A DNA stretch of 64,000 bases, taken from positions 62,001-126,000 of the forward strand of contig NZ_JACIEJ010000011.1 in NCBI RefSeq assembly GCF_014196795.1, given 5' to 3'. The translations under genes and the position numbers were made by a program. A model generated the notes under the pieces. It was given only the letters and a program-made list of their open reading frames with translations, did no database searches and had not been told where the DNA came from. Positions 1 through 64,000 of this stretch are shown here, piece by piece. This DNA is from Sagittula marina (GTDB lineage: Bacteria; Pseudomonadota; Alphaproteobacteria; Rhodobacterales; Rhodobacteraceae). Each line of letters opens with the position of its first letter. Position 1 is the stretch's first letter.

Positions 1-2259
1 GTGCACTTCCTGCGCTCGGACGTGGCGCACGGCAAGATCACCAACATCGACACCACCGAGGCGGCAGAGATGCCGGGCGTGGTCCGCATCTTCACCGGCG
101 CGGACTTCGAAGGCATTGGCGGCCTGCCGTGCGGCTGGGAAATCACCGACAAGAACGGCGACCCGATGAAGGAGCCGGCGCACCCGGTTCTGGCGCAGGG
201 CAAGGTCCGTCACGTGGGCGATCCGATCGCCGCCGTTGTCGCGGACAGCCTGGAAGAGGCGCGCAACGCTGCCGAAGCCATCGTGGTCGACATCGAAGAT
301 CTGCCCGCCGTGGTCAACATGAAGGCCGCGCTCACATCCGACTCCGCCCTTGTGCATGACGATCTGAGCGACAACCTCTGCTATGACTGGCAGTTCGGCT
401 CCGACACGGAGGTTGTCGAAAAGGCATTCTCCGAGGCCGCGCATGTCACCACGCTGGAGCTGGTGAACAACCGTCTGATTGCCAACCCGATGGAGCCTCG
501 CGTGGCGGTGGGGGATTATGCCCGCGCCAATGACGAAAGCACGCTTTATACCACCTCGCAGAACCCGCACGTGATCCGGCTGCTGATGGGCGCCTTTGTC
601 CTTGGCATTCCCGAGCACAAGCTGCGCGTTGTGGCCCCCGATGTGGGCGGCGGTTTCGGCACGAAGATCTTCCACTACGCCGAGGAAGCCTTCTGCACCT
701 TCGCCGCACGCCAGATCAACCGCGCCGTCAAATGGACCTCGACCCGCTCCGAGGCCTTCATGTCCGACGCGCATGGCCGTGACCACGTGACCAAGATCGA
801 GCTGGCGCTCGACGCGGACAACAACTTCACCGCGTTGCGTACCGATACCTACGCCAACATGGGCGCCTATCTGTCGACCTTTTCGACCTCGGTGCCGACT
901 TGGCTGCATGGCACGCTGATGGCCGGCAACTACCGCACGCCCGCCGTGCAGGTGAACGTGAAGGCCGTCTTCACCAACACCGTGCCGGTGGACGCCTACC
1001 GTGGTGCAGGACGCCCCGAGGCGACCTATTCGCTGGAGCGTGTCATCGACAAGGCGGCCCGCGAGCTGGGCGTCGACCCGATCAAGCTGCGCCGTCAGAA
1101 CTTCATCACTCAGTTCCCCTACGCGACCCCGGTGGCTGTCGAGTACGACACCGGCGATTACGTCGCCACGATGGACAAGATGGAAGAGCTGATGGACCTC
1201 GGCAACTTCGACGCGCGCCGCAAGGAAAGCGAAGCGAAGGGCAAGCTGCGCGGCCTTGGCATCAACTGCTTCATCGAGGCCTGCGGCATCGCGCCGTCGA
1301 ACCTCGTGGGTCAGCTTGGCGCACGCGCCGGTCTGTATGACGCGGCCACGGTCCGTGTGAACGCCACTGGCTCCATCTCCGTTATGGTGGGGGCGCACTC
1401 CCACGGCCAGGGCCACGAAACCGTGTTCCCGCAGGTCGTCGCAGAGATGCTCGGCATTGACGACAGCCTGATCGACATCGTGCACGGCGACACCTCGAAG
1501 ATCCCGTTCGGCATGGGCACGTATGGCTCGCGCTCGCTGGCGGTCTGTGGCTCCGCGATGGTCCGCGCGACCGAGAAGATCATCAACAAGGCCAAGAAGA
1601 TCGCCGCCCACCTGCTTGAGGCCTCCGAGGCCGACATCGAGCTGAAGGATGGTCAGTTCTCGGTGGCAGGAACGGACAAGTCCGTGGCTTGGGGGGATGT
1701 GACGCTCGCCGCCTACGTGCCGCACAACTATCCCCTTGAGGACATCGAGCCGGGCCTGGAGGAGACGGCGTTCTACGATCCGGCCAACTTCACCTATCCG
1801 GCAGGGGCCTACGCCTGCGAAGTGGAGCTTGACCCCGAAACCGGCGAAGTGAAGATCGAAAAGTTCGTGTCATCCGACGACTTCGGCAATGTCATCAACC
1901 CCATGATCGTCGAAGGTCAGGTCCACGGCGGCATCGCTCAGGGCATCGGTCAGGCGCTGCTGGAAAACGCGTCTTACGACGAGAACGGCCAGCTGCTGAG
2001 CGCGTCCTACATGGATTACGCAATGCCGCGCGCCGATGACCTGCCGATGATGGCGAACTACGTGGTGGACCACTCCTGCCAGACACCGTGCACGCACAAC
2101 CCGCTGGGTGTGAAGGGCTGCGGTGAGGCCGGTGCCATCGGCTCCCCGCCGACGGTGGTGAACGCCGTGATCGACGCGCTGCATTCGGGCGGACACAAGG
2201 TCGAGCACATCGACATGCCCGTGACGCCGTCGCGTGTCTGGGCTGCCATGCAGGCATAA
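1..2259 (+). CDS. Form II CoxL-type molybdenum hydroxylase large subunit (5' partial)
   Basis: Molybdopterin-binding catalytic subunit of the xanthine dehydrogenase/aerobic CO dehydrogenase family. It would work with an iron-sulfur small subunit and the FAD subunit encoded immediately downstream. The first codon in the window is an in-frame GTG, but the family has about 30-40 more N-terminal residues, so the true start lies outside. Visible motifs are a GGGFGTK loop near residue 217, AYRGAGR at 332-338 and GCGEAGAIG near the C-terminus, carrying the likely catalytic Glu. AYRGAGR marks form II; genuine CO-oxidising form I enzymes carry AYXCSFR. The substrate is therefore uncertain. The order large-medium fits the S-L-M layout of form II clusters, so the small subunit gene is probably just upstream of the window. 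Confidence 0.9.
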
Positions 2260-2269
2260 GTGGAGAGCG

Positions 2270-2290
2270 CCGGGGGGCTCGCCCCCCCGG
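2270..2290. repeat. G+C-rich REP-like hairpin between the two cox-like genes
   Basis: A run of six G and a run of seven C face each other around a CTCG loop, just after the large-subunit stop. A GGACCCCC-AAGG-GTATTTGAA tail follows. This block resembles the short intergenic palindromes scattered through Rhodobacteraceae genomes (from memory, not searched). It lies inside the operon, so it more likely affects mRNA stability than termination; there is no T-tract. Confidence 0.45.
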
Positions 2291-2355
2291 ACCCCCAAGG
2301 GTATTTGAACAGCGGAGAAACCAAGAGGTCTGCGCCTGTTCGAGGAGGAAAGAGA

Positions 2356-3147
2356 ATGTATTCATTTGATCTAGTGCGTCCAACATCCATGGAAGATGCG
2401 GTCGCGGCGCTGGGGCAGGAGGATTCGCAGCCGCTGTCCGGTGGCCAGACGCTGATCCCGACGCTGAAGCAGCGCCTCGCCATGCCGTCAACGCTTGTAA
2501 GCCTCTCGGCCATCGCCGAGCTGAAGGGCGTGTCTGTCGACGGCAACACGCTGACCATCGGCGGTGGCACCACCCATGCCGAAGTCGCAGCCGAGGCTGG
2601 CGCCTATCCGGGGCTCGCCGCGCTGGCCGGTCAGATCGGTGATCCGGCGGTGCGCAACCGTGGCACCATTGGCGGCTCGCTGGCGAACAACGACCCGTCG
2701 GCATGTTATCCGGCGGCGGCGCTTGGCTCTGGGGCGACCATCGTGACCAACACCCGTGAGGTCGCTGCGGACGACTACTTCCAGGGCATGTTTGCCACCG
2801 CTCTGGAGGAGAACGAGATTGTCACCGCGGTGAAATTCCCCATCCCGGAGAAAGCCGCCTACATCAAGTTCCAGCAACCCGCGTCTCGGTTTGCGCTTGT
2901 CGGTGTGTTCGTCTCAAAGGGCGCGGACGGCGTGCGTGTGGCGGTGACCGGGGCCTCGAACGACGGCGTGTTCCGCTGGTCCGAGGCCGAGGAGGCGCTG
3001 AACGGCAACTTTGCCGCTGACGCGGTTGAGGCACTGTCGGCCCCGTCGGGCGCTGACATGATCTCTGATCTGCATGGCTCGGGCGACTACCGCGCCCATC
3101 TGGTGAAGGTGATGACCAAACGCGCCGTGGCCAAAGCCAACGGCTGA
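2356..3147 (+). CDS. FAD-binding medium subunit of the molybdenum hydroxylase (CoxM-like)
   Basis: This 263-residue protein is the flavin subunit that passes electrons from the molybdenum and iron-sulfur centres to an acceptor. The FAD signatures are SGGQTLIP near residue 34 and TIGGSLANNDPSA near residue 110, followed by a CO dehydrogenase flavoprotein C-terminal domain. The ATG at 2356 was chosen over the longer open frame because a strong GAGGAGGAAAG ribosome site lies just upstream and the family begins at MYSFDLVRP. It is the last gene of the operon and is followed directly by an intrinsic terminator. Confidence 0.93.
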   Translation: MYSFDLVRPTSMEDAVAALGQEDSQPLSGGQTLIPTLKQRLAMPSTLVSLSAIAELKGVSVDGNTLTIGGGTTHAEVAAEAGAYPGLAALAGQIGDPAVRNRGTIGGSLANNDPSACYPAAALGSGATIVTNTREVAADDYFQGMFATALEENEIVTAVKFPIPEKAAYIKFQQPASRFALVGVFVSKGADGVRVAVTGASNDGVFRWSEAEEALNGNFAADAVEALSAPSGADMISDLHGSGDYRAHLVKVMTKRAVAKANG

Positions 3148-3171
3148 GCGCATCGTCACCAAGGAAAGAAG

Positions 3172-3200
3172 CCCCCGATCCACAGGGTCGGGGGTTTTTT
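3172..3200 (+). terminator. Rho-independent terminator after the CoxM-like gene
   Basis: A nine-pair stem, CCCCCGATC against GGTCGGGGG with one G-U pair, is followed by six T. It sits 24 bases after the stop codon. It closes the molybdenum hydroxylase operon. Confidence 0.9.
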
Positions 3201-3213
3201 CGTTTGCGCGCCG

Positions 3214-4086
3214 CTAGAGCGTTCTGAGAGCGCCGTCCGCGTCAATGGTGGTGATGCTGGACAGGCCCGCGCGGATCTTGAGCTGTCTCAAGGCAGGGTG
3301 ATCCATGAACACCGCCGCGGTCGAGAGCGCATCTGCCAATGTTGCGGACGGCCCTTCGAGGCTGACAGTGGACCAAAGCGGTTCCTGTCCGCGCGGCCCG
3401 AGGATATGCGCCTCTGCTCCAAGTCGCAGCGCACCGGGGCTGGAAGTGGCCCGCGCCGCGTTCTCCAGCGTTACATGCCCCAGCGCGCCGTGCTGCGGAT
3501 CGTTCAACGTCAGGCGGAACGGCCCCCCAAGGGCGGCTGCTTCGCCCATATCCACCAGTGCCTTGGTGAAGCCCTGCCGCGCCAGATCATCCTTGATCAG
3601 GTCTGTCGCGTAGCCTTGGGCGATGCCGTTCAAGGTGAGGGCCTGACCCCGGCCCAGTGTGATGACGTCTGGCGCGATCCGAACACGGTCAAACCCAATC
3701 AGGCGCCGGGCCGCTTCGATGTCGGTGCCTCGCGCCAGTGCGTGCCAGAGCGGCTGCACCGTCGGATCGAACAGGCCATCCGTCAGATCGTGGGCCTGCG
3801 CGGCCAGTGTCATCAAGGCGTGAAAGTCCGACGATGGGCGGAGCCTGCCCCTTGTGTTCAACTGCACCAGCGCGCTATCGGCGCGGTACAGGCTGAAGGC
3901 CGCCTCGATCTGTTCCAGCCGTTTTGGCAGGGCGGTCAAAGCGCGATCGACCGCGCTGCGCGGACCGGTCAGGGTGACGGAAGCCTCCGCCCCCAAAGCG
4001 CGTCCGCGCCACGTGCCCGCATGGGCCAGGGCAGGTGCCGTTGCGAAAGCGGCAGTGAGGCACAAAAAGCGGCGTCGTTTCATCAT
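3214..4086 (-). CDS. apbE: FAD:protein FMN transferase, ApbE family (NosX/NirX-like)
   Basis: ApbE enzymes attach FMN covalently to a Thr of exported flavoproteins, using FAD as donor. The protein starts MMKRRRFL followed by a hydrophobic stretch ending ALAHA, a Tat-like export signal that fits periplasmic action. Conserved ApbE elements are TDGLFDPTVQPL, LNGIAQGYATDLI, DMGEAAALGG and DALSTAAVF. The ATG overlaps the NosR-like stop codon (ATGA), so the two are translationally coupled and the NosR-like protein is the obvious substrate. Typical nos or nir operons have such a gene (nosX or nirX). The start at 4086 is chosen for the overlap; 4083 is the alternative. Confidence 0.9.
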   Translation of the reverse strand: MMKRRRFLCLTAAFATAPALAHAGTWRGRALGAEASVTLTGPRSAVDRALTALPKRLEQIEAAFSLYRADSALVQLNTRGRLRPSSDFHALMTLAAQAHDLTDGLFDPTVQPLWHALARGTDIEAARRLIGFDRVRIAPDVITLGRGQALTLNGIAQGYATDLIKDDLARQGFTKALVDMGEAAALGGPFRLTLNDPQHGALGHVTLENAARATSSPGALRLGAEAHILGPRGQEPLWSTVSLEGPSATLADALSTAAVFMDHPALRQLKIRAGLSSITTIDADGALRTL

Positions 4087-6203
4087 TCTGCGGGGGCCGT
4101 CATGTTGGGGTGCCCAGTGGCACGCGGCGCGCGTTTCGTAGCGCGTGCCTTCAGGATCAGTGGCACGCACTGCGCGTCGTCATCGTGGATCGTTACGCAG
4201 TCAAGACACTGGAAACACTCGTCATATTGGATCTCTCCGGATTTTCGGATGGCGCCGTAGTTGCACTTGACCGCACATAGCTGGCACGGGGTGCCGCACT
4301 CTGCCCGCCGGGGTATCCAGCGCCGCAACCGAAGAAACCCGCCAATCGCCATGAGTGCCCCGAGCGGGCAGGCGTACCGGCAGAACCCCTTGAAGGTGAA
4401 CAGTCCCAATCCCAGCCAGAACAGCGCGTAGGCGACGTAATACCATTCCCGCACGAAAAATGTGGTGATCGCGGTTTTGAATGGTTCGATTTCGGCGGCC
4501 TTGTCCATGTAGGACGGCACAAAGAGCGTCACCAGAACCAGCCCGGCCAACGCCACGTATTTCACCCATTTCAGACGTTGATCCCAGGGGCGCGATGGCT
4601 CCCACGTCGGCAGGCGCAGCAGCCGCCCCATGTGGTGCGCAAACTCTTGCAAAGCCCCAAAGGGGCAAAGCCAGCCGCAAAACAGCCCGCGGCCCCAAAG
4701 CACGAACCCCACAAGAACCACGGCCCAGATCAGCAGTGAAAACGGATCATACAGCAGGAAGGCGAAATGCTGTGTGGTCAACGCCGCCTGCATTGTGGCC
4801 AACGGCGTAACAATGGACAGCTGCCCCTGACCCCACCATCCGATAAAACCTGTGACGACGGCAAGGATCGTCAGGCGGACGGGCGTATAGGCGCGCAGCC
4901 CTGCAAGCCGCGATTGCGCAAACAGCAGCGTCGGGATCAGCAGCGCAAGAAACGCCGCAAGCACGATTAGGTCAGGAAGACGGTTGCGAATGGCCTCTTC
5001 GAAGGGCGACATCCGTGTGACCTGACTGGGACGGGTAAAGAACCGGTCGTCCGTGCGGATTTCCGTGCTCAAGGTGACCGAACCCGTTTCAGGCTGGAAC
5101 ATCCCATGTTTGCGAACAGCTTTTATATTCAACGTCCAAGGGCTTGCGGGATCGAATCCCAGCCGTCGATCCGTGCGCAGAATCATGGCTGTGCCATCGT
5201 GAAGCGCCTCAGGAACGTGATCGGACAGCTCGACAAACAAATCCGCGTCGCGCACGGCGACTGGAAACCCCGACTGTTCCGCCCCGATCCAATCCGGCGT
5301 GGTGTTGCGGACGAAATCATCGGACACCAAACCGTGCCGTGCCGTTTCGATCATCAAGACAGGCTCGTCGAAGGTGGAGATCTCCTTGAAACGCGCCAGT
5401 TCCTCCAATGTGTCCGCGGACAGCAACGCCTTCGCGATGCTGTCGGGACCAAGGTCCGCCACCCACAGATCCAGATAGGACGCCTCCGGATCATCCTGGG
5501 CGTCGGGATCGTCATCGGCCCAGAGGGTTCCGGCGAACATCGCATCGACCTCGGCGTTGCTGACGCGCAGCCGCGTCACCAACCCTTGATCCAGCAAATC
5601 CTGCCAACTCAGGTTTTCGTCGATCTCTGGATTTGGGGCGGCCGGTGGCCCGGCACTGATCCCGCCCATCTTCTCGCGCGCGACCTGAAGTGTCGCCGCA
5701 AGGATCGATTCATGCGCAATCCGGACAGAAGCCGTCGCTTTGGTCACACCGTCAAGATAGACCAGCCCGGTGCCGTCAGAGGACCCGCCGTAAGGTGAAC
5801 CGACGACGATATTGTCCGAAATGCTCAGGCCGCCATATTGTTCCATGAAGGCGTGGAACGGCGCTTGACCCAAGCCGGAGACAAAGATCGGCTCGTTATG
5901 ATCGAGCAGTTGCACGTCGATGAAGCGACCTTCGAGGTCGAGCACCACCAGCATGTTGATCGGTGCGCCGGAAAAGCCGGGCAGGGCGGCCAATGGTTCG
6001 GTTTGAAACACGTAGCCGGCCTGCGCGCCGCCAGAGTTCAACAGCTCAAAGACGCCGTCGTCTGAAATCTGCGCGCCCAGCGACATGGGCGCACGGATGC
6101 GCTCCCCCATCTCGGCGTCCGAAATGGTCTTTGCCAGCGATGATGATGCGGTGAGCGCGAGCGTGAGACAAAGCCACGCGGTGCGCAAGAAAAACACTCC
6201 CAT
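4083..6203 (-). CDS. nosR: NosR/NirI-family flavo-iron-sulfur membrane protein
   Basis: NosR proteins supply electrons to nitrous oxide reductase; the paralogue NirI is linked to nitrite reductase. This 706-residue protein has a signal peptide (about 1-24) and a periplasmic FMN-binding domain with the flavinylation-like motif DGVTKATAS at 151-159, Thr157 being the expected FMN site. A polytopic region (about 415-600) carries two CxxxCP motifs (CGWLCP and CRYACP). Two 4Fe-4S motifs close the protein (CGTPCQLCAVKC and CFQCLDC with a distal CVP). Length and motifs favour NosR over the shorter NirI. The symbol is by family only: no nosZDFY is present, upstream is an unrelated SYLF gene, and downstream is only apbE. 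Confidence 0.85.
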   Translation of the reverse strand: MGVFFLRTAWLCLTLALTASSSLAKTISDAEMGERIRAPMSLGAQISDDGVFELLNSGGAQAGYVFQTEPLAALPGFSGAPINMLVVLDLEGRFIDVQLLDHNEPIFVSGLGQAPFHAFMEQYGGLSISDNIVVGSPYGGSSDGTGLVYLDGVTKATASVRIAHESILAATLQVAREKMGGISAGPPAAPNPEIDENLSWQDLLDQGLVTRLRVSNAEVDAMFAGTLWADDDPDAQDDPEASYLDLWVADLGPDSIAKALLSADTLEELARFKEISTFDEPVLMIETARHGLVSDDFVRNTTPDWIGAEQSGFPVAVRDADLFVELSDHVPEALHDGTAMILRTDRRLGFDPASPWTLNIKAVRKHGMFQPETGSVTLSTEIRTDDRFFTRPSQVTRMSPFEEAIRNRLPDLIVLAAFLALLIPTLLFAQSRLAGLRAYTPVRLTILAVVTGFIGWWGQGQLSIVTPLATMQAALTTQHFAFLLYDPFSLLIWAVVLVGFVLWGRGLFCGWLCPFGALQEFAHHMGRLLRLPTWEPSRPWDQRLKWVKYVALAGLVLVTLFVPSYMDKAAEIEPFKTAITTFFVREWYYVAYALFWLGLGLFTFKGFCRYACPLGALMAIGGFLRLRRWIPRRAECGTPCQLCAVKCNYGAIRKSGEIQYDECFQCLDCVTIHDDDAQCVPLILKARATKRAPRATGHPNMTAPAE

Positions 6204-6312
6204 GTCGCGACGTTAGAACCGTAGTTGAAACGCGCAAATCCGACCTTGGTGGGGGGAGGATATCGCAACGAAGCGCGCCACCCTGATTGGGTGCGCGCTC
6301 CGACGGGTGGCG

Positions 6313-6405
6313 TTACGCCGCTGAGTCTTTCGGCTTCAGAGCAGTGTTGGCCGGTTTGTTGGGGACGACTGTCGGTGCGGCATTGCCGCCTGCAAAAGCT
6401 GCCAT
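6313..6405 (-). CDS. Possible 30-residue small protein upstream of nosR
   Basis: This short frame reads MAAFAGGNAAPT followed by a Pro/Lys/Ala-rich tail ending KDSAA. Its only support is a well-placed GGAG seven bases before the ATG and its position on the same strand as nosR, about 110 bases upstream. No family is recognised. It could be chance. Confidence 0.3.
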   Translation of the reverse strand: MAAFAGGNAAPTVVPNKPANTALKPKDSAA

Positions 6406-6793
6406 GGTAGGTCTCCAATCTGTAGTGGTGTTCCCCAGCGCCGATTGGTCGTGCCTGTGGCCGTTCCAATTGCTGGGGCAAGGTCCCCTGTGCGAGGACA
6501 TGATTGGCATATAGCGCACCAACCGCTTTGAGGAAAGGGGGGCGCTAACGTAAAAACGTCACGTTGTTTAGGCATACGTTTTTGAAAATTCTTGCCGGTA
6601 GGATTCAGCTTCTACGCAGCACCGATCTTTCGACAGGACGCTGCTCGCGTGACACGTTAACTTATTTCTATAAGTTATTGAAATAAAACCAAATATGAGA
6701 ACGCTTTGAACGCTGGTCCTGAACGCAGCGCGTGATGCGCCAACCCGACACCAACCCGCCGAATGTCAAGACGCCCCCATTCCGCGTCGATAC

Positions 6794-6834
6794 TAAAAAG
6801 GGCGAGCCACCGTGATAGACGGCGGTTCGCCCTT
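6794..6834 (-). terminator. Terminator of the SYLF lipoprotein gene
   Basis: A 16-pair stem (6798-6813 with 6819-6834, containing G-U pairs) has a five-base loop. On the minus strand it is followed by TTTTTA. It lies 66 bases after the SYLF gene stop. Confidence 0.85.
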
Positions 6835-6899
6835 CAAGCGATAGTCCTTGGTCACCTCGGCTGCGCGGCGCAATTGGGCCCCGGCAGACCACCTTGGCG

Positions 6900-7454
6900 T
6901 CAGGGAATGATGCGGGTGTATTTCACGCCTTCCAGGGTCGCACCGACGCGCAGGCCGGACTGGCCAAAGACCACGGCGATGATCGGGGCGAGCGATGTGG
7001 TCGTCTCAGCCGACAGCGTCTCGCCCTTGCCCGGTGTGGCGTACAGGATGTTTGCGCCCGCCGCATAGCCGCCGGACCGGCGGAAATTTTCCAGAGCGTT
7101 GTTGGTCATGAAGAACAGGACGTGGCTGTATTGCTGCGCCCCGATTTGCAAACCACCGGACGCTTTGACCATCGAGTAGTAATCCACGGTTGCGCCGCCG
7201 ATGCGCAGCGCGCCATTTCCGTAGCCGCCGCCGAAACCCAGACCGACTTCGCTGACCAGCGGCATGACCAGCATACCCACCGATTTTCCGGCCAGGGTCT
7301 GAGTGCCCGGATAATCCGCGTAAAGTCGTGCCAGGGTCTGGTTCACGCGGGCGTCAATGGTCTGCGGACCGGCTCCACCCACACCATTTGCGCAAGCGGC
7401 CGTAAGGGAGGTCGCGCCCAGGCCCAGCAGGGCCTCACGTCGGGTAAATGTCAT
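6900..7454 (-). CDS. SYLF-domain (YSC84-like) exported lipoprotein
   Basis: Bacterial SYLF (DUF500) proteins are envelope proteins related to the lipid-binding domain of eukaryotic Ysc84/SH3YL1; their bacterial role is poorly defined. This 184-residue protein begins MTFTRREALLGLG and reaches LTAAC, so it has a twin-arginine-like signal with a lipobox, Cys21 being the likely lipidated residue. The rest is a glycine-rich SYLF fold (GMLVMPLVSEVGLGFGGGYG, then GATVDYYSMVKASGGLQIGA). It is monocistronic, with its own terminator downstream. Confidence 0.85.
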   Translation of the reverse strand: MTFTRREALLGLGATSLTAACANGVGGAGPQTIDARVNQTLARLYADYPGTQTLAGKSVGMLVMPLVSEVGLGFGGGYGNGALRIGGATVDYYSMVKASGGLQIGAQQYSHVLFFMTNNALENFRRSGGYAAGANILYATPGKGETLSAETTTSLAPIIAVVFGQSGLRVGATLEGVKYTRIIP

Positions 7455-7691
7455 ATCACTGCTCTTTTCTGTCGATCGGTTTTTGTGATCGGGGTTGCCT
7501 CGTACGTCCGGCTGTTCCGCCGGTTGCCATTTTTATACGCGCAAGAGAAACAGTTGTCACCTTCCCTTGTGGCAAATAGGCAAGTCATCGCGACAGATAG
7601 CGATGTTTTCAGGCATGCAGCGCGCGGCTGACGGCGGAAACGGCGATCACATGGACGCGCAAGGCACCCCGCCGCCGTTCCCGAAATGCAA

Positions 7692-8690
7692 TCATCCGTT
7701 GAGGATCTTGGCCGCGGCCGGCGCAAAATAGGTCAGCACCCCATCACAGCCCGCCCGCTTGAAGCTCATCAGGCTTTCCAGCATGACCTTGTCGCCATCG
7801 ACCCAGCCGCGCTCTCCGGCGCCTGCGAGCATCGCGTATTCGCCGGACACCTGGTAGGCGAAGGTCGGCGCGCCGAACATCTCCTTGGCCCGGTGACAGA
7901 TGTCGAGGTAGGGCATCCCCGGTTTCACCATCACCATATCCGCGCCTTCGGACAAGTCGCGCGCAATCAGCCGCATCGCTTCGTCAGAGTTGCCGGGATC
8001 TTGCTGATAGGTTTTCTTGTCGCCCTGAAGGGCGCCCGACGCGCCAACCGCGTCGCGGAACGGCCCGTAAAAGGCGCTGGCGTATTTCGCCGCATAGGAC
8101 AGCAACAGCACGTCCTGAAAACCTTCGCTTTCCAACGTGTTACGCAGCGCGCCGATGCGCCCGTCCATCATGTCCGACGGTCCGATGATGTCGGCGCCGG
8201 CGCGCGCTTGGCTCAAAGCCTGCTTGGCCAGCGCCTCGACGGTGCGGTCATTGACGATCACGCCGTCTTCGACAAAGCCGTCGTGGCCGTTGATATTGTA
8301 GGGATCAAGCGCAACATCCGTCATCACCGCCATATCGGGAACCGCGTCCTTGATGGCGCGTGTGGCGCGGTTCGACAGGTTGTCGGGGTTCCAGGCCTCG
8401 GCGCAGTCCTCGGTCTTTTTCGACGGATCCGTGTAGGGGAACAGGCAGATCGACGGGATCCCCAGCGCGTGCGCCTCCTTGGCCGCCTCGACCACCTTGT
8501 CCACGGACAGGCGGTTGACGCCGGGCATGGAGGCAATCGGCTCTGACACGCCTTCGCCGTCGCGCACGAACACCGGCCAGATGAAATCCTGTGGCGACAA
8601 GGTGGTTTCTGCCACCAGCGCGCGGATGGCCGGGGTGCGGCGCAGGCGGCGCAGGCGGAGCGAAGGGTAGGGTGCCAGGGTCGGTTGCAT
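7692..8690 (-). CDS. hemB: Delta-aminolevulinic acid dehydratase (porphobilinogen synthase)
   Basis: Condenses two 5-aminolevulinates to porphobilinogen in tetrapyrrole synthesis, in the cytosol. The 332-residue protein has the family N-terminus (RLRRLRRTPAIRALV), SICLFPYTDPS, and the active-site lysine region MVKPGMPYLDI. Where zinc enzymes have three Cys, this one reads DVALDPYNINGHDG, so it belongs to the zinc-independent, magnesium-type class known from Rhodobacter and rhizobia. The ATG at 8690 was chosen because AGAGG precedes it; an in-frame ATG 24 bases upstream is less likely. It is divergent from the small membrane protein gene at 8812. Confidence 0.97.
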   Translation of the reverse strand: MQPTLAPYPSLRLRRLRRTPAIRALVAETTLSPQDFIWPVFVRDGEGVSEPIASMPGVNRLSVDKVVEAAKEAHALGIPSICLFPYTDPSKKTEDCAEAWNPDNLSNRATRAIKDAVPDMAVMTDVALDPYNINGHDGFVEDGVIVNDRTVEALAKQALSQARAGADIIGPSDMMDGRIGALRNTLESEGFQDVLLLSYAAKYASAFYGPFRDAVGASGALQGDKKTYQQDPGNSDEAMRLIARDLSEGADMVMVKPGMPYLDICHRAKEMFGAPTFAYQVSGEYAMLAGAGERGWVDGDKVMLESLMSFKRAGCDGVLTYFAPAAAKILNG

Positions 8691-8811
8691 GGGCGTGCCT
8701 CTAAAATCGTTCACCTTTGGGTGGCACGGATTGAAGCGCTTTCACAAGTCCCCCATTGCGCATCCCGGCTTGCCCTTGTCATAAGGCGCAGAGGCAACAA
8801 TCGAAAAGAGC

Positions 8812-9339
8812 ATGGATTTGGGCTGGTACGGAACTGTCTTCGAAGTGATCGACATGCGGTCCTTCTCCAACCTGTGGTTCTGGATCGTGCTGGCGGTCCT
8901 GTGGTCCTCGGTCTCTCACTGGGTGCTGGGGGTGCCCTTCGATATGGTTGCCCGCGCCCGCCGCGACGGCGGTCAGGCAGAGCAGGACCTGGAGGATCTG
9001 GTCCGCATCAACTCCAACCGCTTGCTGTTCATCGTCGACGAATCCGGGCTGTTTTTGTCCGGGCTGGTTGCGGCCTTTCTGACCTGCGTTTGCCTGTTGG
9101 GGTTCGTCTACAACGTGGAAACCGCTCAGGCGTTGTTTTTGCTGACGTTTCCCATGACGCTTGTGGCGCTTTTGACGGTCTACACCTCGCGCCGCGTCCA
9201 AGCAGGCGAAAACGCGGGGGAGCCGTTGTGGCGCCGCTTGCGCAATCATCGCCTGGCCACGCAGGTCATCGGGATGATCTCGATCTTTGTCACTGCGCTG
9301 TGGGGCATGTTCTACAACCTCTCCACCGGGATCCTGTGA
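8812..9339 (+). CDS. Small membrane protein, often annotated 'component of SufBCD complex'
   Basis: A 175-residue protein with four likely membrane segments (about residues 20-42, 70-95, 100-122 and 148-168). From memory it matches a conserved Rhodobacterales family (MRSFSNLWFWI...SHWVLGVP) usually labelled 'component of SufBCD complex'. That label is not supported by anything visible here, since the protein has no Fe-S or ATPase motif. It lies between hemB and mfd, about 60 bases before mfd on the same strand. Confidence 0.75.
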   Translation: MDLGWYGTVFEVIDMRSFSNLWFWIVLAVLWSSVSHWVLGVPFDMVARARRDGGQAEQDLEDLVRINSNRLLFIVDESGLFLSGLVAAFLTCVCLLGFVYNVETAQALFLLTFPMTLVALLTVYTSRRVQAGENAGEPLWRRLRNHRLATQVIGMISIFVTALWGMFYNLSTGIL

Positions 9340-9400
9340 TCTGGCAGACGGACGTCTCCTGCGCTTGACGCCGGACGCGTCGCGCGCCATGTGAGCAGCC

Positions 9401-12400
9401 ATGGCGGACAAAGTAACGATCGGTGGCGCCCCAGAGGGGTATGACGCGCAACTCGTGCTGCGGGAAGTGGCGCGCGCAAAAGGGCCGGTGGTGCACATCG
9501 CCCGCGACGACAAGCGGCTGGCGGCCATGCGCGAGGCGCTGGCATTTTTTGCCCCGGACATGCCGGTCGTCATTTTCCCGGCGTGGGACTGCGTGCCCTA
9601 CGACCGCGTGTCACCGAATGCGGATATCTCTGCGGCGCGCATGGCGACGCTGGCAGGCCTCGTCCATGGAATGCCGGAACGCTACGTTCTGCTGACCACG
9701 CTCAGCGCCTCCATGCAGCGTATCCCGCCGCGCAGCACGCTCCGCGAAGCGGCCTTCAGCGCCCAGGTCGGCGACCGCGTCGACGAGGAAGCCTTGCGCA
9801 ATTTCCTTGTGCGCATGGGTTTCAGCCAGGCCCCCACGGTCACGGAACCCGGCGATTACGCCATTCGTGGCGGCATCATCGACATTTTCCCGCCCGGCGA
9901 TGGCGGTCCGGTGCGCCTCGACTTCTTCGGCGACACGCTGGACGGCGCGCGCCGTTTTGACGCGGCCACTCAGCGTACCACGGAAAAGCTCAACCTTGTC
10001 GAACTGGCCCCTGTGTCCGAGGTCATTCTGGACGACTCCGCCATTTTGCGGTTCCGCCAGAACTACCGCATCGAATTCGGGGCGGCCGGGACGGATGACC
10101 CGCTCTACGAGGCGGTGAGCGCGGGCCGCAAACACGCCGGGATCGAACATTGGCTGCCGTTCTTTCATGACACTCTGGAAACGCTGTTCGATTACCTGCC
10201 GGATGCCCCGGTCTTGATGGACGATCAGCTGACACCTTCGCGCCTGTCGCGGTGGGAGCAGATCGACGACCAATACGGCACGCGCAAACACGCGCTGAGC
10301 CAGAAACAGACCTTGGGCAGCTCGGTGTACAAACCGATCCCGCCCAAACTTCTCTACCTTGACGACACCGATTGGGAAGCCGCCGTCGGCGACCGTCGGC
10401 GCGTCCAGTTCCACCCGCTGTCGCAGGCTCCCGGTCCGGGTGTGGTGGATGCGGGCGGGCGCATCGGACGCAGCTTTGCCCCTGAACGTCAGCAGGAAAG
10501 CATCAGCCTGTTCGGCAGCCTCGCCAGCCACATCAAGGCCCGCATGGCCGAAGGTCCGGTGGTCATCGCCTCCTATTCCGAAGGCGCACGCGAACGTCTC
10601 ACCGGCCTGATCGAAGACGAGGGCGTGGCCGAGGCCATCCCGATCCAGAACGGCACGCGGGTCGGAAAATCCGGGCTGCATCTGGCCGTCTGGTCGCTGG
10701 AGGCGGGCTTCGAAGCGCCGTGGAACGACCAGAAGCTGACCGTGATCTCCGAACAGGACGTTCTGGGCGACCGGCTGATCCGCAAACCGGCCAAGCGCCG
10801 CAAGGCCGAGAATTTCCTGACCGAACACCAATCGCTGAGCCCCGGCGATCTGGTCGTCCACGTGGATTTCGGCATCGGCCGTTTCCTCGGGATGGAGGTG
10901 ATCACCGCCGCAGGCTCGCCCCACGAATGCCTGACGCTGCAATATGCCGAGGACGCAAAGCTCTACCTGCCGGTCGAGAACATCGAACTGCTCTCGAAAT
11001 ATGGCCATGAGGAAGGCTTGCTCGACAAGCTGGGCGGTGGCGCGTGGCAGGCCAAGAAGGCCAAGCTCAAGGAACGCATCCGCGAGATGGCCGACCGGCT
11101 CATCCGCATTGCCGCGGAACGGGCGCTGCGCAAGGCACCCATCATGGACCCGCCGCCCGGATCCTATGACAGCTTCGCCGCGCGCTTTCCCTATACAGAA
11201 ACCGACGACCAGCTCAGCGCCATCGATGACACGATGGACGATCTGCACAGCGGGCAGCCGATGGACCGGCTGATCTGCGGCGACGTGGGCTTTGGCAAGA
11301 CCGAGGTCGCCATGCGCGCGGCCTTTGTGGCGGCCATGTCGGGGCAGCAGGTGGCAGTGATCGCCCCGACGACGCTGCTCGCACGCCAGCACTACAACAG
11401 TTTCGCCGAACGCTTCCGTGGCTTTCCGCTGAACGTCGCGCCGCTGTCTCGGTTCGTTGGCACCAAACAGGCCGCGCTCACCCGCGAGGGGTTGACCAAA
11501 GGCACCGTGGACATTGCCGTCGGCACCCACGCGCTGCTGGCCAAGAACATTCGCTTCCAGAACCTTGGCCTGCTCATCATCGACGAGGAGCAGCGCTTTG
11601 GCGTGCAGCACAAGGAACGCCTGAAACAGCTGCGCTCCGACATTCACGTGCTCACCCTGACGGCGACGCCGATCCCGAGGACGCTGCAACTGTCTCTCAC
11701 CGGGGTGCGCGACCTGTCGATCATCGGCACGCCGCCGGTGGACCGCCTGTCGATCCGCACTTACGTCAGTGAATTCGATCCCGTGACCATCCGCGAGGCG
11801 CTGCTGCGCGAACACTATCGCGGCGGACAATCCTTCTACGTGGTGCCCAAGATCTCTGATCTGCCGGAGATCGAGGAGTTCATGAAGGAACAGATGCCGG
11901 AGTGCACCTATGTCGTGGCCCACGGTCAGATGGCAGCGGGCGAGCTGGATGAGCGCATGAACGCGTTCTACGACGGCAAATACGACGTGCTTCTGGCGAC
12001 GACCATCGTGGAAAGCGGTCTCGATATCCCCACCGCCAACACCATGATCGTGCACCGCGCCGATCAGTTCGGCCTGAGCCAGCTTTACCAGATCCGGGGC
12101 AGGGTGGGCCGGTCCAAAACCCGCGCTTACTGCTACCTGACGACCAAACCACGTGCCAAGCTGACCGCCACCGCCGAAAAACGTCTGCGCGTCTTGGGCA
12201 GCATCGACACGCTGGGCGCCGGTTTTGCACTGGCCAGCCAGGACCTGGACATTCGCGGCGCCGGCAACCTGCTGGGCGAAGAACAGTCCGGCCAGATGCG
12301 CGACGTGGGCTACGAGTTGTATCAATCCATGCTCGAAGAGGCGATCGCCAAGATCAGATCTGGCGACATGGAAGGTCTGACCGAGGATGACGGCCAATGG

Positions 12401-12949
12401 GCACCGCAGATCAACCTCGGCGTGCCGGTGCTGATCCCCGAGGACTACGTGCCCGATCTCGACGTGCGCCTTGGCCTCTATCGTCGTCTGTCCAGCCTGA
12501 CCACCAAGGTTGAGCTCGAAGGCTTTGCCGCCGAGCTGATCGACCGCTTTGGCAAGCTGCCGCGCGAGGTCAACACGCTGATGTTGGTGGTGCGGATCAA
12601 GGCGATGTGCAAACGCGCCGGGATCTCCAAGCTCGATGGCGGGCCGAAGGGGGCCACCATCCAGTTCCACAACGACAAGTTTGCCTCGCCCGAGGGCCTG
12701 ATGCAGTTCATCGCCGACCAGAAAGGCATGGCCAAGATCAAGGACAACAAGATCGTCGTGCTGCGTGACTGGAACAGCGACAAGGACAAGATCCAGGGGG
12801 CCTTTGCCATTGCGCGCGATCTGGCGGAACAGGCCGGCGCGATCAAGAAGCGGACGCCGGAAAAGAAGCCCGACAAGCCTGCGCCAGCCAAAGCCCCGGT
12901 CAAGCCAAAGCCCACAAGCACATTCACGGCCAAGCGCAAGAAACGCTGA
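9401..12949 (+). CDS. mfd: Transcription-repair coupling factor Mfd
   Basis: ATP-dependent translocase that removes RNA polymerase stalled at lesions and recruits UvrA. At 1182 residues it is full length. An N-terminal UvrB-like module is followed by the CarD-like polymerase-interaction domain (about 475-540, GDLVVHVDFGIGRFLGM). RecG-like helicase lobes carry Walker A GDVGFGKTE near 627, DEEQ near 727 and the TRG motif region. A TRCF C-terminal domain ends in a Lys/Pro-rich tail. The start is the first ATG with the family MADK-like opening; the ribosome site is weak. Confidence 0.98.
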   Translation: MADKVTIGGAPEGYDAQLVLREVARAKGPVVHIARDDKRLAAMREALAFFAPDMPVVIFPAWDCVPYDRVSPNADISAARMATLAGLVHGMPERYVLLTTLSASMQRIPPRSTLREAAFSAQVGDRVDEEALRNFLVRMGFSQAPTVTEPGDYAIRGGIIDIFPPGDGGPVRLDFFGDTLDGARRFDAATQRTTEKLNLVELAPVSEVILDDSAILRFRQNYRIEFGAAGTDDPLYEAVSAGRKHAGIEHWLPFFHDTLETLFDYLPDAPVLMDDQLTPSRLSRWEQIDDQYGTRKHALSQKQTLGSSVYKPIPPKLLYLDDTDWEAAVGDRRRVQFHPLSQAPGPGVVDAGGRIGRSFAPERQQESISLFGSLASHIKARMAEGPVVIASYSEGARERLTGLIEDEGVAEAIPIQNGTRVGKSGLHLAVWSLEAGFEAPWNDQKLTVISEQDVLGDRLIRKPAKRRKAENFLTEHQSLSPGDLVVHVDFGIGRFLGMEVITAAGSPHECLTLQYAEDAKLYLPVENIELLSKYGHEEGLLDKLGGGAWQAKKAKLKERIREMADRLIRIAAERALRKAPIMDPPPGSYDSFAARFPYTETDDQLSAIDDTMDDLHSGQPMDRLICGDVGFGKTEVAMRAAFVAAMSGQQVAVIAPTTLLARQHYNSFAERFRGFPLNVAPLSRFVGTKQAALTREGLTKGTVDIAVGTHALLAKNIRFQNLGLLIIDEEQRFGVQHKERLKQLRSDIHVLTLTATPIPRTLQLSLTGVRDLSIIGTPPVDRLSIRTYVSEFDPVTIREALLREHYRGGQSFYVVPKISDLPEIEEFMKEQMPECTYVVAHGQMAAGELDERMNAFYDGKYDVLLATTIVESGLDIPTANTMIVHRADQFGLSQLYQIRGRVGRSKTRAYCYLTTKPRAKLTATAEKRLRVLGSIDTLGAGFALASQDLDIRGAGNLLGEEQSGQMRDVGYELYQSMLEEAIAKIRSGDMEGLTEDDGQWAPQINLGVPVLIPEDYVPDLDVRLGLYRRLSSLTTKVELEGFAAELIDRFGKLPREVNTLMLVVRIKAMCKRAGISKLDGGPKGATIQFHNDKFASPEGLMQFIADQKGMAKIKDNKIVVLRDWNSDKDKIQGAFAIARDLAEQAGAIKKRTPEKKPDKPAPAKAPVKPKPTSTFTAKRKKR

Positions 12950-12992
12950 AAATCTATGCGCTTGCCGTAACGCGCAGGAACGTTAAGAGTTT

Positions 12993-13008
12993 GTTCATAA
13001 TTATGAAC
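12993..13008. promoter_or_regulatory. Perfect 16-bp palindrome before the excalibur gene
   Basis: GTTCATAATTATGAAC is perfectly self-complementary. It ends 10 bases before the ATG at 13019 and lies 43 bases after the mfd stop. A dimeric regulator operator is the simplest reading; there is no T-tract for a terminator. It does not match the GTTC-N7-GTTC LexA box of alphaproteobacteria. Confidence 0.5.
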
Positions 13009-13018
13009 GGACTCGATT

Positions 13019-13270
13019 ATGCGTGTTTTCCTGGTTTGTGCCCTGCTTGTTCAGGCGAGCTTTGTCTCGGCGGACCCAACATCATCCTCCTTGCGCGATA
13101 CGCTGGACAGCTACCGCACGGCGCAGGCCTTCGACTGTCGCAATGTCAGCTGTAAACGCCTGCGCTCTTGCGAAGAGGCCTGTTTCAAGCTGCTGCAATG
13201 CGGCCAAAGCGTTCGGGATGGCGACCACGACGGTATTCCCTGCGAAAACCTGTGCAGCCGTCGCTGCTGA
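13019..13270 (+). CDS. Excalibur calcium-binding domain protein, secreted
   Basis: An 83-residue protein with a signal peptide (MRVFLVCALLVQASFVSA) and a Cys-rich mature part ending DGDHDGIPCENLC. The DxDxDGxxCE signature is that of the excalibur domain, a small calcium-binding fold found in extracellular proteins. Eight cysteines suggest disulfides in the periplasm. The role is unknown. It is monocistronic, shares a bidirectional terminator with gap, and has a perfect palindrome just upstream. Confidence 0.8.
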   Translation: MRVFLVCALLVQASFVSADPTSSSLRDTLDSYRTAQAFDCRNVSCKRLRSCEEACFKLLQCGQSVRDGDHDGIPCENLCSRRC

Positions 13271-13281
13271 CCTCTGACGAA

Positions 13282-13313
13282 AAAGGCGCGGGGCATTGCT
13301 GCGCCGCGCCTTT
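13282..13313. terminator. Bidirectional terminator between the excalibur gene and gap
   Basis: AAAGGCGCGG pairs with CCGCGCCTTT over ten bases around a 12-base loop. On the minus strand it is followed by five T, on the plus strand by three. It lies between two convergent genes. Confidence 0.8.
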
Positions 13314-13334
13314 CATGTCCCGCTCAACCGGTGG

Positions 13335-14339
13335 TCAGTGCAGCAAACGGCCCATGGCACCGGCCACATCGGCCATGCGCGCCGAGAAGCCCCATTCGTT
13401 GTCGTACCACGCCATCACGCGCACCATGCGCTTGCCCACGACCTTGGTCTGGTCGGGTGCGAAGATCGACGAATGCGTGGTGTGGTTGAAATCGACAGAG
13501 ACCTTGGGCTCCGGATCATACGACAGCACGGCGCCCATGCGACCGGCGGCAGCCTCTGCCATCGCTTCGTTCACGTCGTCTACGGTCACGTCCTTGGAGG
13601 CGTAGAACGTCAGGTCCACGGCGGAGACATTGGGCGTCGGCACCCGCACGGAGGACCCGTCCAGCTTGCCTTTCATGCTTGGCAACACTTCCCCCAGGGC
13701 CGCGGCGGCGCCGGTGGATGTGGGGATCATCGCCATGGCCGCAGCGCGTGCGCGGTAGAGGTCCTTGTGACGGCGGTCCAGTGTCGGCTGGTCGCCGGTG
13801 TAGCTGTGGATCGTGGTCATGATGCCACTTTCGATGCCGAATGCCTCGTCCAGCACCTTCGCCAGCGGCGCAAGGCAGTTCGTGGTGCACGACCCGTTGG
13901 AGACCATCACATCGCCGGGCACAAGGTCCCGGTGGTTCACGCCGTAGACCACGGTGCGCTGTACGTTTTTCGCGGGCGCAGAAATCAGCACCGACTTCGC
14001 ACCCCGCGCCAGATGAGCGTTTGCCTTGTCGCCGTCGTTGAACTGGCCGGTGCACTCCAGGACCACGTCGCAGCCCTCCCAGTCCAGCGCGCTCAGTTCG
14101 TAGGACGACATGACGTCGATCGGGCCGCGTCCCAGATCGATGGCGTTGTCCTTCACCGTCACATTGCCGGGAAAGCGACCATGCACGCTGTCGTAGCGCA
14201 GCAGGTGCGCGTGAGTTTCCAGCGGGCCGGGGGCGTTGATCTTGACCACCTGCACGTCGTTGCGCGCGGATTCCGCGATATGTGCCAGAGTACAGCGGCC
14301 GATGCGCCCAAAGCCATTGATGCCCACGGTGACGGTCAT
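13335..14339 (-). CDS. gap: Glyceraldehyde-3-phosphate dehydrogenase, type I
   Basis: Oxidises glyceraldehyde 3-phosphate to 1,3-bisphosphoglycerate. The 334-residue enzyme has GINGFGRIGR at 6-15, the catalytic SNGSCTTNC with Cys151, and the HSYTGDQPTLD active-site segment. The start at 14339 follows an AGGAGAG site. The coenzyme loop after strand 2 reads KINAPGPLE instead of the classical IND, so the Asp that normally selects NAD over NADP is missing. Two TTAGCG-type half-sites upstream may be a sugar-regulator operator. Confidence 0.95.
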   Translation of the reverse strand: MTVTVGINGFGRIGRCTLAHIAESARNDVQVVKINAPGPLETHAHLLRYDSVHGRFPGNVTVKDNAIDLGRGPIDVMSSYELSALDWEGCDVVLECTGQFNDGDKANAHLARGAKSVLISAPAKNVQRTVVYGVNHRDLVPGDVMVSNGSCTTNCLAPLAKVLDEAFGIESGIMTTIHSYTGDQPTLDRRHKDLYRARAAAMAMIPTSTGAAAALGEVLPSMKGKLDGSSVRVPTPNVSAVDLTFYASKDVTVDDVNEAMAEAAAGRMGAVLSYDPEPKVSVDFNHTTHSSIFAPDQTKVVGKRMVRVMAWYDNEWGFSARMADVAGAMGRLLH

Positions 14340-14426
14340 TGAAACTCTCCTGAAAATATATGTTCGCCCTTCGTATACGAAGGCATCCCCTTCGCGGCTA
14401 GGAGAAAAGGTCAATTTCATCAGTGT

Positions 14427-14468
14427 GTTAGCGTTAAACATCTCGCTTTGGGGCATGGTGGCGCTAAC
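14427..14468. promoter_or_regulatory. Candidate operator half-sites between gap and the DoxX gene
   Basis: GTTAGCG at 14427-14433 and CGCTAAC at 14462-14468 are exact inverted copies, 28 bases apart. The first lies in TGTTAGCGTTAAACA, which resembles the CG-centred operators of LacI-type sugar regulators. They sit in the region upstream of gap and of the DoxX gene. The match is by eye. Confidence 0.35.
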
Positions 14469-14544
14469 CTTTTGCAAAGGTTTGCGCAAACATGATGCTG
14501 CGCTGCCGCATGGGTTTTCTGCATCCTCCAGAAAGGGGAATCAC

Positions 14545-14964
14545 TTGGCCACGTTCGATGCCCTCTGCGCGCTCACCGGGCGCTGTCTGATTGCCGCCCT
14601 GTTCCTCGGGGGAGCCGTGCAAAAGTTATCGGACCCCGCGCCTGCGATAGCTTTGCTGATGGGGTGGGGGTTGCCCGGCGCTCTGATCTGGGGGGCCATG
14701 GTCTACAACCTCCTCGCGGGGCTTGCGCTGGTGGCCGGCGTTGCGGTGCGGCCCGTGGCGCTGTCGCTGGCGGGCTACTGTGCGCTCACCTCCTTCTTTC
14801 ACTTGCTGCCCGATGACCCTTGGCAGATGACCATTTTCGTCAAGAACTGGGCCATCGCGGGCGGATGTCTGATGCTTGCCGTGCACGGGGCCGGCCCTTG
14901 GCGCTTGAGGTTTCAAAGCCGCGCGCTAACCTCCAATCCAACAAGGAACGGGGAACAGGTATGA
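14545..14964 (+). CDS. DoxX-family membrane protein
   Basis: A 139-residue protein with four predicted membrane helices and the DoxX pattern (GRCLIAALFLGGAVQKL, then the ALIWGAMVYNLLAGLALVAG region). The role of the family is ill defined; some members have been linked to redox or sulfur stress. The TTG at 14545 was chosen because GAAAGGGGAA ends four bases before it and it opens the conserved first helix; no close ATG fits. Its stop overlaps the next start (ATGA), so it is co-translated with the DUF808 gene. Confidence 0.75.
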   Translation: MATFDALCALTGRCLIAALFLGGAVQKLSDPAPAIALLMGWGLPGALIWGAMVYNLLAGLALVAGVAVRPVALSLAGYCALTSFFHLLPDDPWQMTIFVKNWAIAGGCLMLAVHGAGPWRLRFQSRALTSNPTRNGEQV

Positions 14965-15929
14965 GCGGACTTCTAGCGCTACTCGACGACGTGGCGGCCA
15001 TTGCAAAGGTGGCGGCGGCCTCTGTCGACGACATAAGCGTGGCGGCGATCAAGGCGGGATCGAAAACCGCCGGCGTCGTGATCGACGACGCGGCAGTGAC
15101 GCCCAAGTATGTGCACGGCTTCGCGCCCGCACGCGAACTGCCGATCATCTGGCGCATTGCGCGGGGGTCGGTCATCAACAAACTGGTGTTCCTGATGCCA
15201 GCGGCGCTTCTGATGGCTGCCTTCGCGCCGTGGATGGTCTGGCCTCTGCTGATCCTCGGCGGGTGTTACTTGGCCTTCGAGGGGGCAGAGAAGATCGTGC
15301 ACGTGCTGATGCCGCATGACGAACACAGTGGCGGGCCTGACGGCAGTCACGATGTCAAAGATCCCGCCCGCCTCGAGGAAAAGAAGATCAAGGGTGCGAT
15401 CAAGACAGACTTCATCCTGTCCGCTGAAATCATGGTGATCCTGCTGTCCAACCTCGGTGACCTGCCGAATTTCTGGATGCAGGCGGGCGCGCTGGCCATC
15501 GCGGCTGTTTTGATCACGGCGGCTGTCTACGGCTCCGTCGCGCTGATCGTGAAAATGGACGACATCGGTCTTTGGCTGTCACAGAACGCCAATCTCGGGG
15601 CAACGCGCTCCTTCGGCCGTGGGATCGTGCGCTTCATGCCGTGGCTGTTGAAGGCGCTGACCGTGGTCGGCACGGCGGCCATGCTCTGGGTCGGCGGGTC
15701 GATCATCGTGCACTCCCTGGCGGAGATGGGCGTGGATACGCCGGAACACATCATCCATGATCTTGCGGTCTCGGTTGCGGGCGAAAACGCCGCGCTGGAA
15801 TGGAGCGTGACGGCAGCTGTGGACTTCGTGCTTGGTTTCGTGATCGGCCTGATCCTGATCCCCATCGCGACAAAGATCATCGCGCCGATCTGGCATTCGG
15901 TCCGGGGAAAGAACGCCACCGCGCAGTGA
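14961..15929 (+). CDS. DUF808 (YedI-like) inner-membrane protein
   Basis: A 322-residue polytopic protein that opens SGLLALLDDVAAIAKVAAASVDD, the hallmark start of DUF808/YedI proteins, followed by several hydrophobic segments and an EEKKIKGAIKTDFILSAEI loop. No biochemical function is established for the family. It is coupled to the DoxX gene by an ATGA overlap; a hairpin at 15940-15968 follows. Confidence 0.88.
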   Translation: MSGLLALLDDVAAIAKVAAASVDDISVAAIKAGSKTAGVVIDDAAVTPKYVHGFAPARELPIIWRIARGSVINKLVFLMPAALLMAAFAPWMVWPLLILGGCYLAFEGAEKIVHVLMPHDEHSGGPDGSHDVKDPARLEEKKIKGAIKTDFILSAEIMVILLSNLGDLPNFWMQAGALAIAAVLITAAVYGSVALIVKMDDIGLWLSQNANLGATRSFGRGIVRFMPWLLKALTVVGTAAMLWVGGSIIVHSLAEMGVDTPEHIIHDLAVSVAGENAALEWSVTAAVDFVLGFVIGLILIPIATKIIAPIWHSVRGKNATAQ

Positions 15930-16417
15930 TTGAGAAAGTGGCGCGGAACCTCTTCGAGGTCTCGCGCCATCCAAAGTCGTCCAGTCCACTGAACTTGCAA
16001 ATCTGCGTGGACCGCTGTTTGGGCAGGCGTCCAAACGATAGAATGGCGGGACCGGATCCTGCACACTCAAGGAAATGACATCGGCGCAGACAGCGGGTGG
16101 TCCGATGATGTTAAAGTCCATCAAGCCGCCATTTGGTCCCGCGCTGGCCCTTAGGGGGGGGCGCCTCACGCAATCGGAGGCGGCAGGCGTCAACGCCCAG
16201 CGAAAATCGGGAAACAGTATCCTGCGCCGCTGGTGTGATCCGCCAATGTCCGTTGCAGTGACATCAGGGCCGTGTCATCGCAGCTCGTCCGGCGCGGTCT
16301 TCGTCTGCGGGTGCGTCTACGCACTATCTTAGCGATGCACCTCGATGCGAACTCATCCCGCGTGGGTCCGTGTGGCAGATACGCCCGCCACACGGGAGGA
16401 GGCCAAAGCGCCCCGCG
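15930..16417. other. Gene-free convergent intergenic region
   Basis: About 490 bases between two convergent genes. Two hairpins are visible: 15940-15968 (13 pairs with one A-C mismatch, TTC loop) after the DUF808 gene, and 16368-16395 (CCGTGTGGC against GCCACACGG, ten-base loop) after the SDR gene. Neither has a T-tract. No coding pattern was recognised in the rest. Confidence 0.6.
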
Positions 16418-17020
16418 TCAGGCAGATTGCATGTTCAGGGCCATGCCGTCGAAACGTCCAGTCGTGGCAGCTTTGCCGAGCACGTCAGCGACATCCGCAC
16501 GGCTTGCCTTGGCTGTTTTGTCCACATCATCCCCGAGCACAACGTCGGCGCTTTGGCCGTCGTCGGTGAGCGCCACGGGGCGCAGGATGGCATAGGTCAG
16601 CCCGGAGGCCTTCAGGTGCTCGTCCGCGTCATGCTTGGCCTTCAGGTAATGCGCCAAATCACCGGAGGGATCGGATTGATCCGCGCCGATGGAGCTGAGC
16701 ATGACAAACCGCTCCGCCCCGGCGTCTTTCGCCAGATCCACCAGACGCATTGCGCCCTCGCGGTCAACTTTCTCTGTCATCTCCGGACCGGTCGACCCGC
16801 CGGAGCCTGCGGCGAAGACAACGACATCAGCGCCGTCGCAGACGCCCGGTTGCAGGTCGGTCAGGTCGCCATTTCGCAGCGTCGTCGCCTCGGGCAGGAC
16901 ACTGGTGTCCGAGCCATCGCGAACCAGAGCCGTCACATTATGCCCCTGATCCAACAGGTTTTGCGTCAGGATGCGGCCGGTCTTGCCCGTGGCACCGGCG
17001 ATGAGGATAGTCTTGGTCAT
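16418..17020 (-). CDS. NAD(P)-binding atypical SDR protein (NmrA/YwnB-like)
   Basis: A 200-residue Rossmann protein with an N-terminal dinucleotide loop, LIAGATGKTGR, and an SSIGAD-type segment but no classical YxxxK triad. Members bind NAD(P)H and act as small-molecule reductases or redox sensors; the substrate cannot be read from sequence. The ATG at 17020 follows AGGAAAG. It is the last gene of a three-gene minus-strand operon (aldehyde dehydrogenase, GST, SDR), 22 bases after the GST stop, which suggests a shared role in handling reactive carbonyls. Confidence 0.85.
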   Translation of the reverse strand: MTKTILIAGATGKTGRILTQNLLDQGHNVTALVRDGSDTSVLPEATTLRNGDLTDLQPGVCDGADVVVFAAGSGGSTGPEMTEKVDREGAMRLVDLAKDAGAERFVMLSSIGADQSDPSGDLAHYLKAKHDADEHLKASGLTYAILRPVALTDDGQSADVVLGDDVDKTAKASRADVADVLGKAATTGRFDGMALNMQSA

Positions 17021-17042
17021 ATTCGTCGTCTTTCCTAAAATC

Positions 17043-17657
17043 TCAGGCTGGCGGGGCCATGGGGCCTGCGGCCTGCGTGGCGGCGATGTAGCCGGGCTGC
17101 TGTTGCAGAGCGCTCCAATAGGCCGCAACCTTGGGGTGGTCGCTCAGCAGGTCGAGCCGTGCCAACAGGGCGATGATGTAGGACAGCTGGATGTCTGCAA
17201 GCGTCGCGCGCTCTCCGAACAACAAAGGCCCGTCGCCGATGGCTTGCGCGATGTAGTCGAGGTGTCGGTTCAAAGCGTCGCGCGCATCCTCCGGCACAGG
17301 TTTGCCGCGAAAAGCGGGCATGATCACCCGCAGCGCGACCTCTGCGAAAGACGCTTCGACGTAATCGAGCAGCGCCTCATGCTGCCAATAGGCGGGGGTG
17401 CCTTTCGGCGGTGTATGGCTGGTGTCGTCATACTTGGCCGCGAGATAGCGCAGGATCGTGGCAGATTCCGCGATCAGCTCACCGTCATCCTCGATCACCG
17501 GGGATTTCCCCAAGGGGTGAACCTGCGCCAGCGCGTCCGGCGCGCGAAAGGCTTCGGTCCGGTCGTAATCCACCCGGTTGCAGGGCTGGCCGAGATCGGC
17601 CAGCAACCACAGCACGCGGGTCGCGCGGGAATACTTCAGAGCATGCAATGTAATCAT
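17043..17657 (-). CDS. Glutathione S-transferase
   Basis: A 204-residue soluble GST with a thioredoxin-like N-terminal domain (ALKYSRATRVLWLL; the glutathione contact ESATILRYLAAKY near 64-76) and an all-helical C-terminal domain. GSTs conjugate or reduce electrophiles with glutathione. Its start codon overlaps the aldehyde dehydrogenase stop (ATGA), so the pair is translationally coupled; the likely theme is aldehyde or electrophile detoxification. Confidence 0.9.
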   Translation of the reverse strand: MITLHALKYSRATRVLWLLADLGQPCNRVDYDRTEAFRAPDALAQVHPLGKSPVIEDDGELIAESATILRYLAAKYDDTSHTPPKGTPAYWQHEALLDYVEASFAEVALRVIMPAFRGKPVPEDARDALNRHLDYIAQAIGDGPLLFGERATLADIQLSYIIALLARLDLLSDHPKVAAYWSALQQQPGYIAATQAAGPMAPPA

Positions 17658-19030
17658 GGCAGGAAGATCGCCTTTGCGTTGGTGAATTCTTTCATCCCAA
17701 AGCCGCCATGTTCACGGCCATATCCGGAGTCCTTGACGCCGCCGAAGGGCATGTTCGGATCTGCCGCACCAAAGGAGTTGATGCGCACCATCCCGGTGTC
17801 GAAATGGTCCCGCGCAAGTTTCAGAGCGCGCTCTTCGTCCTTGCAAAAGATCCCGCCACCCAGACCATACCGGCTGTCGTTGGCGATGCGCATGGCGTCC
17901 TCGTCGTCCTTGGCGCGGATCACCGCTGCGACCGGGCCAAAGATTTCGTCGTCATAGGCCGGCATCCCGGGGGTCACGTCCACCAGGACGGTGGCGGGGT
18001 AGTAGGCGCCGGTGCGGTCCGGCACCGTGCCACCGCAGAGCGCCTTGGCCCCCTTGGCAACGCTGTCCTTCACCTGATCGCGGACGGTTTCGAACTGATC
18101 GTTGCTGGACAGAGGACCAAGCTTGGTGGCCTTGTCCATGGGATCACCCATCTCGATCGCCTTCATCTGATCGGTGAAGGCAGAGACGAAGGCGTCATAC
18201 ACCTTGTCCGCCACGACGAACCGCTTGGCAGATACACAGGTCTCGCCGTTGTTGTAGATCCGGCCCATGACCGAAAACTTTACGGCCGTTTCAATGTCGG
18301 CGTCTTCCAGCACGAGGTAGGCATCGTTGGACCCCAGCTCCAGCACGGTTTTCTTCAACGCCTTGGCAGCCACGCTGCCGATGTGGCGACCCGCGCCATC
18401 GCTGCCTGTCATGGTCACGCCACGCACGAGGGGGTGCTCGATCAGCGCATCGCTGGTGTCGTGATCGATCAGGATAACCTGGAACAGATCCTCCGGCAGA
18501 CCAGCCTCGATGCACAGCTCCCGCAGACGCAGGCCCGACCCGGTGCAGATGCTGGCGTGTTTCAGAACACAGGCGTTCCCCGCCATGAGGTTGGCCGCCA
18601 GCACGCGGACCGGCTGATACAGTGGAAAGTTCCACGGCTGGATGGAGTAGATCACACCGATCGGCTGGTGGCTCACGACACCGCGCGACCCTTTTTGACC
18701 GTGGGTGCGCTCCTCGTCCGCCAGGACGTCGGGTCCGTGCTCCGCCGAGTATTCAAAGATTGCTGCACAAAGCTCGACTTCGGTCTTGCCGTCCTTGAGC
18801 AGTTTGCCGGTTTCGCGGGTCATCAGCTCGGCCAGCTCATCGGTATGATCGCGCAGCGTCTTGGCGATCTTTGTCAGGTAGGGCGCGCGCTGGGCGTGGC
18901 TCAGGCTGCGCCAATCCAGAAAGGCTTCATGCGCCGCTTTCAGTTTCGTCTCGGCTTCGTCGCGGGTCATCATGGGATAGGTTTTGATGGTCTCACCCGT
19001 TGCCGGGTTGGTCGTCGTGATCGTGGACAT
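17654..19030 (-). CDS. NAD(P)-dependent aldehyde dehydrogenase (succinate-semialdehyde-type)
   Basis: A 458-residue aldehyde dehydrogenase. The general base lies in ELGSNDAYLV and the catalytic Cys in NNGETCVSAKR, with the cofactor region IQPWNFPLYQP. Length and motifs resemble succinate-semialdehyde dehydrogenases of the short SSADH group, but the substrate is not certain. The ATG at 19030 is preceded by AAGGAGCG; an ATG 15 bases further upstream is possible. It is the first gene of the ALDH-GST-SDR operon, divergent from the quinone-reductase-like gene. Confidence 0.9.
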   Translation of the reverse strand: MSTITTTNPATGETIKTYPMMTRDEAETKLKAAHEAFLDWRSLSHAQRAPYLTKIAKTLRDHTDELAELMTRETGKLLKDGKTEVELCAAIFEYSAEHGPDVLADEERTHGQKGSRGVVSHQPIGVIYSIQPWNFPLYQPVRVLAANLMAGNACVLKHASICTGSGLRLRELCIEAGLPEDLFQVILIDHDTSDALIEHPLVRGVTMTGSDGAGRHIGSVAAKALKKTVLELGSNDAYLVLEDADIETAVKFSVMGRIYNNGETCVSAKRFVVADKVYDAFVSAFTDQMKAIEMGDPMDKATKLGPLSSNDQFETVRDQVKDSVAKGAKALCGGTVPDRTGAYYPATVLVDVTPGMPAYDDEIFGPVAAVIRAKDDEDAMRIANDSRYGLGGGIFCKDEERALKLARDHFDTGMVRINSFGAADPNMPFGGVKDSGYGREHGGFGMKEFTNAKAIFLP

Positions 19031-19218
19031 ATTCGCTCCTTGCATTCCGGTAACAACACGGTCGATGCGATTGGGTTCCTGTCCCGGCGGCCGCTGCCAC
19101 CGCTGTTCACCGAGACGTGTTCGCCCGTCGCCCGTCCCGGTCGCTTTCGCGGTGGGACATCGGCGCACTTCGTCCTACCTGACGGCTCAAGATGATCTTC
19201 AAGAAAGGACCACCTGAC

Positions 19219-20331
19219 ATGGCCACCACAGGCAAGCAGCTTTTCACCACATTGGAAGAGGACGGCACCCTGACCGTCGCAATCGAGGAGGTGTCCTTTC
19301 CGGACCCCACCGGCAAGCAGGTGCTGGTCAAGATGGAAGCCGCGCCGATCAACCCCTCTGATCTGGCGATCCTCGTGGGCGGAGCGGATCTGGAAAACGC
19401 CGAATACTCCGAGGGCAAGTTCGTGGCCAAGATGCCCGAGCAGGTCAACAAGGGGTCCAAGGCGCGTCACGGCATGAAACTGCCCGCCGGCAACGAAGGC
19501 GCCGGCACGGTGATTGCCGCCGGGGACGACGCGGAGGCGCAGGCCTTGATGGGGCAGCGCGTGTCCTGCGTTCCGGGCAATGCCTACAGCCAGTACTGCA
19601 TCGCCGATGCGGGCATGTGTCTGCCGCTCGGCGATCACTCTGCCGAAGAGGGCGCCAGCGCCTTCGTCAATCCGATGACCGCGCTCGGCTTCGTCGAAAA
19701 CGCGAAAATGGACGGGCAGGAAGCGATCCTTCACACGGTTGGCGCCTCCAACCTCGGTCAGATGCTGACGCGCATCTGCCAAGAGGACGGGATCGGTCTC
19801 GTCAACATCGTGCGCAAAAGCGATCAGGTGGACCTGTTGAAAGACATCGGTGCGACCCATGTGGTCAACTCTTCCGATGACGACTTCATGGATCAGTTGA
19901 CCTCCGCCATCGACGCGACGGGCGCGTTTTACGGCTATGATCCCGTGGGCGGTGGCAAGCTTGTGGACACCGCCTTCCAGGCGATGGAGCGCGTCGCCGT
20001 CTCGCGAATGACCGACTATTCGCGCTATGGCTCCAACCAGCCCAAGCGGATGTTCATTTACGGTCGGCTGGACACCGGCGCGACCATTCTGACGCCCGGC
20101 TACGGGTTCGGGTGGACGCTGTCGGGCTGGCTGCTGTTTCCGTTCCTGCAATCGGTCGGACAAGACGTCATGGGCCGGATGCGTCAGCGCGTTCGCGACA
20201 ACCTCACAACGACCTTCGCCAGCCATTACAAAGAGCGGGTGAACCTCGAAGAGATGCTGACCAAAGACGCCTTGATGGATTACAGCGCCATGAAAACGGG
20301 CGAAAAATACCTCGTTACGCCCTGGTCCTGA
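19219..20331 (+). CDS. Zinc-type alcohol dehydrogenase/quinone reductase-like protein
   Basis: A 370-residue medium-chain dehydrogenase/reductase fold. The GroES-like N-terminal half contains INPSDLA and GNEGAGTVIAAG; the Rossmann half has HTVGASNLGQML. Catalytic zinc ligands are not evident, so it is closer to NADPH:quinone reductases than to zinc alcohol dehydrogenases. The start at 19219 follows AAGAAAGGACC. It is divergent from the aldehyde dehydrogenase operon with a 190-base shared promoter region, so co-regulation is possible. The substrate is unknown. Confidence 0.85.
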   Translation: MATTGKQLFTTLEEDGTLTVAIEEVSFPDPTGKQVLVKMEAAPINPSDLAILVGGADLENAEYSEGKFVAKMPEQVNKGSKARHGMKLPAGNEGAGTVIAAGDDAEAQALMGQRVSCVPGNAYSQYCIADAGMCLPLGDHSAEEGASAFVNPMTALGFVENAKMDGQEAILHTVGASNLGQMLTRICQEDGIGLVNIVRKSDQVDLLKDIGATHVVNSSDDDFMDQLTSAIDATGAFYGYDPVGGGKLVDTAFQAMERVAVSRMTDYSRYGSNQPKRMFIYGRLDTGATILTPGYGFGWTLSGWLLFPFLQSVGQDVMGRMRQRVRDNLTTTFASHYKERVNLEEMLTKDALMDYSAMKTGEKYLVTPWS

Positions 20332-20869
20332 CCTTCAGGACGGTGCAGCCCTGTTTCGGCGGGGCTGCACGACTTTGAGCAGGCCGACACAGACCGGCCT
20401 GCTGTGCGGTCCTCCCGCATCCCTGCTCCCCCGACTTCGACCAACCTGTGCGCCAACAGAGGCCATTCCTGAAAATCTGCGTGCGCCAAGTCCACAGTCC
20501 GGGGCGAAGGCGAGTGTTTTCTGCGCCGGCTCCACACCTCGGCTTTGTGATCGATCACGACGGCGCTTTTGGACGGATTGCGCAGAATGCAGCCGGCGCC
20601 TCTGCGTGAAAGCGGGTGTCGCAAGCTCTGGAGAAATCCACACTTTCTACGACGCTGCCACTCCAAACCCGCACATGATACCGGGCAAAACTCGGCTTTC
20701 GTACGATCAGCAGTGCCCGCGTGCGAAACCGTCGCGTCAGCGACGTCCCAGTAGACGCTTACATTTTTAAGCAAGCAACGCGCCAAACCAAGCAACGCAT
20801 TTAGGGGTTCTTTCATACTCACATGCCAGATCTCGGATGGACAGATTGCGGGGTTCGGAGTGCAGGCCA
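20332..20869. other. Intergenic region before the chemoreceptor gene
   Basis: About 540 bases. A hairpin at 20343-20370 (GTGCAGCCC against GGGCTGCAC) just after the quinone-reductase stop is probably its terminator, although the T-tract is weak. The remainder shows no recognisable gene on either strand; it presumably holds the chemoreceptor promoter. Its base composition looks less coding-like than its neighbours. Confidence 0.55.
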
Positions 20870-23023
20870 ATGCCATTTAAGATTTCCATTCGCTTTGCGG
20901 TGCTATCGCTCGTTGCTCTGGCCACGCTCGGCATGGGCGCGCTGATCGGGCTTTCTGTCTATACAAGCGATGTGCGTGATGCCAATCAGGCCGCGCTTTC
21001 CGAAATGGCTGATCTGCAGGCCACATTGAAAGACGTCGAGAACCAATTTCTGCGCGCACGGCGCGCGGAAAAGGATTTCCTGCTGCGCGAGGACGAGAAA
21101 TATATCGCACGCCACGCCGCCATCAGCACCGACCTGACGGCTCTGCTCGAAACACTTCGCGGGCGGGTGATGGCCGTTGATGGCCTCGCAGCCGCCAGCT
21201 CCGAGATTGACAGGATCGAGAGTGAAATCGACGCCTACACCGGCATTTTTGCCGAATTGGTCGCGGCCAAGGTTGATCTGGGTCTCGATGAGACACTCGG
21301 CCTTGAAGGAACTTTGCGCAGCGCCGTGCAAGAGGTCGAAGAAGCCCTCAACGAACTCGCGCGACCGGAAATGCAAGTGAAGATGCTGATGATGCGCAGA
21401 CATGAAAAGGATTTCATTATGCGTGAGGACACCAAGTACCTCGATCGGCTGAACGCGCGGGTCGAGGAGTTCGAGGCGTTCCCGGCCTATTGGTACAGGG
21501 ACGAGGAGCAGCGCGCGACAATTCAGGCTCTGATGGAGACCTACCAGTCGTCTTTCGCCGCCTTTGTTGAGCGCACGCTTCAAGTGAATGACCTGACCAC
21601 CGATTTGTCCGACCGGTTCGCTGCCGCAGAACCGATCCTCGAAGCGCTGGTCGCCTCGGTGGGGGAGTTTACAGACGCCTTCGTAACCGAGAGCGAACAG
21701 CAAAAAGCCCTGACCGAGCGCCGCTCGATCGTGGCCAGCACGACAGGTATTGTCGCCTTTATGGTCATCGCCTTTTACCTAAGCCACCTGATCTCAGGCC
21801 CCATGAGGCAAATCGGATCGGCGCTCAGGGACATGGCCGATGGTCGTTTCGACGCGCTCCTGCCGAAATCGCGCATCAGCGAGGTGGCCGCAATCAGCCA
21901 GGCCGTCGATGTCTCACGGCAAAGCCAGCAAGAGCGCGAGCGCCTGAATGCCGAGATGGCCGTTGTCATCGACGCATTCGCCGAAGGCGATTTCTCGAGC
22001 CGCATCCATGTGTCCGAAACAGAAAACGATTCCGCGAAGATGACACAAGGGATCAACCAAATCGCTGAAATCGTGGAAACGGGCCTGTCCGACGTGCGCC
22101 TGACAATGGCGGCGCTGGCAACAGGTGACCTGACCGAGCGTATGAACGGCGGCCACAAGGGGGTTTTTGCAGACATCGCGCAGGCCGCCGACGAACTGGC
22201 CGACACCTTGGCAGGGATCATCCGCCAACTCGCGGAAAGCAGCTCGATGCTCGAGAATACCTCACGCGAGATTGCCGCGGCCTCGATGGATGCGTCCCGC
22301 CGCGGCGAGTCTAACGCCGCGTCGCTCGAAGAGACGACAGCGGCGCTCCAGATGCTGAGCGACCAGGTCAAGCAAACCTCTGCCAACGCAAAGAGCGCCG
22401 ATGCACTGGTCAAGAGCGCGCAAGCGACCGGTCGTTCGGCAATCACCGTTGGCGACGAAACCACCAGCTCCATCATGCGTATCAAGGTGGTGTCAGACAA
22501 GATCGCCAAGGCAATGCGCGTCATCGAGGATATTTCTTTCCAGACCCAGCTGCTCGCGCTCAATGCCGGGGTCGAGGCCGCTCGCAGCGGAGAGGCGGGC
22601 GCGGGCTTTGCCGTGGTGGCATCAGAGGTTCGGACCTTGGCCAAACAGTCCGCAGACGTCACCGTCGACATCAACGAGCTGATAAAACACAATGAAATAG
22701 AGGTTTCCAGCGGCGTTGAGCAGGTTGGTCGCAGTTCGGCCGCGCTTGCACAGATCGTCGGCAGCATGGATCGGATGGTAACCGTCGTCGATGAGGTGAC
22801 CAGTGCAACAGTCGAGCAAGCTGACAGCATAAGCGAGGTGAACGTCGCGATGAACCAACTCGATAAAAATACACAGCAGAATGCCGCGGTAATGGAAGAA
22901 ACCTCGGCCTCGACGCAGCTGCTGGAAGAGGAGGCCGCGAAACTGGCGGCGCTCATTCGACGGTTCAAGATAGATGACGACCGAGCCAACACTTATCACG
23001 CTTCTGAAAGTGCGGCCGCGTAG
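20870..23023 (+). CDS. Methyl-accepting chemotaxis protein with HBM-type periplasmic sensor
   Basis: A 717-residue receptor. A membrane helix (about 9-30) leads into a long all-helical periplasmic domain with two copies of an [24 protein letters not shown] segment, typical of the HBM helical bimodular sensor that binds organic acids in the one characterised case known to me (McpS). A second membrane helix (about 284-308), HAMP and the signalling tip (about 549-592, [21 protein letters not shown]) follow. The ATG at 20870 (MPFKISIRF) places the helix at the N-terminus; a start 33 bases upstream is possible. No che genes are adjacent, so it is an orphan receptor. Confidence 0.93.
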
Positions 23024-23840
23024 AGCGGCACGAAAAAACAATGCCACCTGCAAATGTATTGGATTCCCCTGCGGGGGCATTCATGCGCAGCACTGCCGCC
23101 CCTGACATCCAGAGATGGCTAAGGCTTTGCACAACAGGCCGCAACCTGCGCGTTGTTTCGAAAACTCCCTCTCAAAGAGTTTATTGACGACATCTGGTTG
23201 ATCGGGATCACAGGTCACGCATGCCAAGCAGATGAAGCTGCCTCCCAGAAAAGCCCTTGGACTGGTCTCGCGGAGCAGAGCTGCATTCTTCGCGCGGCGA
23301 AGGCCCGGTTTGACAGCTCTTAACAACGGGCTGTGGGTACACGTCAGGCTGGCGTATTGGAGCCTGTACTTCGAACGAAATCGCCTCGGACCTTGGGTTG
23401 CGCAGCTCGCGCTTCAGACCAGATGGTCGACCTTAGGTGCAAAGGAGCGCATTCGCCGGAAGGTCTTATGAAGACCTGTCTCGCCAAGTCAGAGCGTTCC
23501 CAACAAAACCGGCCAGGCGTTCAGTCACTCCGGCCGCCGCCTCGGGCGTCCATCGCTCTGCACCTGTGGCGTCCGCGATGGCGCGGGTCCGCTTTGAGTG
23601 CGCAGCCAATGTCAAAGCCGCGCGCAGAGAAGCCCGGATTGATAAAACGCCGTGGAGCAATGTCTTCACACCGGCTAGATCGGCAAGCCGGACTTATTCG
23701 CCCCCACAGACATGAACCGATGACAGGTTTCTGAAATATCGGACAAAACGCGCATGGGATGGCCTCGGACGCTTGATGGCTTGATCCTGCCTGTGCACCA
23801 GTGTCAGATGGGCCATCACGCTTCCATGTTTACAGGCCAC
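23024..23840. other. Gene-poor region between the chemoreceptor and IclR genes
   Basis: About 815 bases without a recognised gene. Short open frames occur on both strands; the best is on the minus strand near 23466-23669 (67 codons, ending in a Trp-rich stretch), but it has no known family or clear ribosome site. The region may hold an eroded gene at the left border of the catabolic cluster. GTTTCTGAAAT near 23728 is close to the IclR gene promoter position. Confidence 0.45.
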
Positions 23841-24611
23841 ATGACCAACCTCCCCAAAACCGTTCGTTCAGTGGAGCGCACGCTGCAAATCCTCGAGTTG
23901 ATGAACCGGGCGCCAGTCGTTCGGGTGCAGTATCTCGCCGCTCAGACCGATCTGCCGGCCCCCACCGTGGTGCGCCTGTTGGAGACGCTGATGGCCGCTG
24001 GCTACGTGCGCAAGATTGGGCGGCAGGCGGGCTATTGCGTGACCGAAAAGGTCGCATCGCTGGGCGCGGGGCATCACGGTTTGCCTCAGGTCTTCGACGT
24101 GGCACGTCAGGCAGCCGAGGCGCTGACCACGCACACACTCTGGCCGACGGCGGTGGCAACGCTGGACGTGGATGCGCTGGTCATTCGGTTCAGTACGATC
24201 CCGATGAGCCCGCTGTCGCACTACCAGTCGACAATCAACCGGCGCATGACGCTGCTGGACTACGCCCATGGCCGCGCGTATCTCGGGTTTTGCCCGGAGG
24301 AAGAGCGACAACATCTGGTGAATTTGCTTCAGCAATCGGCGGAAACCAACGAAGAGGCTGTCGCCATCGCGCAACGCGCCGAGGCGGTCGTTGCCCTGAC
24401 ACGCGCAAGCGGCTTCGGGGAGCGCACCGGCAACATCCAGCCGGAAACGCATTCCATAGCTGCGCCCCTGCGGATGGGCGCCAAACTGGTTGGCACATTG
24501 GGGATAACCTATTTCGCGAAAGCGCAGGTCAACGTGAACACCCTCAAGACAGAGCTCAGCGCCGCCGCACAGGCCTGCGCGGCAGGCAGCGCCTATCAGC
24601 CTGTGGGATAA
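23841..24611 (+). CDS. IclR-family transcriptional regulator
   Basis: A 256-residue regulator with an N-terminal winged helix-turn-helix (SVERTLQILELMNR, then TDLPAPTVVRLLETLMAAGYV, about 10-65) and the IclR effector domain (DYAHGRAYLGFCPEEER, then ASGFGERTGN). IclR proteins commonly control aromatic-acid catabolism (PobR, PcaU types). It sits at the left end of the catabolic cluster. In-frame ATGs also occur at 23808 and 23826; 23841 is chosen for its ACAGG element and the usual family length. A likely target is the divergent promoter at about 25250. Confidence 0.9.
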   Translation: MTNLPKTVRSVERTLQILELMNRAPVVRVQYLAAQTDLPAPTVVRLLETLMAAGYVRKIGRQAGYCVTEKVASLGAGHHGLPQVFDVARQAAEALTTHTLWPTAVATLDVDALVIRFSTIPMSPLSHYQSTINRRMTLLDYAHGRAYLGFCPEEERQHLVNLLQQSAETNEEAVAIAQRAEAVVALTRASGFGERTGNIQPETHSIAAPLRMGAKLVGTLGITYFAKAQVNVNTLKTELSAAAQACAAGSAYQPVG

Positions 24612-25183
24612 ACGGTCGTGGCGCGATTGTCGTCGGTGCCAGACGCGACGATGATCGGCTCCGCGTGCCTGAGATGGTGCAAATAGTCCTGCGCAGAGGC
24701 CGCCACGGCGCTGTCGTCCAGCGCGCGCACGCCGGTCAGCGTGAATGGTGGCAGGTAGTGCATCCCGGTGTGTTTGGCCAACAGCTCAAAGGGGATCGTC
24801 ACCTCTTCGAGAGTGCGCCCATAGCGGCCGTCCGGCTGGTAATCGGCCCCGTTTGACCCGGTGCTGAACGCGATGCCAAAGGTCTTGAGCCGCAGCGCCC
24901 GCCCGCCCGGACCGTAGGCCCAACCGCGTTTCAGAATGGCGATCTGCCACTGTGACAATAACGGCGGGCAAGAATACCAGGTCAGCGGGAATTGCAGGAT
25001 GATCCGGTCATGCGTCTCCAGCAGGGCGCGTTCGGCGGCGCCGTCGATACGCCCGTCCGGATAAGTTGCATAGAGATCGCAAAGCGTGATCGTGCCGCTG
25101 TCGCGCACCGTCTGGCTCCAAAGTGCGTTGACCCGGCTGTGGGCCATGTCGGGATGCGCCGCAATGACGAGGGTTTTGGTCAT
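24596..25183 (-). CDS. Flavodoxin-fold NAD(P)H oxidoreductase (KefF/MdaB-like)
   Basis: A 195-residue protein of the NAD(P)H dehydrogenase (quinone) family: TLVIAAHPDMAHSRVN at the N-terminus, LQFPLTWYSCPPLL near 65 and GIAFSTGSNGADYQ near 105 form the FMN site and its lid. Such enzymes reduce quinones with two electrons, here possibly quinones arising from catechol intermediates of the neighbouring pathway (inference). AGGAGG precedes the ATG at 25183. It overlaps the IclR gene end tail-to-tail by 16 bases and is divergent from the cupin gene. Confidence 0.88.
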   Translation of the reverse strand: MTKTLVIAAHPDMAHSRVNALWSQTVRDSGTITLCDLYATYPDGRIDGAAERALLETHDRIILQFPLTWYSCPPLLSQWQIAILKRGWAYGPGGRALRLKTFGIAFSTGSNGADYQPDGRYGRTLEEVTIPFELLAKHTGMHYLPPFTLTGVRALDDSAVAASAQDYLHHLRHAEPIIVASGTDDNRATTVYPTG

Positions 25184-25246
25184 GATGTCCTCCTGCGCGC
25201 AAAGGTGACGCATTCCTCGACCGCGCCACAAGCAAGGCATTTGCCA

Positions 25247-25263
25247 ATTTCACGGTGCGAAAT
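25247..25263. promoter_or_regulatory. Palindrome in the divergent promoter of the catabolic cluster
   Basis: ATTTC-N7-GAAAT, a 17-base dyad, lies between the divergent oxidoreductase (start 25183) and cupin (start 25337) genes. It is a candidate binding site for the nearby IclR or TetR protein. Based on symmetry and position only. Confidence 0.4.
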
Positions 25264-25336
25264 CGGTGCGCGTATCACGTGCGCGGCGGGTCCCGGCGTG
25301 CGACGTCCGACGCACCAATGACGAAGGAGATGGCCA

Positions 25337-26254
25337 ATGTTCGACGACAGTGACCCGCGCAAGTCCCTTTCCCGCAAACCGGATCAGAGCGCCTCTGAGG
25401 CATTCTCCGGCCCATTTTGCGGTCCCGAGGTCGGCCATTTTTCGCAGACTGACCCCCAGGAACGCGGGGACGGCTGGCGCGCTTGGATGATGCGGTCCAC
25501 GAACCTTGTCGTGCGGCTGGTCGCCCTGGATGGCGTGGCAGAGTTTGCGCGGCACGGTCAGCGGGATGAATACGTCGTATTTTCGTCCGACCCGGACCTG
25601 CGTTTCTCTGTTAAAACCGAAGCGGGCGAGGTCGTGGACCATCCCGGCAACCATCTGTTCATCATCCCGCCCGGTGACAGCCGCGTCCGGATCTCCGGCA
25701 AGGGTTCCGTCACCTTCCTGTTCACGACCCGGTCTGCGGATCTTGTCGCGCGATGCAGCAATCCCGAGGTTCCGATCAATCCTGTGATTCCGCCGTTTCA
25801 GCAATGGCCTGACCCGGTGGGCGGGTACAGATTGAGGGTTTACGATCTGGATGTGCCGGACACGCCGGGACGTTTCGGCCGCATCTTCCGCTGCACCACG
25901 ATGATGGTGAACGTGTTGCCGCGATTCACGAAGCCGCGCGATACGGCCAAAGTCTCTCCGCATTACCACGCCAGCTTTGAACAGATCAGCCTGACGCTGG
26001 ACGGCGATTTTGAGCATTTCCTGCGCTGGCCCTGGACGCCGAACATGTCTGACTGGCGCGAGGACATGCATCTGCGCTGCGCCAGCCCGTCCATGGCCGT
26101 GCTGCCGCCCCCGGCCATCCACACGACGCTCTGGGTGTCGGAGGAGACGCAGATCGTGGACATCTTCTCTCCGCCGCGCATGGACTTTTCGTTGAAGGAC
26201 GACTGGGTTCTGAACGCCGCCGACTATCCGCGCGCGCAGACCTCTATCGAGTGA
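25337..26254 (+). CDS. Cupin-fold protein of the catabolic cluster
   Basis: A 305-residue protein that I cannot assign to a named enzyme. The C-terminal half carries a full cupin metal site: His209, His211 and Glu215 in HYHASFEQ and His262 in the second motif, matching HxH-x3-E ... H. The N-terminal half has a similar beta-rich pattern without the ligands, so it may be a bicupin. Metal-dependent oxygenase or isomerase activity on a pathway intermediate is plausible. The ATG follows a GGAGATGG site. Its stop abuts the stop of the TetR gene with no gap. Confidence 0.7.
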   Translation: MFDDSDPRKSLSRKPDQSASEAFSGPFCGPEVGHFSQTDPQERGDGWRAWMMRSTNLVVRLVALDGVAEFARHGQRDEYVVFSSDPDLRFSVKTEAGEVVDHPGNHLFIIPPGDSRVRISGKGSVTFLFTTRSADLVARCSNPEVPINPVIPPFQQWPDPVGGYRLRVYDLDVPDTPGRFGRIFRCTTMMVNVLPRFTKPRDTAKVSPHYHASFEQISLTLDGDFEHFLRWPWTPNMSDWREDMHLRCASPSMAVLPPPAIHTTLWVSEETQIVDIFSPPRMDFSLKDDWVLNAADYPRAQTSIE

Positions 26255-26998
26255 TCAATCGCCGATGTCGCCCAGCGCAGGCATGGAGGCGATGACGATG
26301 GTGTCATGGGCGATGGCGGGCAGGGCGGGCAGGGGCCGATAGGACAACTCTCGTGCGGCCTGGGCCGACATGCCGAACCCCATCAACACATGCGTCGAGA
26401 TCAGCTCGGGGTAGTCTGCGGGCGTGGTGCCCCGCGTGATCGACACCATCGCCGCGGTGACCGACCCCATCAGGATGTCGCGCCCGATCTCGGCGGTGGG
26501 GATCGTGAACAGACCCTCGTCCACGCCGCGCCGGATCGTGACTAGTGAATTGTGCCAGACCATTTCGCCAAAGGTGTGCCCCGGCGCGCTTGAGTGAATC
26601 ATGGCCCAGCCCCAGGCGGGGTTCTTTTCGGCAGCGTGCAGGTAGTAGCGAATGGCGACCGCGCTTTGTTCGGCTGCGTTTTCCAGTGCGCTGAACATGT
26701 GGTGAACGGCGCGGTCGAATTCCCCGGTCATCTCTTCAAGCAAATGATATCGAAGCTGTTCGAGGTCGTCGAAGTGGTTGTAGAAGGTGCCGCGCGCCAC
26801 ACCGGCTGCCTTGCAGACATCTTCGATCCGCACGATGCGTCCGTCTTCGCGCCCGTAACATTCAAACGCAGCCGTCAATATGGTGTTGCGCGACTTCGCC
26901 CGTCGCGCCGCGCCTATTTCCGCACGCCTGCCAGAGTGGGAGGTGCGATAGCCCATCCGTGCAATGGCGTCGTCTGCGTTCTCTATATTGTCTGCCAT
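26255..26998 (-). CDS. TetR-family transcriptional regulator
   Basis: A 247-residue repressor-type protein. A short basic extension precedes the helix-turn-helix (ILTAAFECYG, then IEDVCKAAGVARGTFYNHFDDLEQL, about 35-85), and the C-terminal ligand domain contains AEKNPAWGWAMIHS. It is divergent from the dioxygenase operon and is the natural candidate to control it, with an inverted repeat near 27105-27149 as a possible operator. The ATG at 26998 is chosen because it begins the usual N-terminal extension; a start at 27082 would add 28 unlikely residues. Confidence 0.9.
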   Translation of the reverse strand: MADNIENADDAIARMGYRTSHSGRRAEIGAARRAKSRNTILTAAFECYGREDGRIVRIEDVCKAAGVARGTFYNHFDDLEQLRYHLLEEMTGEFDRAVHHMFSALENAAEQSAVAIRYYLHAAEKNPAWGWAMIHSSAPGHTFGEMVWHNSLVTIRRGVDEGLFTIPTAEIGRDILMGSVTAAMVSITRGTTPADYPELISTHVLMGFGMSAQAARELSYRPLPALPAIAHDTIVIASMPALGDIGD

Positions 26999-27104
26999 CA
27001 GCGGGGCGGGGCCTTCTATCGTGTCCTCGGGTGCGGAACGCTCAAAATATGCCGCAGCTGCGAAGCAAGTGCCACCCCACAACGTGTAGCTGTGCGAATT
27101 CCAC

Positions 27105-27149
27105 CAAATGAAATTGCTAAAATGACTATTTGTTCAAATTGAAATTTGG
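27105..27149. promoter_or_regulatory. AT-rich dyads between the TetR gene and the dioxygenase operon
   Basis: CCAAAT at the left and ATTTGG at the right bracket an AT-rich block that also contains TTCAA-A-TTGAA at 27133-27143. It is markedly AT-rich within G+C-rich DNA and lies about 110-150 bases upstream of the TetR start. A TetR operator overlapping promoters is the simplest reading. Confidence 0.45.
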
Positions 27150-27224
27150 CGTAGTGTTTGGTCAAGGCGGCAGGAGGGCTGCTTTCAATTCGGGCTTGGG
27201 AGAGCCCACAGGGAGGATTGCAAA

Positions 27225-27251
27225 ATGACAAGACGACAACCACCGGTTTGA
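27225..27251 (+). CDS. Possible eight-codon leader peptide upstream of the dioxygenase gene
   Basis: The frame ATG...TGA encodes MTRRQPPV. A strong GGGAGG lies eight bases before the ATG, better than that of many real genes here. The TGA falls in the loop of a perfect hairpin (CACCGG 27241-27246 with CCGGTG 27252-27257); a second small hairpin (CGCCCG/CGGGCG) lies at 27359-27376. This arrangement resembles a translated leader. It could instead be the remnant of a gene start. Confidence 0.35.
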   Translation: MTRRQPPV

Positions 27252-27442
27252 CCGGTGCGGCGCCGCCATGAGCGCGCCCTGACCTGACCCATCAAATGTC
27301 GCGACGCCACCCGGCAGCGGACCTTTGTCCGACCGGCCTGGTCGTGTCCGACACCCGTCGCCCGGAACTGCGGGCGTGCACCTGTGGCGACCCGCGTCGG
27401 TCGCCGCCCGAAACATCATTGTCTGAAGAAAGGGATCACACC
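27252..27442 (+). other. Long untranslated leader of the catabolic operon
   Basis: About 190 bases between the putative leader peptide and the dioxygenase start. It carries G+C-rich dyads, including CGCCCG/CGGGCG at 27359-27376, and ends in GAAGAAAGGGA, the dioxygenase ribosome site. No gene was recognised. Confidence 0.4.
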
Positions 27443-28357
27443 ATGGGGATCAACCGCATCGACCACGCCGCAATCCAAGTCGGCGACTTGGGCAAGGCGC
27501 TGACCTGGTACGAAGACGTGCTGGGCCTGACCGTCCTGTCCCGTGACGACACCACCGTTCACCTTGCCTGCCGTGGCACGGCGGCGGACATCACGCTGGT
27601 GAAGGGCACGCAATCGCTGGAGAACTTCACTTTCGGCGTGGACGATCAGGACGATCTTGACCGCGTCGAGAGCATCCTGACCAAGGAAGGCGTCGCCTCT
27701 GAGCGTCTGACCGGTGACAGCCGTCCGGGCGAAGGTGCGGCGCTGAAATTCCACCTGCCGTCAGGCCACGAGCTGCGGCTGTGTACCGGCGGTGCGGAGC
27801 GCCGCGCGGGCATCTGTGACTTCGATGCGAAGGGGTCGCACATTCCGACCGATATGGACCACATCAACCTGCTGGGCGAAGTCGATCCTGCGGTGATGCG
27901 CGACTTCCTGATGATGATCGGCTTCAAGTCCTCGCTCAACATCTCTGTGGGCGGTCAGCTCGCGGGGATCTGGCTGCGCGGCTCGGCCTACGATCACGAT
28001 ATCGCCTACATGAAGGCCGTGCGCCCAGCCGATCGCCTGCACCACGTGGCCTTCGCGGTCGAGGACGGCAACCACTACTTCCGCCTCTCGGACCGCCTGA
28101 TGGAAACCGGCCACCGCTGGGAATTCGGTCCGGGCCGCCACAACGCGGGCCTTGGCAAATCCACCGGCTTTGGCACTAACAATTACGCATATGTCTTTGA
28201 CCCGTTCGGCAACCGCAACGAGTTCTCCTCCGGCATGGAGCAGTTCGCGGACGATGCGGCACCGCTCGATTGCAACATCGCGCCGGAGCAGCTGACCGAC
28301 GTGATGAACGGTTGGGGATACGAGATGGCCGAAACCTTCATGACGGTCGGCTCATGA
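27443..28357 (+). CDS. Type I extradiol ring-cleavage dioxygenase (VOC superfamily)
   Basis: A 304-residue two-domain vicinal-oxygen-chelate protein. The C-terminal domain has a complete Fe(II) triad, His140 (DMDHINLL), His201 (RLHHVAFAV) and Glu260 (FGNRNEFSS), and the second-shell His233 and Tyr250 region of catechol 2,3-dioxygenases. It should open a catechol-type ring next to the hydroxyls. The ATG at 27443 follows GAAGAAAGGGA. Its stop overlaps the next start (ATGA). It is the first full-length gene of an eight-gene plus-strand operon with a monooxygenase, a hydrolase and an aldolase. The exact substrate is unknown. Confidence 0.9.
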   Translation: MGINRIDHAAIQVGDLGKALTWYEDVLGLTVLSRDDTTVHLACRGTAADITLVKGTQSLENFTFGVDDQDDLDRVESILTKEGVASERLTGDSRPGEGAALKFHLPSGHELRLCTGGAERRAGICDFDAKGSHIPTDMDHINLLGEVDPAVMRDFLMMIGFKSSLNISVGGQLAGIWLRGSAYDHDIAYMKAVRPADRLHHVAFAVEDGNHYFRLSDRLMETGHRWEFGPGRHNAGLGKSTGFGTNNYAYVFDPFGNRNEFSSGMEQFADDAAPLDCNIAPEQLTDVMNGWGYEMAETFMTVGS

Positions 28358-28824
28358 GCCTGTCGGCACAAACATATCTGGAGGTGCAGGATCTTGCCCT
28401 GCGCTTCTGGGCCGTGGTGGATGAGGTGGATGACACGCCCGGGGCGTCGCTTTTCACCGCCGACGGCACGCTCGGCATCGAGAGCTTTCGCGCCACCGGC
28501 ACGGAGGAGCTGACCCGCTACTTCACCGCCCGCCGGGCCTTGTCCGTCGAACGCCAGCGCGGCACCCGGCACCTGTGCAGCAACCTCCGGTTCTTGCCCG
28601 GAGAAGCTGTGCGTATGGCGGCCACCGTGACGGTCTTTTCAGGCACCGGCGCACGTCCGTTGCCGTTGGAAGCGCCGTCCTCACTCGCGGATTTCACTTT
28701 TGAGTGCGTCGAAACGTCGGACGGTTGGCGTTTTCGCGCGGTGTACGGCGCCCTGGTCTTTGCGGGCAGCGACACGCCAGACCTGAAAAAAGCCGCCGCT
28801 GCAGCCAAGGGAGACCCGTCATGA
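28354..28824 (+). CDS. SnoaL-like (NTF2-fold) protein of the catabolic operon
   Basis: A 156-residue protein with the cone-shaped NTF2/SnoaL pattern: an N-terminal helix pair (YLEVQDLALRFWAVVDEVDD), then FTADGTLGI and a final strand WRFRAVYGALVF. Such proteins act as small isomerases, hydratases or dioxygenase beta-subunits, or have no activity. No hydratase of the classical meta-pathway is present in the cluster, so a role in processing the ring-fission product is an attractive guess. It is coupled at both ends by ATGA overlaps. Confidence 0.75.
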   Translation: MSLSAQTYLEVQDLALRFWAVVDEVDDTPGASLFTADGTLGIESFRATGTEELTRYFTARRALSVERQRGTRHLCSNLRFLPGEAVRMAATVTVFSGTGARPLPLEAPSSLADFTFECVETSDGWRFRAVYGALVFAGSDTPDLKKAAAAAKGDPS

Positions 28825-29495
28825 AACAGGTGGCCTTGATCCACGGCTGGGGCGGGTCGTATGCCGCGACCTGGGAGGCAGACGGCTGGGCCGAGGCTCT
28901 TCGCGGCGCAGGGTTCGAGCCTGTCGGCGTGAACATTGCCGGTCACGGGGCAGGGGGCGGATCGCACGAGCCGACCGACTACGCCGATCTTGCCAGCGAC
29001 CTGGCGGGGAAGCTGCCCAAGGGGCTGCACGGCGCCATCGGCTTTTCCCTCGGCACCAAGCTGATGCTGGAACTCGAAGCCCGCACCCCCGGTGCCAACG
29101 GCCGGCTTGTTCTGGGCGGCATTGGCGACAACCTCTTTGCGCCGGAAGCCGCTGGCCCGGCCATCGTCGCGGCCCTGCGCGCAGAGACGACCGATCACCC
29201 GCCACAGGTCGCAGCCCTGCTGGCCTACGCCGAGAAAAGCGGCAGTGACCCAGCCTGTCTGGCCGCCGTGCTGGAGCGGCCCGCCAACCCGGTCCTGACC
29301 GAAGATCGACTGAGCGCGGCCAAAGCGCCGATCCTGATCTTCAACAGCCGCGACGACGCTGTGGCGCAACCCGATGACCGGCTGCGCGCGGCGCTGCCGC
29401 AAGCCAGCCACCAGCTGATCGACGGCCCCGGCCACGTGGCGCTCACATCCGATGCCCGCTTTTGCGAGGCGGCCATCGCATTCCTGACTGATTGA
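28821..29495 (+). CDS. Small alpha/beta hydrolase of the catabolic operon
   Basis: A 224-residue alpha/beta hydrolase. The nucleophile is Ser76 in GFSLG, the acid is Asp178 or Asp179 (FNSRDDAV) and the base is His205 (GPGHVAL); the oxyanion loop reads HGWGGS. Classical C-C hydrolases of meta-cleavage products (BphD, HsaD, MhpC) have about 280-290 residues with a large helical lid. This one lacks most of the lid and may instead hydrolyse an ester, lactone or dienelactone. It is coupled to the SnoaL-like gene by ATGA. Confidence 0.88.
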   Translation: MKQVALIHGWGGSYAATWEADGWAEALRGAGFEPVGVNIAGHGAGGGSHEPTDYADLASDLAGKLPKGLHGAIGFSLGTKLMLELEARTPGANGRLVLGGIGDNLFAPEAAGPAIVAALRAETTDHPPQVAALLAYAEKSGSDPACLAAVLERPANPVLTEDRLSAAKAPILIFNSRDDAVAQPDDRLRAALPQASHQLIDGPGHVALTSDARFCEAAIAFLTD

Positions 29496-29518
29496 TACAC
29501 CAAGGGAGGAGAAGACCC

Positions 29519-30691
29519 ATGTTCGACGATACCACCCCGATGATCGAGCGCGTGCGCGCGGTCCTGCCGCAGATCGCGGCGAATGCATCCAAGGCAGAGG
29601 AAATGCGGCAGGTGCCGCAGGAGAACATCGACCTGCTCAAGGGCACCGGCCTGCACCGGGCGTTTCAGCCCAAAGACTACGGCGGCCTCGAGATGGCGGT
29701 GCCCGATTTCGAGAACTGCATCGCGCTGATTGCCACGGCCTGCGGGTCCACCGCATGGGCCTTCTCGTTGCTGGCCGAACACGCGCACCAGATCGCGCTT
29801 TATTCAAAGCAGATGCAGGAAGAGATCTGGGGCGACGATCCCGATACGGTGGTCTCCTCCTCCATCGCGCCCTACGGCAAGTCCCAAGAGGTCGAAGGCG
29901 GCATCCGTTTCTCGGGGGAGTTCGGCTGGTCGTCGGGATGTGATCATGGCCAATGGGCGATCCTCGGCTTCCTGCGCGACGACGCCGAGATGGGCAAGGT
30001 CTACAGCTTTGCCATCGTTCCGCGCGCGGATTACGAGATCAAGGATACCTGGTACACCGCCGGGATGCGCGGCACCGGGTCCAAGACCATCGTGGTCAAG
30101 GACGCCTTTGTCCCCGAGCACCGCATCGAAAGCGTGCCTGCGCTGATGACGCTGACCTCGGCGGGAGGGGACCTTTACCCCGACAGCACGACCTATCACG
30201 TGCCGTTCATCTACGTCTTTGCCAGCTGCTTTTCGGCGGTCTCGCTTGGTGTCGCAGAGCGCATGATCCAGTTGTACATCGAGCGGACGCAGAACCGTGT
30301 GCGCGCCTATACCGGGGCAAAGGTCGGGCAATCGATCCCCGCCTGCATGCGCCTCGCCGAAAGCACACATCAGGTGGCTGCGGGCCGGGCGTTCCTTGAA
30401 AAGACGTGGGAAGACATGCGCGATCACGCCGAGCGCCGCGTTTTCCCCGATGAGACCAAGATGGCCTTCTGGCGCACCAATCAGGCCTATGCGGTCAAGA
30501 TGTTCGTTGCGGCAGTGGATCGCTTGTTCGAGGCGTCGGGCGGATCGTCATGGTTCGACGATGCCGAAGGCCAGCGCCTGTTCCGCGATGCCCATATGAC
30601 CGCTGCCCATGCTTATACCGACTATGACATTTGCGCGCAGATCCTCGGGCGCGCATTGATGGGGCTGGAACCGGATCCCTCCCTGTTCTGA
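29519..30691 (+). CDS. Flavin-dependent monooxygenase, acyl-CoA dehydrogenase fold (HsaA/HpaB-type)
   Basis: A 390-residue group D flavin monooxygenase-like protein. It has the acyl-CoA dehydrogenase fold (FQPKDYGGLEMAVPDFENC, ACGSTAWAFSLLAEH, SGEFGWSSGCDHGQWAI) but no CoA-dehydrogenase context. Relatives such as HsaA and the p-hydroxyphenylacetate oxygenase use FMNH2/FADH2 from a partner reductase to ortho-hydroxylate phenols. That reductase is the next gene. The start at 29519 follows AGGGAGGAGAAG. The expected product is a catechol, which the operon's own dioxygenase would cleave. Confidence 0.88.
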   Translation: MFDDTTPMIERVRAVLPQIAANASKAEEMRQVPQENIDLLKGTGLHRAFQPKDYGGLEMAVPDFENCIALIATACGSTAWAFSLLAEHAHQIALYSKQMQEEIWGDDPDTVVSSSIAPYGKSQEVEGGIRFSGEFGWSSGCDHGQWAILGFLRDDAEMGKVYSFAIVPRADYEIKDTWYTAGMRGTGSKTIVVKDAFVPEHRIESVPALMTLTSAGGDLYPDSTTYHVPFIYVFASCFSAVSLGVAERMIQLYIERTQNRVRAYTGAKVGQSIPACMRLAESTHQVAAGRAFLEKTWEDMRDHAERRVFPDETKMAFWRTNQAYAVKMFVAAVDRLFEASGGSSWFDDAEGQRLFRDAHMTAAHAYTDYDICAQILGRALMGLEPDPSLF

Positions 30692-30700
30692 CCCCGCCCC

Positions 30701-30727
30701 GGCCTGTCCCGCCCACCGGGGCAGGCC
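30701..30727 (+). repeat. Intercistronic hairpin before the flavin reductase gene
   Basis: GGCCTGTCCC pairs with GGGGCAGGCC over ten bases (one G-U pair) around a seven-base loop. No T-tract follows. Possibly an mRNA-processing or stability element. Confidence 0.55.
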
Positions 30728-30763
30728 ACATCCCCAAAGTCCACACAAACCGCAGAGGTCCCG

Positions 30764-31282
30764 ATGACCGAAGATTTCCCCGCCGCCGACGGGTTCGATC
30801 CCCGTGCCTTCCGGGCAGCGCTTGGCTGCTTTGCCACCGGCGTTACCGTCATCACCGCGCAGGCAGACGGCAAACGCGTCGGCGTCACCGCCAACAGCTT
30901 CAACTCCCTGTCACTCGACCCCCCGTTGATCCTGTGGAGCCTTGTGAAAACGTCGTCGAGCTACCCGACGTTTGCAGCGGCCAGCCACTTCGCGGTCAAC
31001 ATCCTCGCTCATGACCAAATCGACCTGTCGAACCAGTTCGCGTGCCGCAGTGACGACAAGTTCGCCGGGCTCGACGTGGCCGAAGGACACGGCCGCTGCC
31101 TGCTGCTGTCCGACACCTGCGCCACGATCCAATGCAGCCGCGAGAACATTCTCGATGGCGGTGATCACTGGATCCTGATCGGGCGGGTTACCGACTTTGC
31201 CGCGTCCGAGCACGCGCCGCTTTTGTATCACCGGGGCGGCTATTCCATGGCCCGGCCACATCCGCAGGTCGCCGCCGGCTGA
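30764..31282 (+). CDS. Flavin reductase component of the two-component monooxygenase
   Basis: A 172-residue flavin-reductase-like (FMN-binding split-barrel) protein: ALGCFATGVTVITA near 25-38, GVTANSFNSLSLDPPLILWSL near 48-68 and HFAVNILAHDQ near 88-98. It belongs with HpaC/HsaB-type reductases, which deliver reduced flavin to the oxygenase encoded immediately upstream. The pairing with the acyl-CoA-dehydrogenase-like gene is the strongest functional evidence for a two-component hydroxylase here. Confidence 0.93.
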   Translation: MTEDFPAADGFDPRAFRAALGCFATGVTVITAQADGKRVGVTANSFNSLSLDPPLILWSLVKTSSSYPTFAAASHFAVNILAHDQIDLSNQFACRSDDKFAGLDVAEGHGRCLLLSDTCATIQCSRENILDGGDHWILIGRVTDFAASEHAPLLYHRGGYSMARPHPQVAAG

Positions 31283-31318
31283 TCCTGAAACTGACATCAA
31301 AACAGGGAGGAGACCTGA

Positions 31319-32182
31319 ATGAAGATGACCCAAACCCTTGGCGCGACAGCCGTCGCGTTAAGCCTCGCCGCACCCGCGCAGGCCATTGACGTCGGCCCCG
31401 CAGATTACACGATCCTGCCGGGGGGGACCACGCTGGGGATGCTGTATTGGCAGCATCTCAGCTCTGACACGTTGCGCGTGGACGGCTCGGATGTGCCCGG
31501 CTCCAGCTTCGAGGCCGACGTCGCGATTATGCGCAGCCTGAATTACTTCACGCTGGGCGACATGCCTGCGGCGTTTCACGTCGTCGCGCCGTTTGCCAGC
31601 ATCGACGCCGACATCGGCGGCTTTGGCCAAAAGACCACCGACGGGCTGGGGGATACCACGCTGGGCTTGACGCTCTGGCCGGTTCAGCCCGACACCCCCG
31701 ACACCGGGACCACGCTTGGCTTTTCGCTTTTCGCGACCTTGCCGACCGGCGACTATGATCCGGCACGGCTTGGGATCGGCGAGGGGACGTTTACCATCAC
31801 CCCGCAAGTCGGCGTGATCCAGGGGCTGGGCAATGGCTTTTACTTCGACGGAGCACTGGACGTTGCGTTTCAGCAGGACCACGACGAGAACGGCGTGACC
31901 CACGAACGCGACCCGTCGTGGCAGTTGCAGACCATGCTGCGCAAGCAGTGGGGTCCGGGCACGTCCATGACCATCGGCTATTCCGGACAGCGCGGCGGCG
32001 ACCAAAGCGTCGGCGGCGTCAAGACCGGCCTGAAAACGCACCGCGACCAGGTACGCCTGTACGGCACGCATTTCCTGAACCCGACAACGCAGATCCAAGG
32101 CATGATCGGCAAGGATTTCAATGTCGAAGGCGGCTTTGAATACGATAGCGTAACCCAGATCCGCCTCGTCAAGGTGTTCTGA
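31319..32182 (+). CDS. Outer-membrane channel, 'MetA-pathway of phenol degradation' family
   Basis: A 287-residue exported beta-rich protein with a signal peptide (LGATAVALSLAAPAQA). The pattern PADYTILPGGTTLGMLYWQ and later LGDTTLGLTLWPV, FSLFATLPTGDYD resembles the Phenol_MetA_deg family of outer-membrane proteins, found in gene sets for phenol and other hydrophobic compounds. It probably lets the substrate enter the periplasm. AGGGAGGAGACC precedes the ATG. No inner-membrane transporter is encoded nearby, so the substrate may cross by diffusion. Confidence 0.85.
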   Translation: MKMTQTLGATAVALSLAAPAQAIDVGPADYTILPGGTTLGMLYWQHLSSDTLRVDGSDVPGSSFEADVAIMRSLNYFTLGDMPAAFHVVAPFASIDADIGGFGQKTTDGLGDTTLGLTLWPVQPDTPDTGTTLGFSLFATLPTGDYDPARLGIGEGTFTITPQVGVIQGLGNGFYFDGALDVAFQQDHDENGVTHERDPSWQLQTMLRKQWGPGTSMTIGYSGQRGGDQSVGGVKTGLKTHRDQVRLYGTHFLNPTTQIQGMIGKDFNVEGGFEYDSVTQIRLVKVF

Positions 32183-32188
32183 TCCACG

Positions 32189-32214
32189 CCGGCCCGGGGG
32201 CATCTCCGGGCCGG
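32189..32214 (+). repeat. Intercistronic hairpin before the BKACE gene
   Basis: CCGGCCCGG and CCGGGCCGG form a nine-pair perfect stem with an eight-base loop. It lies between the channel and BKACE genes and has no T-tract. It may divide the operon by attenuating or protecting the message. Confidence 0.6.
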
Positions 32215-32236
32215 ACCTGACCTGAAAGGACCCGCC

Positions 32237-33169
32237 GTGCCGCGCCCCTCGAAGAAGACCATCATCTCCTGCGCCGTGACTGGCTCCATCCACACGCCGT
32301 CCATGTCGCCTCACTTGCCGGTCACCGCCGATCAGATCGCCGAAAGCGCGATTGGCGCAGCAGAGGCTGGGGCCGCCGTTTTGCATCTGCACGCCCGCAG
32401 GCCCGAGACCGGCGCACCCAGTCAGGACCCCGCCCATTACGCTGCCTTCCTGCCGCGCATCCGCGAGGAGACCGACGCCATCGTCAACATCACCACCGGC
32501 GGTGGCCTCGGCATGTCGATGGAGGCGCGCATCGCCCCGGCGCTTCAGGCCGCGCCAGAGCTGGCCTCGCTCAACATGGGGTCGTTCAACTTCAACATCT
32601 CCGCCGCGGAAAAGGGCTGTCACGATCCGCAACCGTGGGAGGTCGATTACCTGCGCAGCACCCGCGACCTGATCATGTCGAACACCTTCACCCAGATCGA
32701 AGCGGTGCTGACCGAGCTGAACGCGCTGGGCACCCGTTTCGAGTACGAGTGCTACGACACCGGCCATCTTTACAACCTCGCGCATTTCGCGGACCGGGGG
32801 TTGGTGAAGCCGCCGTTTTTCGTTCAGGCGATTTTCGGGGTGACGGGCGCGCAAGGCACAGACCCGGAGAACCTCATGCATATGCGCGCCACCGCTGACC
32901 GGCTGTTTGGTGACGATTACCTGTTGTCGGTGCTGGGGGCAGGGCGGTCGCAGTTCCCGCTGGTCACCATGGGTGCGATCCTTGGCGGGCACGTGCGCGT
33001 CGGGCTTGAGGACAACCTTTACATTGCCAGGGGGCAGTTGGCCGAAAGCAACGCACAAATGGTCGCCAAGGTGCGCCGTATCCTCGAAGAGCTTGGCCAC
33101 GAGATTGCCACGCCGGACGAGGCGCGCGAGATGCTCGGGACCAAGGGCGCGAAAGAGGTGGCTTTTTGA
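32237..33169 (+). CDS. BKACE-family beta-keto acid cleavage enzyme
   Basis: A 310-residue (beta/alpha)8 zinc enzyme of the DUF849 family. Known members, such as 3-keto-5-aminohexanoate cleavage enzyme, condense a beta-keto acid with acetyl-CoA, yielding acetoacetate and a CoA ester. The zinc ligands are His50 and His52 (LHLHAR) and Glu258 (GLEDN). The GTG start at 32237 is preceded by GAAAGGA. Its stop overlaps the aldolase start (TGATG). Family substrates vary, so the compound handled here is unknown, but it should be a late intermediate. Confidence 0.88.
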   Translation: MPRPSKKTIISCAVTGSIHTPSMSPHLPVTADQIAESAIGAAEAGAAVLHLHARRPETGAPSQDPAHYAAFLPRIREETDAIVNITTGGGLGMSMEARIAPALQAAPELASLNMGSFNFNISAAEKGCHDPQPWEVDYLRSTRDLIMSNTFTQIEAVLTELNALGTRFEYECYDTGHLYNLAHFADRGLVKPPFFVQAIFGVTGAQGTDPENLMHMRATADRLFGDDYLLSVLGAGRSQFPLVTMGAILGGHVRVGLEDNLYIARGQLAESNAQMVAKVRRILEELGHEIATPDEAREMLGTKGAKEVAF

Positions 33170-33921
33170 TGACGCAGGACAAAATGGAATTTCGTGCACG
33201 CCTCAGGCACCCAAAGGCGCTGCTCGGCACCTTCCTCAAGATCCCGTCGACCCAGCCCGCCGAGATCCTCGGGGCGCTGGGCTTCGACTTCGTGGTGATC
33301 GACGAGGAACACGCCCCCCTGAACCCCGAGACAACGGATGCCATTCTGCTGGCCTGTCGGGCGCATGCCATGGCCGGGCTGGTGCGGGTGCGTCAGCCCG
33401 CCGATATCCTGCGGGTGCTGGACTGTGGTGCGGATGGCGTGCTTGTGCCGCATGTCACCTCTGCCGACGTTGCGCACGAGATCGTCTCTCTGGCGCGCTA
33501 CAGCGGTGTGCGTGGTCTGTCGCCCACGACACGCGCTGGGCAGTTTGGCGCGACGAGCGTTGCCGAACACATGGCCACGCAGGATGCCCGCAGCGCCGTC
33601 ATCGCTATGATCGAAGACGCGGAGGCCGTCGACAACATCGAAGATATCGTTTTCACCGAAGGGCTTGATGCGATTTTCGTTGGTCGCGCGGACCTCGCTG
33701 CCAGCATGGGCGCGGCGGCCCGGGAGGGAGGGCTTGATCACGCGGTGGATGTTATCCTGAAAGCAGCGCGCGATGCTGGTCTGCCCGCCTTGATCATGGC
33801 CTCTGATCCCGCCGAAGCAGAGCATTTTCGCGCGCGGGGCGCCACCGGGTTTCTCACCATGTCCGATCAGGGGTTTCTGCGCGCACATGCCGCCCGGATC
33901 CGGGCCAGCTTTTCGCCTTGA
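33169..33921 (+). CDS. HpcH/HpaI-family metal-dependent aldolase
   Basis: A 250-residue class II aldolase of the 2,4-dihydroxyhept-2-ene-1,7-dioate aldolase (HpcH/HpaI) family, which releases pyruvate or a similar keto acid. Metal ligands are the Glu in AMIEDAEAV and the Asp in FVGRADL; the base region reads VIDEEHAPL. Usual family members have IDGEH and GPxDL at these points, so the pocket is altered. The ATG at 33169 shares its A with the upstream stop (TGATG). It is the last gene of the operon. Confidence 0.88.
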   Translation: MTQDKMEFRARLRHPKALLGTFLKIPSTQPAEILGALGFDFVVIDEEHAPLNPETTDAILLACRAHAMAGLVRVRQPADILRVLDCGADGVLVPHVTSADVAHEIVSLARYSGVRGLSPTTRAGQFGATSVAEHMATQDARSAVIAMIEDAEAVDNIEDIVFTEGLDAIFVGRADLAASMGAAAREGGLDHAVDVILKAARDAGLPALIMASDPAEAEHFRARGATGFLTMSDQGFLRAHAARIRASFSP

Positions 33922-34109
33922 TCCCGAAATCCGCCTTCGCAAGCTTCCCGATAAACATGGCGTGTCTGAAAACACTATGCATCCGGTGGGCGCGGTTTCC
34001 TGCGCTGCCTGTCCTGTTGAGACAGGCAGAGGCGACCCTGTGCTTTCCTGCGCCCTTCGCGGGTTCGACACAGTCCCGACGTCTCGAACACCTTTGAAAG
34101 CCGCTGTTG
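33922..34109. other. Junction between the catabolic operon and transposase remnant
   Basis: Contains a hairpin GCCTGTC/GACAGGC (34007-34013 and 34021-34027, seven-base loop) that may end the operon although no T-tract follows. No gene was recognised. Confidence 0.45.
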
Positions 34110-35175
34110 GTCCGCAGTGGTAACAGACCTTTGGGAATTTTGTGCACCCACGCCAGCATGGTGGCGCGGCCATGATTTGATATTACAGGTTCCCGAGCCG
34201 AAGAGGTTTGCCACAAGCGCCCGGCATGGCTGCCTCCGTGTACGTGCGACATGGCTTTGCGGCAAACGAACGATTTCGTCGAGAGTCTGCTGCCTCTGCT
34301 CTGTCTGAACTGGCAGGTGCCGGACTTCAGCACGCTGTCCCGTCGTCAAAAGACCCTCGCGGTGCCTGTTCCGTATCGCAGCTCCAAGAGGCCACTGCAC
34401 GTTCTGATCCCTATCGGGACCGCGCAGCGGAGGGCCCCGGGACCAAGGTTGAGGCCGACGGCGAGTAGCACGCCCGCAAGCATGACGGCGGCAAGCGGCA
34501 AGCCCGGTCCAAGATCCATCTCGCGATCAACGATCAAACACTTGAAGTCCGAGCCGTTCATTTCCCTACGCGCGATTTGCATTCTAAATCTACCGGGAGG
34601 GGCATCACCGGGAACCCTATCACCGACGGTGGGTTACGCAGTGCATTCGGTCCCGGCGCGTCGCGCACGTCTTGGCCGAACTGCGTGGCCAGATCGGCCA
34701 GATCAGATCCCGCCGGATGACCAGATCGGCAGCGTCACCACGCCCTCGTGGAAGGGTGCTTCGCACTCTCCTGTCGGGCAGTTGACGGCGCCTGCGATAC
34801 GCGCCACCGCCACGATATCAACCACGTGCCGGCAGTGCATAGTTACTTGCACGAAAGAGGCCGTTCGCGGTGCGCATGCCGGCATCCTCCCGTCTCGCAG
34901 GAACGCCAAGGCCCGGACGCAGCAGGCGCAGACGCGCGCAAACAGACCTCTGTTGTGCCATCTGGCGAAACTGGCGCGGATACCGTTGCCGAAGCCGCGT
35001 CGCGACGAACCCTCTCAAGGGTTGAAGACACATCACTGGTGGACAATGCATGGCATGAAACGTCGACCGCCAGGTCGCGGAACGCCACGTCCGCATCGCC
35101 GTCATGACTGGCTGTACCGCGATCGGCCTTCCCGTCACCGCGCCAGTAGGAAAATTCCGTCCGGGAAAAAGGTAG
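34110..35175 (+). pseudogene. Decayed IS5-family transposase
   Basis: Pieces of one IS5-type transposase appear in order but in shifting frames. They include LRQTNDFVESLLPLL and VPDFSTLSRRQKTLAV near 34254-34360, then KVEADGE followed by TAG where the family has Trp, ARKHDGGKR, KIHLAINDQTLEVRAV near 34510-34560, DQIPPDDQIGSVT near 34705, DGACDTRHRHDI near 34785 and the C-terminus DRQVAERHVRIAV ending at a stop at 35173. At least three frameshifts, one nonsense codon and a deletion of the DDE Glu region make it inactive. Terminal inverted repeats were not found. It lies between the catabolic operon and a tRNA gene. The 5' limit is approximate. Confidence 0.8.
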
Positions 35176-35471
35176 CACAGCCATCAGCCGATTTGTGCAC
35201 CAGAGCCGATCTTTGTCTTAACCCTTTGCCGCGGCGTATCCTTCCGGTGGCTCGGTCACCCCTCGGGTCGATCATCCCTCTTTGGCCGTTCTGCGGCATT
35301 AAAATACCGAGAGCGAGAAGACGCTTAGGCGTGAATGCGCTTTGAATTTCTTCCATCTCGCGCAGCGCCGCCAACATTGTCGAGGTTCCGGCGGAAAGGC
35401 TGGGGCGCACGCGGAATGCGTTGCCACTTTCGGACGTGCGGGAACCTTGGGCATGGGATATGCGGCGGTTT
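35176..35471. other. Region between the transposase remnant and tRNA-Ile2
   Basis: Just under 300 bases. No gene, terminal repeat or duplicate of the tRNA 3' end was recognised by eye. Confidence 0.5.
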
Positions 35472-35548
35472 TGGTAGGCCCGGAGGGACTCGAACCCCCA
35501 ACCAAGGCGTTATGAGCGCCCTGCTCTAACCAGTTGAGCTACAGGCCC
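35472..35548 (-). tRNA. tRNA-Ile2 (CAU anticodon, lysidine type)
   Basis: A 77-base cloverleaf including encoded CCA. D-stem GCTC/GAGC, anticodon stem GGGCG/CGCCT with loop CTCATAA (anticodon CAT), T-stem GGGGG/CCCTC with TTCGAGT. The body around the anticodon (GAGCAGG...CTCATAA...TTGGT) resembles the minor isoleucine tRNA modified by TilS rather than elongator or initiator Met. The acceptor stem closes with G1-U72 and has U6-G67, both wobble pairs, which is unusual. Confidence 0.88.
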
Positions 35549-35646
35549 ACCGTGCCGCTTTGACTAAGTCGCTGCGGCGGCGACGTCAAGATCGGGAACG
35601 CCTTGAGCGGTCCGCGCATTGTCTTTTCATCAACAGGAGGCACAAG

Positions 35647-35862
35647 ATGAAAGACTTTGATGAGGGCGACAAGGTCAAGTGGGACTGGGGAGACGGCGAA
35701 GGTACCGGAACCATTCAGAAAAAATACACTCGGAAAATCACGCTGAAGATCAAGGGCAGTGAGGTGACGCGCGACGCCGATGACGACAATCCCGCCTACC
35801 GGATCGAGCAGGAGGACGGGGACGAGGTGCTCAAGAAGGGCAGCGAGTTGAAGAAGGCGTGA
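35647..35862 (+). CDS. DUF2945 (HVA1/TUDOR-like) small protein
   Basis: A 71-residue hydrophilic protein: FDEGDKVKWDWGDGEGTGTI, then DADDDNPAYRIEQEDGDEVLKKGSEL. This is the DUF2945 pattern, a small SH3/tudor-like barrel named after a fungal hypervirulence-associated protein; the bacterial role is unknown. AGGAGG lies six bases before the ATG, so expression is likely good. Monocistronic. Confidence 0.88.
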   Translation: MKDFDEGDKVKWDWGDGEGTGTIQKKYTRKITLKIKGSEVTRDADDDNPAYRIEQEDGDEVLKKGSELKKA

Positions 35863-35908
35863 AATTGTCAGCTGACAATTTCTGTCGCACGGTGGGGAAA
35901 GGAATTCT

Positions 35909-37315
35909 TTACCCGAAGATGCGCTGTGCGGAGAGGAGAAGTGCCGCACTGACGAAAACAAAGGCCGTGACGCCAGCTGTGACCCGGAGGGCGGCGTTGA
36001 TCTGACCACGGCGCAGGTCACGGGCTATGTGGCTGAGAACGGCATTGTCCGTGATATGCGCCTCGGTCGGCTGCGCCGCCATGAGGGCGACCGCGTCCTG
36101 CGTGTGCTGCGAGGCGGCGGTCTGCCAATGCACAAAGCCCCATATGACATGAACGAAGGTCGGCACGAGGGTCGTGGCGCACATGATCCAGAGCGCCATG
36201 CCTTGGGACCAATCCTGCCGGGCGTCGGCCCAATAGGCGCGCCAGTCGAGCGGCAGGGTTTCGGGCGAGAGGTTGGCCCAGAGGTCAAGGCTGTAACGCA
36301 GGGTGAAGAGAAGCAGAGCGAGGCAGATGAGGCCGAAGATCAGGTCAAGGACGACGCGGGACACCAGCCACCAAGCCGAGCGGACCTGGCGGCTGGCGGC
36401 GGTCAGGAAGCCGCGCGTGACGTTGAATGAAAGGTAGTCCGCGAAAGCATTGAGGAGGGGAAGAAGGAGCCAGACAAATGGGATGAGCGCGGCTTGTTGT
36501 AGATCACCGTCAACGGCACCGAAACCGAAACCGACACCCACAACGACAACGACAACGGCAACGGCACCGGCAAAGGCAACGGCACTGAAACCGGCACCGG
36601 CACCGACAACGGCACTGAAACCGGCACCGGCAAAGGCAACTACAACGGCAACGACAACGGCACTGAAACCGAAACCGGCACCGACAACGACAACGGCACC
36701 GACAACGGCACCGACAACGGCAACGACAACGGCAACGGCACCTGACAGTCCAATTCCCCACCGGACCGCCTTCGAAAGAAAACCGGTCCGGTGGGGAAGC
36801 CTGTCAAGTCGTTGTTCAGCGAGCAGGCCCCAATGTTCCGACGTTTTTATCGAAAATGGCCAGAACCAAGCGAAGAATGCCATTGCCGCAAGTACCAGAG
36901 CGGCCCGAGACAATCGGCCCGTGAAGCTCTCGACGTCTCGAAAAAGCTCCAGTCCGCCCAGCGTGGTTTGACCGCTGATGATCCAACCAAGGAATGCGCC
37001 GGCGATAGGGTACAGGTATGCGAGGGTCATGCAGGTGGCAAAACTCTTGGCGCTCCAGATGCCGCCCACCCGGCGCGCCAACCAGCCCAACAGACGGCGC
37101 TGGCCGTTGCGATAGCGTTCCGAACGTGTGCAGATGTGGGCGGCGATCTCGGCGTGACGGTAGGCGGGAGAGGCGATGCGCTCTTTAAGTTCCGTTCTTC
37201 GTTCCCCGATGACTTTTGATCTGATGTTCCAAGTCAGACTCAAAATGGCAATCATCAAAGACGACAGGGCTAAGATCGGTGTGAGTGGCGCCAGCCATTC
37301 AAGAATTTCGTCCAT
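35909..37315 (-). CDS. Multi-pass membrane protein with an expanded simple repeat
   Basis: A 468-residue protein with no family that I recognise. It has an N-terminal helix ([17 protein letters not shown]), a charged linker ([15 protein letters not shown]), further helices, then an unusual central stretch of about 85 residues made almost only of Val, Ala, Gly and Phe, encoded by a degenerate hexanucleotide repeat (36510-36750). Three or four more helices and a cytosolic tail follow. The array keeps the frame open and is hydrophobic enough to span the membrane several times. The ATG at 37315 was chosen; a GTG two codons upstream is also possible. Convergent with the DUF2945 gene and divergent from purM. 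Confidence 0.7.
36510..36750. repeat. Degenerate hexanucleotide tandem repeat inside a coding region
   Basis: About 40 consecutive copies of a six-base unit of the form RNCGRC on the plus strand (AACGGC, ACCGAC, ACCGGC and similar). On the coding (minus) strand it reads mostly GTYGYC, giving Val-Ala/Val-Val/Gly-Ala dipeptides. Interspersed GAAACC and AAAGGC units give Phe and Ala. Six-base units preserve the frame. All copies are contiguous without spacers, so it is not a CRISPR array. Confidence 0.9.
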
Positions 37316-37466
37316 TTTCACCCGTCACCCCACGTTCTCCTACCGCCATCATGGTAAACGGATCATTGGCGTCAACCCGGTCCCAGCCCGTTGCAGCCTG
37401 CGTGCCTTTGCGGTAAGCGCGGCGCAACATTTGCGTGACAGCGCCCTCAGCCCTGCGGAGAACACC

Positions 37467-38513
37467 ATGAGCGACGGTAAGAACGGTCTCACTTATGCCC
37501 AGGCGGGCGTGGACATTGATGCGGGCAACGCGCTGGTGGAGCGGATCAAACCCGCCGCAAAGCGCACCAACCGCTCCGGCGTGATGTCCGGCCTTGGCGG
37601 GTTTGGCGCTCTGTTCGACCTGAAAGACGCAGGCTATAGCGATCCGATCCTTGTGGGCGCGACCGACGGCGTGGGCACCAAGCTGCGCATCGCCATCGAC
37701 ACCGGGCTGGTGGACGGCGTGGGCATCGACCTTGTGGCCATGTGCGTGAACGACCTCGTGTGCCAAGGCGCGGAGCCGCTGTTCTTTCTCGATTATTTCG
37801 CCACCGGCAAGCTGGACACCGACACTGCGGCGCGCGTGGTCGAAGGCATCGCAGAGGGCTGCGTGCGGTCCGGTTGTGCGCTGATCGGCGGCGAGACGGC
37901 GGAAATGCCGGGCATGTATCCGGCGGGTGACTTCGACCTTGCGGGCTTTGCCGTGGGCGCGATGGAGCGCGGCGCGGATCTGCCAAAGGGTGTGGCCGAG
38001 GGCGACATCCTGCTTGGCGTGGCATCCAACGGGGTGCACTCCAACGGCTATTCGCTGGTGCGCAAGCTGGTGGAGGTGTCGGGCCTGACCTGGGACAGCG
38101 CCTGCCCGTGGGGCGAGGGCACGCTGGGCGAGGCACTGCTGGCGCCGACCACCTTGTACGTCAAAGGCAGCCTCGCGGCGGTGAAGGCCGGGGCGGTGCA
38201 CGCGCTGGCGCATATCACCGGTGGCGGTCTGACCGAAAACCTGCCGCGTGTTCTGCCCGAAGGCATGGGCGCGGATATCGACCTTGATGCCTGGGAGCTT
38301 CTGCCGATCTTCAAATGGCTGGCGGCGACTGGGAACATCGACGCGTCGGAAATGCTCAAGACGTTCAACTGCGGCATCGGCATGATCGCCGTGGTCACGC
38401 CGGAAAAGGCCGCCGAGGCCCGCGCTGCGCTGACCGAGGCCGGCCATGACGTGCATGAGATCGGCAAGATCACGGCTGGTGAGGGCGTGCGCTACACCGG
38501 CGCGCTGCTCTGA
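37467..38513 (+). CDS. purM: Phosphoribosylformylglycinamidine cyclo-ligase
   Basis: Fifth step of purine synthesis: ATP-dependent closure of FGAM to aminoimidazole ribonucleotide. The 348-residue protein has [18 protein letters not shown] at the start, [32 protein letters not shown] and [11 protein letters not shown], all AIR synthase signatures. The ATG at 37467 follows CGGAGAAC. It is followed after 48 bases by purN in the same direction, the usual purMN pair. Confidence 0.98.
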
Positions 38514-38521
38514 GCCGGGCA

Positions 38522-38537
38522 GGGGCGCTCGCGCCCC
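38522..38537 (+). repeat. Short hairpin between purM and purN
   Basis: GGGGCGC-TC-GCGCCCC, seven complementary positions, no T-tract. Of the same compact G+C-rich type as the element at 2270-2290. Confidence 0.5.
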
Positions 38538-38561
38538 GCTGCACAGGATAAAGGACCAGCG

Positions 38562-39152
38562 ATGACACGCGTGGCAATTTTCGTCTCGGGCGGAGGCTCG
38601 AACATGGTGAAGCTGGTCGAAAGCATGACCGGCGACCATCCGGGCCGCGCCTGCGTCGTGCTGTCGAACCAGCCTGACGCCGGAGGGTTGAAAAAAGCCG
38701 CAGATATGGGCGTGCCGACGCTGGCCGTGGATCACCGCCCCTTTGGCAAGGATCGCCAGAGTTTTGAGGACGCGCTGCAGACGGCGCTGGTGCCGTTCGA
38801 GCCGGACATGATCTGTCTGGCAGGGTTCATGCGGGTTCTGACCGCCGGATTCGTGTCGCCCTGGCAGGGGAAGATGCTGAACATTCACCCCTCTTTGTTG
38901 CCCAAATACAAAGGGTTGCACACCCATGCGCGCGCTTTGGAGGCGGGCGACGGGGAGGCGGGATGCACCGTGCACGAGGTCACGCCAGCCCTGGATGACG
39001 GCCCGATCCTGGGGCAGGCGCGGGTGACGGTTGCGCCCGATGATACGCCGGACACGCTGGCCGCGCGCGTGCTGGGCATGGAGCATCAGCTGTATCCGCT
39101 TGTGTTGAGACGCTTTATCGAGGGCAAGCGGGACACGGTTTTCCTGCCGTGA
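38562..39152 (+). CDS. purN: Phosphoribosylglycinamide formyltransferase
   Basis: Transfers a formyl group from 10-formyl-tetrahydrofolate to glycinamide ribonucleotide, third step of purine synthesis. The 196-residue protein shows VAIFVSGGGSNM at the N-terminus, the catalytic Asn-His segment MLNIHPSLLPKYKG (about 107-120) and the Asp in VTPALDDGPILGQ. Second gene of purMN. Confidence 0.97.
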   Translation: MTRVAIFVSGGGSNMVKLVESMTGDHPGRACVVLSNQPDAGGLKKAADMGVPTLAVDHRPFGKDRQSFEDALQTALVPFEPDMICLAGFMRVLTAGFVSPWQGKMLNIHPSLLPKYKGLHTHARALEAGDGEAGCTVHEVTPALDDGPILGQARVTVAPDDTPDTLAARVLGMEHQLYPLVLRRFIEGKRDTVFLP

Positions 39153-39237
39153 CGCGTGGGCCGTTTGCCTCCGGCCACAAATGCGCTATGACGGGCTGAC
39201 CGCCGCGCGACGCACATGAGAACGGAAAAACCCGCGA

Positions 39238-40392
39238 ATGCAGACACTCTATACCACCGACGAACTCGCCCAGTTTTGCGAACGCGCCAAGGGCAAGCCT
39301 TATATCACGGTCGACACCGAGTTTCTGCGGGAACGCACGTATTATTCCAAGCTGTGCCTCGTGCAACTGGCGCTGCCGGGCGCGGATGGCGAGGCGGTTC
39401 TGCTGGACCCGCTTGTGGACGGGCTGTCGCTTGACCCTTTGATGGATCTGTTCCGCGACGAGAGCATCGTGAAGGTGTTCCACGCCGCGCGTCAGGATCT
39501 GGAGATCTTCTATATCGACAACGGGGTGATTCCGACGCCGCTGTTCGACACGCAGGTCGCGGCCATGGTCTGTGGCTTTGGCGAGCAGGTTGGCTATGAG
39601 ACGCTGGTGAAGAAAATCGCCAAGCAGCAGCTCGACAAGTCCAGCCGTTTTACCGACTGGTCGCGGCGTCCGCTGACCGATGCGCAAAAGACCTACGCCC
39701 TGGCGGATGTGACCCACTTGCGCGACATTTACGAATACCTTTCCGCGAAGCTCGAAGAGACCGGGCGCGCGCGCTGGGTGAACGAGGAACTGGCGGTTCT
39801 GACGGCACCGGAAACCTATGTGACCAAGCCCGAGGATGCTTGGAAACGGGTGAAGACGCGCTCCGCCAGCCCGCGATTCCTGGCCATTGTCAGCCGTTTG
39901 GCCGCTTTCCGCGAATCCTATGCGCAAGAACGCAACATCCCGCGCAACCGCGTGTTCAAGGACGACGCGCTGGTGGAGCTGGCCTCTACAAAGCCAGCCA
40001 ATGCGCAAGATCTGGGACGTTCGCGGCTGCTTTTGCGCGAGGCGCGCAAGGGCCCGATTGCGGACGGTATCCTCGCTGCGGTTCAGGAGGGGCTGAACAT
40101 GCCCAAAGACCAGCTTCCCAAGGCAGACGATCTGCGGGACAAATTGCAGGTGAACCCGGCCCTGGCCGACCTGCTGCGCGTCTTGTTGAAAGCCAAGACC
40201 GAGAAATCCGGCGTAGCGTCCAAGCTGATTGCGCCCGCAAGCGATCTGGATGCCATTGCCGCCGGAATGCGCGATGTGCCCGCGTTGTCGGGGTGGCGGC
40301 GCGAAGTGTTCGGGTTGGATGCGCTTCGGCTGTGCGACGGGCAGATTGCGCTCGCCGCGAAAGGCAAGAACGTCGAGGTTATCGAGCTCTGA
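39238..40392 (+). CDS. rnd: Ribonuclease D
   Basis: 3'-5' exoribonuclease for tRNA maturation. The 384-residue protein has the DEDD exonuclease motifs VDTEFLRERTYY (about 22-33), VFHAARQDLEIFY (about 80-92) and YALADVTHL (about 156-164), followed by an HRDC domain (about 205-290) and a C-terminal HRDC-like region. Separated from purN by 85 bases; its stop is overlapped by its own terminator stem. Confidence 0.96.
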   Translation: MQTLYTTDELAQFCERAKGKPYITVDTEFLRERTYYSKLCLVQLALPGADGEAVLLDPLVDGLSLDPLMDLFRDESIVKVFHAARQDLEIFYIDNGVIPTPLFDTQVAAMVCGFGEQVGYETLVKKIAKQQLDKSSRFTDWSRRPLTDAQKTYALADVTHLRDIYEYLSAKLEETGRARWVNEELAVLTAPETYVTKPEDAWKRVKTRSASPRFLAIVSRLAAFRESYAQERNIPRNRVFKDDALVELASTKPANAQDLGRSRLLLREARKGPIADGILAAVQEGLNMPKDQLPKADDLRDKLQVNPALADLLRVLLKAKTEKSGVASKLIAPASDLDAIAAGMRDVPALSGWRREVFGLDALRLCDGQIALAAKGKNVEVIEL

Positions 40393-40408
40393 CCGCTTCG
40401 GTCAGAGC
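40386..40408 (+). terminator. Hairpin terminator of rnd
   Basis: GCTCTGACC and GGTCAGAGC form a nine-pair stem with a five-base loop. The left arm contains the rnd stop codon. The downstream T-run is short (ATCTTTGA). Confidence 0.65.
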
Positions 40409-40442
40409 ATCTTTGACAGGCTTTGAAAGACGCGATCTGATA

Positions 40443-40474
40443 TAGCCATAGTTTGACTTAGCCATAGTCTGACA
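40443..40474. repeat. Tandem 16-bp direct repeat
   Basis: TAGCCATAGTTTGACT is followed at once by TAGCCATAGTCTGACA, differing at two positions. It lies in the short convergent space between rnd and the lipoprotein gene. Confidence 0.7.
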
Positions 40475-40476
40475 AC

Positions 40477-40502
40477 GGGCCCCACCGTCTGAACCGGGGC
40501 CC
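40477..40502. terminator. Hairpin between convergent rnd and the lipoprotein gene
   Basis: GGGCCCC and GGGGCCC form a seven-pair stem around a 12-base loop, 27 bases after the lipoprotein stop. Likely acts on the minus strand; the T-tract is weak. Confidence 0.55.
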
Positions 40503-40528
40503 TTGTCCGATCATCCTGTGCGATTGTG

Positions 40529-41038
40529 TCAGCGGCGCGCCGTGCGTTGATTGCTGCGGCCCACGACACGGATGTCGGACACGCCGTTGAGATCGTTATC
40601 CGTCACCCAGACAGCCGCCTGCACGGACCGCGAAGCGGCTGCACCGGACCCCGCGCGATATTGCTCCGCCCGCAGGGCATATGTCAGAACGCCGCCGGTG
40701 CTTTGATCGTCGAGCTTTACCAGTCTGACGTCGTAGGGCCCCTGATATTGGGTCACACCCACGGCGCGGACAATGGCGCCGCCGGGGCGTCGTTCCACGT
40801 GCAGCTCTGTGATCTGATCCACATCGGTGCCTGCGTAAGCCTCTTTCTTGGCGCGAAAGATGCTGCGGCGTTGCGGCGGAATCAGAGAGTTGGCGCCACC
40901 CGTGTCGGAACGCACCGTGCTTGGCTGGGAGGTGCTGCTGCCAAACCAGTTTATCGGATTGACCCGCGACTCGCGAATTGTGCCGCAGCTGGTCAAGACC
41001 AGAGTCGAAAGAACGAGAACGGAAATCGGTTTAAGCAT
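40529..41038 (-). CDS. Small exported lipoprotein, function unknown
   Basis: A 169-residue protein with a lipoprotein signal (MLKPISVLVLSTLVLTSCGT, lipobox LTSC, Cys18). The mature part contains NPINWFGSS, LIPPQRRSIFRAKKEAY and a beta-rich C-terminus. It looks like a conserved Rhodobacterales envelope protein but no function is known to me. The ATG at 41038 is chosen because it begins the signal peptide. It is divergent from sufE. Confidence 0.75.
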   Translation of the reverse strand: MLKPISVLVLSTLVLTSCGTIRESRVNPINWFGSSTSQPSTVRSDTGGANSLIPPQRRSIFRAKKEAYAGTDVDQITELHVERRPGGAIVRAVGVTQYQGPYDVRLVKLDDQSTGGVLTYALRAEQYRAGSGAAASRSVQAAVWVTDNDLNGVSDIRVVGRSNQRTARR

Positions 41039-41154
41039 TGTACGACCCTTGCCTGATTGGCACCGGATTACCGTAAACAGCGGGAGTTGAAAAGCCTGTA
41101 GGGCTGGACCTTTGGCCATTGCGCCCCTACCTCTGCCGCAACAAGGAGGCGTTT

Positions 41155-41568
41155 ATGGCACAGGCGGTATTCGAAGAGGTGGTGGAAGATTTCGAGTTCC
41201 TCGAGGACTGGGAAGACCGCTACCGCATGGTGATCGAAATGGGCAAGGACATGCCCGAGATGGACGAGGCGCTGAAAGTGCCCGCCACCAAGGTCGAAGG
41301 CTGCGCCAGTCAGGTCTGGCTGCACATCGCGCCGGAGGCCGGGACGTTCCACTTTCAGGGCGATTCCGATGCGATGATCGTCAAGGGTTTGATCGCGCTG
41401 CTGCATCGTCTGTACGACGGAATGCCCATGGACGAGGTTACCGGCGTGGATGCAAAAGCAGAGCTGGGGCGCCTGGGGCTGAACGATCACCTGTCGGCGC
41501 AGCGGTCCAACGGGCTTCGGGCCATGATCGACCGAATCCAGGAAACGGCCAAGGTTCTGGCGGGCTGA
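41155..41568 (+). CDS. sufE: SufE-family cysteine desulfuration protein
   Basis: SufE accepts sulfur from the desulfurase SufS during Fe-S cluster assembly. The 137-residue protein has the sulfur-accepting Cys in VEGCASQVWLH (near residue 46) and the family opening FEEVVEDFEFLEDWEDRY. The ATG at 41155 has AAGGAGG six bases upstream; an upstream in-frame ATG at 41119 is less likely. No other suf gene is adjacent. Confidence 0.94.
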   Translation: MAQAVFEEVVEDFEFLEDWEDRYRMVIEMGKDMPEMDEALKVPATKVEGCASQVWLHIAPEAGTFHFQGDSDAMIVKGLIALLHRLYDGMPMDEVTGVDAKAELGRLGLNDHLSAQRSNGLRAMIDRIQETAKVLAG

Positions 41569-41580
41569 CAAAGCCACGAA

Positions 41581-41610
41581 AAAAGGCCCCACCGAATGGC
41601 GGGGCCTTTT
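41581..41610. terminator. Bidirectional terminator between sufE and the SH3-like gene
   Basis: AAAAGGCCCC-A-CC and GG-C-GGGGCCTTTT pair over 13 positions with one A-C mismatch and a GAAT loop. T-runs follow on both strands. Confidence 0.9.
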
Positions 41611-41625
41611 GTCTAGGTCTGAAGG

Positions 41626-42270
41626 TCAGCGCACCACGTACACGATGCGGCGATCTTCTGGGTTCACCAGAACCGGCGCGTCGTTGATGTAGGCGTAGGA
41701 ATACTCGGACTCAGGCACGGTGTAGATTTCCACTTCCTGCGGCAGGCCTGCGCCGACGACCGCCTCACCGTTCAGGTAGACAGGCTCAACCGGGTTCTGG
41801 GTGACGTAGGTCACGGTCTCATCTGCGGGGGCAGCGGCACCACCGGCGGCACCGAGAATCGCGCCTGCTGCGACGGCAGCGGGCCCACCGACGAGCAGCG
41901 CGGCTGCGCCAGCGCCGATCGCAGCACCGGCCGTCGCGTCAGCTGCGTTGTTGTCCACTTCGATCGTCTCAATCTCCATGGTGCCGGTGTTCTGATAGAT
42001 CACGGTCGGCTCGGGCATGGTGGTGTTGATCAGATAGGGGCTGTAGGCCCAACCCTCTGTGCCGTCAAAGCTGACCTTACACCAATCGGTGCTGGTGCAG
42101 CCGGCGATATCGACGGTGGCGTCCTGCGGCATCACGGCGACAACTTCTGCCTGCGGGCCGGGAGCGGCGCGGAGGTTCAGTTCCGTGGTGGTGGCGGCGG
42201 TCACAGCGGCCATGAGCGGCATGGCGGAAACTGCGGTCAGGGCGGTGGCGAGGGTCAAGTTCTTGTACAT
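41626..42270 (-). CDS. Exported SH3b/DUF1236 protein
   Basis: A 214-residue secreted protein. After a signal peptide (ATALTAVSAMPLMAA) comes a bacterial SH3 domain (TELNLRAAPGPQAEVVAVMPQDATVDIAGC...WCKVSFDGTEGWAYSPYL). A Gly/Ala-rich middle (GAAIGAGAAALLVGG, a glycine-zipper-like stretch) and a DUF1236 C-terminus (PEDRRIVYVVR) follow. Such proteins are thought to bind cell-wall or envelope components. AAGGA precedes the ATG. Monocistronic. Confidence 0.85.
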   Translation of the reverse strand: MYKNLTLATALTAVSAMPLMAAVTAATTTELNLRAAPGPQAEVVAVMPQDATVDIAGCTSTDWCKVSFDGTEGWAYSPYLINTTMPEPTVIYQNTGTMEIETIEVDNNAADATAGAAIGAGAAALLVGGPAAVAAGAILGAAGGAAAPADETVTYVTQNPVEPVYLNGEAVVGAGLPQEVEIYTVPESEYSYAYINDAPVLVNPEDRRIVYVVR

Positions 42271-42453
42271 CAGCTGTCCTTTCTAGACTGTCTTGGCGAG
42301 CGGTGTTTTCAGCCGCTGCCGATACAGACCAAACCAGACAGGCCGCCAAGTCGTTCCATGCAAAGGGAAAATGGCCCGCAAACCTTTGCGGAATTCCGCC
42401 TTTGCCACGGCGGAATGCGCAACAAAGCGCGCGTTCCACAGGCTCACGCTAGG

Positions 42454-43530
42454 TCAGGTGCGAAAGTGCTTTGAAAGCTTCAGTCCCTGGCCCTGGTAGT
42501 TCGAAGCGATGCCCTGGCCGTAAAGTTGTTCGGGGATCTCTGACATGTGTTCGTAGACCAGACGTCCGACGGTTTGACCATGCTCCAACACGAAGGGGGC
42601 CTCATGACAGCGGACCTCCAGCACACCGCGCGCACCTGCGCCGCCTGCTTCGGCATGGCCGAAACCGGGATCGAAAAAACCGGCGTAATGCACGCGGAAC
42701 TCACCGACCATCGCGAGATAGGGGGCCATCTCTGCGGCGAAGCCGGGGGGGATGTGCACGGCCTCGCGGCTGACGAGGATGTAGAACGCACCGGGGTCGA
42801 GGATCAGCTGCTTCTTGTCGGTCCGCAGGCGTTCCCAGAATTCCAGCGGGTCGTACTGCCCGATGCGGTCGAGGTCGATAACGCCGGTGTGTGGCTTTGC
42901 CCGGTAGCCGACGATGCCGGCGTCACCCGGTTCCAGATCGACGGAAAAGCCCAGGCCGTTGTCGATCACCGCCTTGCCGCCGTTCACCAGTTGCACGCGG
43001 TCGTGCAGATCGTGCAGTTGTGCGTCGCTCAGCACGGCCTGACCGCGCCGAAATCGGATCTGGTTCAGCCGCATGCCGGGGCGCACAAGCACGGAGAAGC
43101 TGCGTGGGCAGATCTCGGCATAGAGCGGCCCTGCGTAGCCTTGCGGGATCCTGTCGAACTCCACGCCGCCATCGGTGATGACACGGGTCAGCAGATCGAG
43201 CCGCCCGGTGGAGCTTTTGGCATTGGCGATGGCGGTGATGTCGCCGGGCAGCGTCAGCTGTTCCATCAAGGGCACGAGGTAGACGCAGCCCTTTTCCAGC
43301 ACGGCGCCCTGGGACAGATCGACCCGATGCATTTCGAATTCCGCGATGCGGGATTTCACCGTGCGGCCCTGACCGGCGAGGAACGACGCGCGCACGCGAT
43401 AGGCGGTGGTCCCCAGACGCAGGTCCAGACTGGCAGGTTGCACCTGCCCATCGGCGAAAGGGGTGTCGCTGTGCAGGGCACCGCTGGAGATCAGGGTTTC
43501 GATCTGCTGGCTGGCCAATACGCCGGTCAT
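42454..43530 (-). CDS. dcd: dCTP deaminase, long (DUF/DCD_N) form
   Basis: Deaminates dCTP to dUTP for thymidylate synthesis. The 358-residue protein is about twice the E. coli Dcd; it matches the alphaproteobacterial '2'-deoxycytidine 5'-triphosphate deaminase' type, with two dUTPase-like barrels. Visible elements are QPASLDLRLGTTAYRV, ANAKSSTGRLDLLTRVITDGG (the conserved Ser-Arg segment and Glu-containing loop EFDRIPQGYAG) and in the second half a repeat of the same fold. Monocistronic, just downstream of tRNA-Pro. Confidence 0.92.
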   Translation of the reverse strand: MTGVLASQQIETLISSGALHSDTPFADGQVQPASLDLRLGTTAYRVRASFLAGQGRTVKSRIAEFEMHRVDLSQGAVLEKGCVYLVPLMEQLTLPGDITAIANAKSSTGRLDLLTRVITDGGVEFDRIPQGYAGPLYAEICPRSFSVLVRPGMRLNQIRFRRGQAVLSDAQLHDLHDRVQLVNGGKAVIDNGLGFSVDLEPGDAGIVGYRAKPHTGVIDLDRIGQYDPLEFWERLRTDKKQLILDPGAFYILVSREAVHIPPGFAAEMAPYLAMVGEFRVHYAGFFDPGFGHAEAGGAGARGVLEVRCHEAPFVLEHGQTVGRLVYEHMSEIPEQLYGQGIASNYQGQGLKLSKHFRT

Positions 43531-43610
43531 GGGCTGTCCTCCGTTTGCGCCGTGATACCAATGACAAGCGGGAAGGAAAGGGGATTTTGACGGGCTGGAG
43601 GCCAGAAACG

Positions 43611-43639
43611 CGCAACCCCGGCACGAGGCCGGGGTTGCG
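43611..43639 (-). terminator. Terminator of the tRNA-Pro transcript
   Basis: CGCAACCCCGGC and GCCGGGGTTGCG form a perfect 12-pair stem with a five-base loop. It lies 30 bases past the tRNA 3' end on the minus strand, upstream of dcd. Confidence 0.75.
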
Positions 43640-43668
43640 TGGGTCCGAAGACCGTATTGGGGTAGTTT

Positions 43669-43745
43669 TGGTCGGGCTAGCAGGACTCGAACCTGCGACC
43701 TTCCGTCCCCCAGACGGACGCGCTACCAGACTGCGCCATAGCCCG
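43669..43745 (-). tRNA. tRNA-Pro (GGG)
   Basis: A 77-base cloverleaf with encoded CCA. Acceptor CGGGCTA/TAGCCCG, D-stem GCGC/GCGC, anticodon stem TCCGT/ACGGA with loop CTGGGGG (anticodon GGG), T-stem GCAGG/CCTGC with TTCGAGT. The paired stems are perfect. Confidence 0.95.
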
Positions 43746-43832
43746 ACTTGTCCGGCGTATTTACCCGATTATCCGGCGCGCGCAACCCATTAATCGACAA
43801 AAAATCGCGGGGGCGTGACGGGGCGTCAGGGC

Positions 43833-45068
43833 CTAAAGACTGTCGGTGTCGCGGCGGTCCGCGCGGGCCTTCAATTTGGGGAGATGTGCGGCGATGGCTT
43901 CCGCCTGCGCCGGTGTAAGAGAGGTGATCCGGGCTGCGTAGGCAAGCAAACCGGGGAAGACGGATTCGGGGCCTTCTTCCTCTGATCGGGAGAAATCAGG
44001 CAGGTGCAGGCTTTGTGATGCGGTGGCCCGAGCAGGCTCCGGCTGGACCGGGGCCGCAGCATCAAGGGTTTCGAATGGCTCCTGCTCCGACGCGTCATCG
44101 AGGTCGACTGGCGCCGGTGCGTCCGCAAGCCGTGGCGCAGGTTCGGGGTCTTCCACATGCGGCGGCTCGGACTCGGGTGCGTCGGCAAGCAGTGGTTCAG
44201 GCTCGGGCGTGTCGTCGTGCAGGGTCTCGACCGGGTCAGGTTCCGAAACTGGATCGCTGTCATGGACCACCACGTCTTCGATCTCTGGCGTGTCACCGGT
44301 ATCCTGTGCGAGAATTTCCGGAAGAGGCGCAAGAATCGTCTCGTCGGGATCGTCGGCCAGCGCGCCGAGCGGCTCGACCGTTTCCGGATGCGATTCGCCG
44401 TCGTCCCAGTCTGTCATATCGTCGAGAACGGCGTCGTCGTCGCTGGCGGCGGCTTCCGGCATGTCGAAAGCAAAGATCGTTTGGTCAGTGTCAGCCATCG
44501 CTTCTTTATCCTCATCGACGGGCGCAGGGGCGACATCCGCGTCGAACGCTTTGGGCGACGGATCAGACATGTCCGGCGCGATGGGCTGAACATCTGCGTC
44601 TGCTGCGACCTCGGGCTGCGCGCTGTGCTGATCATCTGGGGCGGTGTCATCCTCCGCCACCTCGGCATCATCCGGGGACAGATCGGTATCGTTCTGCGGC
44701 GCCACGTCGGGTTCGCGGCGGAAGGCAACCACGGAATCACGCGGGTCTTCTACGGCCTCGATGAAGGGCGCGTCGGCGATCTCTTCCTCGGGGTCGACGG
44801 GGGAGGACAGGGACGCGACGTGGCGCACACCCTGTTCGCGCAAGACTTTTTGGACGCCCTTGATGGTCATCCCGTCGTCGTGAAGCAACTTCTTGATTCC
44901 GCCCAGCAATTCCATGTCGCCCGGGCGGTAGTACCGCCGTCCACCGGCGCGTTTGACCGGCTTCACCTGCGTGAACTTACTCTCCCAGAATCGCAGGACA
45001 TGCGCCGGGGTCTCAAGCCATTCGGACACTTCCGAAATGGTGCGAAACGCGTCAGGTGATTTGGGCAT
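43833..45068 (-). CDS. MerR-family regulator with a long acidic tail
   Basis: A 411-residue protein. Residues 1-80 are a MerR-type winged helix ([58 protein letters not shown]). The remaining 330 residues are low-complexity, rich in Asp, Glu, Pro and Ala (repeated [20 protein letters not shown] type segments), ending in a conserved-looking helix ([34 protein letters not shown]). Most MerR proteins have a short coiled-coil effector domain instead. It follows ihfA, the usual neighbour in Rhodobacterales, 12 bases after its stop. Confidence 0.9.
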
Positions 45069-45080
45069 CGGTCAGGCAGC

Positions 45081-45383
45081 TCAGGCTTTGTTGCCGTCGG
45101 CCACACGGTCCTTCATCAGGTGCGATGGCCGGAAGGTCAGCACACGACGAGGTTGAATTGGAACCTCTTGGCCGGTCTTGGGATTGCGGCCGACGCGGGC
45201 CGCCTTGTCCCGGACAGAGAACGTTCCGAACGAAGATATCTTGACCTGCTCGCCTTCGACGAGGGCGTCAGACATATGCGTCAGCACCGCTTCGACCAGT
45301 TCCGCACTCTCGTTGCGCGACAGACCGACTTCGCGGAAAACCGCCTCGCTCAGGTCCATACGCGTCAGGGTTTTGTCGCCCAT
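45081..45383 (-). CDS. ihfA: Integration host factor alpha subunit
   Basis: DNA-bending nucleoid protein that pairs with IhfB. At 100 residues it is the expected length: [22 protein letters not shown] at the N-terminus and the DNA-binding arm [12 protein letters not shown], followed by [22 protein letters not shown] precedes the ATG. It lies between fabH (155 bases upstream) and the merR gene. Confidence 0.97.
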
Positions 45384-45538
45384 AAGTCATTCCCTCCCAG
45401 CAGCTTGGTCGCAGCTTATGCCCGCGTCAAATCACAAGTCAATATCAATGGCTTGGATGATGCACATTAAGAATAAGTTAAGCTTTGCAGTGCAAGCTTA
45501 TCGGGCCAGAGCGGAGCCGGGCCAGCGATGAAGACGGA

Positions 45539-46540
45539 TCACCAACGCAGAAGAACGGAGCCCCAGGCCAAGCCACCGCCGATGGCCTCGGTCACGACGA
45601 CATCGCCGGGTTTGATCTGCCCACGCGCCTTGCCCACCGACAAGGCGAGCGGAATCGACGCGGCAGAGGTGTTTCCGTGATCCTGAACCGTGGTCACCAC
45701 GCGGTCCATCGGCAGGCCGAGCTTTTTAGCGGTGCCGGCGATGATACGGATGTTGGCTTGATGCGGCACGACCCAGTCGATCTGGTCAGAGGTGATTCCG
45801 GCCTTTTCCATCGACTTGGTGGCTGTGGAGGCGAGCTTTTCCACGGCGTGGCGGAAGACTTCCTTCCCCTCCATGCGCAGAAAACCGGTGTCTCCGGTCG
45901 AGGTGCCGCCATCTACGTAAAGGATATCGCGGAAGCGACCATCGGAATTCAAATCGCACGAAAGGATCCCTCGGTCATCAACGGTGCCGTCGCCGTCGCG
46001 TGCCTCAAGGATCAGGGCGCCAGCGCCATCACCGAACAGCACGCATGTGCCGCGGTCGGTCCAGTCCATGATCCGGCTGAAGGTTTCGGCCCCGATGACA
46101 AGCACACGCTTTGCCTGACCCGACAGGATCAGCGCGTTGGCATTGCTGAGCGCGTAGACGAATCCCGCGCAGACCGCTTGAACATCAAAGGCGAAACCGC
46201 GCGTCATGCCCAGTTCCGCCTGAACCATGGTGGCCGCAGACGGGAAGGTCAGATCGGCGGTCGAGGTCGCCAGCACGATCGCGTCCAGATCGTCAGGCTC
46301 TATCCCCGCATCCGCGAGGGCGGCGCGGGCGGCCCGGGTGGCAAGGTCAGAGGTCATCTGCCCGGGCGCCGCAAAGTGGCGCCGTTCAATGCCGGAGCGC
46401 GCCCTGATCCACTCGTCTGACGTTTCAAGCACGATGGGGTGGTCGGTCATCCCTTCGAGGCCGGTGGTGAATTCGCTGTTCTCCACAACACGGTCGGGGA
46501 GATAGTGGCCCACTCCGATAACGGTGGCACGTGTGGTCAT
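45539..46540 (-). CDS. fabH: 3-oxoacyl-ACP synthase III
   Basis: Starts fatty acid elongation by condensing acetyl-CoA with malonyl-ACP. The 333-residue enzyme has the catalytic Cys in FDVQAVCAGFVYAL, the His in VPHQANIRI and the Asn in DHGNTSAASIPLAL. The ATG at 46540 is one base after the plsX stop, so the two are coupled. plsX-fabH is a standard lipid synthesis pair. Confidence 0.98.
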   Translation of the reverse strand: MTTRATVIGVGHYLPDRVVENSEFTTGLEGMTDHPIVLETSDEWIRARSGIERRHFAAPGQMTSDLATRAARAALADAGIEPDDLDAIVLATSTADLTFPSAATMVQAELGMTRGFAFDVQAVCAGFVYALSNANALILSGQAKRVLVIGAETFSRIMDWTDRGTCVLFGDGAGALILEARDGDGTVDDRGILSCDLNSDGRFRDILYVDGGTSTGDTGFLRMEGKEVFRHAVEKLASTATKSMEKAGITSDQIDWVVPHQANIRIIAGTAKKLGLPMDRVVTTVQDHGNTSAASIPLALSVGKARGQIKPGDVVVTEAIGGGLAWGSVLLRW

Positions 46541-46541
46541 T

Positions 46542-47675
46542 TTATTTCGCGTCCTTCTTCCCGGCCGCATCCTGCGGTGACGGGGCGTCAGTGGCAACAG
46601 CTGACGCGTCGGATTCTTCCAGCCTAGCCGCGACCCGCGCGGCAAGGCGCTCACTGAAGCCCGAGCGGGCCAGTTGAAATGCCAGTTTCACCGCCGCCGA
46701 GACACCGGTTTCATCCGCAGATCCATGCGATTTGACCACGGTGCCGTTCAGCCCGAGGAACACACCGCCGTTCACGCGACGGGGATCTATGCGCTTTTTC
46801 AGGCGAGTCAGGGACGACAGCGCCAAGAGAGAGGAGATGCGCGACAGCGGTGAATAGGCAAAAGCCTCTTTGAGCAGGTCGCCGATCAGCGAGGCTGTGC
46901 CTTCGCCGGTCTTCAGGGCAACGTTGCCGGTAAACCCGTCCGTAACGATCACATCGCAGCGCTTGCCGGGGATGTCGCCGCCTTCGACAAAGCCAACGAA
47001 GTCATAGCCATCGGCATCGGCCTGCGCCTTCATCAGGTCATGCGCTTCTTTCAGCTCGGCGCCGCCTTTTTGTTCTTCGGTGCCGACATTCAGCAGACCG
47101 ACGCGCGGTCGTTCCAGTTCCAGACCGTTGCGCGCGTAGCTGGAGCCCATGAGGGCGTATTGCAGCAGGTCGCGGGCGTTGGCCTTGATGTCCGCACCCA
47201 CGTCCAGCATCACGTTGAAGCCCTGCGGATTGCGGGAGGGCCAAAGGATCGCGATGGCGGGGCGGTCGACACCGGGCAGTTTGCGCAGCCGGATCATGGA
47301 GAGCGCCATGAGCGCACCCGTGTTGCCGCAGGAGACCGCAACCGTCGCCTCCTTGTCGCGCACCGATTCGAGCGCCGACCACATGGAGGTGCCCTTGCCG
47401 TTGCGCATGACCTGGCTGGGTTTGTCCGCCATGGAGACGACGCCAGTGGCATCGCGAAGCGTCACGCGCCCGGCGAGTTCCTTGCGCTTCGCCACCAGCG
47501 GTTCCAGCTCGGCCTTGGGGCCGTGCAGGATAAAGGCGATCTCGGGGTTCTTGCGGGCGGAATCGGCAATGCCGGCGACAACAGTCGCCGGCCCACGGTC
47601 TCCGCCCATGGCGTCGACCGAAATTACCACGTGTTGTACAGTGCCCATAGGCTGTCGATCCTGTTCGGAAGTCAT
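46542..47675 (-). CDS. plsX: Phosphate acyltransferase PlsX
   Basis: Makes acyl-phosphate from acyl-ACP for phospholipid synthesis. The 377-residue protein has the family signatures ISVDAMGGDRGP, VSCGNTGALMALSM and RPAIAILWPSRNPQGFNVMLD and the C-terminal region GGVFLGLNGTVVKSHGSAD. The start is uncertain: ATG at 47675 is used here, and ATG at 47648 (MGTVQHV) is an alternative nearer the conserved core. Upstream is rpmF, downstream fabH. Confidence 0.97.
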   Translation of the reverse strand: MTSEQDRQPMGTVQHVVISVDAMGGDRGPATVVAGIADSARKNPEIAFILHGPKAELEPLVAKRKELAGRVTLRDATGVVSMADKPSQVMRNGKGTSMWSALESVRDKEATVAVSCGNTGALMALSMIRLRKLPGVDRPAIAILWPSRNPQGFNVMLDVGADIKANARDLLQYALMGSSYARNGLELERPRVGLLNVGTEEQKGGAELKEAHDLMKAQADADGYDFVGFVEGGDIPGKRCDVIVTDGFTGNVALKTGEGTASLIGDLLKEAFAYSPLSRISSLLALSSLTRLKKRIDPRRVNGGVFLGLNGTVVKSHGSADETGVSAAVKLAFQLARSGFSERLAARVAARLEESDASAVATDAPSPQDAAGKKDAK

Positions 47676-47700
47676 GCCGCGGGGCCCCGCACTTCAGCGA

Positions 47701-47907
47701 TTATGCTGCGTCTTCGTCCAGATCGACGTCATTCGCCTGTGCGATGACTTCGCGCTCTGCGTAATGGCCGCAAGACGGGCAGACGTGGTGCGGGCGCTTC
47801 AGCTCACCGCAGTTGTCGCACTCGTTCGGGTTTGCAGCCGTGAGGGAGTCATGGGCGCGGCGATTGTTGCGGCGCGACTTCGAAACCTTGTTCTGTTGGA
47901 CAGCCAT
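47701..47907 (-). CDS. rpmF: 50S ribosomal protein L32
   Basis: A 68-residue ribosomal protein: [20 protein letters not shown], then [20 protein letters not shown] with a four-Cys zinc ribbon. The position between the DUF177 gene and plsX is the canonical bacterial arrangement linking ribosome and lipid synthesis. Confidence 0.99.
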
Positions 47908-48067
47908 GTCTCAACCTTTCTCGAATTGCAGGGTCGAAGCCTGCCTGTGTCTCTTTATGATCTGGTCCCGACGGTGGCGGTGCAAAGCACCTGTTCCGAC
48001 CCGGTCGGCCAGTCATGTTCATGAGCGCGCGAAAATACGCATGATGCGAGGAATCGCAAGTGGTTTC

Positions 48068-48646
48068 TCAGCTCTCAGTGTCGCCCTTGTCCATTTTTTC
48101 CTTGAGCGCTGCAAGCCCTGCAAATGGTTTGACGTCTTCATCTGTCATGGGGGCCACACCGTCTTCGGCAAACTGAGCGGATTCCAGCCCGACGCCGTCC
48201 TTGCGCGGGTAGGGCGGCAGCGACAGGGTCAGCTCTTCGGCCATCAGCGCTTCGAGGTCGATCACCTCGCCCAGAGGTTCAAGGCTGTCATCCTCGGGCA
48301 TCTCGATTTCGGTCCCGGCATCGGGGGATTCGAAACGGTGACCGGGCATGTAGCGCCGCTCCACATCCACATCGAGGCGCGTGCTGACCGGGTCCAGCGT
48401 TACAATGCAGGCCTGCACCACGGTGGCGCCCAGTTTTCCCTTCAGCTCCCAGCTGTCGCGACCGCGCGGGGAGACTGTCCCGGTAAAGCGCAGTTTGCGA
48501 ATGCCTTCGATGCCAAGCGCGCGGGCCAGATCGTCGCGTGCGGAGGCTTTGGGTTCCAGAGAGAAGGGCGTTTCGCCGGTCTGGCGCAGCGAGGCCACGC
48601 GCAGGCGGGCTTGCGGGGCGGAAGAGGACGGCTCGGAGGCTGACAT
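48068..48646 (-). CDS. DUF177 (YceD-like) protein
   Basis: A 192-residue acidic protein of the DUF177 family, encoded upstream of rpmF in most bacteria and linked to 23S rRNA accumulation in some. Visible: WELKGKLGATVVQACIVTLDPV (conserved Cys), RRYMPGHRF, PLGEVIDLEALMAEELTLSLPPYPRKDG, the family's most conserved block. The ATG at 48646 was chosen; a TTG further upstream at 48709 would add 21 residues. It is divergent from bamE. Confidence 0.9.
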   Translation of the reverse strand: MSASEPSSSAPQARLRVASLRQTGETPFSLEPKASARDDLARALGIEGIRKLRFTGTVSPRGRDSWELKGKLGATVVQACIVTLDPVSTRLDVDVERRYMPGHRFESPDAGTEIEMPEDDSLEPLGEVIDLEALMAEELTLSLPPYPRKDGVGLESAQFAEDGVAPMTDEDVKPFAGLAALKEKMDKGDTES

Positions 48647-48737
48647 GTGGGGAAGGGTTTCCTGTTCTTGCTTGCGGCGATAAAGTTCAGTAATCGAGAT
48701 ACGAGCCAAGGCACGTCAAGACAAGAGGGGCCGGAGA

Positions 48738-49196
48738 ATGATCGGCATGAAGACCACGCTGAAATACACCCTCGTCGCTGTTGCGTGCGTCGGGCTGGCC
48801 GGGTGCGAGACCAGCTATCGCAACCACGGATACGTTCCGCCGGAAGAAGACCTGCAACAGATCGTGCCGGGAATCGACACCCGTGCGACGGTGGAGGATG
48901 TGATCGGCGTGCCCAATGCGTCGGGCGTGCTGAACAATTCCGGCTACTATTATATACAGTCCGAGGTGAAGCATTTCGCCTGGCAGAAGCCGACGGTGAC
49001 GGATCGCCAGATTGTCGCGATCACCTTTGATCCGGCGGGCGTGGTGGAGAACATCGAATCCTACGGGTTGGACGACGGCAAGGTCGTGCCATTGTCGCGC
49101 CGCGTGACGCGCACCTCGGACGGCGACATTTCCTTTATTCGCAAGCTGTTCGGCAACATCGGTGGTCTGAACGTCGGCCAGTTGCTGGGCGAGTAA
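48738..49196 (+). CDS. bamE: Outer-membrane protein assembly lipoprotein BamE
   Basis: Small lipoprotein of the beta-barrel assembly machine. The 152-residue protein has a lipoprotein signal ending LAGCETS (Cys near residue 22) and a SmpA/OmlA domain: GYVPPEEDLQQIVPGIDTRATVEDVIGVP, YYYIQSEVKHFAWQKP. GGAG lies five bases before the ATG at 48738; ATG 48747 is an alternative. OlsB follows after three bases. Confidence 0.9.
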   Translation: MIGMKTTLKYTLVAVACVGLAGCETSYRNHGYVPPEEDLQQIVPGIDTRATVEDVIGVPNASGVLNNSGYYYIQSEVKHFAWQKPTVTDRQIVAITFDPAGVVENIESYGLDDGKVVPLSRRVTRTSDGDISFIRKLFGNIGGLNVGQLLGE

Positions 49197-49199
49197 GTC

Positions 49200-49976
49200 A
49201 TGACCGGAGCGGGCTGCGTTCCGGGCACCATCGGATTTTCCGGGACAGAGCAGGCCGCTTTGCCATTGGTGCGTGGCCGGTATCGGGCGCGCTATGCGGT
49301 GAGTGCCGAAGATATGGCCGCGGCGCTGGAATTGCGCGCGCGTGCCTTTGGCCGGGACGTGGACGCCGAGCCCTTTGACGCCCTGTGCACGCATGTGCTG
49401 GTTGAGGACCTGACGCTGGAGTGTGTCGTCTGCTGCTGCCGGCTGTTGCCTTTGGCAAGCGGCGCGGACATCGGACGCTCTTATGCGGCGCAGGTCTATG
49501 ATCTGTCGTTGGTCGCGCAAATGGACGGGCCGATGCTGGAACTGGGGCGGTTTTGCCTGCATCCCGATCATCGGGACCCGGATATCCTGCGGCTTGCCTG
49601 GGCGGCGATGACAACCCTGGTGGATGCGGGCGGCGTGGCGTTGTTGTTTGGCTGTGCCTCTTTTGCGGGAACCGATCCGGGCCGCTATGCGGCGGCGTTT
49701 GACCGCCTGAGGGAGAGACATCTTGCGCCTGCGGACCGCGCGCCACGGCCGAAGGCGGCAGAGGTCCACCGCTTTGACGCCCTGTCCGCGAAGGACCCCG
49801 GCGCGGCCCTGCGCCAGATGCCGCCTTTGCTGCGCACCTATTTGACGATGGGCGGCTGGGTGAGCGATCACGCAGTTGTGGATCACGAGATGAACACCCT
49901 GCATGTCTTTGTCGGCGTTGAGATTTCTTCGATCCCCGAGGCCCGCAAACGGCTGCTGCGGGCTGTGGTGGGCTGA
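49200..49976 (+). CDS. olsB: OlsB-like ornithine N-acyltransferase
   Basis: Transfers a 3-hydroxyacyl chain from ACP to ornithine, the first step of phosphorus-free ornithine lipids. The 258-residue protein has the GNAT/hemolysin-type core typical of OlsB: RYRARYAVSAEDMAAALELRARAF, YDLSLVAQMDGPMLELGRFCLHPDHRDPDILRLAW and a closing MPPLLRTYLTMGGWVSDHAV. The start is three bases after the bamE stop. The OlsA gene often found next to it is missing here. Confidence 0.85.
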   Translation: MTGAGCVPGTIGFSGTEQAALPLVRGRYRARYAVSAEDMAAALELRARAFGRDVDAEPFDALCTHVLVEDLTLECVVCCCRLLPLASGADIGRSYAAQVYDLSLVAQMDGPMLELGRFCLHPDHRDPDILRLAWAAMTTLVDAGGVALLFGCASFAGTDPGRYAAAFDRLRERHLAPADRAPRPKAAEVHRFDALSAKDPGAALRQMPPLLRTYLTMGGWVSDHAVVDHEMNTLHVFVGVEISSIPEARKRLLRAVVG

Positions 49977-50042
49977 TCACCGCTCTGATGTGGATGCGCA
50001 TGGTGCTTGACCTTGGCGGCGCGGCCCCATAGCTGGCGAGAT

Positions 50043-51869
<1,827 letters not shown>

Positions 51870-52955
51870 TCACTGGTCGCCGGCGCGAAGCCTCAGGAGT
51901 CGCGCCGCCAACGGCATCTCCACCACAGTGATGAGAATGCGCGTCACATGGTGCAGGCTGACCAAGGCCGGGCTGGCGGCGAGAGATAGGGCCACCAGCG
52001 ACATCTCGGCCACGCCGCCGGGGGCGTAGGCGATCAGCAGGTGCAGGGCCTCGATCCCGGTCGCGGCGTGCAAGATCAGCGCAAACGTGCCGCCAATCAG
52101 CAGCATCGCTGACACAGACACCAATGACAGGGCGATCGAGCGGCGCAGCAAGGCCGCGTCGATGCCCTGGAAACGCATCCCGAGGCTGGTGCCGATCACC
52201 AATTGCGCTGTGGCGATCAGCCAAAACGGCAAGTGCAGGTCCAGCGCGCCGGTGAGTGTCGCCAGCGCTGCAAGCATAAGCGGGCCCGTCAATTGCGCGG
52301 CGGGCAGGCGCACGCGGCGGCCAATCTGCAGGCCAAGGACCGCCGTCACCGCAATCAGCGCCAAACTGCCGAGGTCGACCGGATCTTGCGGGCCGTTGCT
52401 GAGACCTGCGGAACTGCCGACCGCTTGCCCGGTCCAGAGGGACAGGCCCAACGGCAGGATCGTCACCACAAGGATGATGCGCAAGAACTGTTGAATGGTG
52501 AGCGTGCGAATGTCGGCCCCGGCGCTCTCTCCCATGAAGATCGACTCCATCAGCCCGCCGGGGGTGGCGGCGTAAAAGGCGGTGGCGCGATCAAAGCCGC
52601 CGAGCCTGCGAAAGATGGTCATGTTGGTGAAATGCGCCAATGGCACGAAGACAAACAGCGCCCCCAGGGTCAAAGGCAGATCGGGAGCGAGCGCGGCGAG
52701 GTCCGGCGTGACTTGCGTGCCAATCATCACCCCGATCAGGCCGACGAAAAAGGTGCGGAAACCCATCGGAAAGCCGTAGCCGTCCCAATGCCGTTCCGGA
52801 GCGAAGCGGGACACGAGGCCGGAGGCCACCAGCGCGCCAAGCATCCACGGCATCGGCGTGCCCACGAAGGAAGCCAGAGCGCCACCACTGCCGCCGATGG
52901 CAAGGAAAAGAGCGGTCAGAACAAAGGTGCGTGGGGCGATCTGCGGAAAGGTCAT
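51870..52955 (-). CDS. AbrB-family (AidB regulator-type) inner-membrane protein
   Basis: A 361-residue protein with about ten hydrophobic helices in two repeated halves (GTPMPWMLGALVASGL..., PLMLAALATLTGAL..., AYAPGGVAEMSLVAL). It belongs to the 'ammonia monooxygenase/AbrB' membrane family; the label 'transcriptional regulator' is misleading as no DNA-binding motif exists. The role is unknown; transport is plausible. The ATG at 52955 sits next to an inverted repeat (52957-52982). Divergent from the histone-deacetylase-like gene. Confidence 0.85.
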   Translation of the reverse strand: MTFPQIAPRTFVLTALFLAIGGSGGALASFVGTPMPWMLGALVASGLVSRFAPERHWDGYGFPMGFRTFFVGLIGVMIGTQVTPDLAALAPDLPLTLGALFVFVPLAHFTNMTIFRRLGGFDRATAFYAATPGGLMESIFMGESAGADIRTLTIQQFLRIILVVTILPLGLSLWTGQAVGSSAGLSNGPQDPVDLGSLALIAVTAVLGLQIGRRVRLPAAQLTGPLMLAALATLTGALDLHLPFWLIATAQLVIGTSLGMRFQGIDAALLRRSIALSLVSVSAMLLIGGTFALILHAATGIEALHLLIAYAPGGVAEMSLVALSLAASPALVSLHHVTRILITVVEMPLAARLLRLRAGDQ

Positions 52956-52956
52956 G

Positions 52957-52982
52957 ACTTTGTGTACTGTCGCATACAAAGT
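52957..52982. promoter_or_regulatory. Inverted repeat at the start of the AbrB-type gene
   Basis: ACTTTGT and ACAAAGT form perfect seven-base arms 12 bases apart, adjacent to the ATG at 52955 and upstream of the divergent gene at 53066. The inner bases (TTGTATGC...GTACACAA on the minus strand) are also partly symmetrical, in the style of GntR-type operators. Confidence 0.45.
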
Positions 52983-53065
52983 ACGGCAAGTCAGATTACA
53001 GCGGATATGCGGGCAGGGCGGCAAGATAGGTTTTGCGCGCTCAAACAATGCGCTAGCTCTGCCTC

Positions 53066-54172
53066 ATGCAGACGCCACTTTTCATTGGATCGCGGATCTA
53101 TCGTGGATCAGTTTACGGCAGCCAGCATCCGCTGTCCATCCAGCGGGTGCCTGCGGTGACGGATCTGTGCCGCGCGTTGGGATGGCTGAGCCCTGACGTC
53201 TATCGCACGTCGCCCCGCGCCAAACCAGCGGCCCTGACGGGGTTTCACACCGAGGACTACATCGCCGCGCTCATGCGGGCCGAGGACCAGCAAAGCGTGT
53301 CTGACGCCGTCCGCGCGCGCCACGGTTTGGGCACCCTGTCGAACCCGATTTTTCCCGAGATGTACCGAAGGCCCGCGACCGCCGTGGGCGGCGGGCTATT
53401 GGCGGCGGAGCTGGTGCGGGGTGGCGGCGTGGTGCACAATCCCGGTGGCGGCCAGCATCACGGGATGCCGGATTACGCGGCGGGATTCTGCTTTCTCAAC
53501 GAGCCGGTTTTGACCATTCGGCGGCTGCTGGCGATGGGGCTGTCCCGGGTGGCCTATGTCGACATCGACGCCCATCACGGTGACGGCGTGCAATGCGCGT
53601 TCGAGGGATCGGAGGAGGTGCGCGTCATCTCTGTCCACGAGGCGCGGCGCTGGCCTTTTACCGGCGCGCTGGAGGACAGCGGTGGTGGGGCTGCGTGGAA
53701 CTTGCCAGTTGCGCGAGGCTTCAACGACACGGAGTTTGCGTTTGTCCTGGACGAGATGATTTTGCCTGCGGTCGAGGCCTTTGCGCCGGATGCGGTGTTC
53801 CTGCAATGCGGCGCCGATGCCCTGGCCGAAGATCCGCTGGCACGGCTGTCCTTGTCGAACCGGAGCCACATCGACGCAGTGACGGCGCTGCGGGCGCTGT
53901 CCCCGCGCCTGATCGTCTCTGGCGGCGGCGGCTACAACCCGTGGAGCACGGCGCGGTGCTGGTCGGCGGTGTGGGGGACCTTGGCGGGGCACGAGGTGCC
54001 GGAGGTCCTGCCGACCGCCGCCCAAGACGTGCTGCGGACGCTCACTTGGCATCGCAAAGGGCAGCCTGACGAGGCGCTTTTGACCACGCTTGTGGACGCG
54101 CCGCGCAATGGTGAAATTTCACCTGATCTGCGCGCTGATGTGGCCGTGCTCAGGGCGCGGCTGGGTCTTTAG
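53066..54172 (+). CDS. Histone deacetylase family protein (acetoin utilisation/APAH type)
   Basis: A 368-residue zinc amidohydrolase of the arginase-deacetylase superfamily. The full active site is present: NPGGGQHHGMPDYAAGFC (paired His), VDIDAHHGDGVQ (zinc Asp and His) and GGGGYNPWSTAR (Tyr region). Bacterial members remove acetyl groups from polyamines, acetoin-metabolism enzymes or other small molecules. No acetoin genes are adjacent, so the substrate is unknown. A tRNA-Gly gene begins 11 bases downstream on the other strand. Confidence 0.92.
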   Translation: MQTPLFIGSRIYRGSVYGSQHPLSIQRVPAVTDLCRALGWLSPDVYRTSPRAKPAALTGFHTEDYIAALMRAEDQQSVSDAVRARHGLGTLSNPIFPEMYRRPATAVGGGLLAAELVRGGGVVHNPGGGQHHGMPDYAAGFCFLNEPVLTIRRLLAMGLSRVAYVDIDAHHGDGVQCAFEGSEEVRVISVHEARRWPFTGALEDSGGGAAWNLPVARGFNDTEFAFVLDEMILPAVEAFAPDAVFLQCGADALAEDPLARLSLSNRSHIDAVTALRALSPRLIVSGGGGYNPWSTARCWSAVWGTLAGHEVPEVLPTAAQDVLRTLTWHRKGQPDEALLTTLVDAPRNGEISPDLRADVAVLRARLGL

Positions 54173-54182
54173 GTTTGGGGAG

Positions 54183-54256
54183 TGGAGCGGGTGAAGGGAA
54201 TCGAACCCTCGTCATCAGCTTGGGAAGCTGCTTCTCTACCATTGAGATACACCCGC
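54183..54256 (-). tRNA. tRNA-Gly (CCC)
   Basis: A 74-base cloverleaf with encoded CCA. Acceptor GCGGGTG/CACCCGC, D-stem TCTC/GAGA, anticodon loop TTCCCAA (anticodon CCC) on a stem with four clear pairs (CAGC/GCTG) plus a G-A mismatch, T-stem GAGGG/CCCTT with TTCGATT. Confidence 0.93.
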
Positions 54257-54867
54257 GATGCCCGGTAATTACCACTGCTGAACACGTATGGGCAAGACCA
54301 AAAGCTGCGGTTTGCAGCATTGTGCCGGCGAGAAGCTCGATTTTCTGGCCTCGTTTCCCGTGCCATTCAATTGCAACGCGTCGTTTTTCTGTGCACGTCG
54401 TCCTGGTCGTCGCGGGGCTTCTTGATCGCGCTTTTGATTAGGCGGAGGACCTTGGTCTCAGCAGCGGTGGCCTTCCCGGCTGTGTCGGTGAGATATAATC
54501 GTTCAGTTGGCACCTTCTTTGGTTCATTGCGGAGTGAGTTCGTAGGCCGTTCATTGCAAAGCGGTATCAAACGTCGCGAAAATGTTGCGGTTTATGTAGC
54601 AAATTCAATCGGTTTGCAGAGGTCTTGAACGATCCGGCACTGGCCCGCCTTTTGCTGGCGGCTGCCGTTGCAAAGGTGAACGACACCTGCCAACTCGATC
54701 CGCGAGTGAGGTAAACGCGATATCCAGATCAGCCGAGGAAACGTCGCAATCATCGCATGATATGTGGAAAATCGCCCTGGCGGTCCTTTGTCCGGGGGGA
54801 CGTTAACCAAATGGTGACACGACATGTGGCTGAATGCGAACACAGAGCCATATGGGACGGCAGAGTG
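54257..54867. other. Intergenic region between tRNA-Gly and the LPLAT-like gene
   Basis: About 610 bases, AT-richer than the flanks. A 67-codon minus-strand frame (54367-54570, TTG start, Lys/Arg-rich) is the only coding candidate and has no recognisable family. No integrase or repeat was found next to the tRNA. It must hold the promoter of the following gene. Confidence 0.5.
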
Positions 54868-56439
54868 ATGTCGCAGACAGATAATTCAGAAATTCGCGCA
54901 GCGCTTACAGCCTCGGCGTCTCAGGCGGCGCGGCAGGTTTTGCTTGGAAAGTTGGATAGATTACCCACGCGAGCGGCGCAATTGGTCCGGGCCGAGATCG
55001 CGCTGCAAGACGGCATGCCGGAGGACGCAATAGCCGCTGTGATTGAGGGATTCGGGGAGTCGCCGGAGGCCCCTGGCCCTGCGAAGATCCTGGCAGAGGC
55101 GTTTTTGGAATGTAATGATCCTGCTTCGGCGCACCGGGCTTTGGCAAAGCACTGTGACAGCCAAGGGTTTCAGATGTTGCGCGCCCAACTGTCAGTTGTT
55201 GCGGCATTGGGTGATCAGGACGCCACCGTGGCACTTGCCGTCAGAGCTTGCGAGGCGTTCGAAGACCGACCCGCCATGGTGGAGCACGCGCTGCTTTGTC
55301 TTGCTCGGGTCGACGCGTTGGATGCGATTTGGCAACTTTTCAATACCTCCGGGTTCAAGGCCGTGAAACTGGCGCTGCGTCAGTCGCTGATCGAAAGCTG
55401 CCTTCGCTGTGGGTCAGGCGCCGTCCTTGCACGATTCCTGGCCTGGTGGGAGGGGGACAGCGTCGCGAGCCTGCTTGGCGCATTGTCTTCTTTTGACGCT
55501 GACAGGCGGCATTCGGTGCTGGCGGAGGCGGCACACAACCTGCCGGTCGGGCGCGCATTGTTCTTTCTCGGACACGCCTGCGACCGGGCCGGACTGGAGG
55601 ATATCGGACAAGATATTCTGAACCGGTGTCGGTCCCACCAAGCGCCGCAGGTCTGGCCGAAGCAGGCTCAATCGCTGACACCGCAACGGGAAAGCCTGTT
55701 GGCTCAAAGCTACGAAAAGGTCTTGCGTTGGCTGGATGTGGCAGAGAGGGACCGAGCTGAATGGTTGACGCGACTGGACTATGGAATGCGTCTGTCGGCG
55801 GACGTGGATTTTCTATACGCCAGCGATCCGGCGTTCCGTGCCGATTTCGATAGCCGTCGACGTGCGCCGGACCTCGGCCCGTTGAAGGCCTTGGCCGATG
55901 CAGGGCAGCGCGGGATCTTGGCGACCGCGCATACCGGGCTTGTGATGCAGATCACGACATTCTTTCAGGAAGCGGGACTGACCGATGTCACGATGATTGG
56001 CGGCCACCCCTGTCATCGCAAAATCTATCCCGGTGGGCAAATGCTGCATCCTATGCCACCGGGCGGTCACCGCGGGTATGCCGGGCCTTTGGCGCGCAAG
56101 GCCTTGGCAGAGAATGGAATTGTCGCCCTTGCCGTTGATCTGGACGTGACGCCGATGATGCGGTTGCGCCACCACGGGGTGGAGGTGTCCTTACCCACCA
56201 CGGTGCCGCGGCTGGCTTTGCAGTGCGATGCGCCGCTGATCTGGGGGTGCTCCCATTTGCGCGGCGAAGAGATACATTATGACTGCACGCCGTTGCCCAC
56301 GAAACACGCGACCGAGACCGATGAACGATTCTATGAGCGCGTGCTTTTGCGCTGTCTCGACCTGATGCGGGACGCCTGCCTGCGTGATCCGGCCAACGCA
56401 GGGTCGGCGGCAAAGATGCTGGCGCGGGGCGCGGACTGA
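54868..56439 (+). CDS. Helical-repeat protein with degenerate lysophospholipid-acyltransferase domain
   Basis: A 523-residue protein in two parts. Residues 1-270 are helical with TPR-like spacing (ARQVLLGKLDRLPTRAAQLVRAEIALQDG). Residues about 285-520 resemble the LpxL/HtrB acyltransferase fold: ILATAHTGLVMQITTFF with His355, a DLDVTPMM segment where the family has DQD, and RLALQCDAPLIWGCS. The catalytic HX4D/E motif is broken: His355 is followed five residues later by Met360. No signal or membrane helix is apparent. It could be a binding protein, or an enzyme with altered chemistry. The ATG at 54868 is chosen as the first in the conserved part; ATG 54811 is possible. Confidence 0.65.
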   Translation: MSQTDNSEIRAALTASASQAARQVLLGKLDRLPTRAAQLVRAEIALQDGMPEDAIAAVIEGFGESPEAPGPAKILAEAFLECNDPASAHRALAKHCDSQGFQMLRAQLSVVAALGDQDATVALAVRACEAFEDRPAMVEHALLCLARVDALDAIWQLFNTSGFKAVKLALRQSLIESCLRCGSGAVLARFLAWWEGDSVASLLGALSSFDADRRHSVLAEAAHNLPVGRALFFLGHACDRAGLEDIGQDILNRCRSHQAPQVWPKQAQSLTPQRESLLAQSYEKVLRWLDVAERDRAEWLTRLDYGMRLSADVDFLYASDPAFRADFDSRRRAPDLGPLKALADAGQRGILATAHTGLVMQITTFFQEAGLTDVTMIGGHPCHRKIYPGGQMLHPMPPGGHRGYAGPLARKALAENGIVALAVDLDVTPMMRLRHHGVEVSLPTTVPRLALQCDAPLIWGCSHLRGEEIHYDCTPLPTKHATETDERFYERVLLRCLDLMRDACLRDPANAGSAAKMLARGAD

Positions 56440-56449
56440 CCGGAACCGA

Positions 56450-57964
56450 TCAGCCGTTGCCGTGCCCGGTAAAGCGCGCCGCGTCTTCGGCGGCGCGTCG
56501 GATGGCGTTGGATTTGTGCACCGTCTCCATATACTCGGCCTCGGGGTCGCTGTCATAGACCACGCCGCCGCCCGCCTGAATGTAGAGCTTGTCATCCTTT
56601 ACGATGGCAGTGCGCAGGGCGATGCACATATCCATGTCGCCGCCGGCGCTGAAATAGCCGACACCGCCACCATAGACGCCGCGCTTTTCCGGCTCGAGCT
56701 CATCGATGATTTCCATCGCCCGAACCTTTGGCGCGCCGGACACCGTTCCGGCGGGCATTCCGGCAAAGAAAGCGGAAAGCGCGTCCTGATCCTCGGCCAA
56801 TTCACCGACCACGTTGGACACGATGTGCATCACGTGGCTGTAGCGTTCGATGATGAACTTTTCCGTCGGGCGAACCGTACCGATTTTGGACACTTTGCCG
56901 GTGTCGTTGCGACCGAGGTCGAGCAACATCAGGTGTTCCGCCAGCTCTTTCTGGTCGGCGAGCAGATCGGCCTCCAGCGCGTTGTCCTCCTCAGGGGTTG
57001 CGCCGCGGGGGCGGGTGCCTGCGATGGGCCGGATCGTCACCTCGTTGCCAAAGACACGGACGAGGATTTCCGGAGACGCCCCGATGACCTGGAAGCCTCC
57101 GAAATTGAAATAGAACATGAAGGGCGACGGGTTGGTCCGGCGCAGCGAGCGGTAGAGTGCGAAAGGCGGCAGCGGAAAATTCTGCGTCCAGCGCTGTGAC
57201 GGGACAACTTGAAAGATGTCGCCCGCTTTGATGTATTCCTTGGCCGCGTTCACCGCGTCCTTGTAGCTTTCGCGCGTGAAGTTGGAGACGGGTTCGCCCA
57301 GATCGGCGGCATTGCCCAGATCGCGCGAGGCCTGCGGTATGGCGCGTTCCAGGTCGCGCACCGCATCCATCACGCGCTCGGCGGCCTGCGCGTAGGCGGC
57401 CTTGGCGGACATGCCGTCCTGTGCCCAGGCGGGCGAAACCACGGTGACTTCGCCTTTGACGCCGTCGAGCACGGCGACAACGGAAGGGCGCAGCATCACG
57501 GCGTCCGGCAGACCCAGCGGATCAGGGTTCACGTCGGGCAGGCGTTCCACCAGACGGATCATGTCGTAGCCGAGGTAGCCAAAGAGGCCCGCTGCGGCTT
57601 GCGGCAGATCGTCGGGCAGGTCGATTTTCGACTCCGCCAGAAGCGCGCGGAACGAGGTCAGCGGATCGTCGGCGCAGGGTTCGAACGCATCCGCATCAAA
57701 GCGTGCCTGACGGTTGATCGACGCCTGTTCGCCATGACATTTCCAGATCAGGTCGGGTTTCATCCCGATCATCGAAAAGCGCCCGCGCACTTCGCCGCCG
57801 GTGACCGATTCCAGCACGAAAGCGTCCTTGGCGGCGCCGGTCAGCTTCAGCATCAAAGACACGGGCGTGTCGAGGTCGGCGGCCAACCGGGTGTAGACGA
57901 TCTGATTTTCACCCGCCTCGTAACGAGAGGCAAAGGCGTCAAAGGCTGGGGTCAAAGCGGACAT
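56450..57964 (-). CDS. trpE: Anthranilate synthase component I
   Basis: Converts chorismate to anthranilate with the TrpG amidotransferase, first step of tryptophan synthesis. The 504-residue protein has the tryptophan-binding region (VLESVTGGEVRGRFSMIG) and the chorismate-binding domain: QRWTQNFPLPPFALYRSLR, IAGTRPRGATPEEDNALE, LMLLDLGRNDTGKVS, GTVSGAPKVRAMEIIDELE. It is 15 bases downstream of ppiD; trpG is not adjacent on the 3' side. Confidence 0.98.
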   Translation of the reverse strand: MSALTPAFDAFASRYEAGENQIVYTRLAADLDTPVSLMLKLTGAAKDAFVLESVTGGEVRGRFSMIGMKPDLIWKCHGEQASINRQARFDADAFEPCADDPLTSFRALLAESKIDLPDDLPQAAAGLFGYLGYDMIRLVERLPDVNPDPLGLPDAVMLRPSVVAVLDGVKGEVTVVSPAWAQDGMSAKAAYAQAAERVMDAVRDLERAIPQASRDLGNAADLGEPVSNFTRESYKDAVNAAKEYIKAGDIFQVVPSQRWTQNFPLPPFALYRSLRRTNPSPFMFYFNFGGFQVIGASPEILVRVFGNEVTIRPIAGTRPRGATPEEDNALEADLLADQKELAEHLMLLDLGRNDTGKVSKIGTVRPTEKFIIERYSHVMHIVSNVVGELAEDQDALSAFFAGMPAGTVSGAPKVRAMEIIDELEPEKRGVYGGGVGYFSAGGDMDMCIALRTAIVKDDKLYIQAGGGVVYDSDPEAEYMETVHKSNAIRRAAEDAARFTGHGNG

Positions 57965-57979
57965 TCAGGGCACCCGTGA

Positions 57980-59824
57980 TTACTGGAAGTTGGCGTTCAC
58001 GGCATTGACGGCCGCCTGATCGATGGAGACCCCGGCGCGCGACTGGATGTTTTGCGCCAGCGCGCGGAACAGATCCTGCGCCACGTCCTGATCGGCCTGC
58101 TGGGCGAAGATCGAGCGCATCTGGTCGGCGGCATCACCTTCGGTGTCGGCGGGCAGGATCTCGTCAAGACGCAGGACGAAGGCTGTTCCGTTGCCCTTCA
58201 GGACGGAGACCGCACCGGCCTCCATCTCGAAGACTTCGCGCAATGCGCCCGGCGGGATTTGCGCGCCGAAGGCGGTCCGGGTCAGGCCCGGCTCCGTGCG
58301 GGCCTCAAGGTTGACCTCCTCAAAGCTGGCGCCGTCGGTGATTTGCTCCTTGAGCGCCTCGGCCTGCGCGACCAGAGCATCGGCGCGGGCGTCGACCTCC
58401 CAGTCGGTGGCGACGCGGTCGCGGATTTCGTCAAAGGCGTAGGGGGCGGCGTCCTGAATCTCGTCGACGCGCAGGGCAAAGATACCGCCGTCGCCCAGCT
58501 CTTCGATGGCGGGATAGTCGTCAACTGTTACGGCGTTCGCGATCTCGCCGAAGGCCTCGTAGCCCGCGATGTCACCGCTGTTCTGGCCGTTCCAGCCAAT
58601 CTGACCCTGCTCAAGTTCGGTTGTCTCGGCCAGCTCTTCCAGCGTGACGCCAGCGGCGAGTTCCTCGTCAAACGTGGCGCCCTGGGTGGCGATGACGCGG
58701 CGGGCCCGGTCCAGCGCCACGGTGTCGCGCAGATCCGGGATGGCGTCTTCGAAGCTGGTTTCCTGCGCCGCAAGCACGGCATTCACACGGTAGAGCGCCG
58801 GGCCAAGGTTCGACGTCGCGATGACCACGTCCCCTGTGTTGGCGTCAAAGACCGTCTCTGCCGCTGCGCCCAGATCGTCGCGCGCCACGTCGCCCAGATC
58901 GGTGTCGGCCAGCTCCAGTCCGCGCGCGTCGACCACGTCCTCGAACGTGGTTTCGCCAGCGGCAATGCGGTCGGCCGCGTCTTGCGCTGCGTCGGCATTC
59001 GGCATCACCAGCCGTTCCACAAGGCGACGCTCCGGCATGTTGAACTCGGTCTCACGCTCCTCGTAGGCGGCGCGCAGCGTGGCTTCGTCCACTTCGACGG
59101 TGTCCACGATCATGCTTGGGGTCAGCCAGACATAGGTGATCTGCTTGGTCTGCGGGCGGGTGTAGCGGTCCAGGTTGTCCTCGTAGAACGCCTGCAGCTC
59201 CTCATCCGTGGGCACGGCGACGCCGGTGTCCAGACGGTCCTCGGACAGTTGCGCCCAAGTGAAGGCGCGGCGTTCGCCGGCGTAGCCGATGAGCGTGTCG
59301 ATGTAGGTGTCGGGAAGGGTCACGCCGCCTTGTACCGCGGTCTGAAGCAAGGTCGCGGCGCTTTCTGCGCGGAGGTTTTCTTCGAACTCGGCCTCCGTAT
59401 AGCCCGCGTTTTCCAGAGCGAGGCGGTAGGTTTCGCGGCTGAACTGGCCATCAACGCCCTGGAACCCTGCGACATTCTGCAGGTCACGCGCCAGACGTTC
59501 GTCGCCCACGGACAGGCCCATGCGGGCGGCTTCGTCTTCGAGTGCAGCTGCGATGACAACACGGGACAGGACCGCATCGGGCAGGCCAGCGGCGCGGGCC
59601 TGTTGAAAGGTCAACGGCTCGCCGGTTTCGGCCTGCACGGCGTTGATTTCGGACCGGAGGTTGCGGAAATAGTCCTGCGCCGGGATATCCGTGTCACCGA
59701 CGCGCCCGATCGAGCTTACGGTGCCGCCGAAATTTGTCGCGCCAAAGCCGCCAAGCCCCAGAAGAAGCAAACCCAATAGGATGTAGCCGCCTGTCTTGCC
59801 GACACCGCCTGCTTTTCTAATCAT
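57980..59824 (-). CDS. ppiD: Periplasmic folding chaperone/peptidyl-prolyl isomerase PpiD-like
   Basis: A 614-residue membrane-anchored chaperone with one N-terminal helix (GGYILLGLLLLGLGGFG, about 11-28), a SurA-type N-terminal chaperone region (about 35-200, FSRETYRLALENAGYTEAEFEE) and a parvulin-like rotamase region (about 250-370), followed by further SurA-like segments. It faces the periplasm near the Sec translocon. First gene of a ppiD-trpE unit, which recurs in Rhodobacteraceae. Confidence 0.93.
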   Translation of the reverse strand: MIRKAGGVGKTGGYILLGLLLLGLGGFGATNFGGTVSSIGRVGDTDIPAQDYFRNLRSEINAVQAETGEPLTFQQARAAGLPDAVLSRVVIAAALEDEAARMGLSVGDERLARDLQNVAGFQGVDGQFSRETYRLALENAGYTEAEFEENLRAESAATLLQTAVQGGVTLPDTYIDTLIGYAGERRAFTWAQLSEDRLDTGVAVPTDEELQAFYEDNLDRYTRPQTKQITYVWLTPSMIVDTVEVDEATLRAAYEERETEFNMPERRLVERLVMPNADAAQDAADRIAAGETTFEDVVDARGLELADTDLGDVARDDLGAAAETVFDANTGDVVIATSNLGPALYRVNAVLAAQETSFEDAIPDLRDTVALDRARRVIATQGATFDEELAAGVTLEELAETTELEQGQIGWNGQNSGDIAGYEAFGEIANAVTVDDYPAIEELGDGGIFALRVDEIQDAAPYAFDEIRDRVATDWEVDARADALVAQAEALKEQITDGASFEEVNLEARTEPGLTRTAFGAQIPPGALREVFEMEAGAVSVLKGNGTAFVLRLDEILPADTEGDAADQMRSIFAQQADQDVAQDLFRALAQNIQSRAGVSIDQAAVNAVNANFQ

Positions 59825-59854
59825 TTCTGCCTCCCCGCGCTGGTTCGGCCTTGT

Positions 59855-61054
59855 CTAAGCCGGGGTCGCGGGCGGTGCAAGGGGCGGCAGGTCAAGCTGT
59901 TCGAGACGTGAAACAAAGGTCCGCAGCCGCGCCGCATCGGCATTGGCAAACGCCACGCGCAGGCAGCGGTCACCGGAGGCATCGCCGGCGGGCGTGAACA
60001 TGGTGGCGGGCAGGATGAGGGCCTGAACCTTTTGCACCATCAGCGGAGCGAGGTCAGCCGCGCCCATGGCAAAAGGGTGTTCGAGATAGGCAAAGTAGGC
60101 GCCGAGGCCGCGCATCCTCCATCCCTTGTGCTCCAGCGGGGCGAATGCCTCTGCCAGAGCCGCGCGACGTTGAAGGATTTCCTGGCGTTGGTCTGCTTTC
60201 CAGTCGCCGAGGTGGGTCAGGCCCCAGAGCGCCGCCTTTTGCCCGAGGGAGGGGGCGCAGATCGCGACGGTGTCCTGAAACTTCTCGATCTGATGCAGCA
60301 GGTCAGGCGCGGCGATGATTGCGCCGACGCGGTGTCCGGTCAGCCGGTAGGCCTTGGAAAAACTGTAGAGCTGTATCAGCGTTTTGTCCCAGTCCGGGAG
60401 CCTGAGCAGGTCGTGCGGCGCGCCCGTGCGGGAATCGAAATCGCGGTAGGTCTCGTCGATGATCAGCTTGACGCCCGTCTCGCGGCACAGGTCGTGGAGC
60501 GCGCGCAGGGTGTCCGCCGGGTATTCGACGCCAGTGGGGTTGTTCGGCGATACGAGAACGATGGCGCGGGTGCGCGGGGTGATCCGCGCGCGGGCGGCGT
60601 CCACATCTGGGATCAGCGCATCGGTGCAGGGCAGGGGGACGGTGCGCACCCCGCTCATGTCCAGCCACATTTTGTGGTTGAAGTACCATGGCACGGGCAG
60701 GAGGACCTCGTCTCCTTCGCCGGTCAAAGCAGACAGCGTGGCGGCGAAGGCCTGATTGCAACCGGCTGTAATGGCGACATTTTCCGGCCCGAGCGTTGCG
60801 CCGTAATGCGCGGACCAATCCGCCGCGAGTGCTACGCGCAGATCTGGACGACCCAGAACCGGACCGTACAGATGGCTGTCGGCCTCACCCAGCATGTCCG
60901 ACATGGCCGCCAGCATCGGCGCAGGCGGCGGATCGGCGGGGGCAGCTTGCGCGAGGTTGAGCAGGGGACGGTCTTCGGGAAACGTCACGCCCTTCAGCCA
61001 GCGCTGCGCCTCGGGGATCGGCGGAAAGAAAGTGGCGTCGGTGCGCGTCGTCAT
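59855..61054 (-). CDS. PLP-dependent aminotransferase, class I/II
   Basis: A 399-residue fold-type I aminotransferase. The PLP lysine is in LYSFSKAYRLTGHRVG (near residue 238); ITAGCNQAFAATLS binds phosphate and LVSPNNPTG carries the cofactor Asn. It resembles aspartate/aromatic aminotransferase-like enzymes of unknown specificity. It lies 30 bases upstream of ppiD on the same strand, so it may lead the transcript. Confidence 0.92.
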   Translation of the reverse strand: MTTRTDATFFPPIPEAQRWLKGVTFPEDRPLLNLAQAAPADPPPAPMLAAMSDMLGEADSHLYGPVLGRPDLRVALAADWSAHYGATLGPENVAITAGCNQAFAATLSALTGEGDEVLLPVPWYFNHKMWLDMSGVRTVPLPCTDALIPDVDAARARITPRTRAIVLVSPNNPTGVEYPADTLRALHDLCRETGVKLIIDETYRDFDSRTGAPHDLLRLPDWDKTLIQLYSFSKAYRLTGHRVGAIIAAPDLLHQIEKFQDTVAICAPSLGQKAALWGLTHLGDWKADQRQEILQRRAALAEAFAPLEHKGWRMRGLGAYFAYLEHPFAMGAADLAPLMVQKVQALILPATMFTPAGDASGDRCLRVAFANADAARLRTFVSRLEQLDLPPLAPPATPA

Positions 61055-61108
61055 GGCTGGCCTCTCACGTTGTGTGCGGAGGCTATCAGCGGCGACAGCG
61101 CGCGCAAG

Positions 61109-61507
61109 TCACACGCCATCGAATGCGGTGCGCGCGGCCTTGATCGCCCCATGATGACGGTTGGCCCAGTCCTTCAGCCCGGCGATGGGGGCAAGGGCGG
61201 AGCGTCCCAGATCGGTCAGCGCATATTCCACGGCGGGCGGCTTTGTCGGAAACACCTCGCGCGAGATCATGCCGTCGCGTTCCAGATCCCGCAGCGTTTG
61301 CGTCAGCATCCGCTTGGAGATATCGCCAACGGCCCGTTGCAGCGCTGAAAAACGGCGCGGCTCTGCCTCCAGCGCGATCAGGATGAGAAGGGTCCATTTC
61401 TGACCCACGAGGCTGAGCACATCGCGGATCGGACACAGGCCCGGTGCCGGCGGCGCCCCCATCGGCGCATCGGCAAAGAGAAGGTTACCTAAAGGTGCCT
61501 TGGTCAC
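61109..61507 (-). CDS. HxlR-family transcriptional regulator
   Basis: A 132-residue winged-helix regulator: [22 protein letters not shown] with the Cys near the family's redox-sensing position, [19 protein letters not shown] (recognition helix) and [19 protein letters not shown]. HxlR proteins often sense quinones or electrophiles through a Cys. The GTG start at 61507 has AAGGAGG nine bases upstream. It is divergent from the quinone oxidoreductase gene, its likely target. Confidence 0.93.
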
Positions 61508-61540
61508 GAAATGATGCCTCCTTCACGGCTTTGGCTTGGC

Positions 61541-61573
61541 GGTCTACATACGAGACCATATCCCGATTCGGGA
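61541..61573. promoter_or_regulatory. Dyads in the HxlR-quinone reductase divergent promoter
   Basis: TCCCGA-T-TCGGGA at 61561-61573 is a perfect 13-base palindrome. GGTCT-N7-AGACC at 61541-61557 is a second dyad. Both lie within the 86-base space between the two divergent starts, so HxlR binding is likely. Confidence 0.6.
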
Positions 61574-61593
61574 CGGTCATGAAAGGAAACATC

Positions 61594-62460
61594 ATGTCAC
61601 TGAAGTATCTTGTCACCGGGGCCTCTGGCCAGTTGGGCGCATTGGTCATCGACGCGCTGCTGAAAACCGAGGCACCCGAAAGCATTGGCGCATTGGTCCG
61701 CCGCCCCGAGGCCGCCGCGCCGCTGGAGGCCAAAGGTGTGACCGTGCGTCTCGCCAGCTACGACGCGCCAGAGGCGCTGAAGGCAGCGTTTGACGGCGTG
61801 GAGCGGCTGTTGCTGATCTCATCCTCCGAGGTGGGCAGCCGCGCGACGCAGCATCAAAAGGTCATAGACGCGGCCCGGGCGGCTGGCGTGGGCTTTGTCG
61901 CTTATACCTCGATCCTGGAGGCGAAGGCGTCGCCTTTGACGATTCTCCCCGGCGAACACGTGGAGACCGAGGACGCGCTCGCGGCCTCCGGCTTGGCCTA
62001 CGCCGTGTTGCGCAACGGTTGGTACACGGAGAACTACGCCATGGGCGCGCCGACGGCCGTCCAGTTGGGCGCTTTGTACGGGGCGGCGGGCGAGGGGCGC
62101 ATTGCCAGCGCGGCACGGGTCGATTTCGCGGAGGCGGCGGCAGCGGTTCTGACCGGTGAACTGCCTGCCAGCGGGACGGTCTTTGAGCTTGCGGGCGATG
62201 ACAGCTACACGCTGGACGACTTCGCGGCGCAGATCTCTGCGATCACTGGCAAGGAGGTTCCCTATGTGAACCTGTCGCAGTCTGATTATGCGGGCGCATT
62301 GAAGCAGGCGGGCCTGCCCGATGGTTTGGCGGAGATGCTGGCGGACAGTGACAATGGCGCATCTCAAGGCGGGCTGTTCAGCGACGACAAAACCCTGTCC
62401 AAGCTGATTGGCCGTCCCACAACGCCTTGGCGGGACACGCTCAAAGCGGCTTTGGCCTGA
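61594..62460 (+). CDS. NmrA/QorB-like NAD(P)H:quinone oxidoreductase
   Basis: A 288-residue SDR of the NmrA group resembling QorB: LVTGASGQLGALVIDALL at the N-terminus, LISSSEVGSRATQHQKVIDAARAAGV, and AVLRNGWYTENYAM in the substrate domain. QorB reduces quinones with NADPH. The ATG at 61594 follows GAAAGGAAAC. Divergent from and presumably controlled by the HxlR gene. Confidence 0.92.
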   Translation: MSLKYLVTGASGQLGALVIDALLKTEAPESIGALVRRPEAAAPLEAKGVTVRLASYDAPEALKAAFDGVERLLLISSSEVGSRATQHQKVIDAARAAGVGFVAYTSILEAKASPLTILPGEHVETEDALAASGLAYAVLRNGWYTENYAMGAPTAVQLGALYGAAGEGRIASAARVDFAEAAAAVLTGELPASGTVFELAGDDSYTLDDFAAQISAITGKEVPYVNLSQSDYAGALKQAGLPDGLAEMLADSDNGASQGGLFSDDKTLSKLIGRPTTPWRDTLKAALA

Positions 62461-62466
62461 ACGCAA

Positions 62467-62500
62467 AAGGGCGAGACCTGCAAAGGTCTCGCCCCGAAAA
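62467..62500 (-). terminator. Terminator between the quinone reductase gene and gpt
   Basis: GGGCGAGACCT and AGGTCTCGCCC form a perfect 11-pair stem with a GCAA loop (62469-62494). On the minus strand TTTTGCG follows, so it mainly stops gpt transcription; it also lies just past the plus-strand gene. Confidence 0.88.
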
Positions 62501-62519
62501 GTCTGATCAGCTTGATCGA

Positions 62520-63026
62520 TCAGTCATCCGCGCCGTGATAGGGTTTGACGTATTGCAGCGCCATGTCCCACGGGAAAAAGATCCATGTGTCCTGGCTGAC
62601 CTCGGTCACAAAGGTCTGCACCTGCGGTTTGCCCTGCGGCTTGGCATAGACCGTTGCGACATGCGCCTTTGGCATGTGTTTGCGCACCACTTCGAGCGTG
62701 CGGCCCGTATCCACGAGGTCATCGACCACCAGAACGCCGGTGCCGTCACCGATCACATCCATGTCAGGGGACTTTATCACTTTCGGTTCGGCCTGGGTCT
62801 GGTGATTGTAGGACTTGACGGAGATCGTATCCACCATGCGAATGTCCAGCTCACGCGCCACGATCATCGCAGGGGCCATGCCGCCGCGCGTGATGGCCAC
62901 GACCGCGCGCCATGCGCCGTCATCGGGCCCGTGCCCCTGCAAACGCCAGGCCAGCGCCCGCGCGTCGCGGTGCAGCTGGTCCCAACTGACGTGAAAGCCT
63001 TTTTCATGCGGAAGACGGTTGTCCAT
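62520..63026 (-). CDS. gpt: Xanthine(-guanine) phosphoribosyltransferase
   Basis: Salvages xanthine and guanine to nucleotides. The 168-residue protein has the PRPP-binding motif [17 protein letters not shown] (near 98-114) and the family opening [18 protein letters not shown], with [17 protein letters not shown]. It is monocistronic, between fabI and the quinone reductase gene. Confidence 0.95.
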
Positions 63027-63226
63027 GGCGATATCCTTGATAGCAGCTTGGAGGGGGTCTTAGGCCAGTGAGCGCCCGAAGGGCAAGGCTTGAAACGGAA
63101 AGCAGTGCTGTCAGGCGCAGCGTCAGAAGCGCCCTACGTGGGCCTGCGACGTTCATTCCGAGGGGAGTTCAGGGCGTTGGCGGGAAAATCAACGGCGCTG
63201 TTTGAAGCAATACAGCTCTCATACAA

Positions 63227-63257
63227 GAAAGCCGCAGCCTCATCGGCTACGGCTTTC
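63227..63257 (-). terminator. Terminator of fabI
   Basis: GAAAGCCG-C-AGCC and GGCT-A-CGGCTTTC pair over 13 positions with one mismatch and a five-base loop. On the minus strand TTTCTTG follows. It is 28 bases past the fabI stop. Confidence 0.7.
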
Positions 63258-63285
63258 GTTTCATACGTTGTCAGAGGCAGGCGTA

Positions 63286-64000
63286 TCAGCCCTTCGAGAT
63301 GTCGGGCGCATCCACTGCCTTCATGCCGACGATATGATAGCCGCTGTCGACGTGGTGCGTCTCTCCGGTGACACCGTTGGACAGGTTCGACAGCAGATAC
63401 AGGGCAGAGCCGCCCACATCGTCGATGGTCACATTGCGGCGCAACGGCGAGTTGTATTCGTTCCACTTCATGATGTAGCGGAAATCGCCGATGCCGGAGG
63501 CGGCCAGCGTTTTGATCGGTCCGGCAGAAATCGCGTTGACGCGAATCCCGTCCTTGCCCAGATCTTCGGCCAGATACCGCACGGAGGCCTCCAGCGCGGC
63601 CTTGGCCACGCCCATCACGTTGTAATGTGGCATGATGCGCTCTGCGCCGTAGTAGGTCAGCGTCACGGCGGAGCTGCCCGGCTTCATCATCTTTTCGGCG
63701 CGCTGCATCACGGCGGTGAAGCTGTAGACAGAGATGTCCATGGTCAGCTGAAAGTTGCCGCGCGTGGTGTCCACATAGCGGCCCCGAAGCTCGTTCTTGT
63801 CGGAAAAGCCGATGGCATGGACGATAAAGTCGAGGTCTTCCCAATCCTGGGACAGGCTGTCGAAAAGCATGTCGATGGAGCCTTCGTCGCCCACGTCGCA
63901 GGGCAGCACAATGCTCGAGCCCAGCTTCTCGGCCAAGGGTTCGACGCGCTTCTTCAATGCCTCGCCCTGATAAGAGAATGCCAGCTCCGCGCCAGCGTCG
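63286..64000 (-). CDS. fabI: Enoyl-ACP reductase FabI (5' partial)
   Basis: NADH-dependent last step of fatty acid elongation. The gene runs off the right edge: the start and glycine-rich cofactor loop are outside the window, and the visible part begins within the DAGAELAFSYQGEALKKRV segment. Visible motifs are DFIVHAIGFSDKNELRGRY, a TLTYYGAERIMPHYNVMGVAKAAL block with the Tyr and Lys of the SDR active site, and GIRVNAISAGPIKTLAASGI. About 238 codons are visible of a usual 260-270. Confidence 0.96.
   Translation of the reverse strand, partial: DAGAELAFSYQGEALKKRVEPLAEKLGSSIVLPCDVGDEGSIDMLFDSLSQDWEDLDFIVHAIGFSDKNELRGRYVDTTRGNFQLTMDISVYSFTAVMQRAEKMMKPGSSAVTLTYYGAERIMPHYNVMGVAKAALEASVRYLAEDLGKDGIRVNAISAGPIKTLAASGIGDFRYIMKWNEYNSPLRRNVTIDDVGGSALYLLSNLSNGVTGETHHVDSGYHIVGMKAVDAPDISKG

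Follow-up and report, generated by a model that had tools for sequence, protein, structure and literature searches.

Hexanucleotide arrays coding for Val/Ala/Gly/Phe stretches recur in an unnamed family of predicted membrane proteins

The window analysed here, a stretch of 64,000 nucleotides of Sagittula marina DNA, holds a tandem array of six-base units. As had been proposed for this DNA (hereafter, the original prediction), the array builds, in whole codons, a hydrophobic stretch in a predicted multi-pass membrane protein. Going beyond that prediction, we find that the array is a recurrent feature of a protein family for which the searched libraries offer no name, and that its codon dialects appear to be largely inherited along the family tree. 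The reading that we prefer, with a probability of about 70%, is that the membrane region is maintained by in-frame turnover of the repeat, with selection keeping it hydrophobic, and that some copies are decaying towards ordinary sequence. If this is true, the family is a natural example of membrane-protein sequence made by six-base tandem duplication, with possible stages visible across relatives, and it bears on the origin of transmembrane segments and on the length variation that a membrane protein tolerates.

The hexanucleotide array of the window

The array lies at positions 36512-36745 on the minus strand, at the same location as the arrays of relatives. It consists of 39 units, mostly of the form [GT][CT]C[GTA][GT]T, which code for 78 residues (30 Val, 20 Ala, 16 Gly, 8 Phe and 4 Ser). 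The repeat predicted, of about 40 hexamers with a Val/Ala/Gly/Phe composition, is therefore real, and only its length of about 85 residues was set too high. All 39 units stand in tandem inside the minus-strand ORF 35909-37321 and keep its frame. Ten unit types occur, led by GCCGTT (12 units), GCCGGT (6), GTCGTT (5) and GTCGGT (5). Of the 39 units, 36 have C at the third position and all have T at the sixth; positions 2 and 5 are split near-evenly.

The array is the top 6-periodic place of the 64 kb. In a scan of 240-base windows moved in steps of 20, the lag-6 identity was 0.73, against a mean of 0.29 (sd 0.04) for the whole stretch. When the array's own codons were shuffled (5000 times), the lag-6 identity fell to 0.515 (sd 0.030), with a maximum of 0.623. 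Tandem Repeats Finder (TRF) reported the array at period 6 and also at period 30. An assembly artefact is unlikely, because arrays are present in three single-contig assemblies (G048, G104 and G398); array lengths taken from draft genomes may be wrong.

The 470-amino acid membrane protein

The gene that carries the array (35909-37321, minus strand) codes for a predicted multi-pass membrane protein of 470 amino acids, as judged from the ORF, which has a GTG start and an ATG two codons in, from a helical structural model and from relatives. Alignments and pLDDT block means delimit an N-terminal part (residues 1-192; 36746-37321, minus strand) with a conserved AYxYPxxxAxxGW segment. The C-terminal domain (residues 271-470; 35912-36511, minus strand) carries P288, N291, D295, S298, D326, T384, T388 and H391, which are invariant or at least 90% conserved in a 29-member alignment. 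This domain is probably the working part of the protein. Several of its conserved residues are polar and lie within predicted helices, from which a transporter- or channel-like role may be guessed.

The model of the window protein, built with 9 aligned sequences, is helical almost throughout. Block means of pLDDT were 69-89 for residues 41-150 and 71-90 for residues 281-460, and the N-terminal part was lower at both ends. Residues 182-249 and 260-274, which make up most of the array, stayed under a pLDDT of 50; the array is modelled, with low confidence, as about three helices. The positive-inside rule, applied by eye, suggests an odd number of membrane crossings for it. The Pseudorhodobacter relative L022, which has the shortest array of its clade (GCC/NNT, see below), modelled better (pTM 0.72), with its array placed, again at low confidence, within one helix (residues 179-214; block pLDDT about 59-66).

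Searches of the window protein against Pfam, NCBIfam and PADLOC gave no match up to E 1, and against PHROG only insignificant ones (E 0.19 and 0.27). With the C-terminal domains of 29 members, only single-member matches (E 0.001-0.01) were obtained in Pfam and NCBIfam, and none up to E 0.01 in PADLOC. A role as an anti-phage defence gene was rejected on these PADLOC results. No convincing match to a known fold was found when two whole-protein models were compared with the PDB (best Foldseek E 0.055; best Z 6.6, with an rmsd of 5.7 over 150 residues) and one with a viral library; the best hit of a profile search of PDB sequences had an E of 0.74.

Family membership and distribution

Merged searches gave 48 distinct ORFs that match the family profile. 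With the whole protein as query, matches were found in 13 of 394 genomes of the taxonomic family, the window's own included. A profile of the C-terminal domain matched in 24 of 390 genomes of the order, 10 of 385 of the class and 8 of 398 of the phylum, in genome draws that overlap. A search of contigs gave 8 loci, among them loci in records labelled Paracoccus haematequi, Maliponia aquimaris, Shimia, Pseudorhodobacter and Roseicyclus mahoneyensis; a first contig scan with the window protein as single query had returned 17 pattern-matching stretches and no relative. The distribution is patchy. The gene is present in one of four genomes of the window's genus, the other three giving no match, and in 1 of 11 and 1 of 4 genomes of two other genera. 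L104 and L106 each lie at the end of a different contig and probably belong together as pieces of a single gene.

In one array-free clade (L079 and L084-L086) an N-terminal helix-turn-helix appears to be fused to the membrane part. L079 scored HTH_3 (E 2e-06) in a Pfam scan of ten full-length relatives, and L084, L085 and L086 appear, judged by look, to have a helix-turn-helix at the same end. These four proteins are possibly membrane-bound regulators. Directly before another array-free relative, L023, there is a 495-amino acid ORF of many short repeats (767-2251 of that locus), which we take to resemble MORN repeats.

The array gene sits between a tRNA-Met gene (35472-35548, minus strand) and a gene at 37467-38513 on the plus strand, which we take from its sequence to be purM and which also lies beside several relatives. 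Genes of the window stretch recur next to relatives in other genera (L112, L113, L115, L116 and L145). In G001, of the same genus, tRNA-Met is found ~0.3 kb from purM with no array-family gene between them. Because neighbours are shared across genera, and because G001 has the two flanking genes alone, the pattern points to inheritance with repeated loss. The neighbourhood is conserved within subclades; across subclades no partner gene recurred in 34 fetched regions and part of the window, in which genes were called by a crude script.

A mobile element was also considered and rejected. The neighbours look chromosomal and are conserved as described above, and relatives were found on neither plasmids, phages nor viral contigs: tblastn gave no match on plasmids for the window protein, L024 or L083, nor on phages for L083, and viral contigs searched with alignment A1 of the family held no relative.

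Several copies of the gene are damaged. In G221 the gene is split (L006/L014); its N-terminal half enters the array in the Arg/Cys frame and its C-terminal half reads the Val/Ala frame, so that a frameshift, real or due to a sequencing error, must lie just before the array. In G281 (L009/L016) the N-terminal part is joined in frame to the C-terminal domain, and the array and its surrounding helices are missing. L011 and L012 are fragments. Since several copies (L006, L009, L011 and L012) are broken or cut, the gene looks dispensable.

Arrays across the family

A hydrophobic hexamer array precedes the conserved C-terminal domain in 30 of the 48 family ORFs, so that arrays of the Val/Ala/Gly/Phe type do occur in distant relatives, at the same place and in the same reading. 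Their lengths range from 22 to 130 residues, as delimited by a script that called arrays partly on hydrophobic content, with a cut-off of its own choice; the value for L102 is a lower bound, as a contig edge lies at its start. Length, which by the original prediction could vary between strains, differs widely among species, and all the change observed is between species with about 35% of residues in common outside the arrays (in the GCC/NNT clade).

Ten full-length members (L023, L077, L079, L080, L084, L085, L086, L097, L098 and L103) have non-repeat sequence at that place, and therefore the array is not needed for the family. The 8 other ORFs without an array (L009, L075, L081, L093-L096 and L104) are cut, short or deleted there. 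Two genomes, G891 and G933, have one array copy and one array-free copy each (L090/L098 and L089/L097, respectively), and the two copies of each genome group together on a starred branch of the tree. L090 and L098 are neighbours on one G891 contig, with a 129-residue array in the former and non-repeat membrane sequence at the same place in the latter. The family appears to range from nearly pure arrays (L024) through mixed (the window and L003) and degenerate ones (L004 and L021) to ordinary sequence (L097 and L098).

Third-base periodicity was measured in the 100 residues before the C-terminal domain and compared with synonymous-codon shuffles; for want of sequence in that region, the test leaves out 2 ORFs with an array and 7 without. 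It was elevated in 26 of 28 array members (z 2.6-9.4) and borderline in L091 and L074 (z 1.7 and 0.8). Of 11 array-free members, ten did not exceed a z of 0.6, and L023 kept a weak signal (z 2.6). For 5 of the 30 arrays (L003, L005, L024, L072 and L083), none of 200 hexamer shuffles reached the length of the internal exact repeats. The excess had a p under 0.05 in 12 arrays and was not significant in 18, the window's among them (p 0.095).

The substitutions inside the arrays were also classified. Among one-step variants, polar changes numbered 8, with 28.3 expected from opportunity (nominal binomial P about 1e-6); silent changes numbered 53 (43.6 expected) and hydrophobic ones 74 (62.8 expected). 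A further 29 variants differed by more than one step. The choice of arrays partly by hydrophobicity biases the polar count, and the deficit is only supporting evidence for selection.

In G1094 (L102) the contig begins inside the array, and in G1054 (L104/L106) two contigs end within the gene shortly after it. Draft assemblies may break at arrays and so conceal further members.

Proposed in-frame turnover of the membrane region

In the reading that we favour, the array would encode a transmembrane region in the membrane proteins of a single-gene family. Slipped-strand mispairing or unequal exchange would duplicate units in tandem or delete them, always in frame, so that this region would grow and shrink. 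Its length would move in whole dipeptides, and the units would be homogenised by the same turnover. Selection would remove polar residues and keep the alternation of small residues (Ala with Val, Phe or Gly), which may pack as Ala/Gly-rich helices. Over long times some arrays might turn into ordinary membrane sequence, or might form anew from it. The array would then serve as a length-tolerant membrane filler or packing region beside the C-terminal domain.

Glycine-zipper and small-xxx-small packing of helices depends on the spacing of small residues along the helix. A small residue at every second position of the array gives a similar AxxxA-like spacing, with putative packing; unlike the glycine zipper, the arrays reach up to 130 residues, are hexamer-coded and belong to a large membrane protein. 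The mutL gene of Salmonella and Escherichia coli has three GCTGGC units coding LALALA, whose copy number changes by slipped-strand mispairing, and the loss of one unit makes this DNA-repair protein defective (PMC2955026). As in mutL, in-frame hexanucleotide repeats code for a hydrophobic dipeptide repeat and a change by whole units keeps the frame; the present arrays differ from the three identical units described there for a repair protein in having tens of mixed units, in coding for a membrane region and in their widely differing lengths among relatives. Like the prokaryotic low-complexity regions surveyed in PMC6821194, the array is a conserved low-complexity stretch in a bacterial protein. 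In that survey alanine and glycine are reported as enriched, and residues that are aromatic or hydrophobic (M, I, L, V) as strongly depleted, whereas the array is rich in Val and has Phe. Within open PMC articles, as far as their accessible sections go, no description of such arrays was found.

Slippage might also act alone. A neutral satellite, in which slippage makes the arrays, selection does no more than remove membrane-breaking ones, and length and units have no function, is conceivable and in our view rather improbable. It would fit the spread of lengths from 22 to 130 residues, in which neither steps in general nor steps of whole helix passes were obvious by eye, and it would fit the array-free members and the decayed copies. 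Against it, no second family of Val/Ala membrane arrays was found in the 22 fetched of 58 other genomes with similar DNA. The persistence of codon dialects, described next, also speaks against it.

Codon dialects and silent sites

In most arrays Ala is coded mainly by one of GCC, GCA or GCT, and its partners (Val, Phe, Gly and Ile) mainly share a third base. The 30 arrays comprise 11 of GCC/NNT, 10 of GCA/NNC, 5 of GCT/NNC and 2 of GCC/NNA dialect, and two single cases. The dialect often differs from the gene's own codon bias: Ala is GCT in 58 of 59 codons inside the L090 array vs 3 of 58 outside, and GCA in 28 of 28 inside the L072 array vs 3 of 66 outside. For the window, GCC accounts for 20 of 20 Ala codons in the array vs 27 of 52 outside, where it is also the commonest Ala codon.

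The dialects were placed on a tree of 45 rows (L009, L104 and L106 were left out), in which 19 of 42 inner branches are open. All dialect labels together required 10 changes, against a shuffled mean of 24.8. The 11 GCC/NNT rows required a single change, as they did in 70% of bootstrap trees (support 68/87); GCA/NNC required 4 changes and array absence 8. GCT/NNC required 4 changes for its 5 rows and is not clustered (66 of 500 shuffles were as low). These results suggest that dialects are largely inherited along the family tree.

Within the arrays, agreement at a lag of two codons was 0.67, 0.62 and 0.83 for codon positions 1, 2 and 3 (1872 comparisons), against 0.28, 0.28 and 0.33 downstream in the same genes (6672 comparisons), and the third position was the most uniform in 22 of 30 arrays. 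Homogenisation explains the uniformity within one array. Between genomes, the 11 members of the GCC/NNT clade share 35% identity outside the arrays. At their conserved four-fold sites outside the arrays the third base is shared in 0.38 of cases (0.30 expected by composition), and their array third-base make-up agrees at 0.72 (Ala) and 0.64 (Val/Gly), the outside figures being from aligned sites and the array figures from composition. The corresponding values are 0.36 outside and 0.74 for array Ala in the GCA/NNC set, and 0.34 and 0.79 in the GCT/NNC set. The dialects thus seem to be common to genomes whose other silent sites are near saturation.

Neutral homogenisation leaves the substitution rate unchanged, and by itself it is not expected to hold a dialect constant as silent sites elsewhere saturate. 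The uniform, shared silent sites are a testable puzzle in this respect. Because the persistence of dialects across lineages is left unexplained by neutral homogenisation, a constraint at the DNA level is the main rival to our reading. It would hold that the hexamer DNA itself is selected, its silent sites being kept for slippage-proneness or for a 6-base register, so that membrane length can be tuned; differing third bases in the Ala and partner codons would hinder 3-base slips. The distribution of dialects on the tree, the silent-site figures of the GCC/NNT clade and the uniformity of third positions are all as this constraint would have them. The scatter of GCT/NNC is not, since it implies that dialects change or arise repeatedly, and neither is the persistence of degenerate arrays (L004, L005 and L021); moreover, the inside and outside figures differ in kind, as stated above. 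Overall, we regard selection on the hexamer DNA as unlikely. Its extended form, in which silent bases are conserved family-wide because the repeat must stay a slippage-prone, 6-base-registered template, an inherited device that lengthens and shortens the membrane region and a source of new membrane segments that diverge into ordinary sequence, is doubtful. Horizontal exchange of arrays between lineages may also have spread dialects.

RNA folding was analyzed as a further cause. When 16 possible codings were ranked by folding averaged over 22 arrays, the four dialects found in more than one array all fell within the 7 weakest-folding, which would again fit selection on the nucleic acid. Nevertheless, the two weakest-folding codings are unused, and on single arrays the rank of the native dialect spans the full range of 1 to 16 (10 for the window and 16 for L101). 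With these counter-examples, avoidance of RNA structure as the cause of dialects is only suggestive.

Switching and other reading frames

A phase-variable locus, in which repeat changes switch the protein on or off, would also place a tandem repeat inside a gene, but it is highly improbable here: slippage by whole units of six bases leaves the frame intact, and the sole frameshift found (L006) lies just before the array. Well-known contingency loci switch expression via frameshifts or promoter spacing, and the frame-keeping unit sets the array apart from them. What it has in common with simple-sequence-repeat contingency loci (for example PMC2651432 and PMC4235727) is an intragenic repeat tract in which slippage is expected.

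The original prediction also pointed to other frames. Four of the six frames of the window array are indeed open (V/A/G/F, R/C, T/A/P and N/G/T), the R/C and N/G/T frames stopping at the array edge, and the remaining two are interrupted by 3 and 1 stops. A meaning for the frames other than V/A/G/F was not supported, as their products would differ among dialects. The other open frames look like a by-product, because a stop-free 6-base repeat would yield them.

DNA similar to the array, searched with one dialect only, was found in 66 of 394 genomes, and in 8 of these the match is at the family gene. Of the remaining 58 genomes, 22 had a locus retrieved, and none of these loci carries a gene of the family. 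In 17 of 21 non-family loci read, an open frame of Gly/Asn or Gly/Asp type lies on the strand opposite the Val/Ala reading; in five of the 17 (L045, L046, L050, L054 and L060) the Val/Ala-type frame is longer and its codon-position signal weaker. In the window's own genome, a search with the window array gave only short further stretches, the next match being a 32-base place. A relative's array matched a second place of 98 bases (78% match) on another contig, where the coding-like frame is of Gly/Asn/Lys type and lies on the opposite strand. Within the matches read, the window array is the sole Val/Ala/Gly/Phe array found in its genome.

These loci and the four open frames would be in keeping with an array that codes on the opposite strand or in another frame, as Thr/Ala/Pro, Arg/Cys or Gly/Asn repeats. 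This is extremely improbable, since the hydrophobic frame is open in all 30 arrays and continuous into the conserved C-terminal domain, and since the dialects would give differing products in the other frames. A Gly/Asn- or Gly/Asp-rich repeat protein was likewise rejected for the window array, as at this locus the Val/Ala/Gly/Phe frame lies in an ORF common to relatives. Within what was examined (22 of the 58 genomes), the membrane use of Val/Ala/Gly/Phe arrays looks special to this family.

Elsewhere in the window, a 30-base repeat of 3.1 copies is found at 44116-44207, within the span of a 411-amino acid minus-strand ORF.
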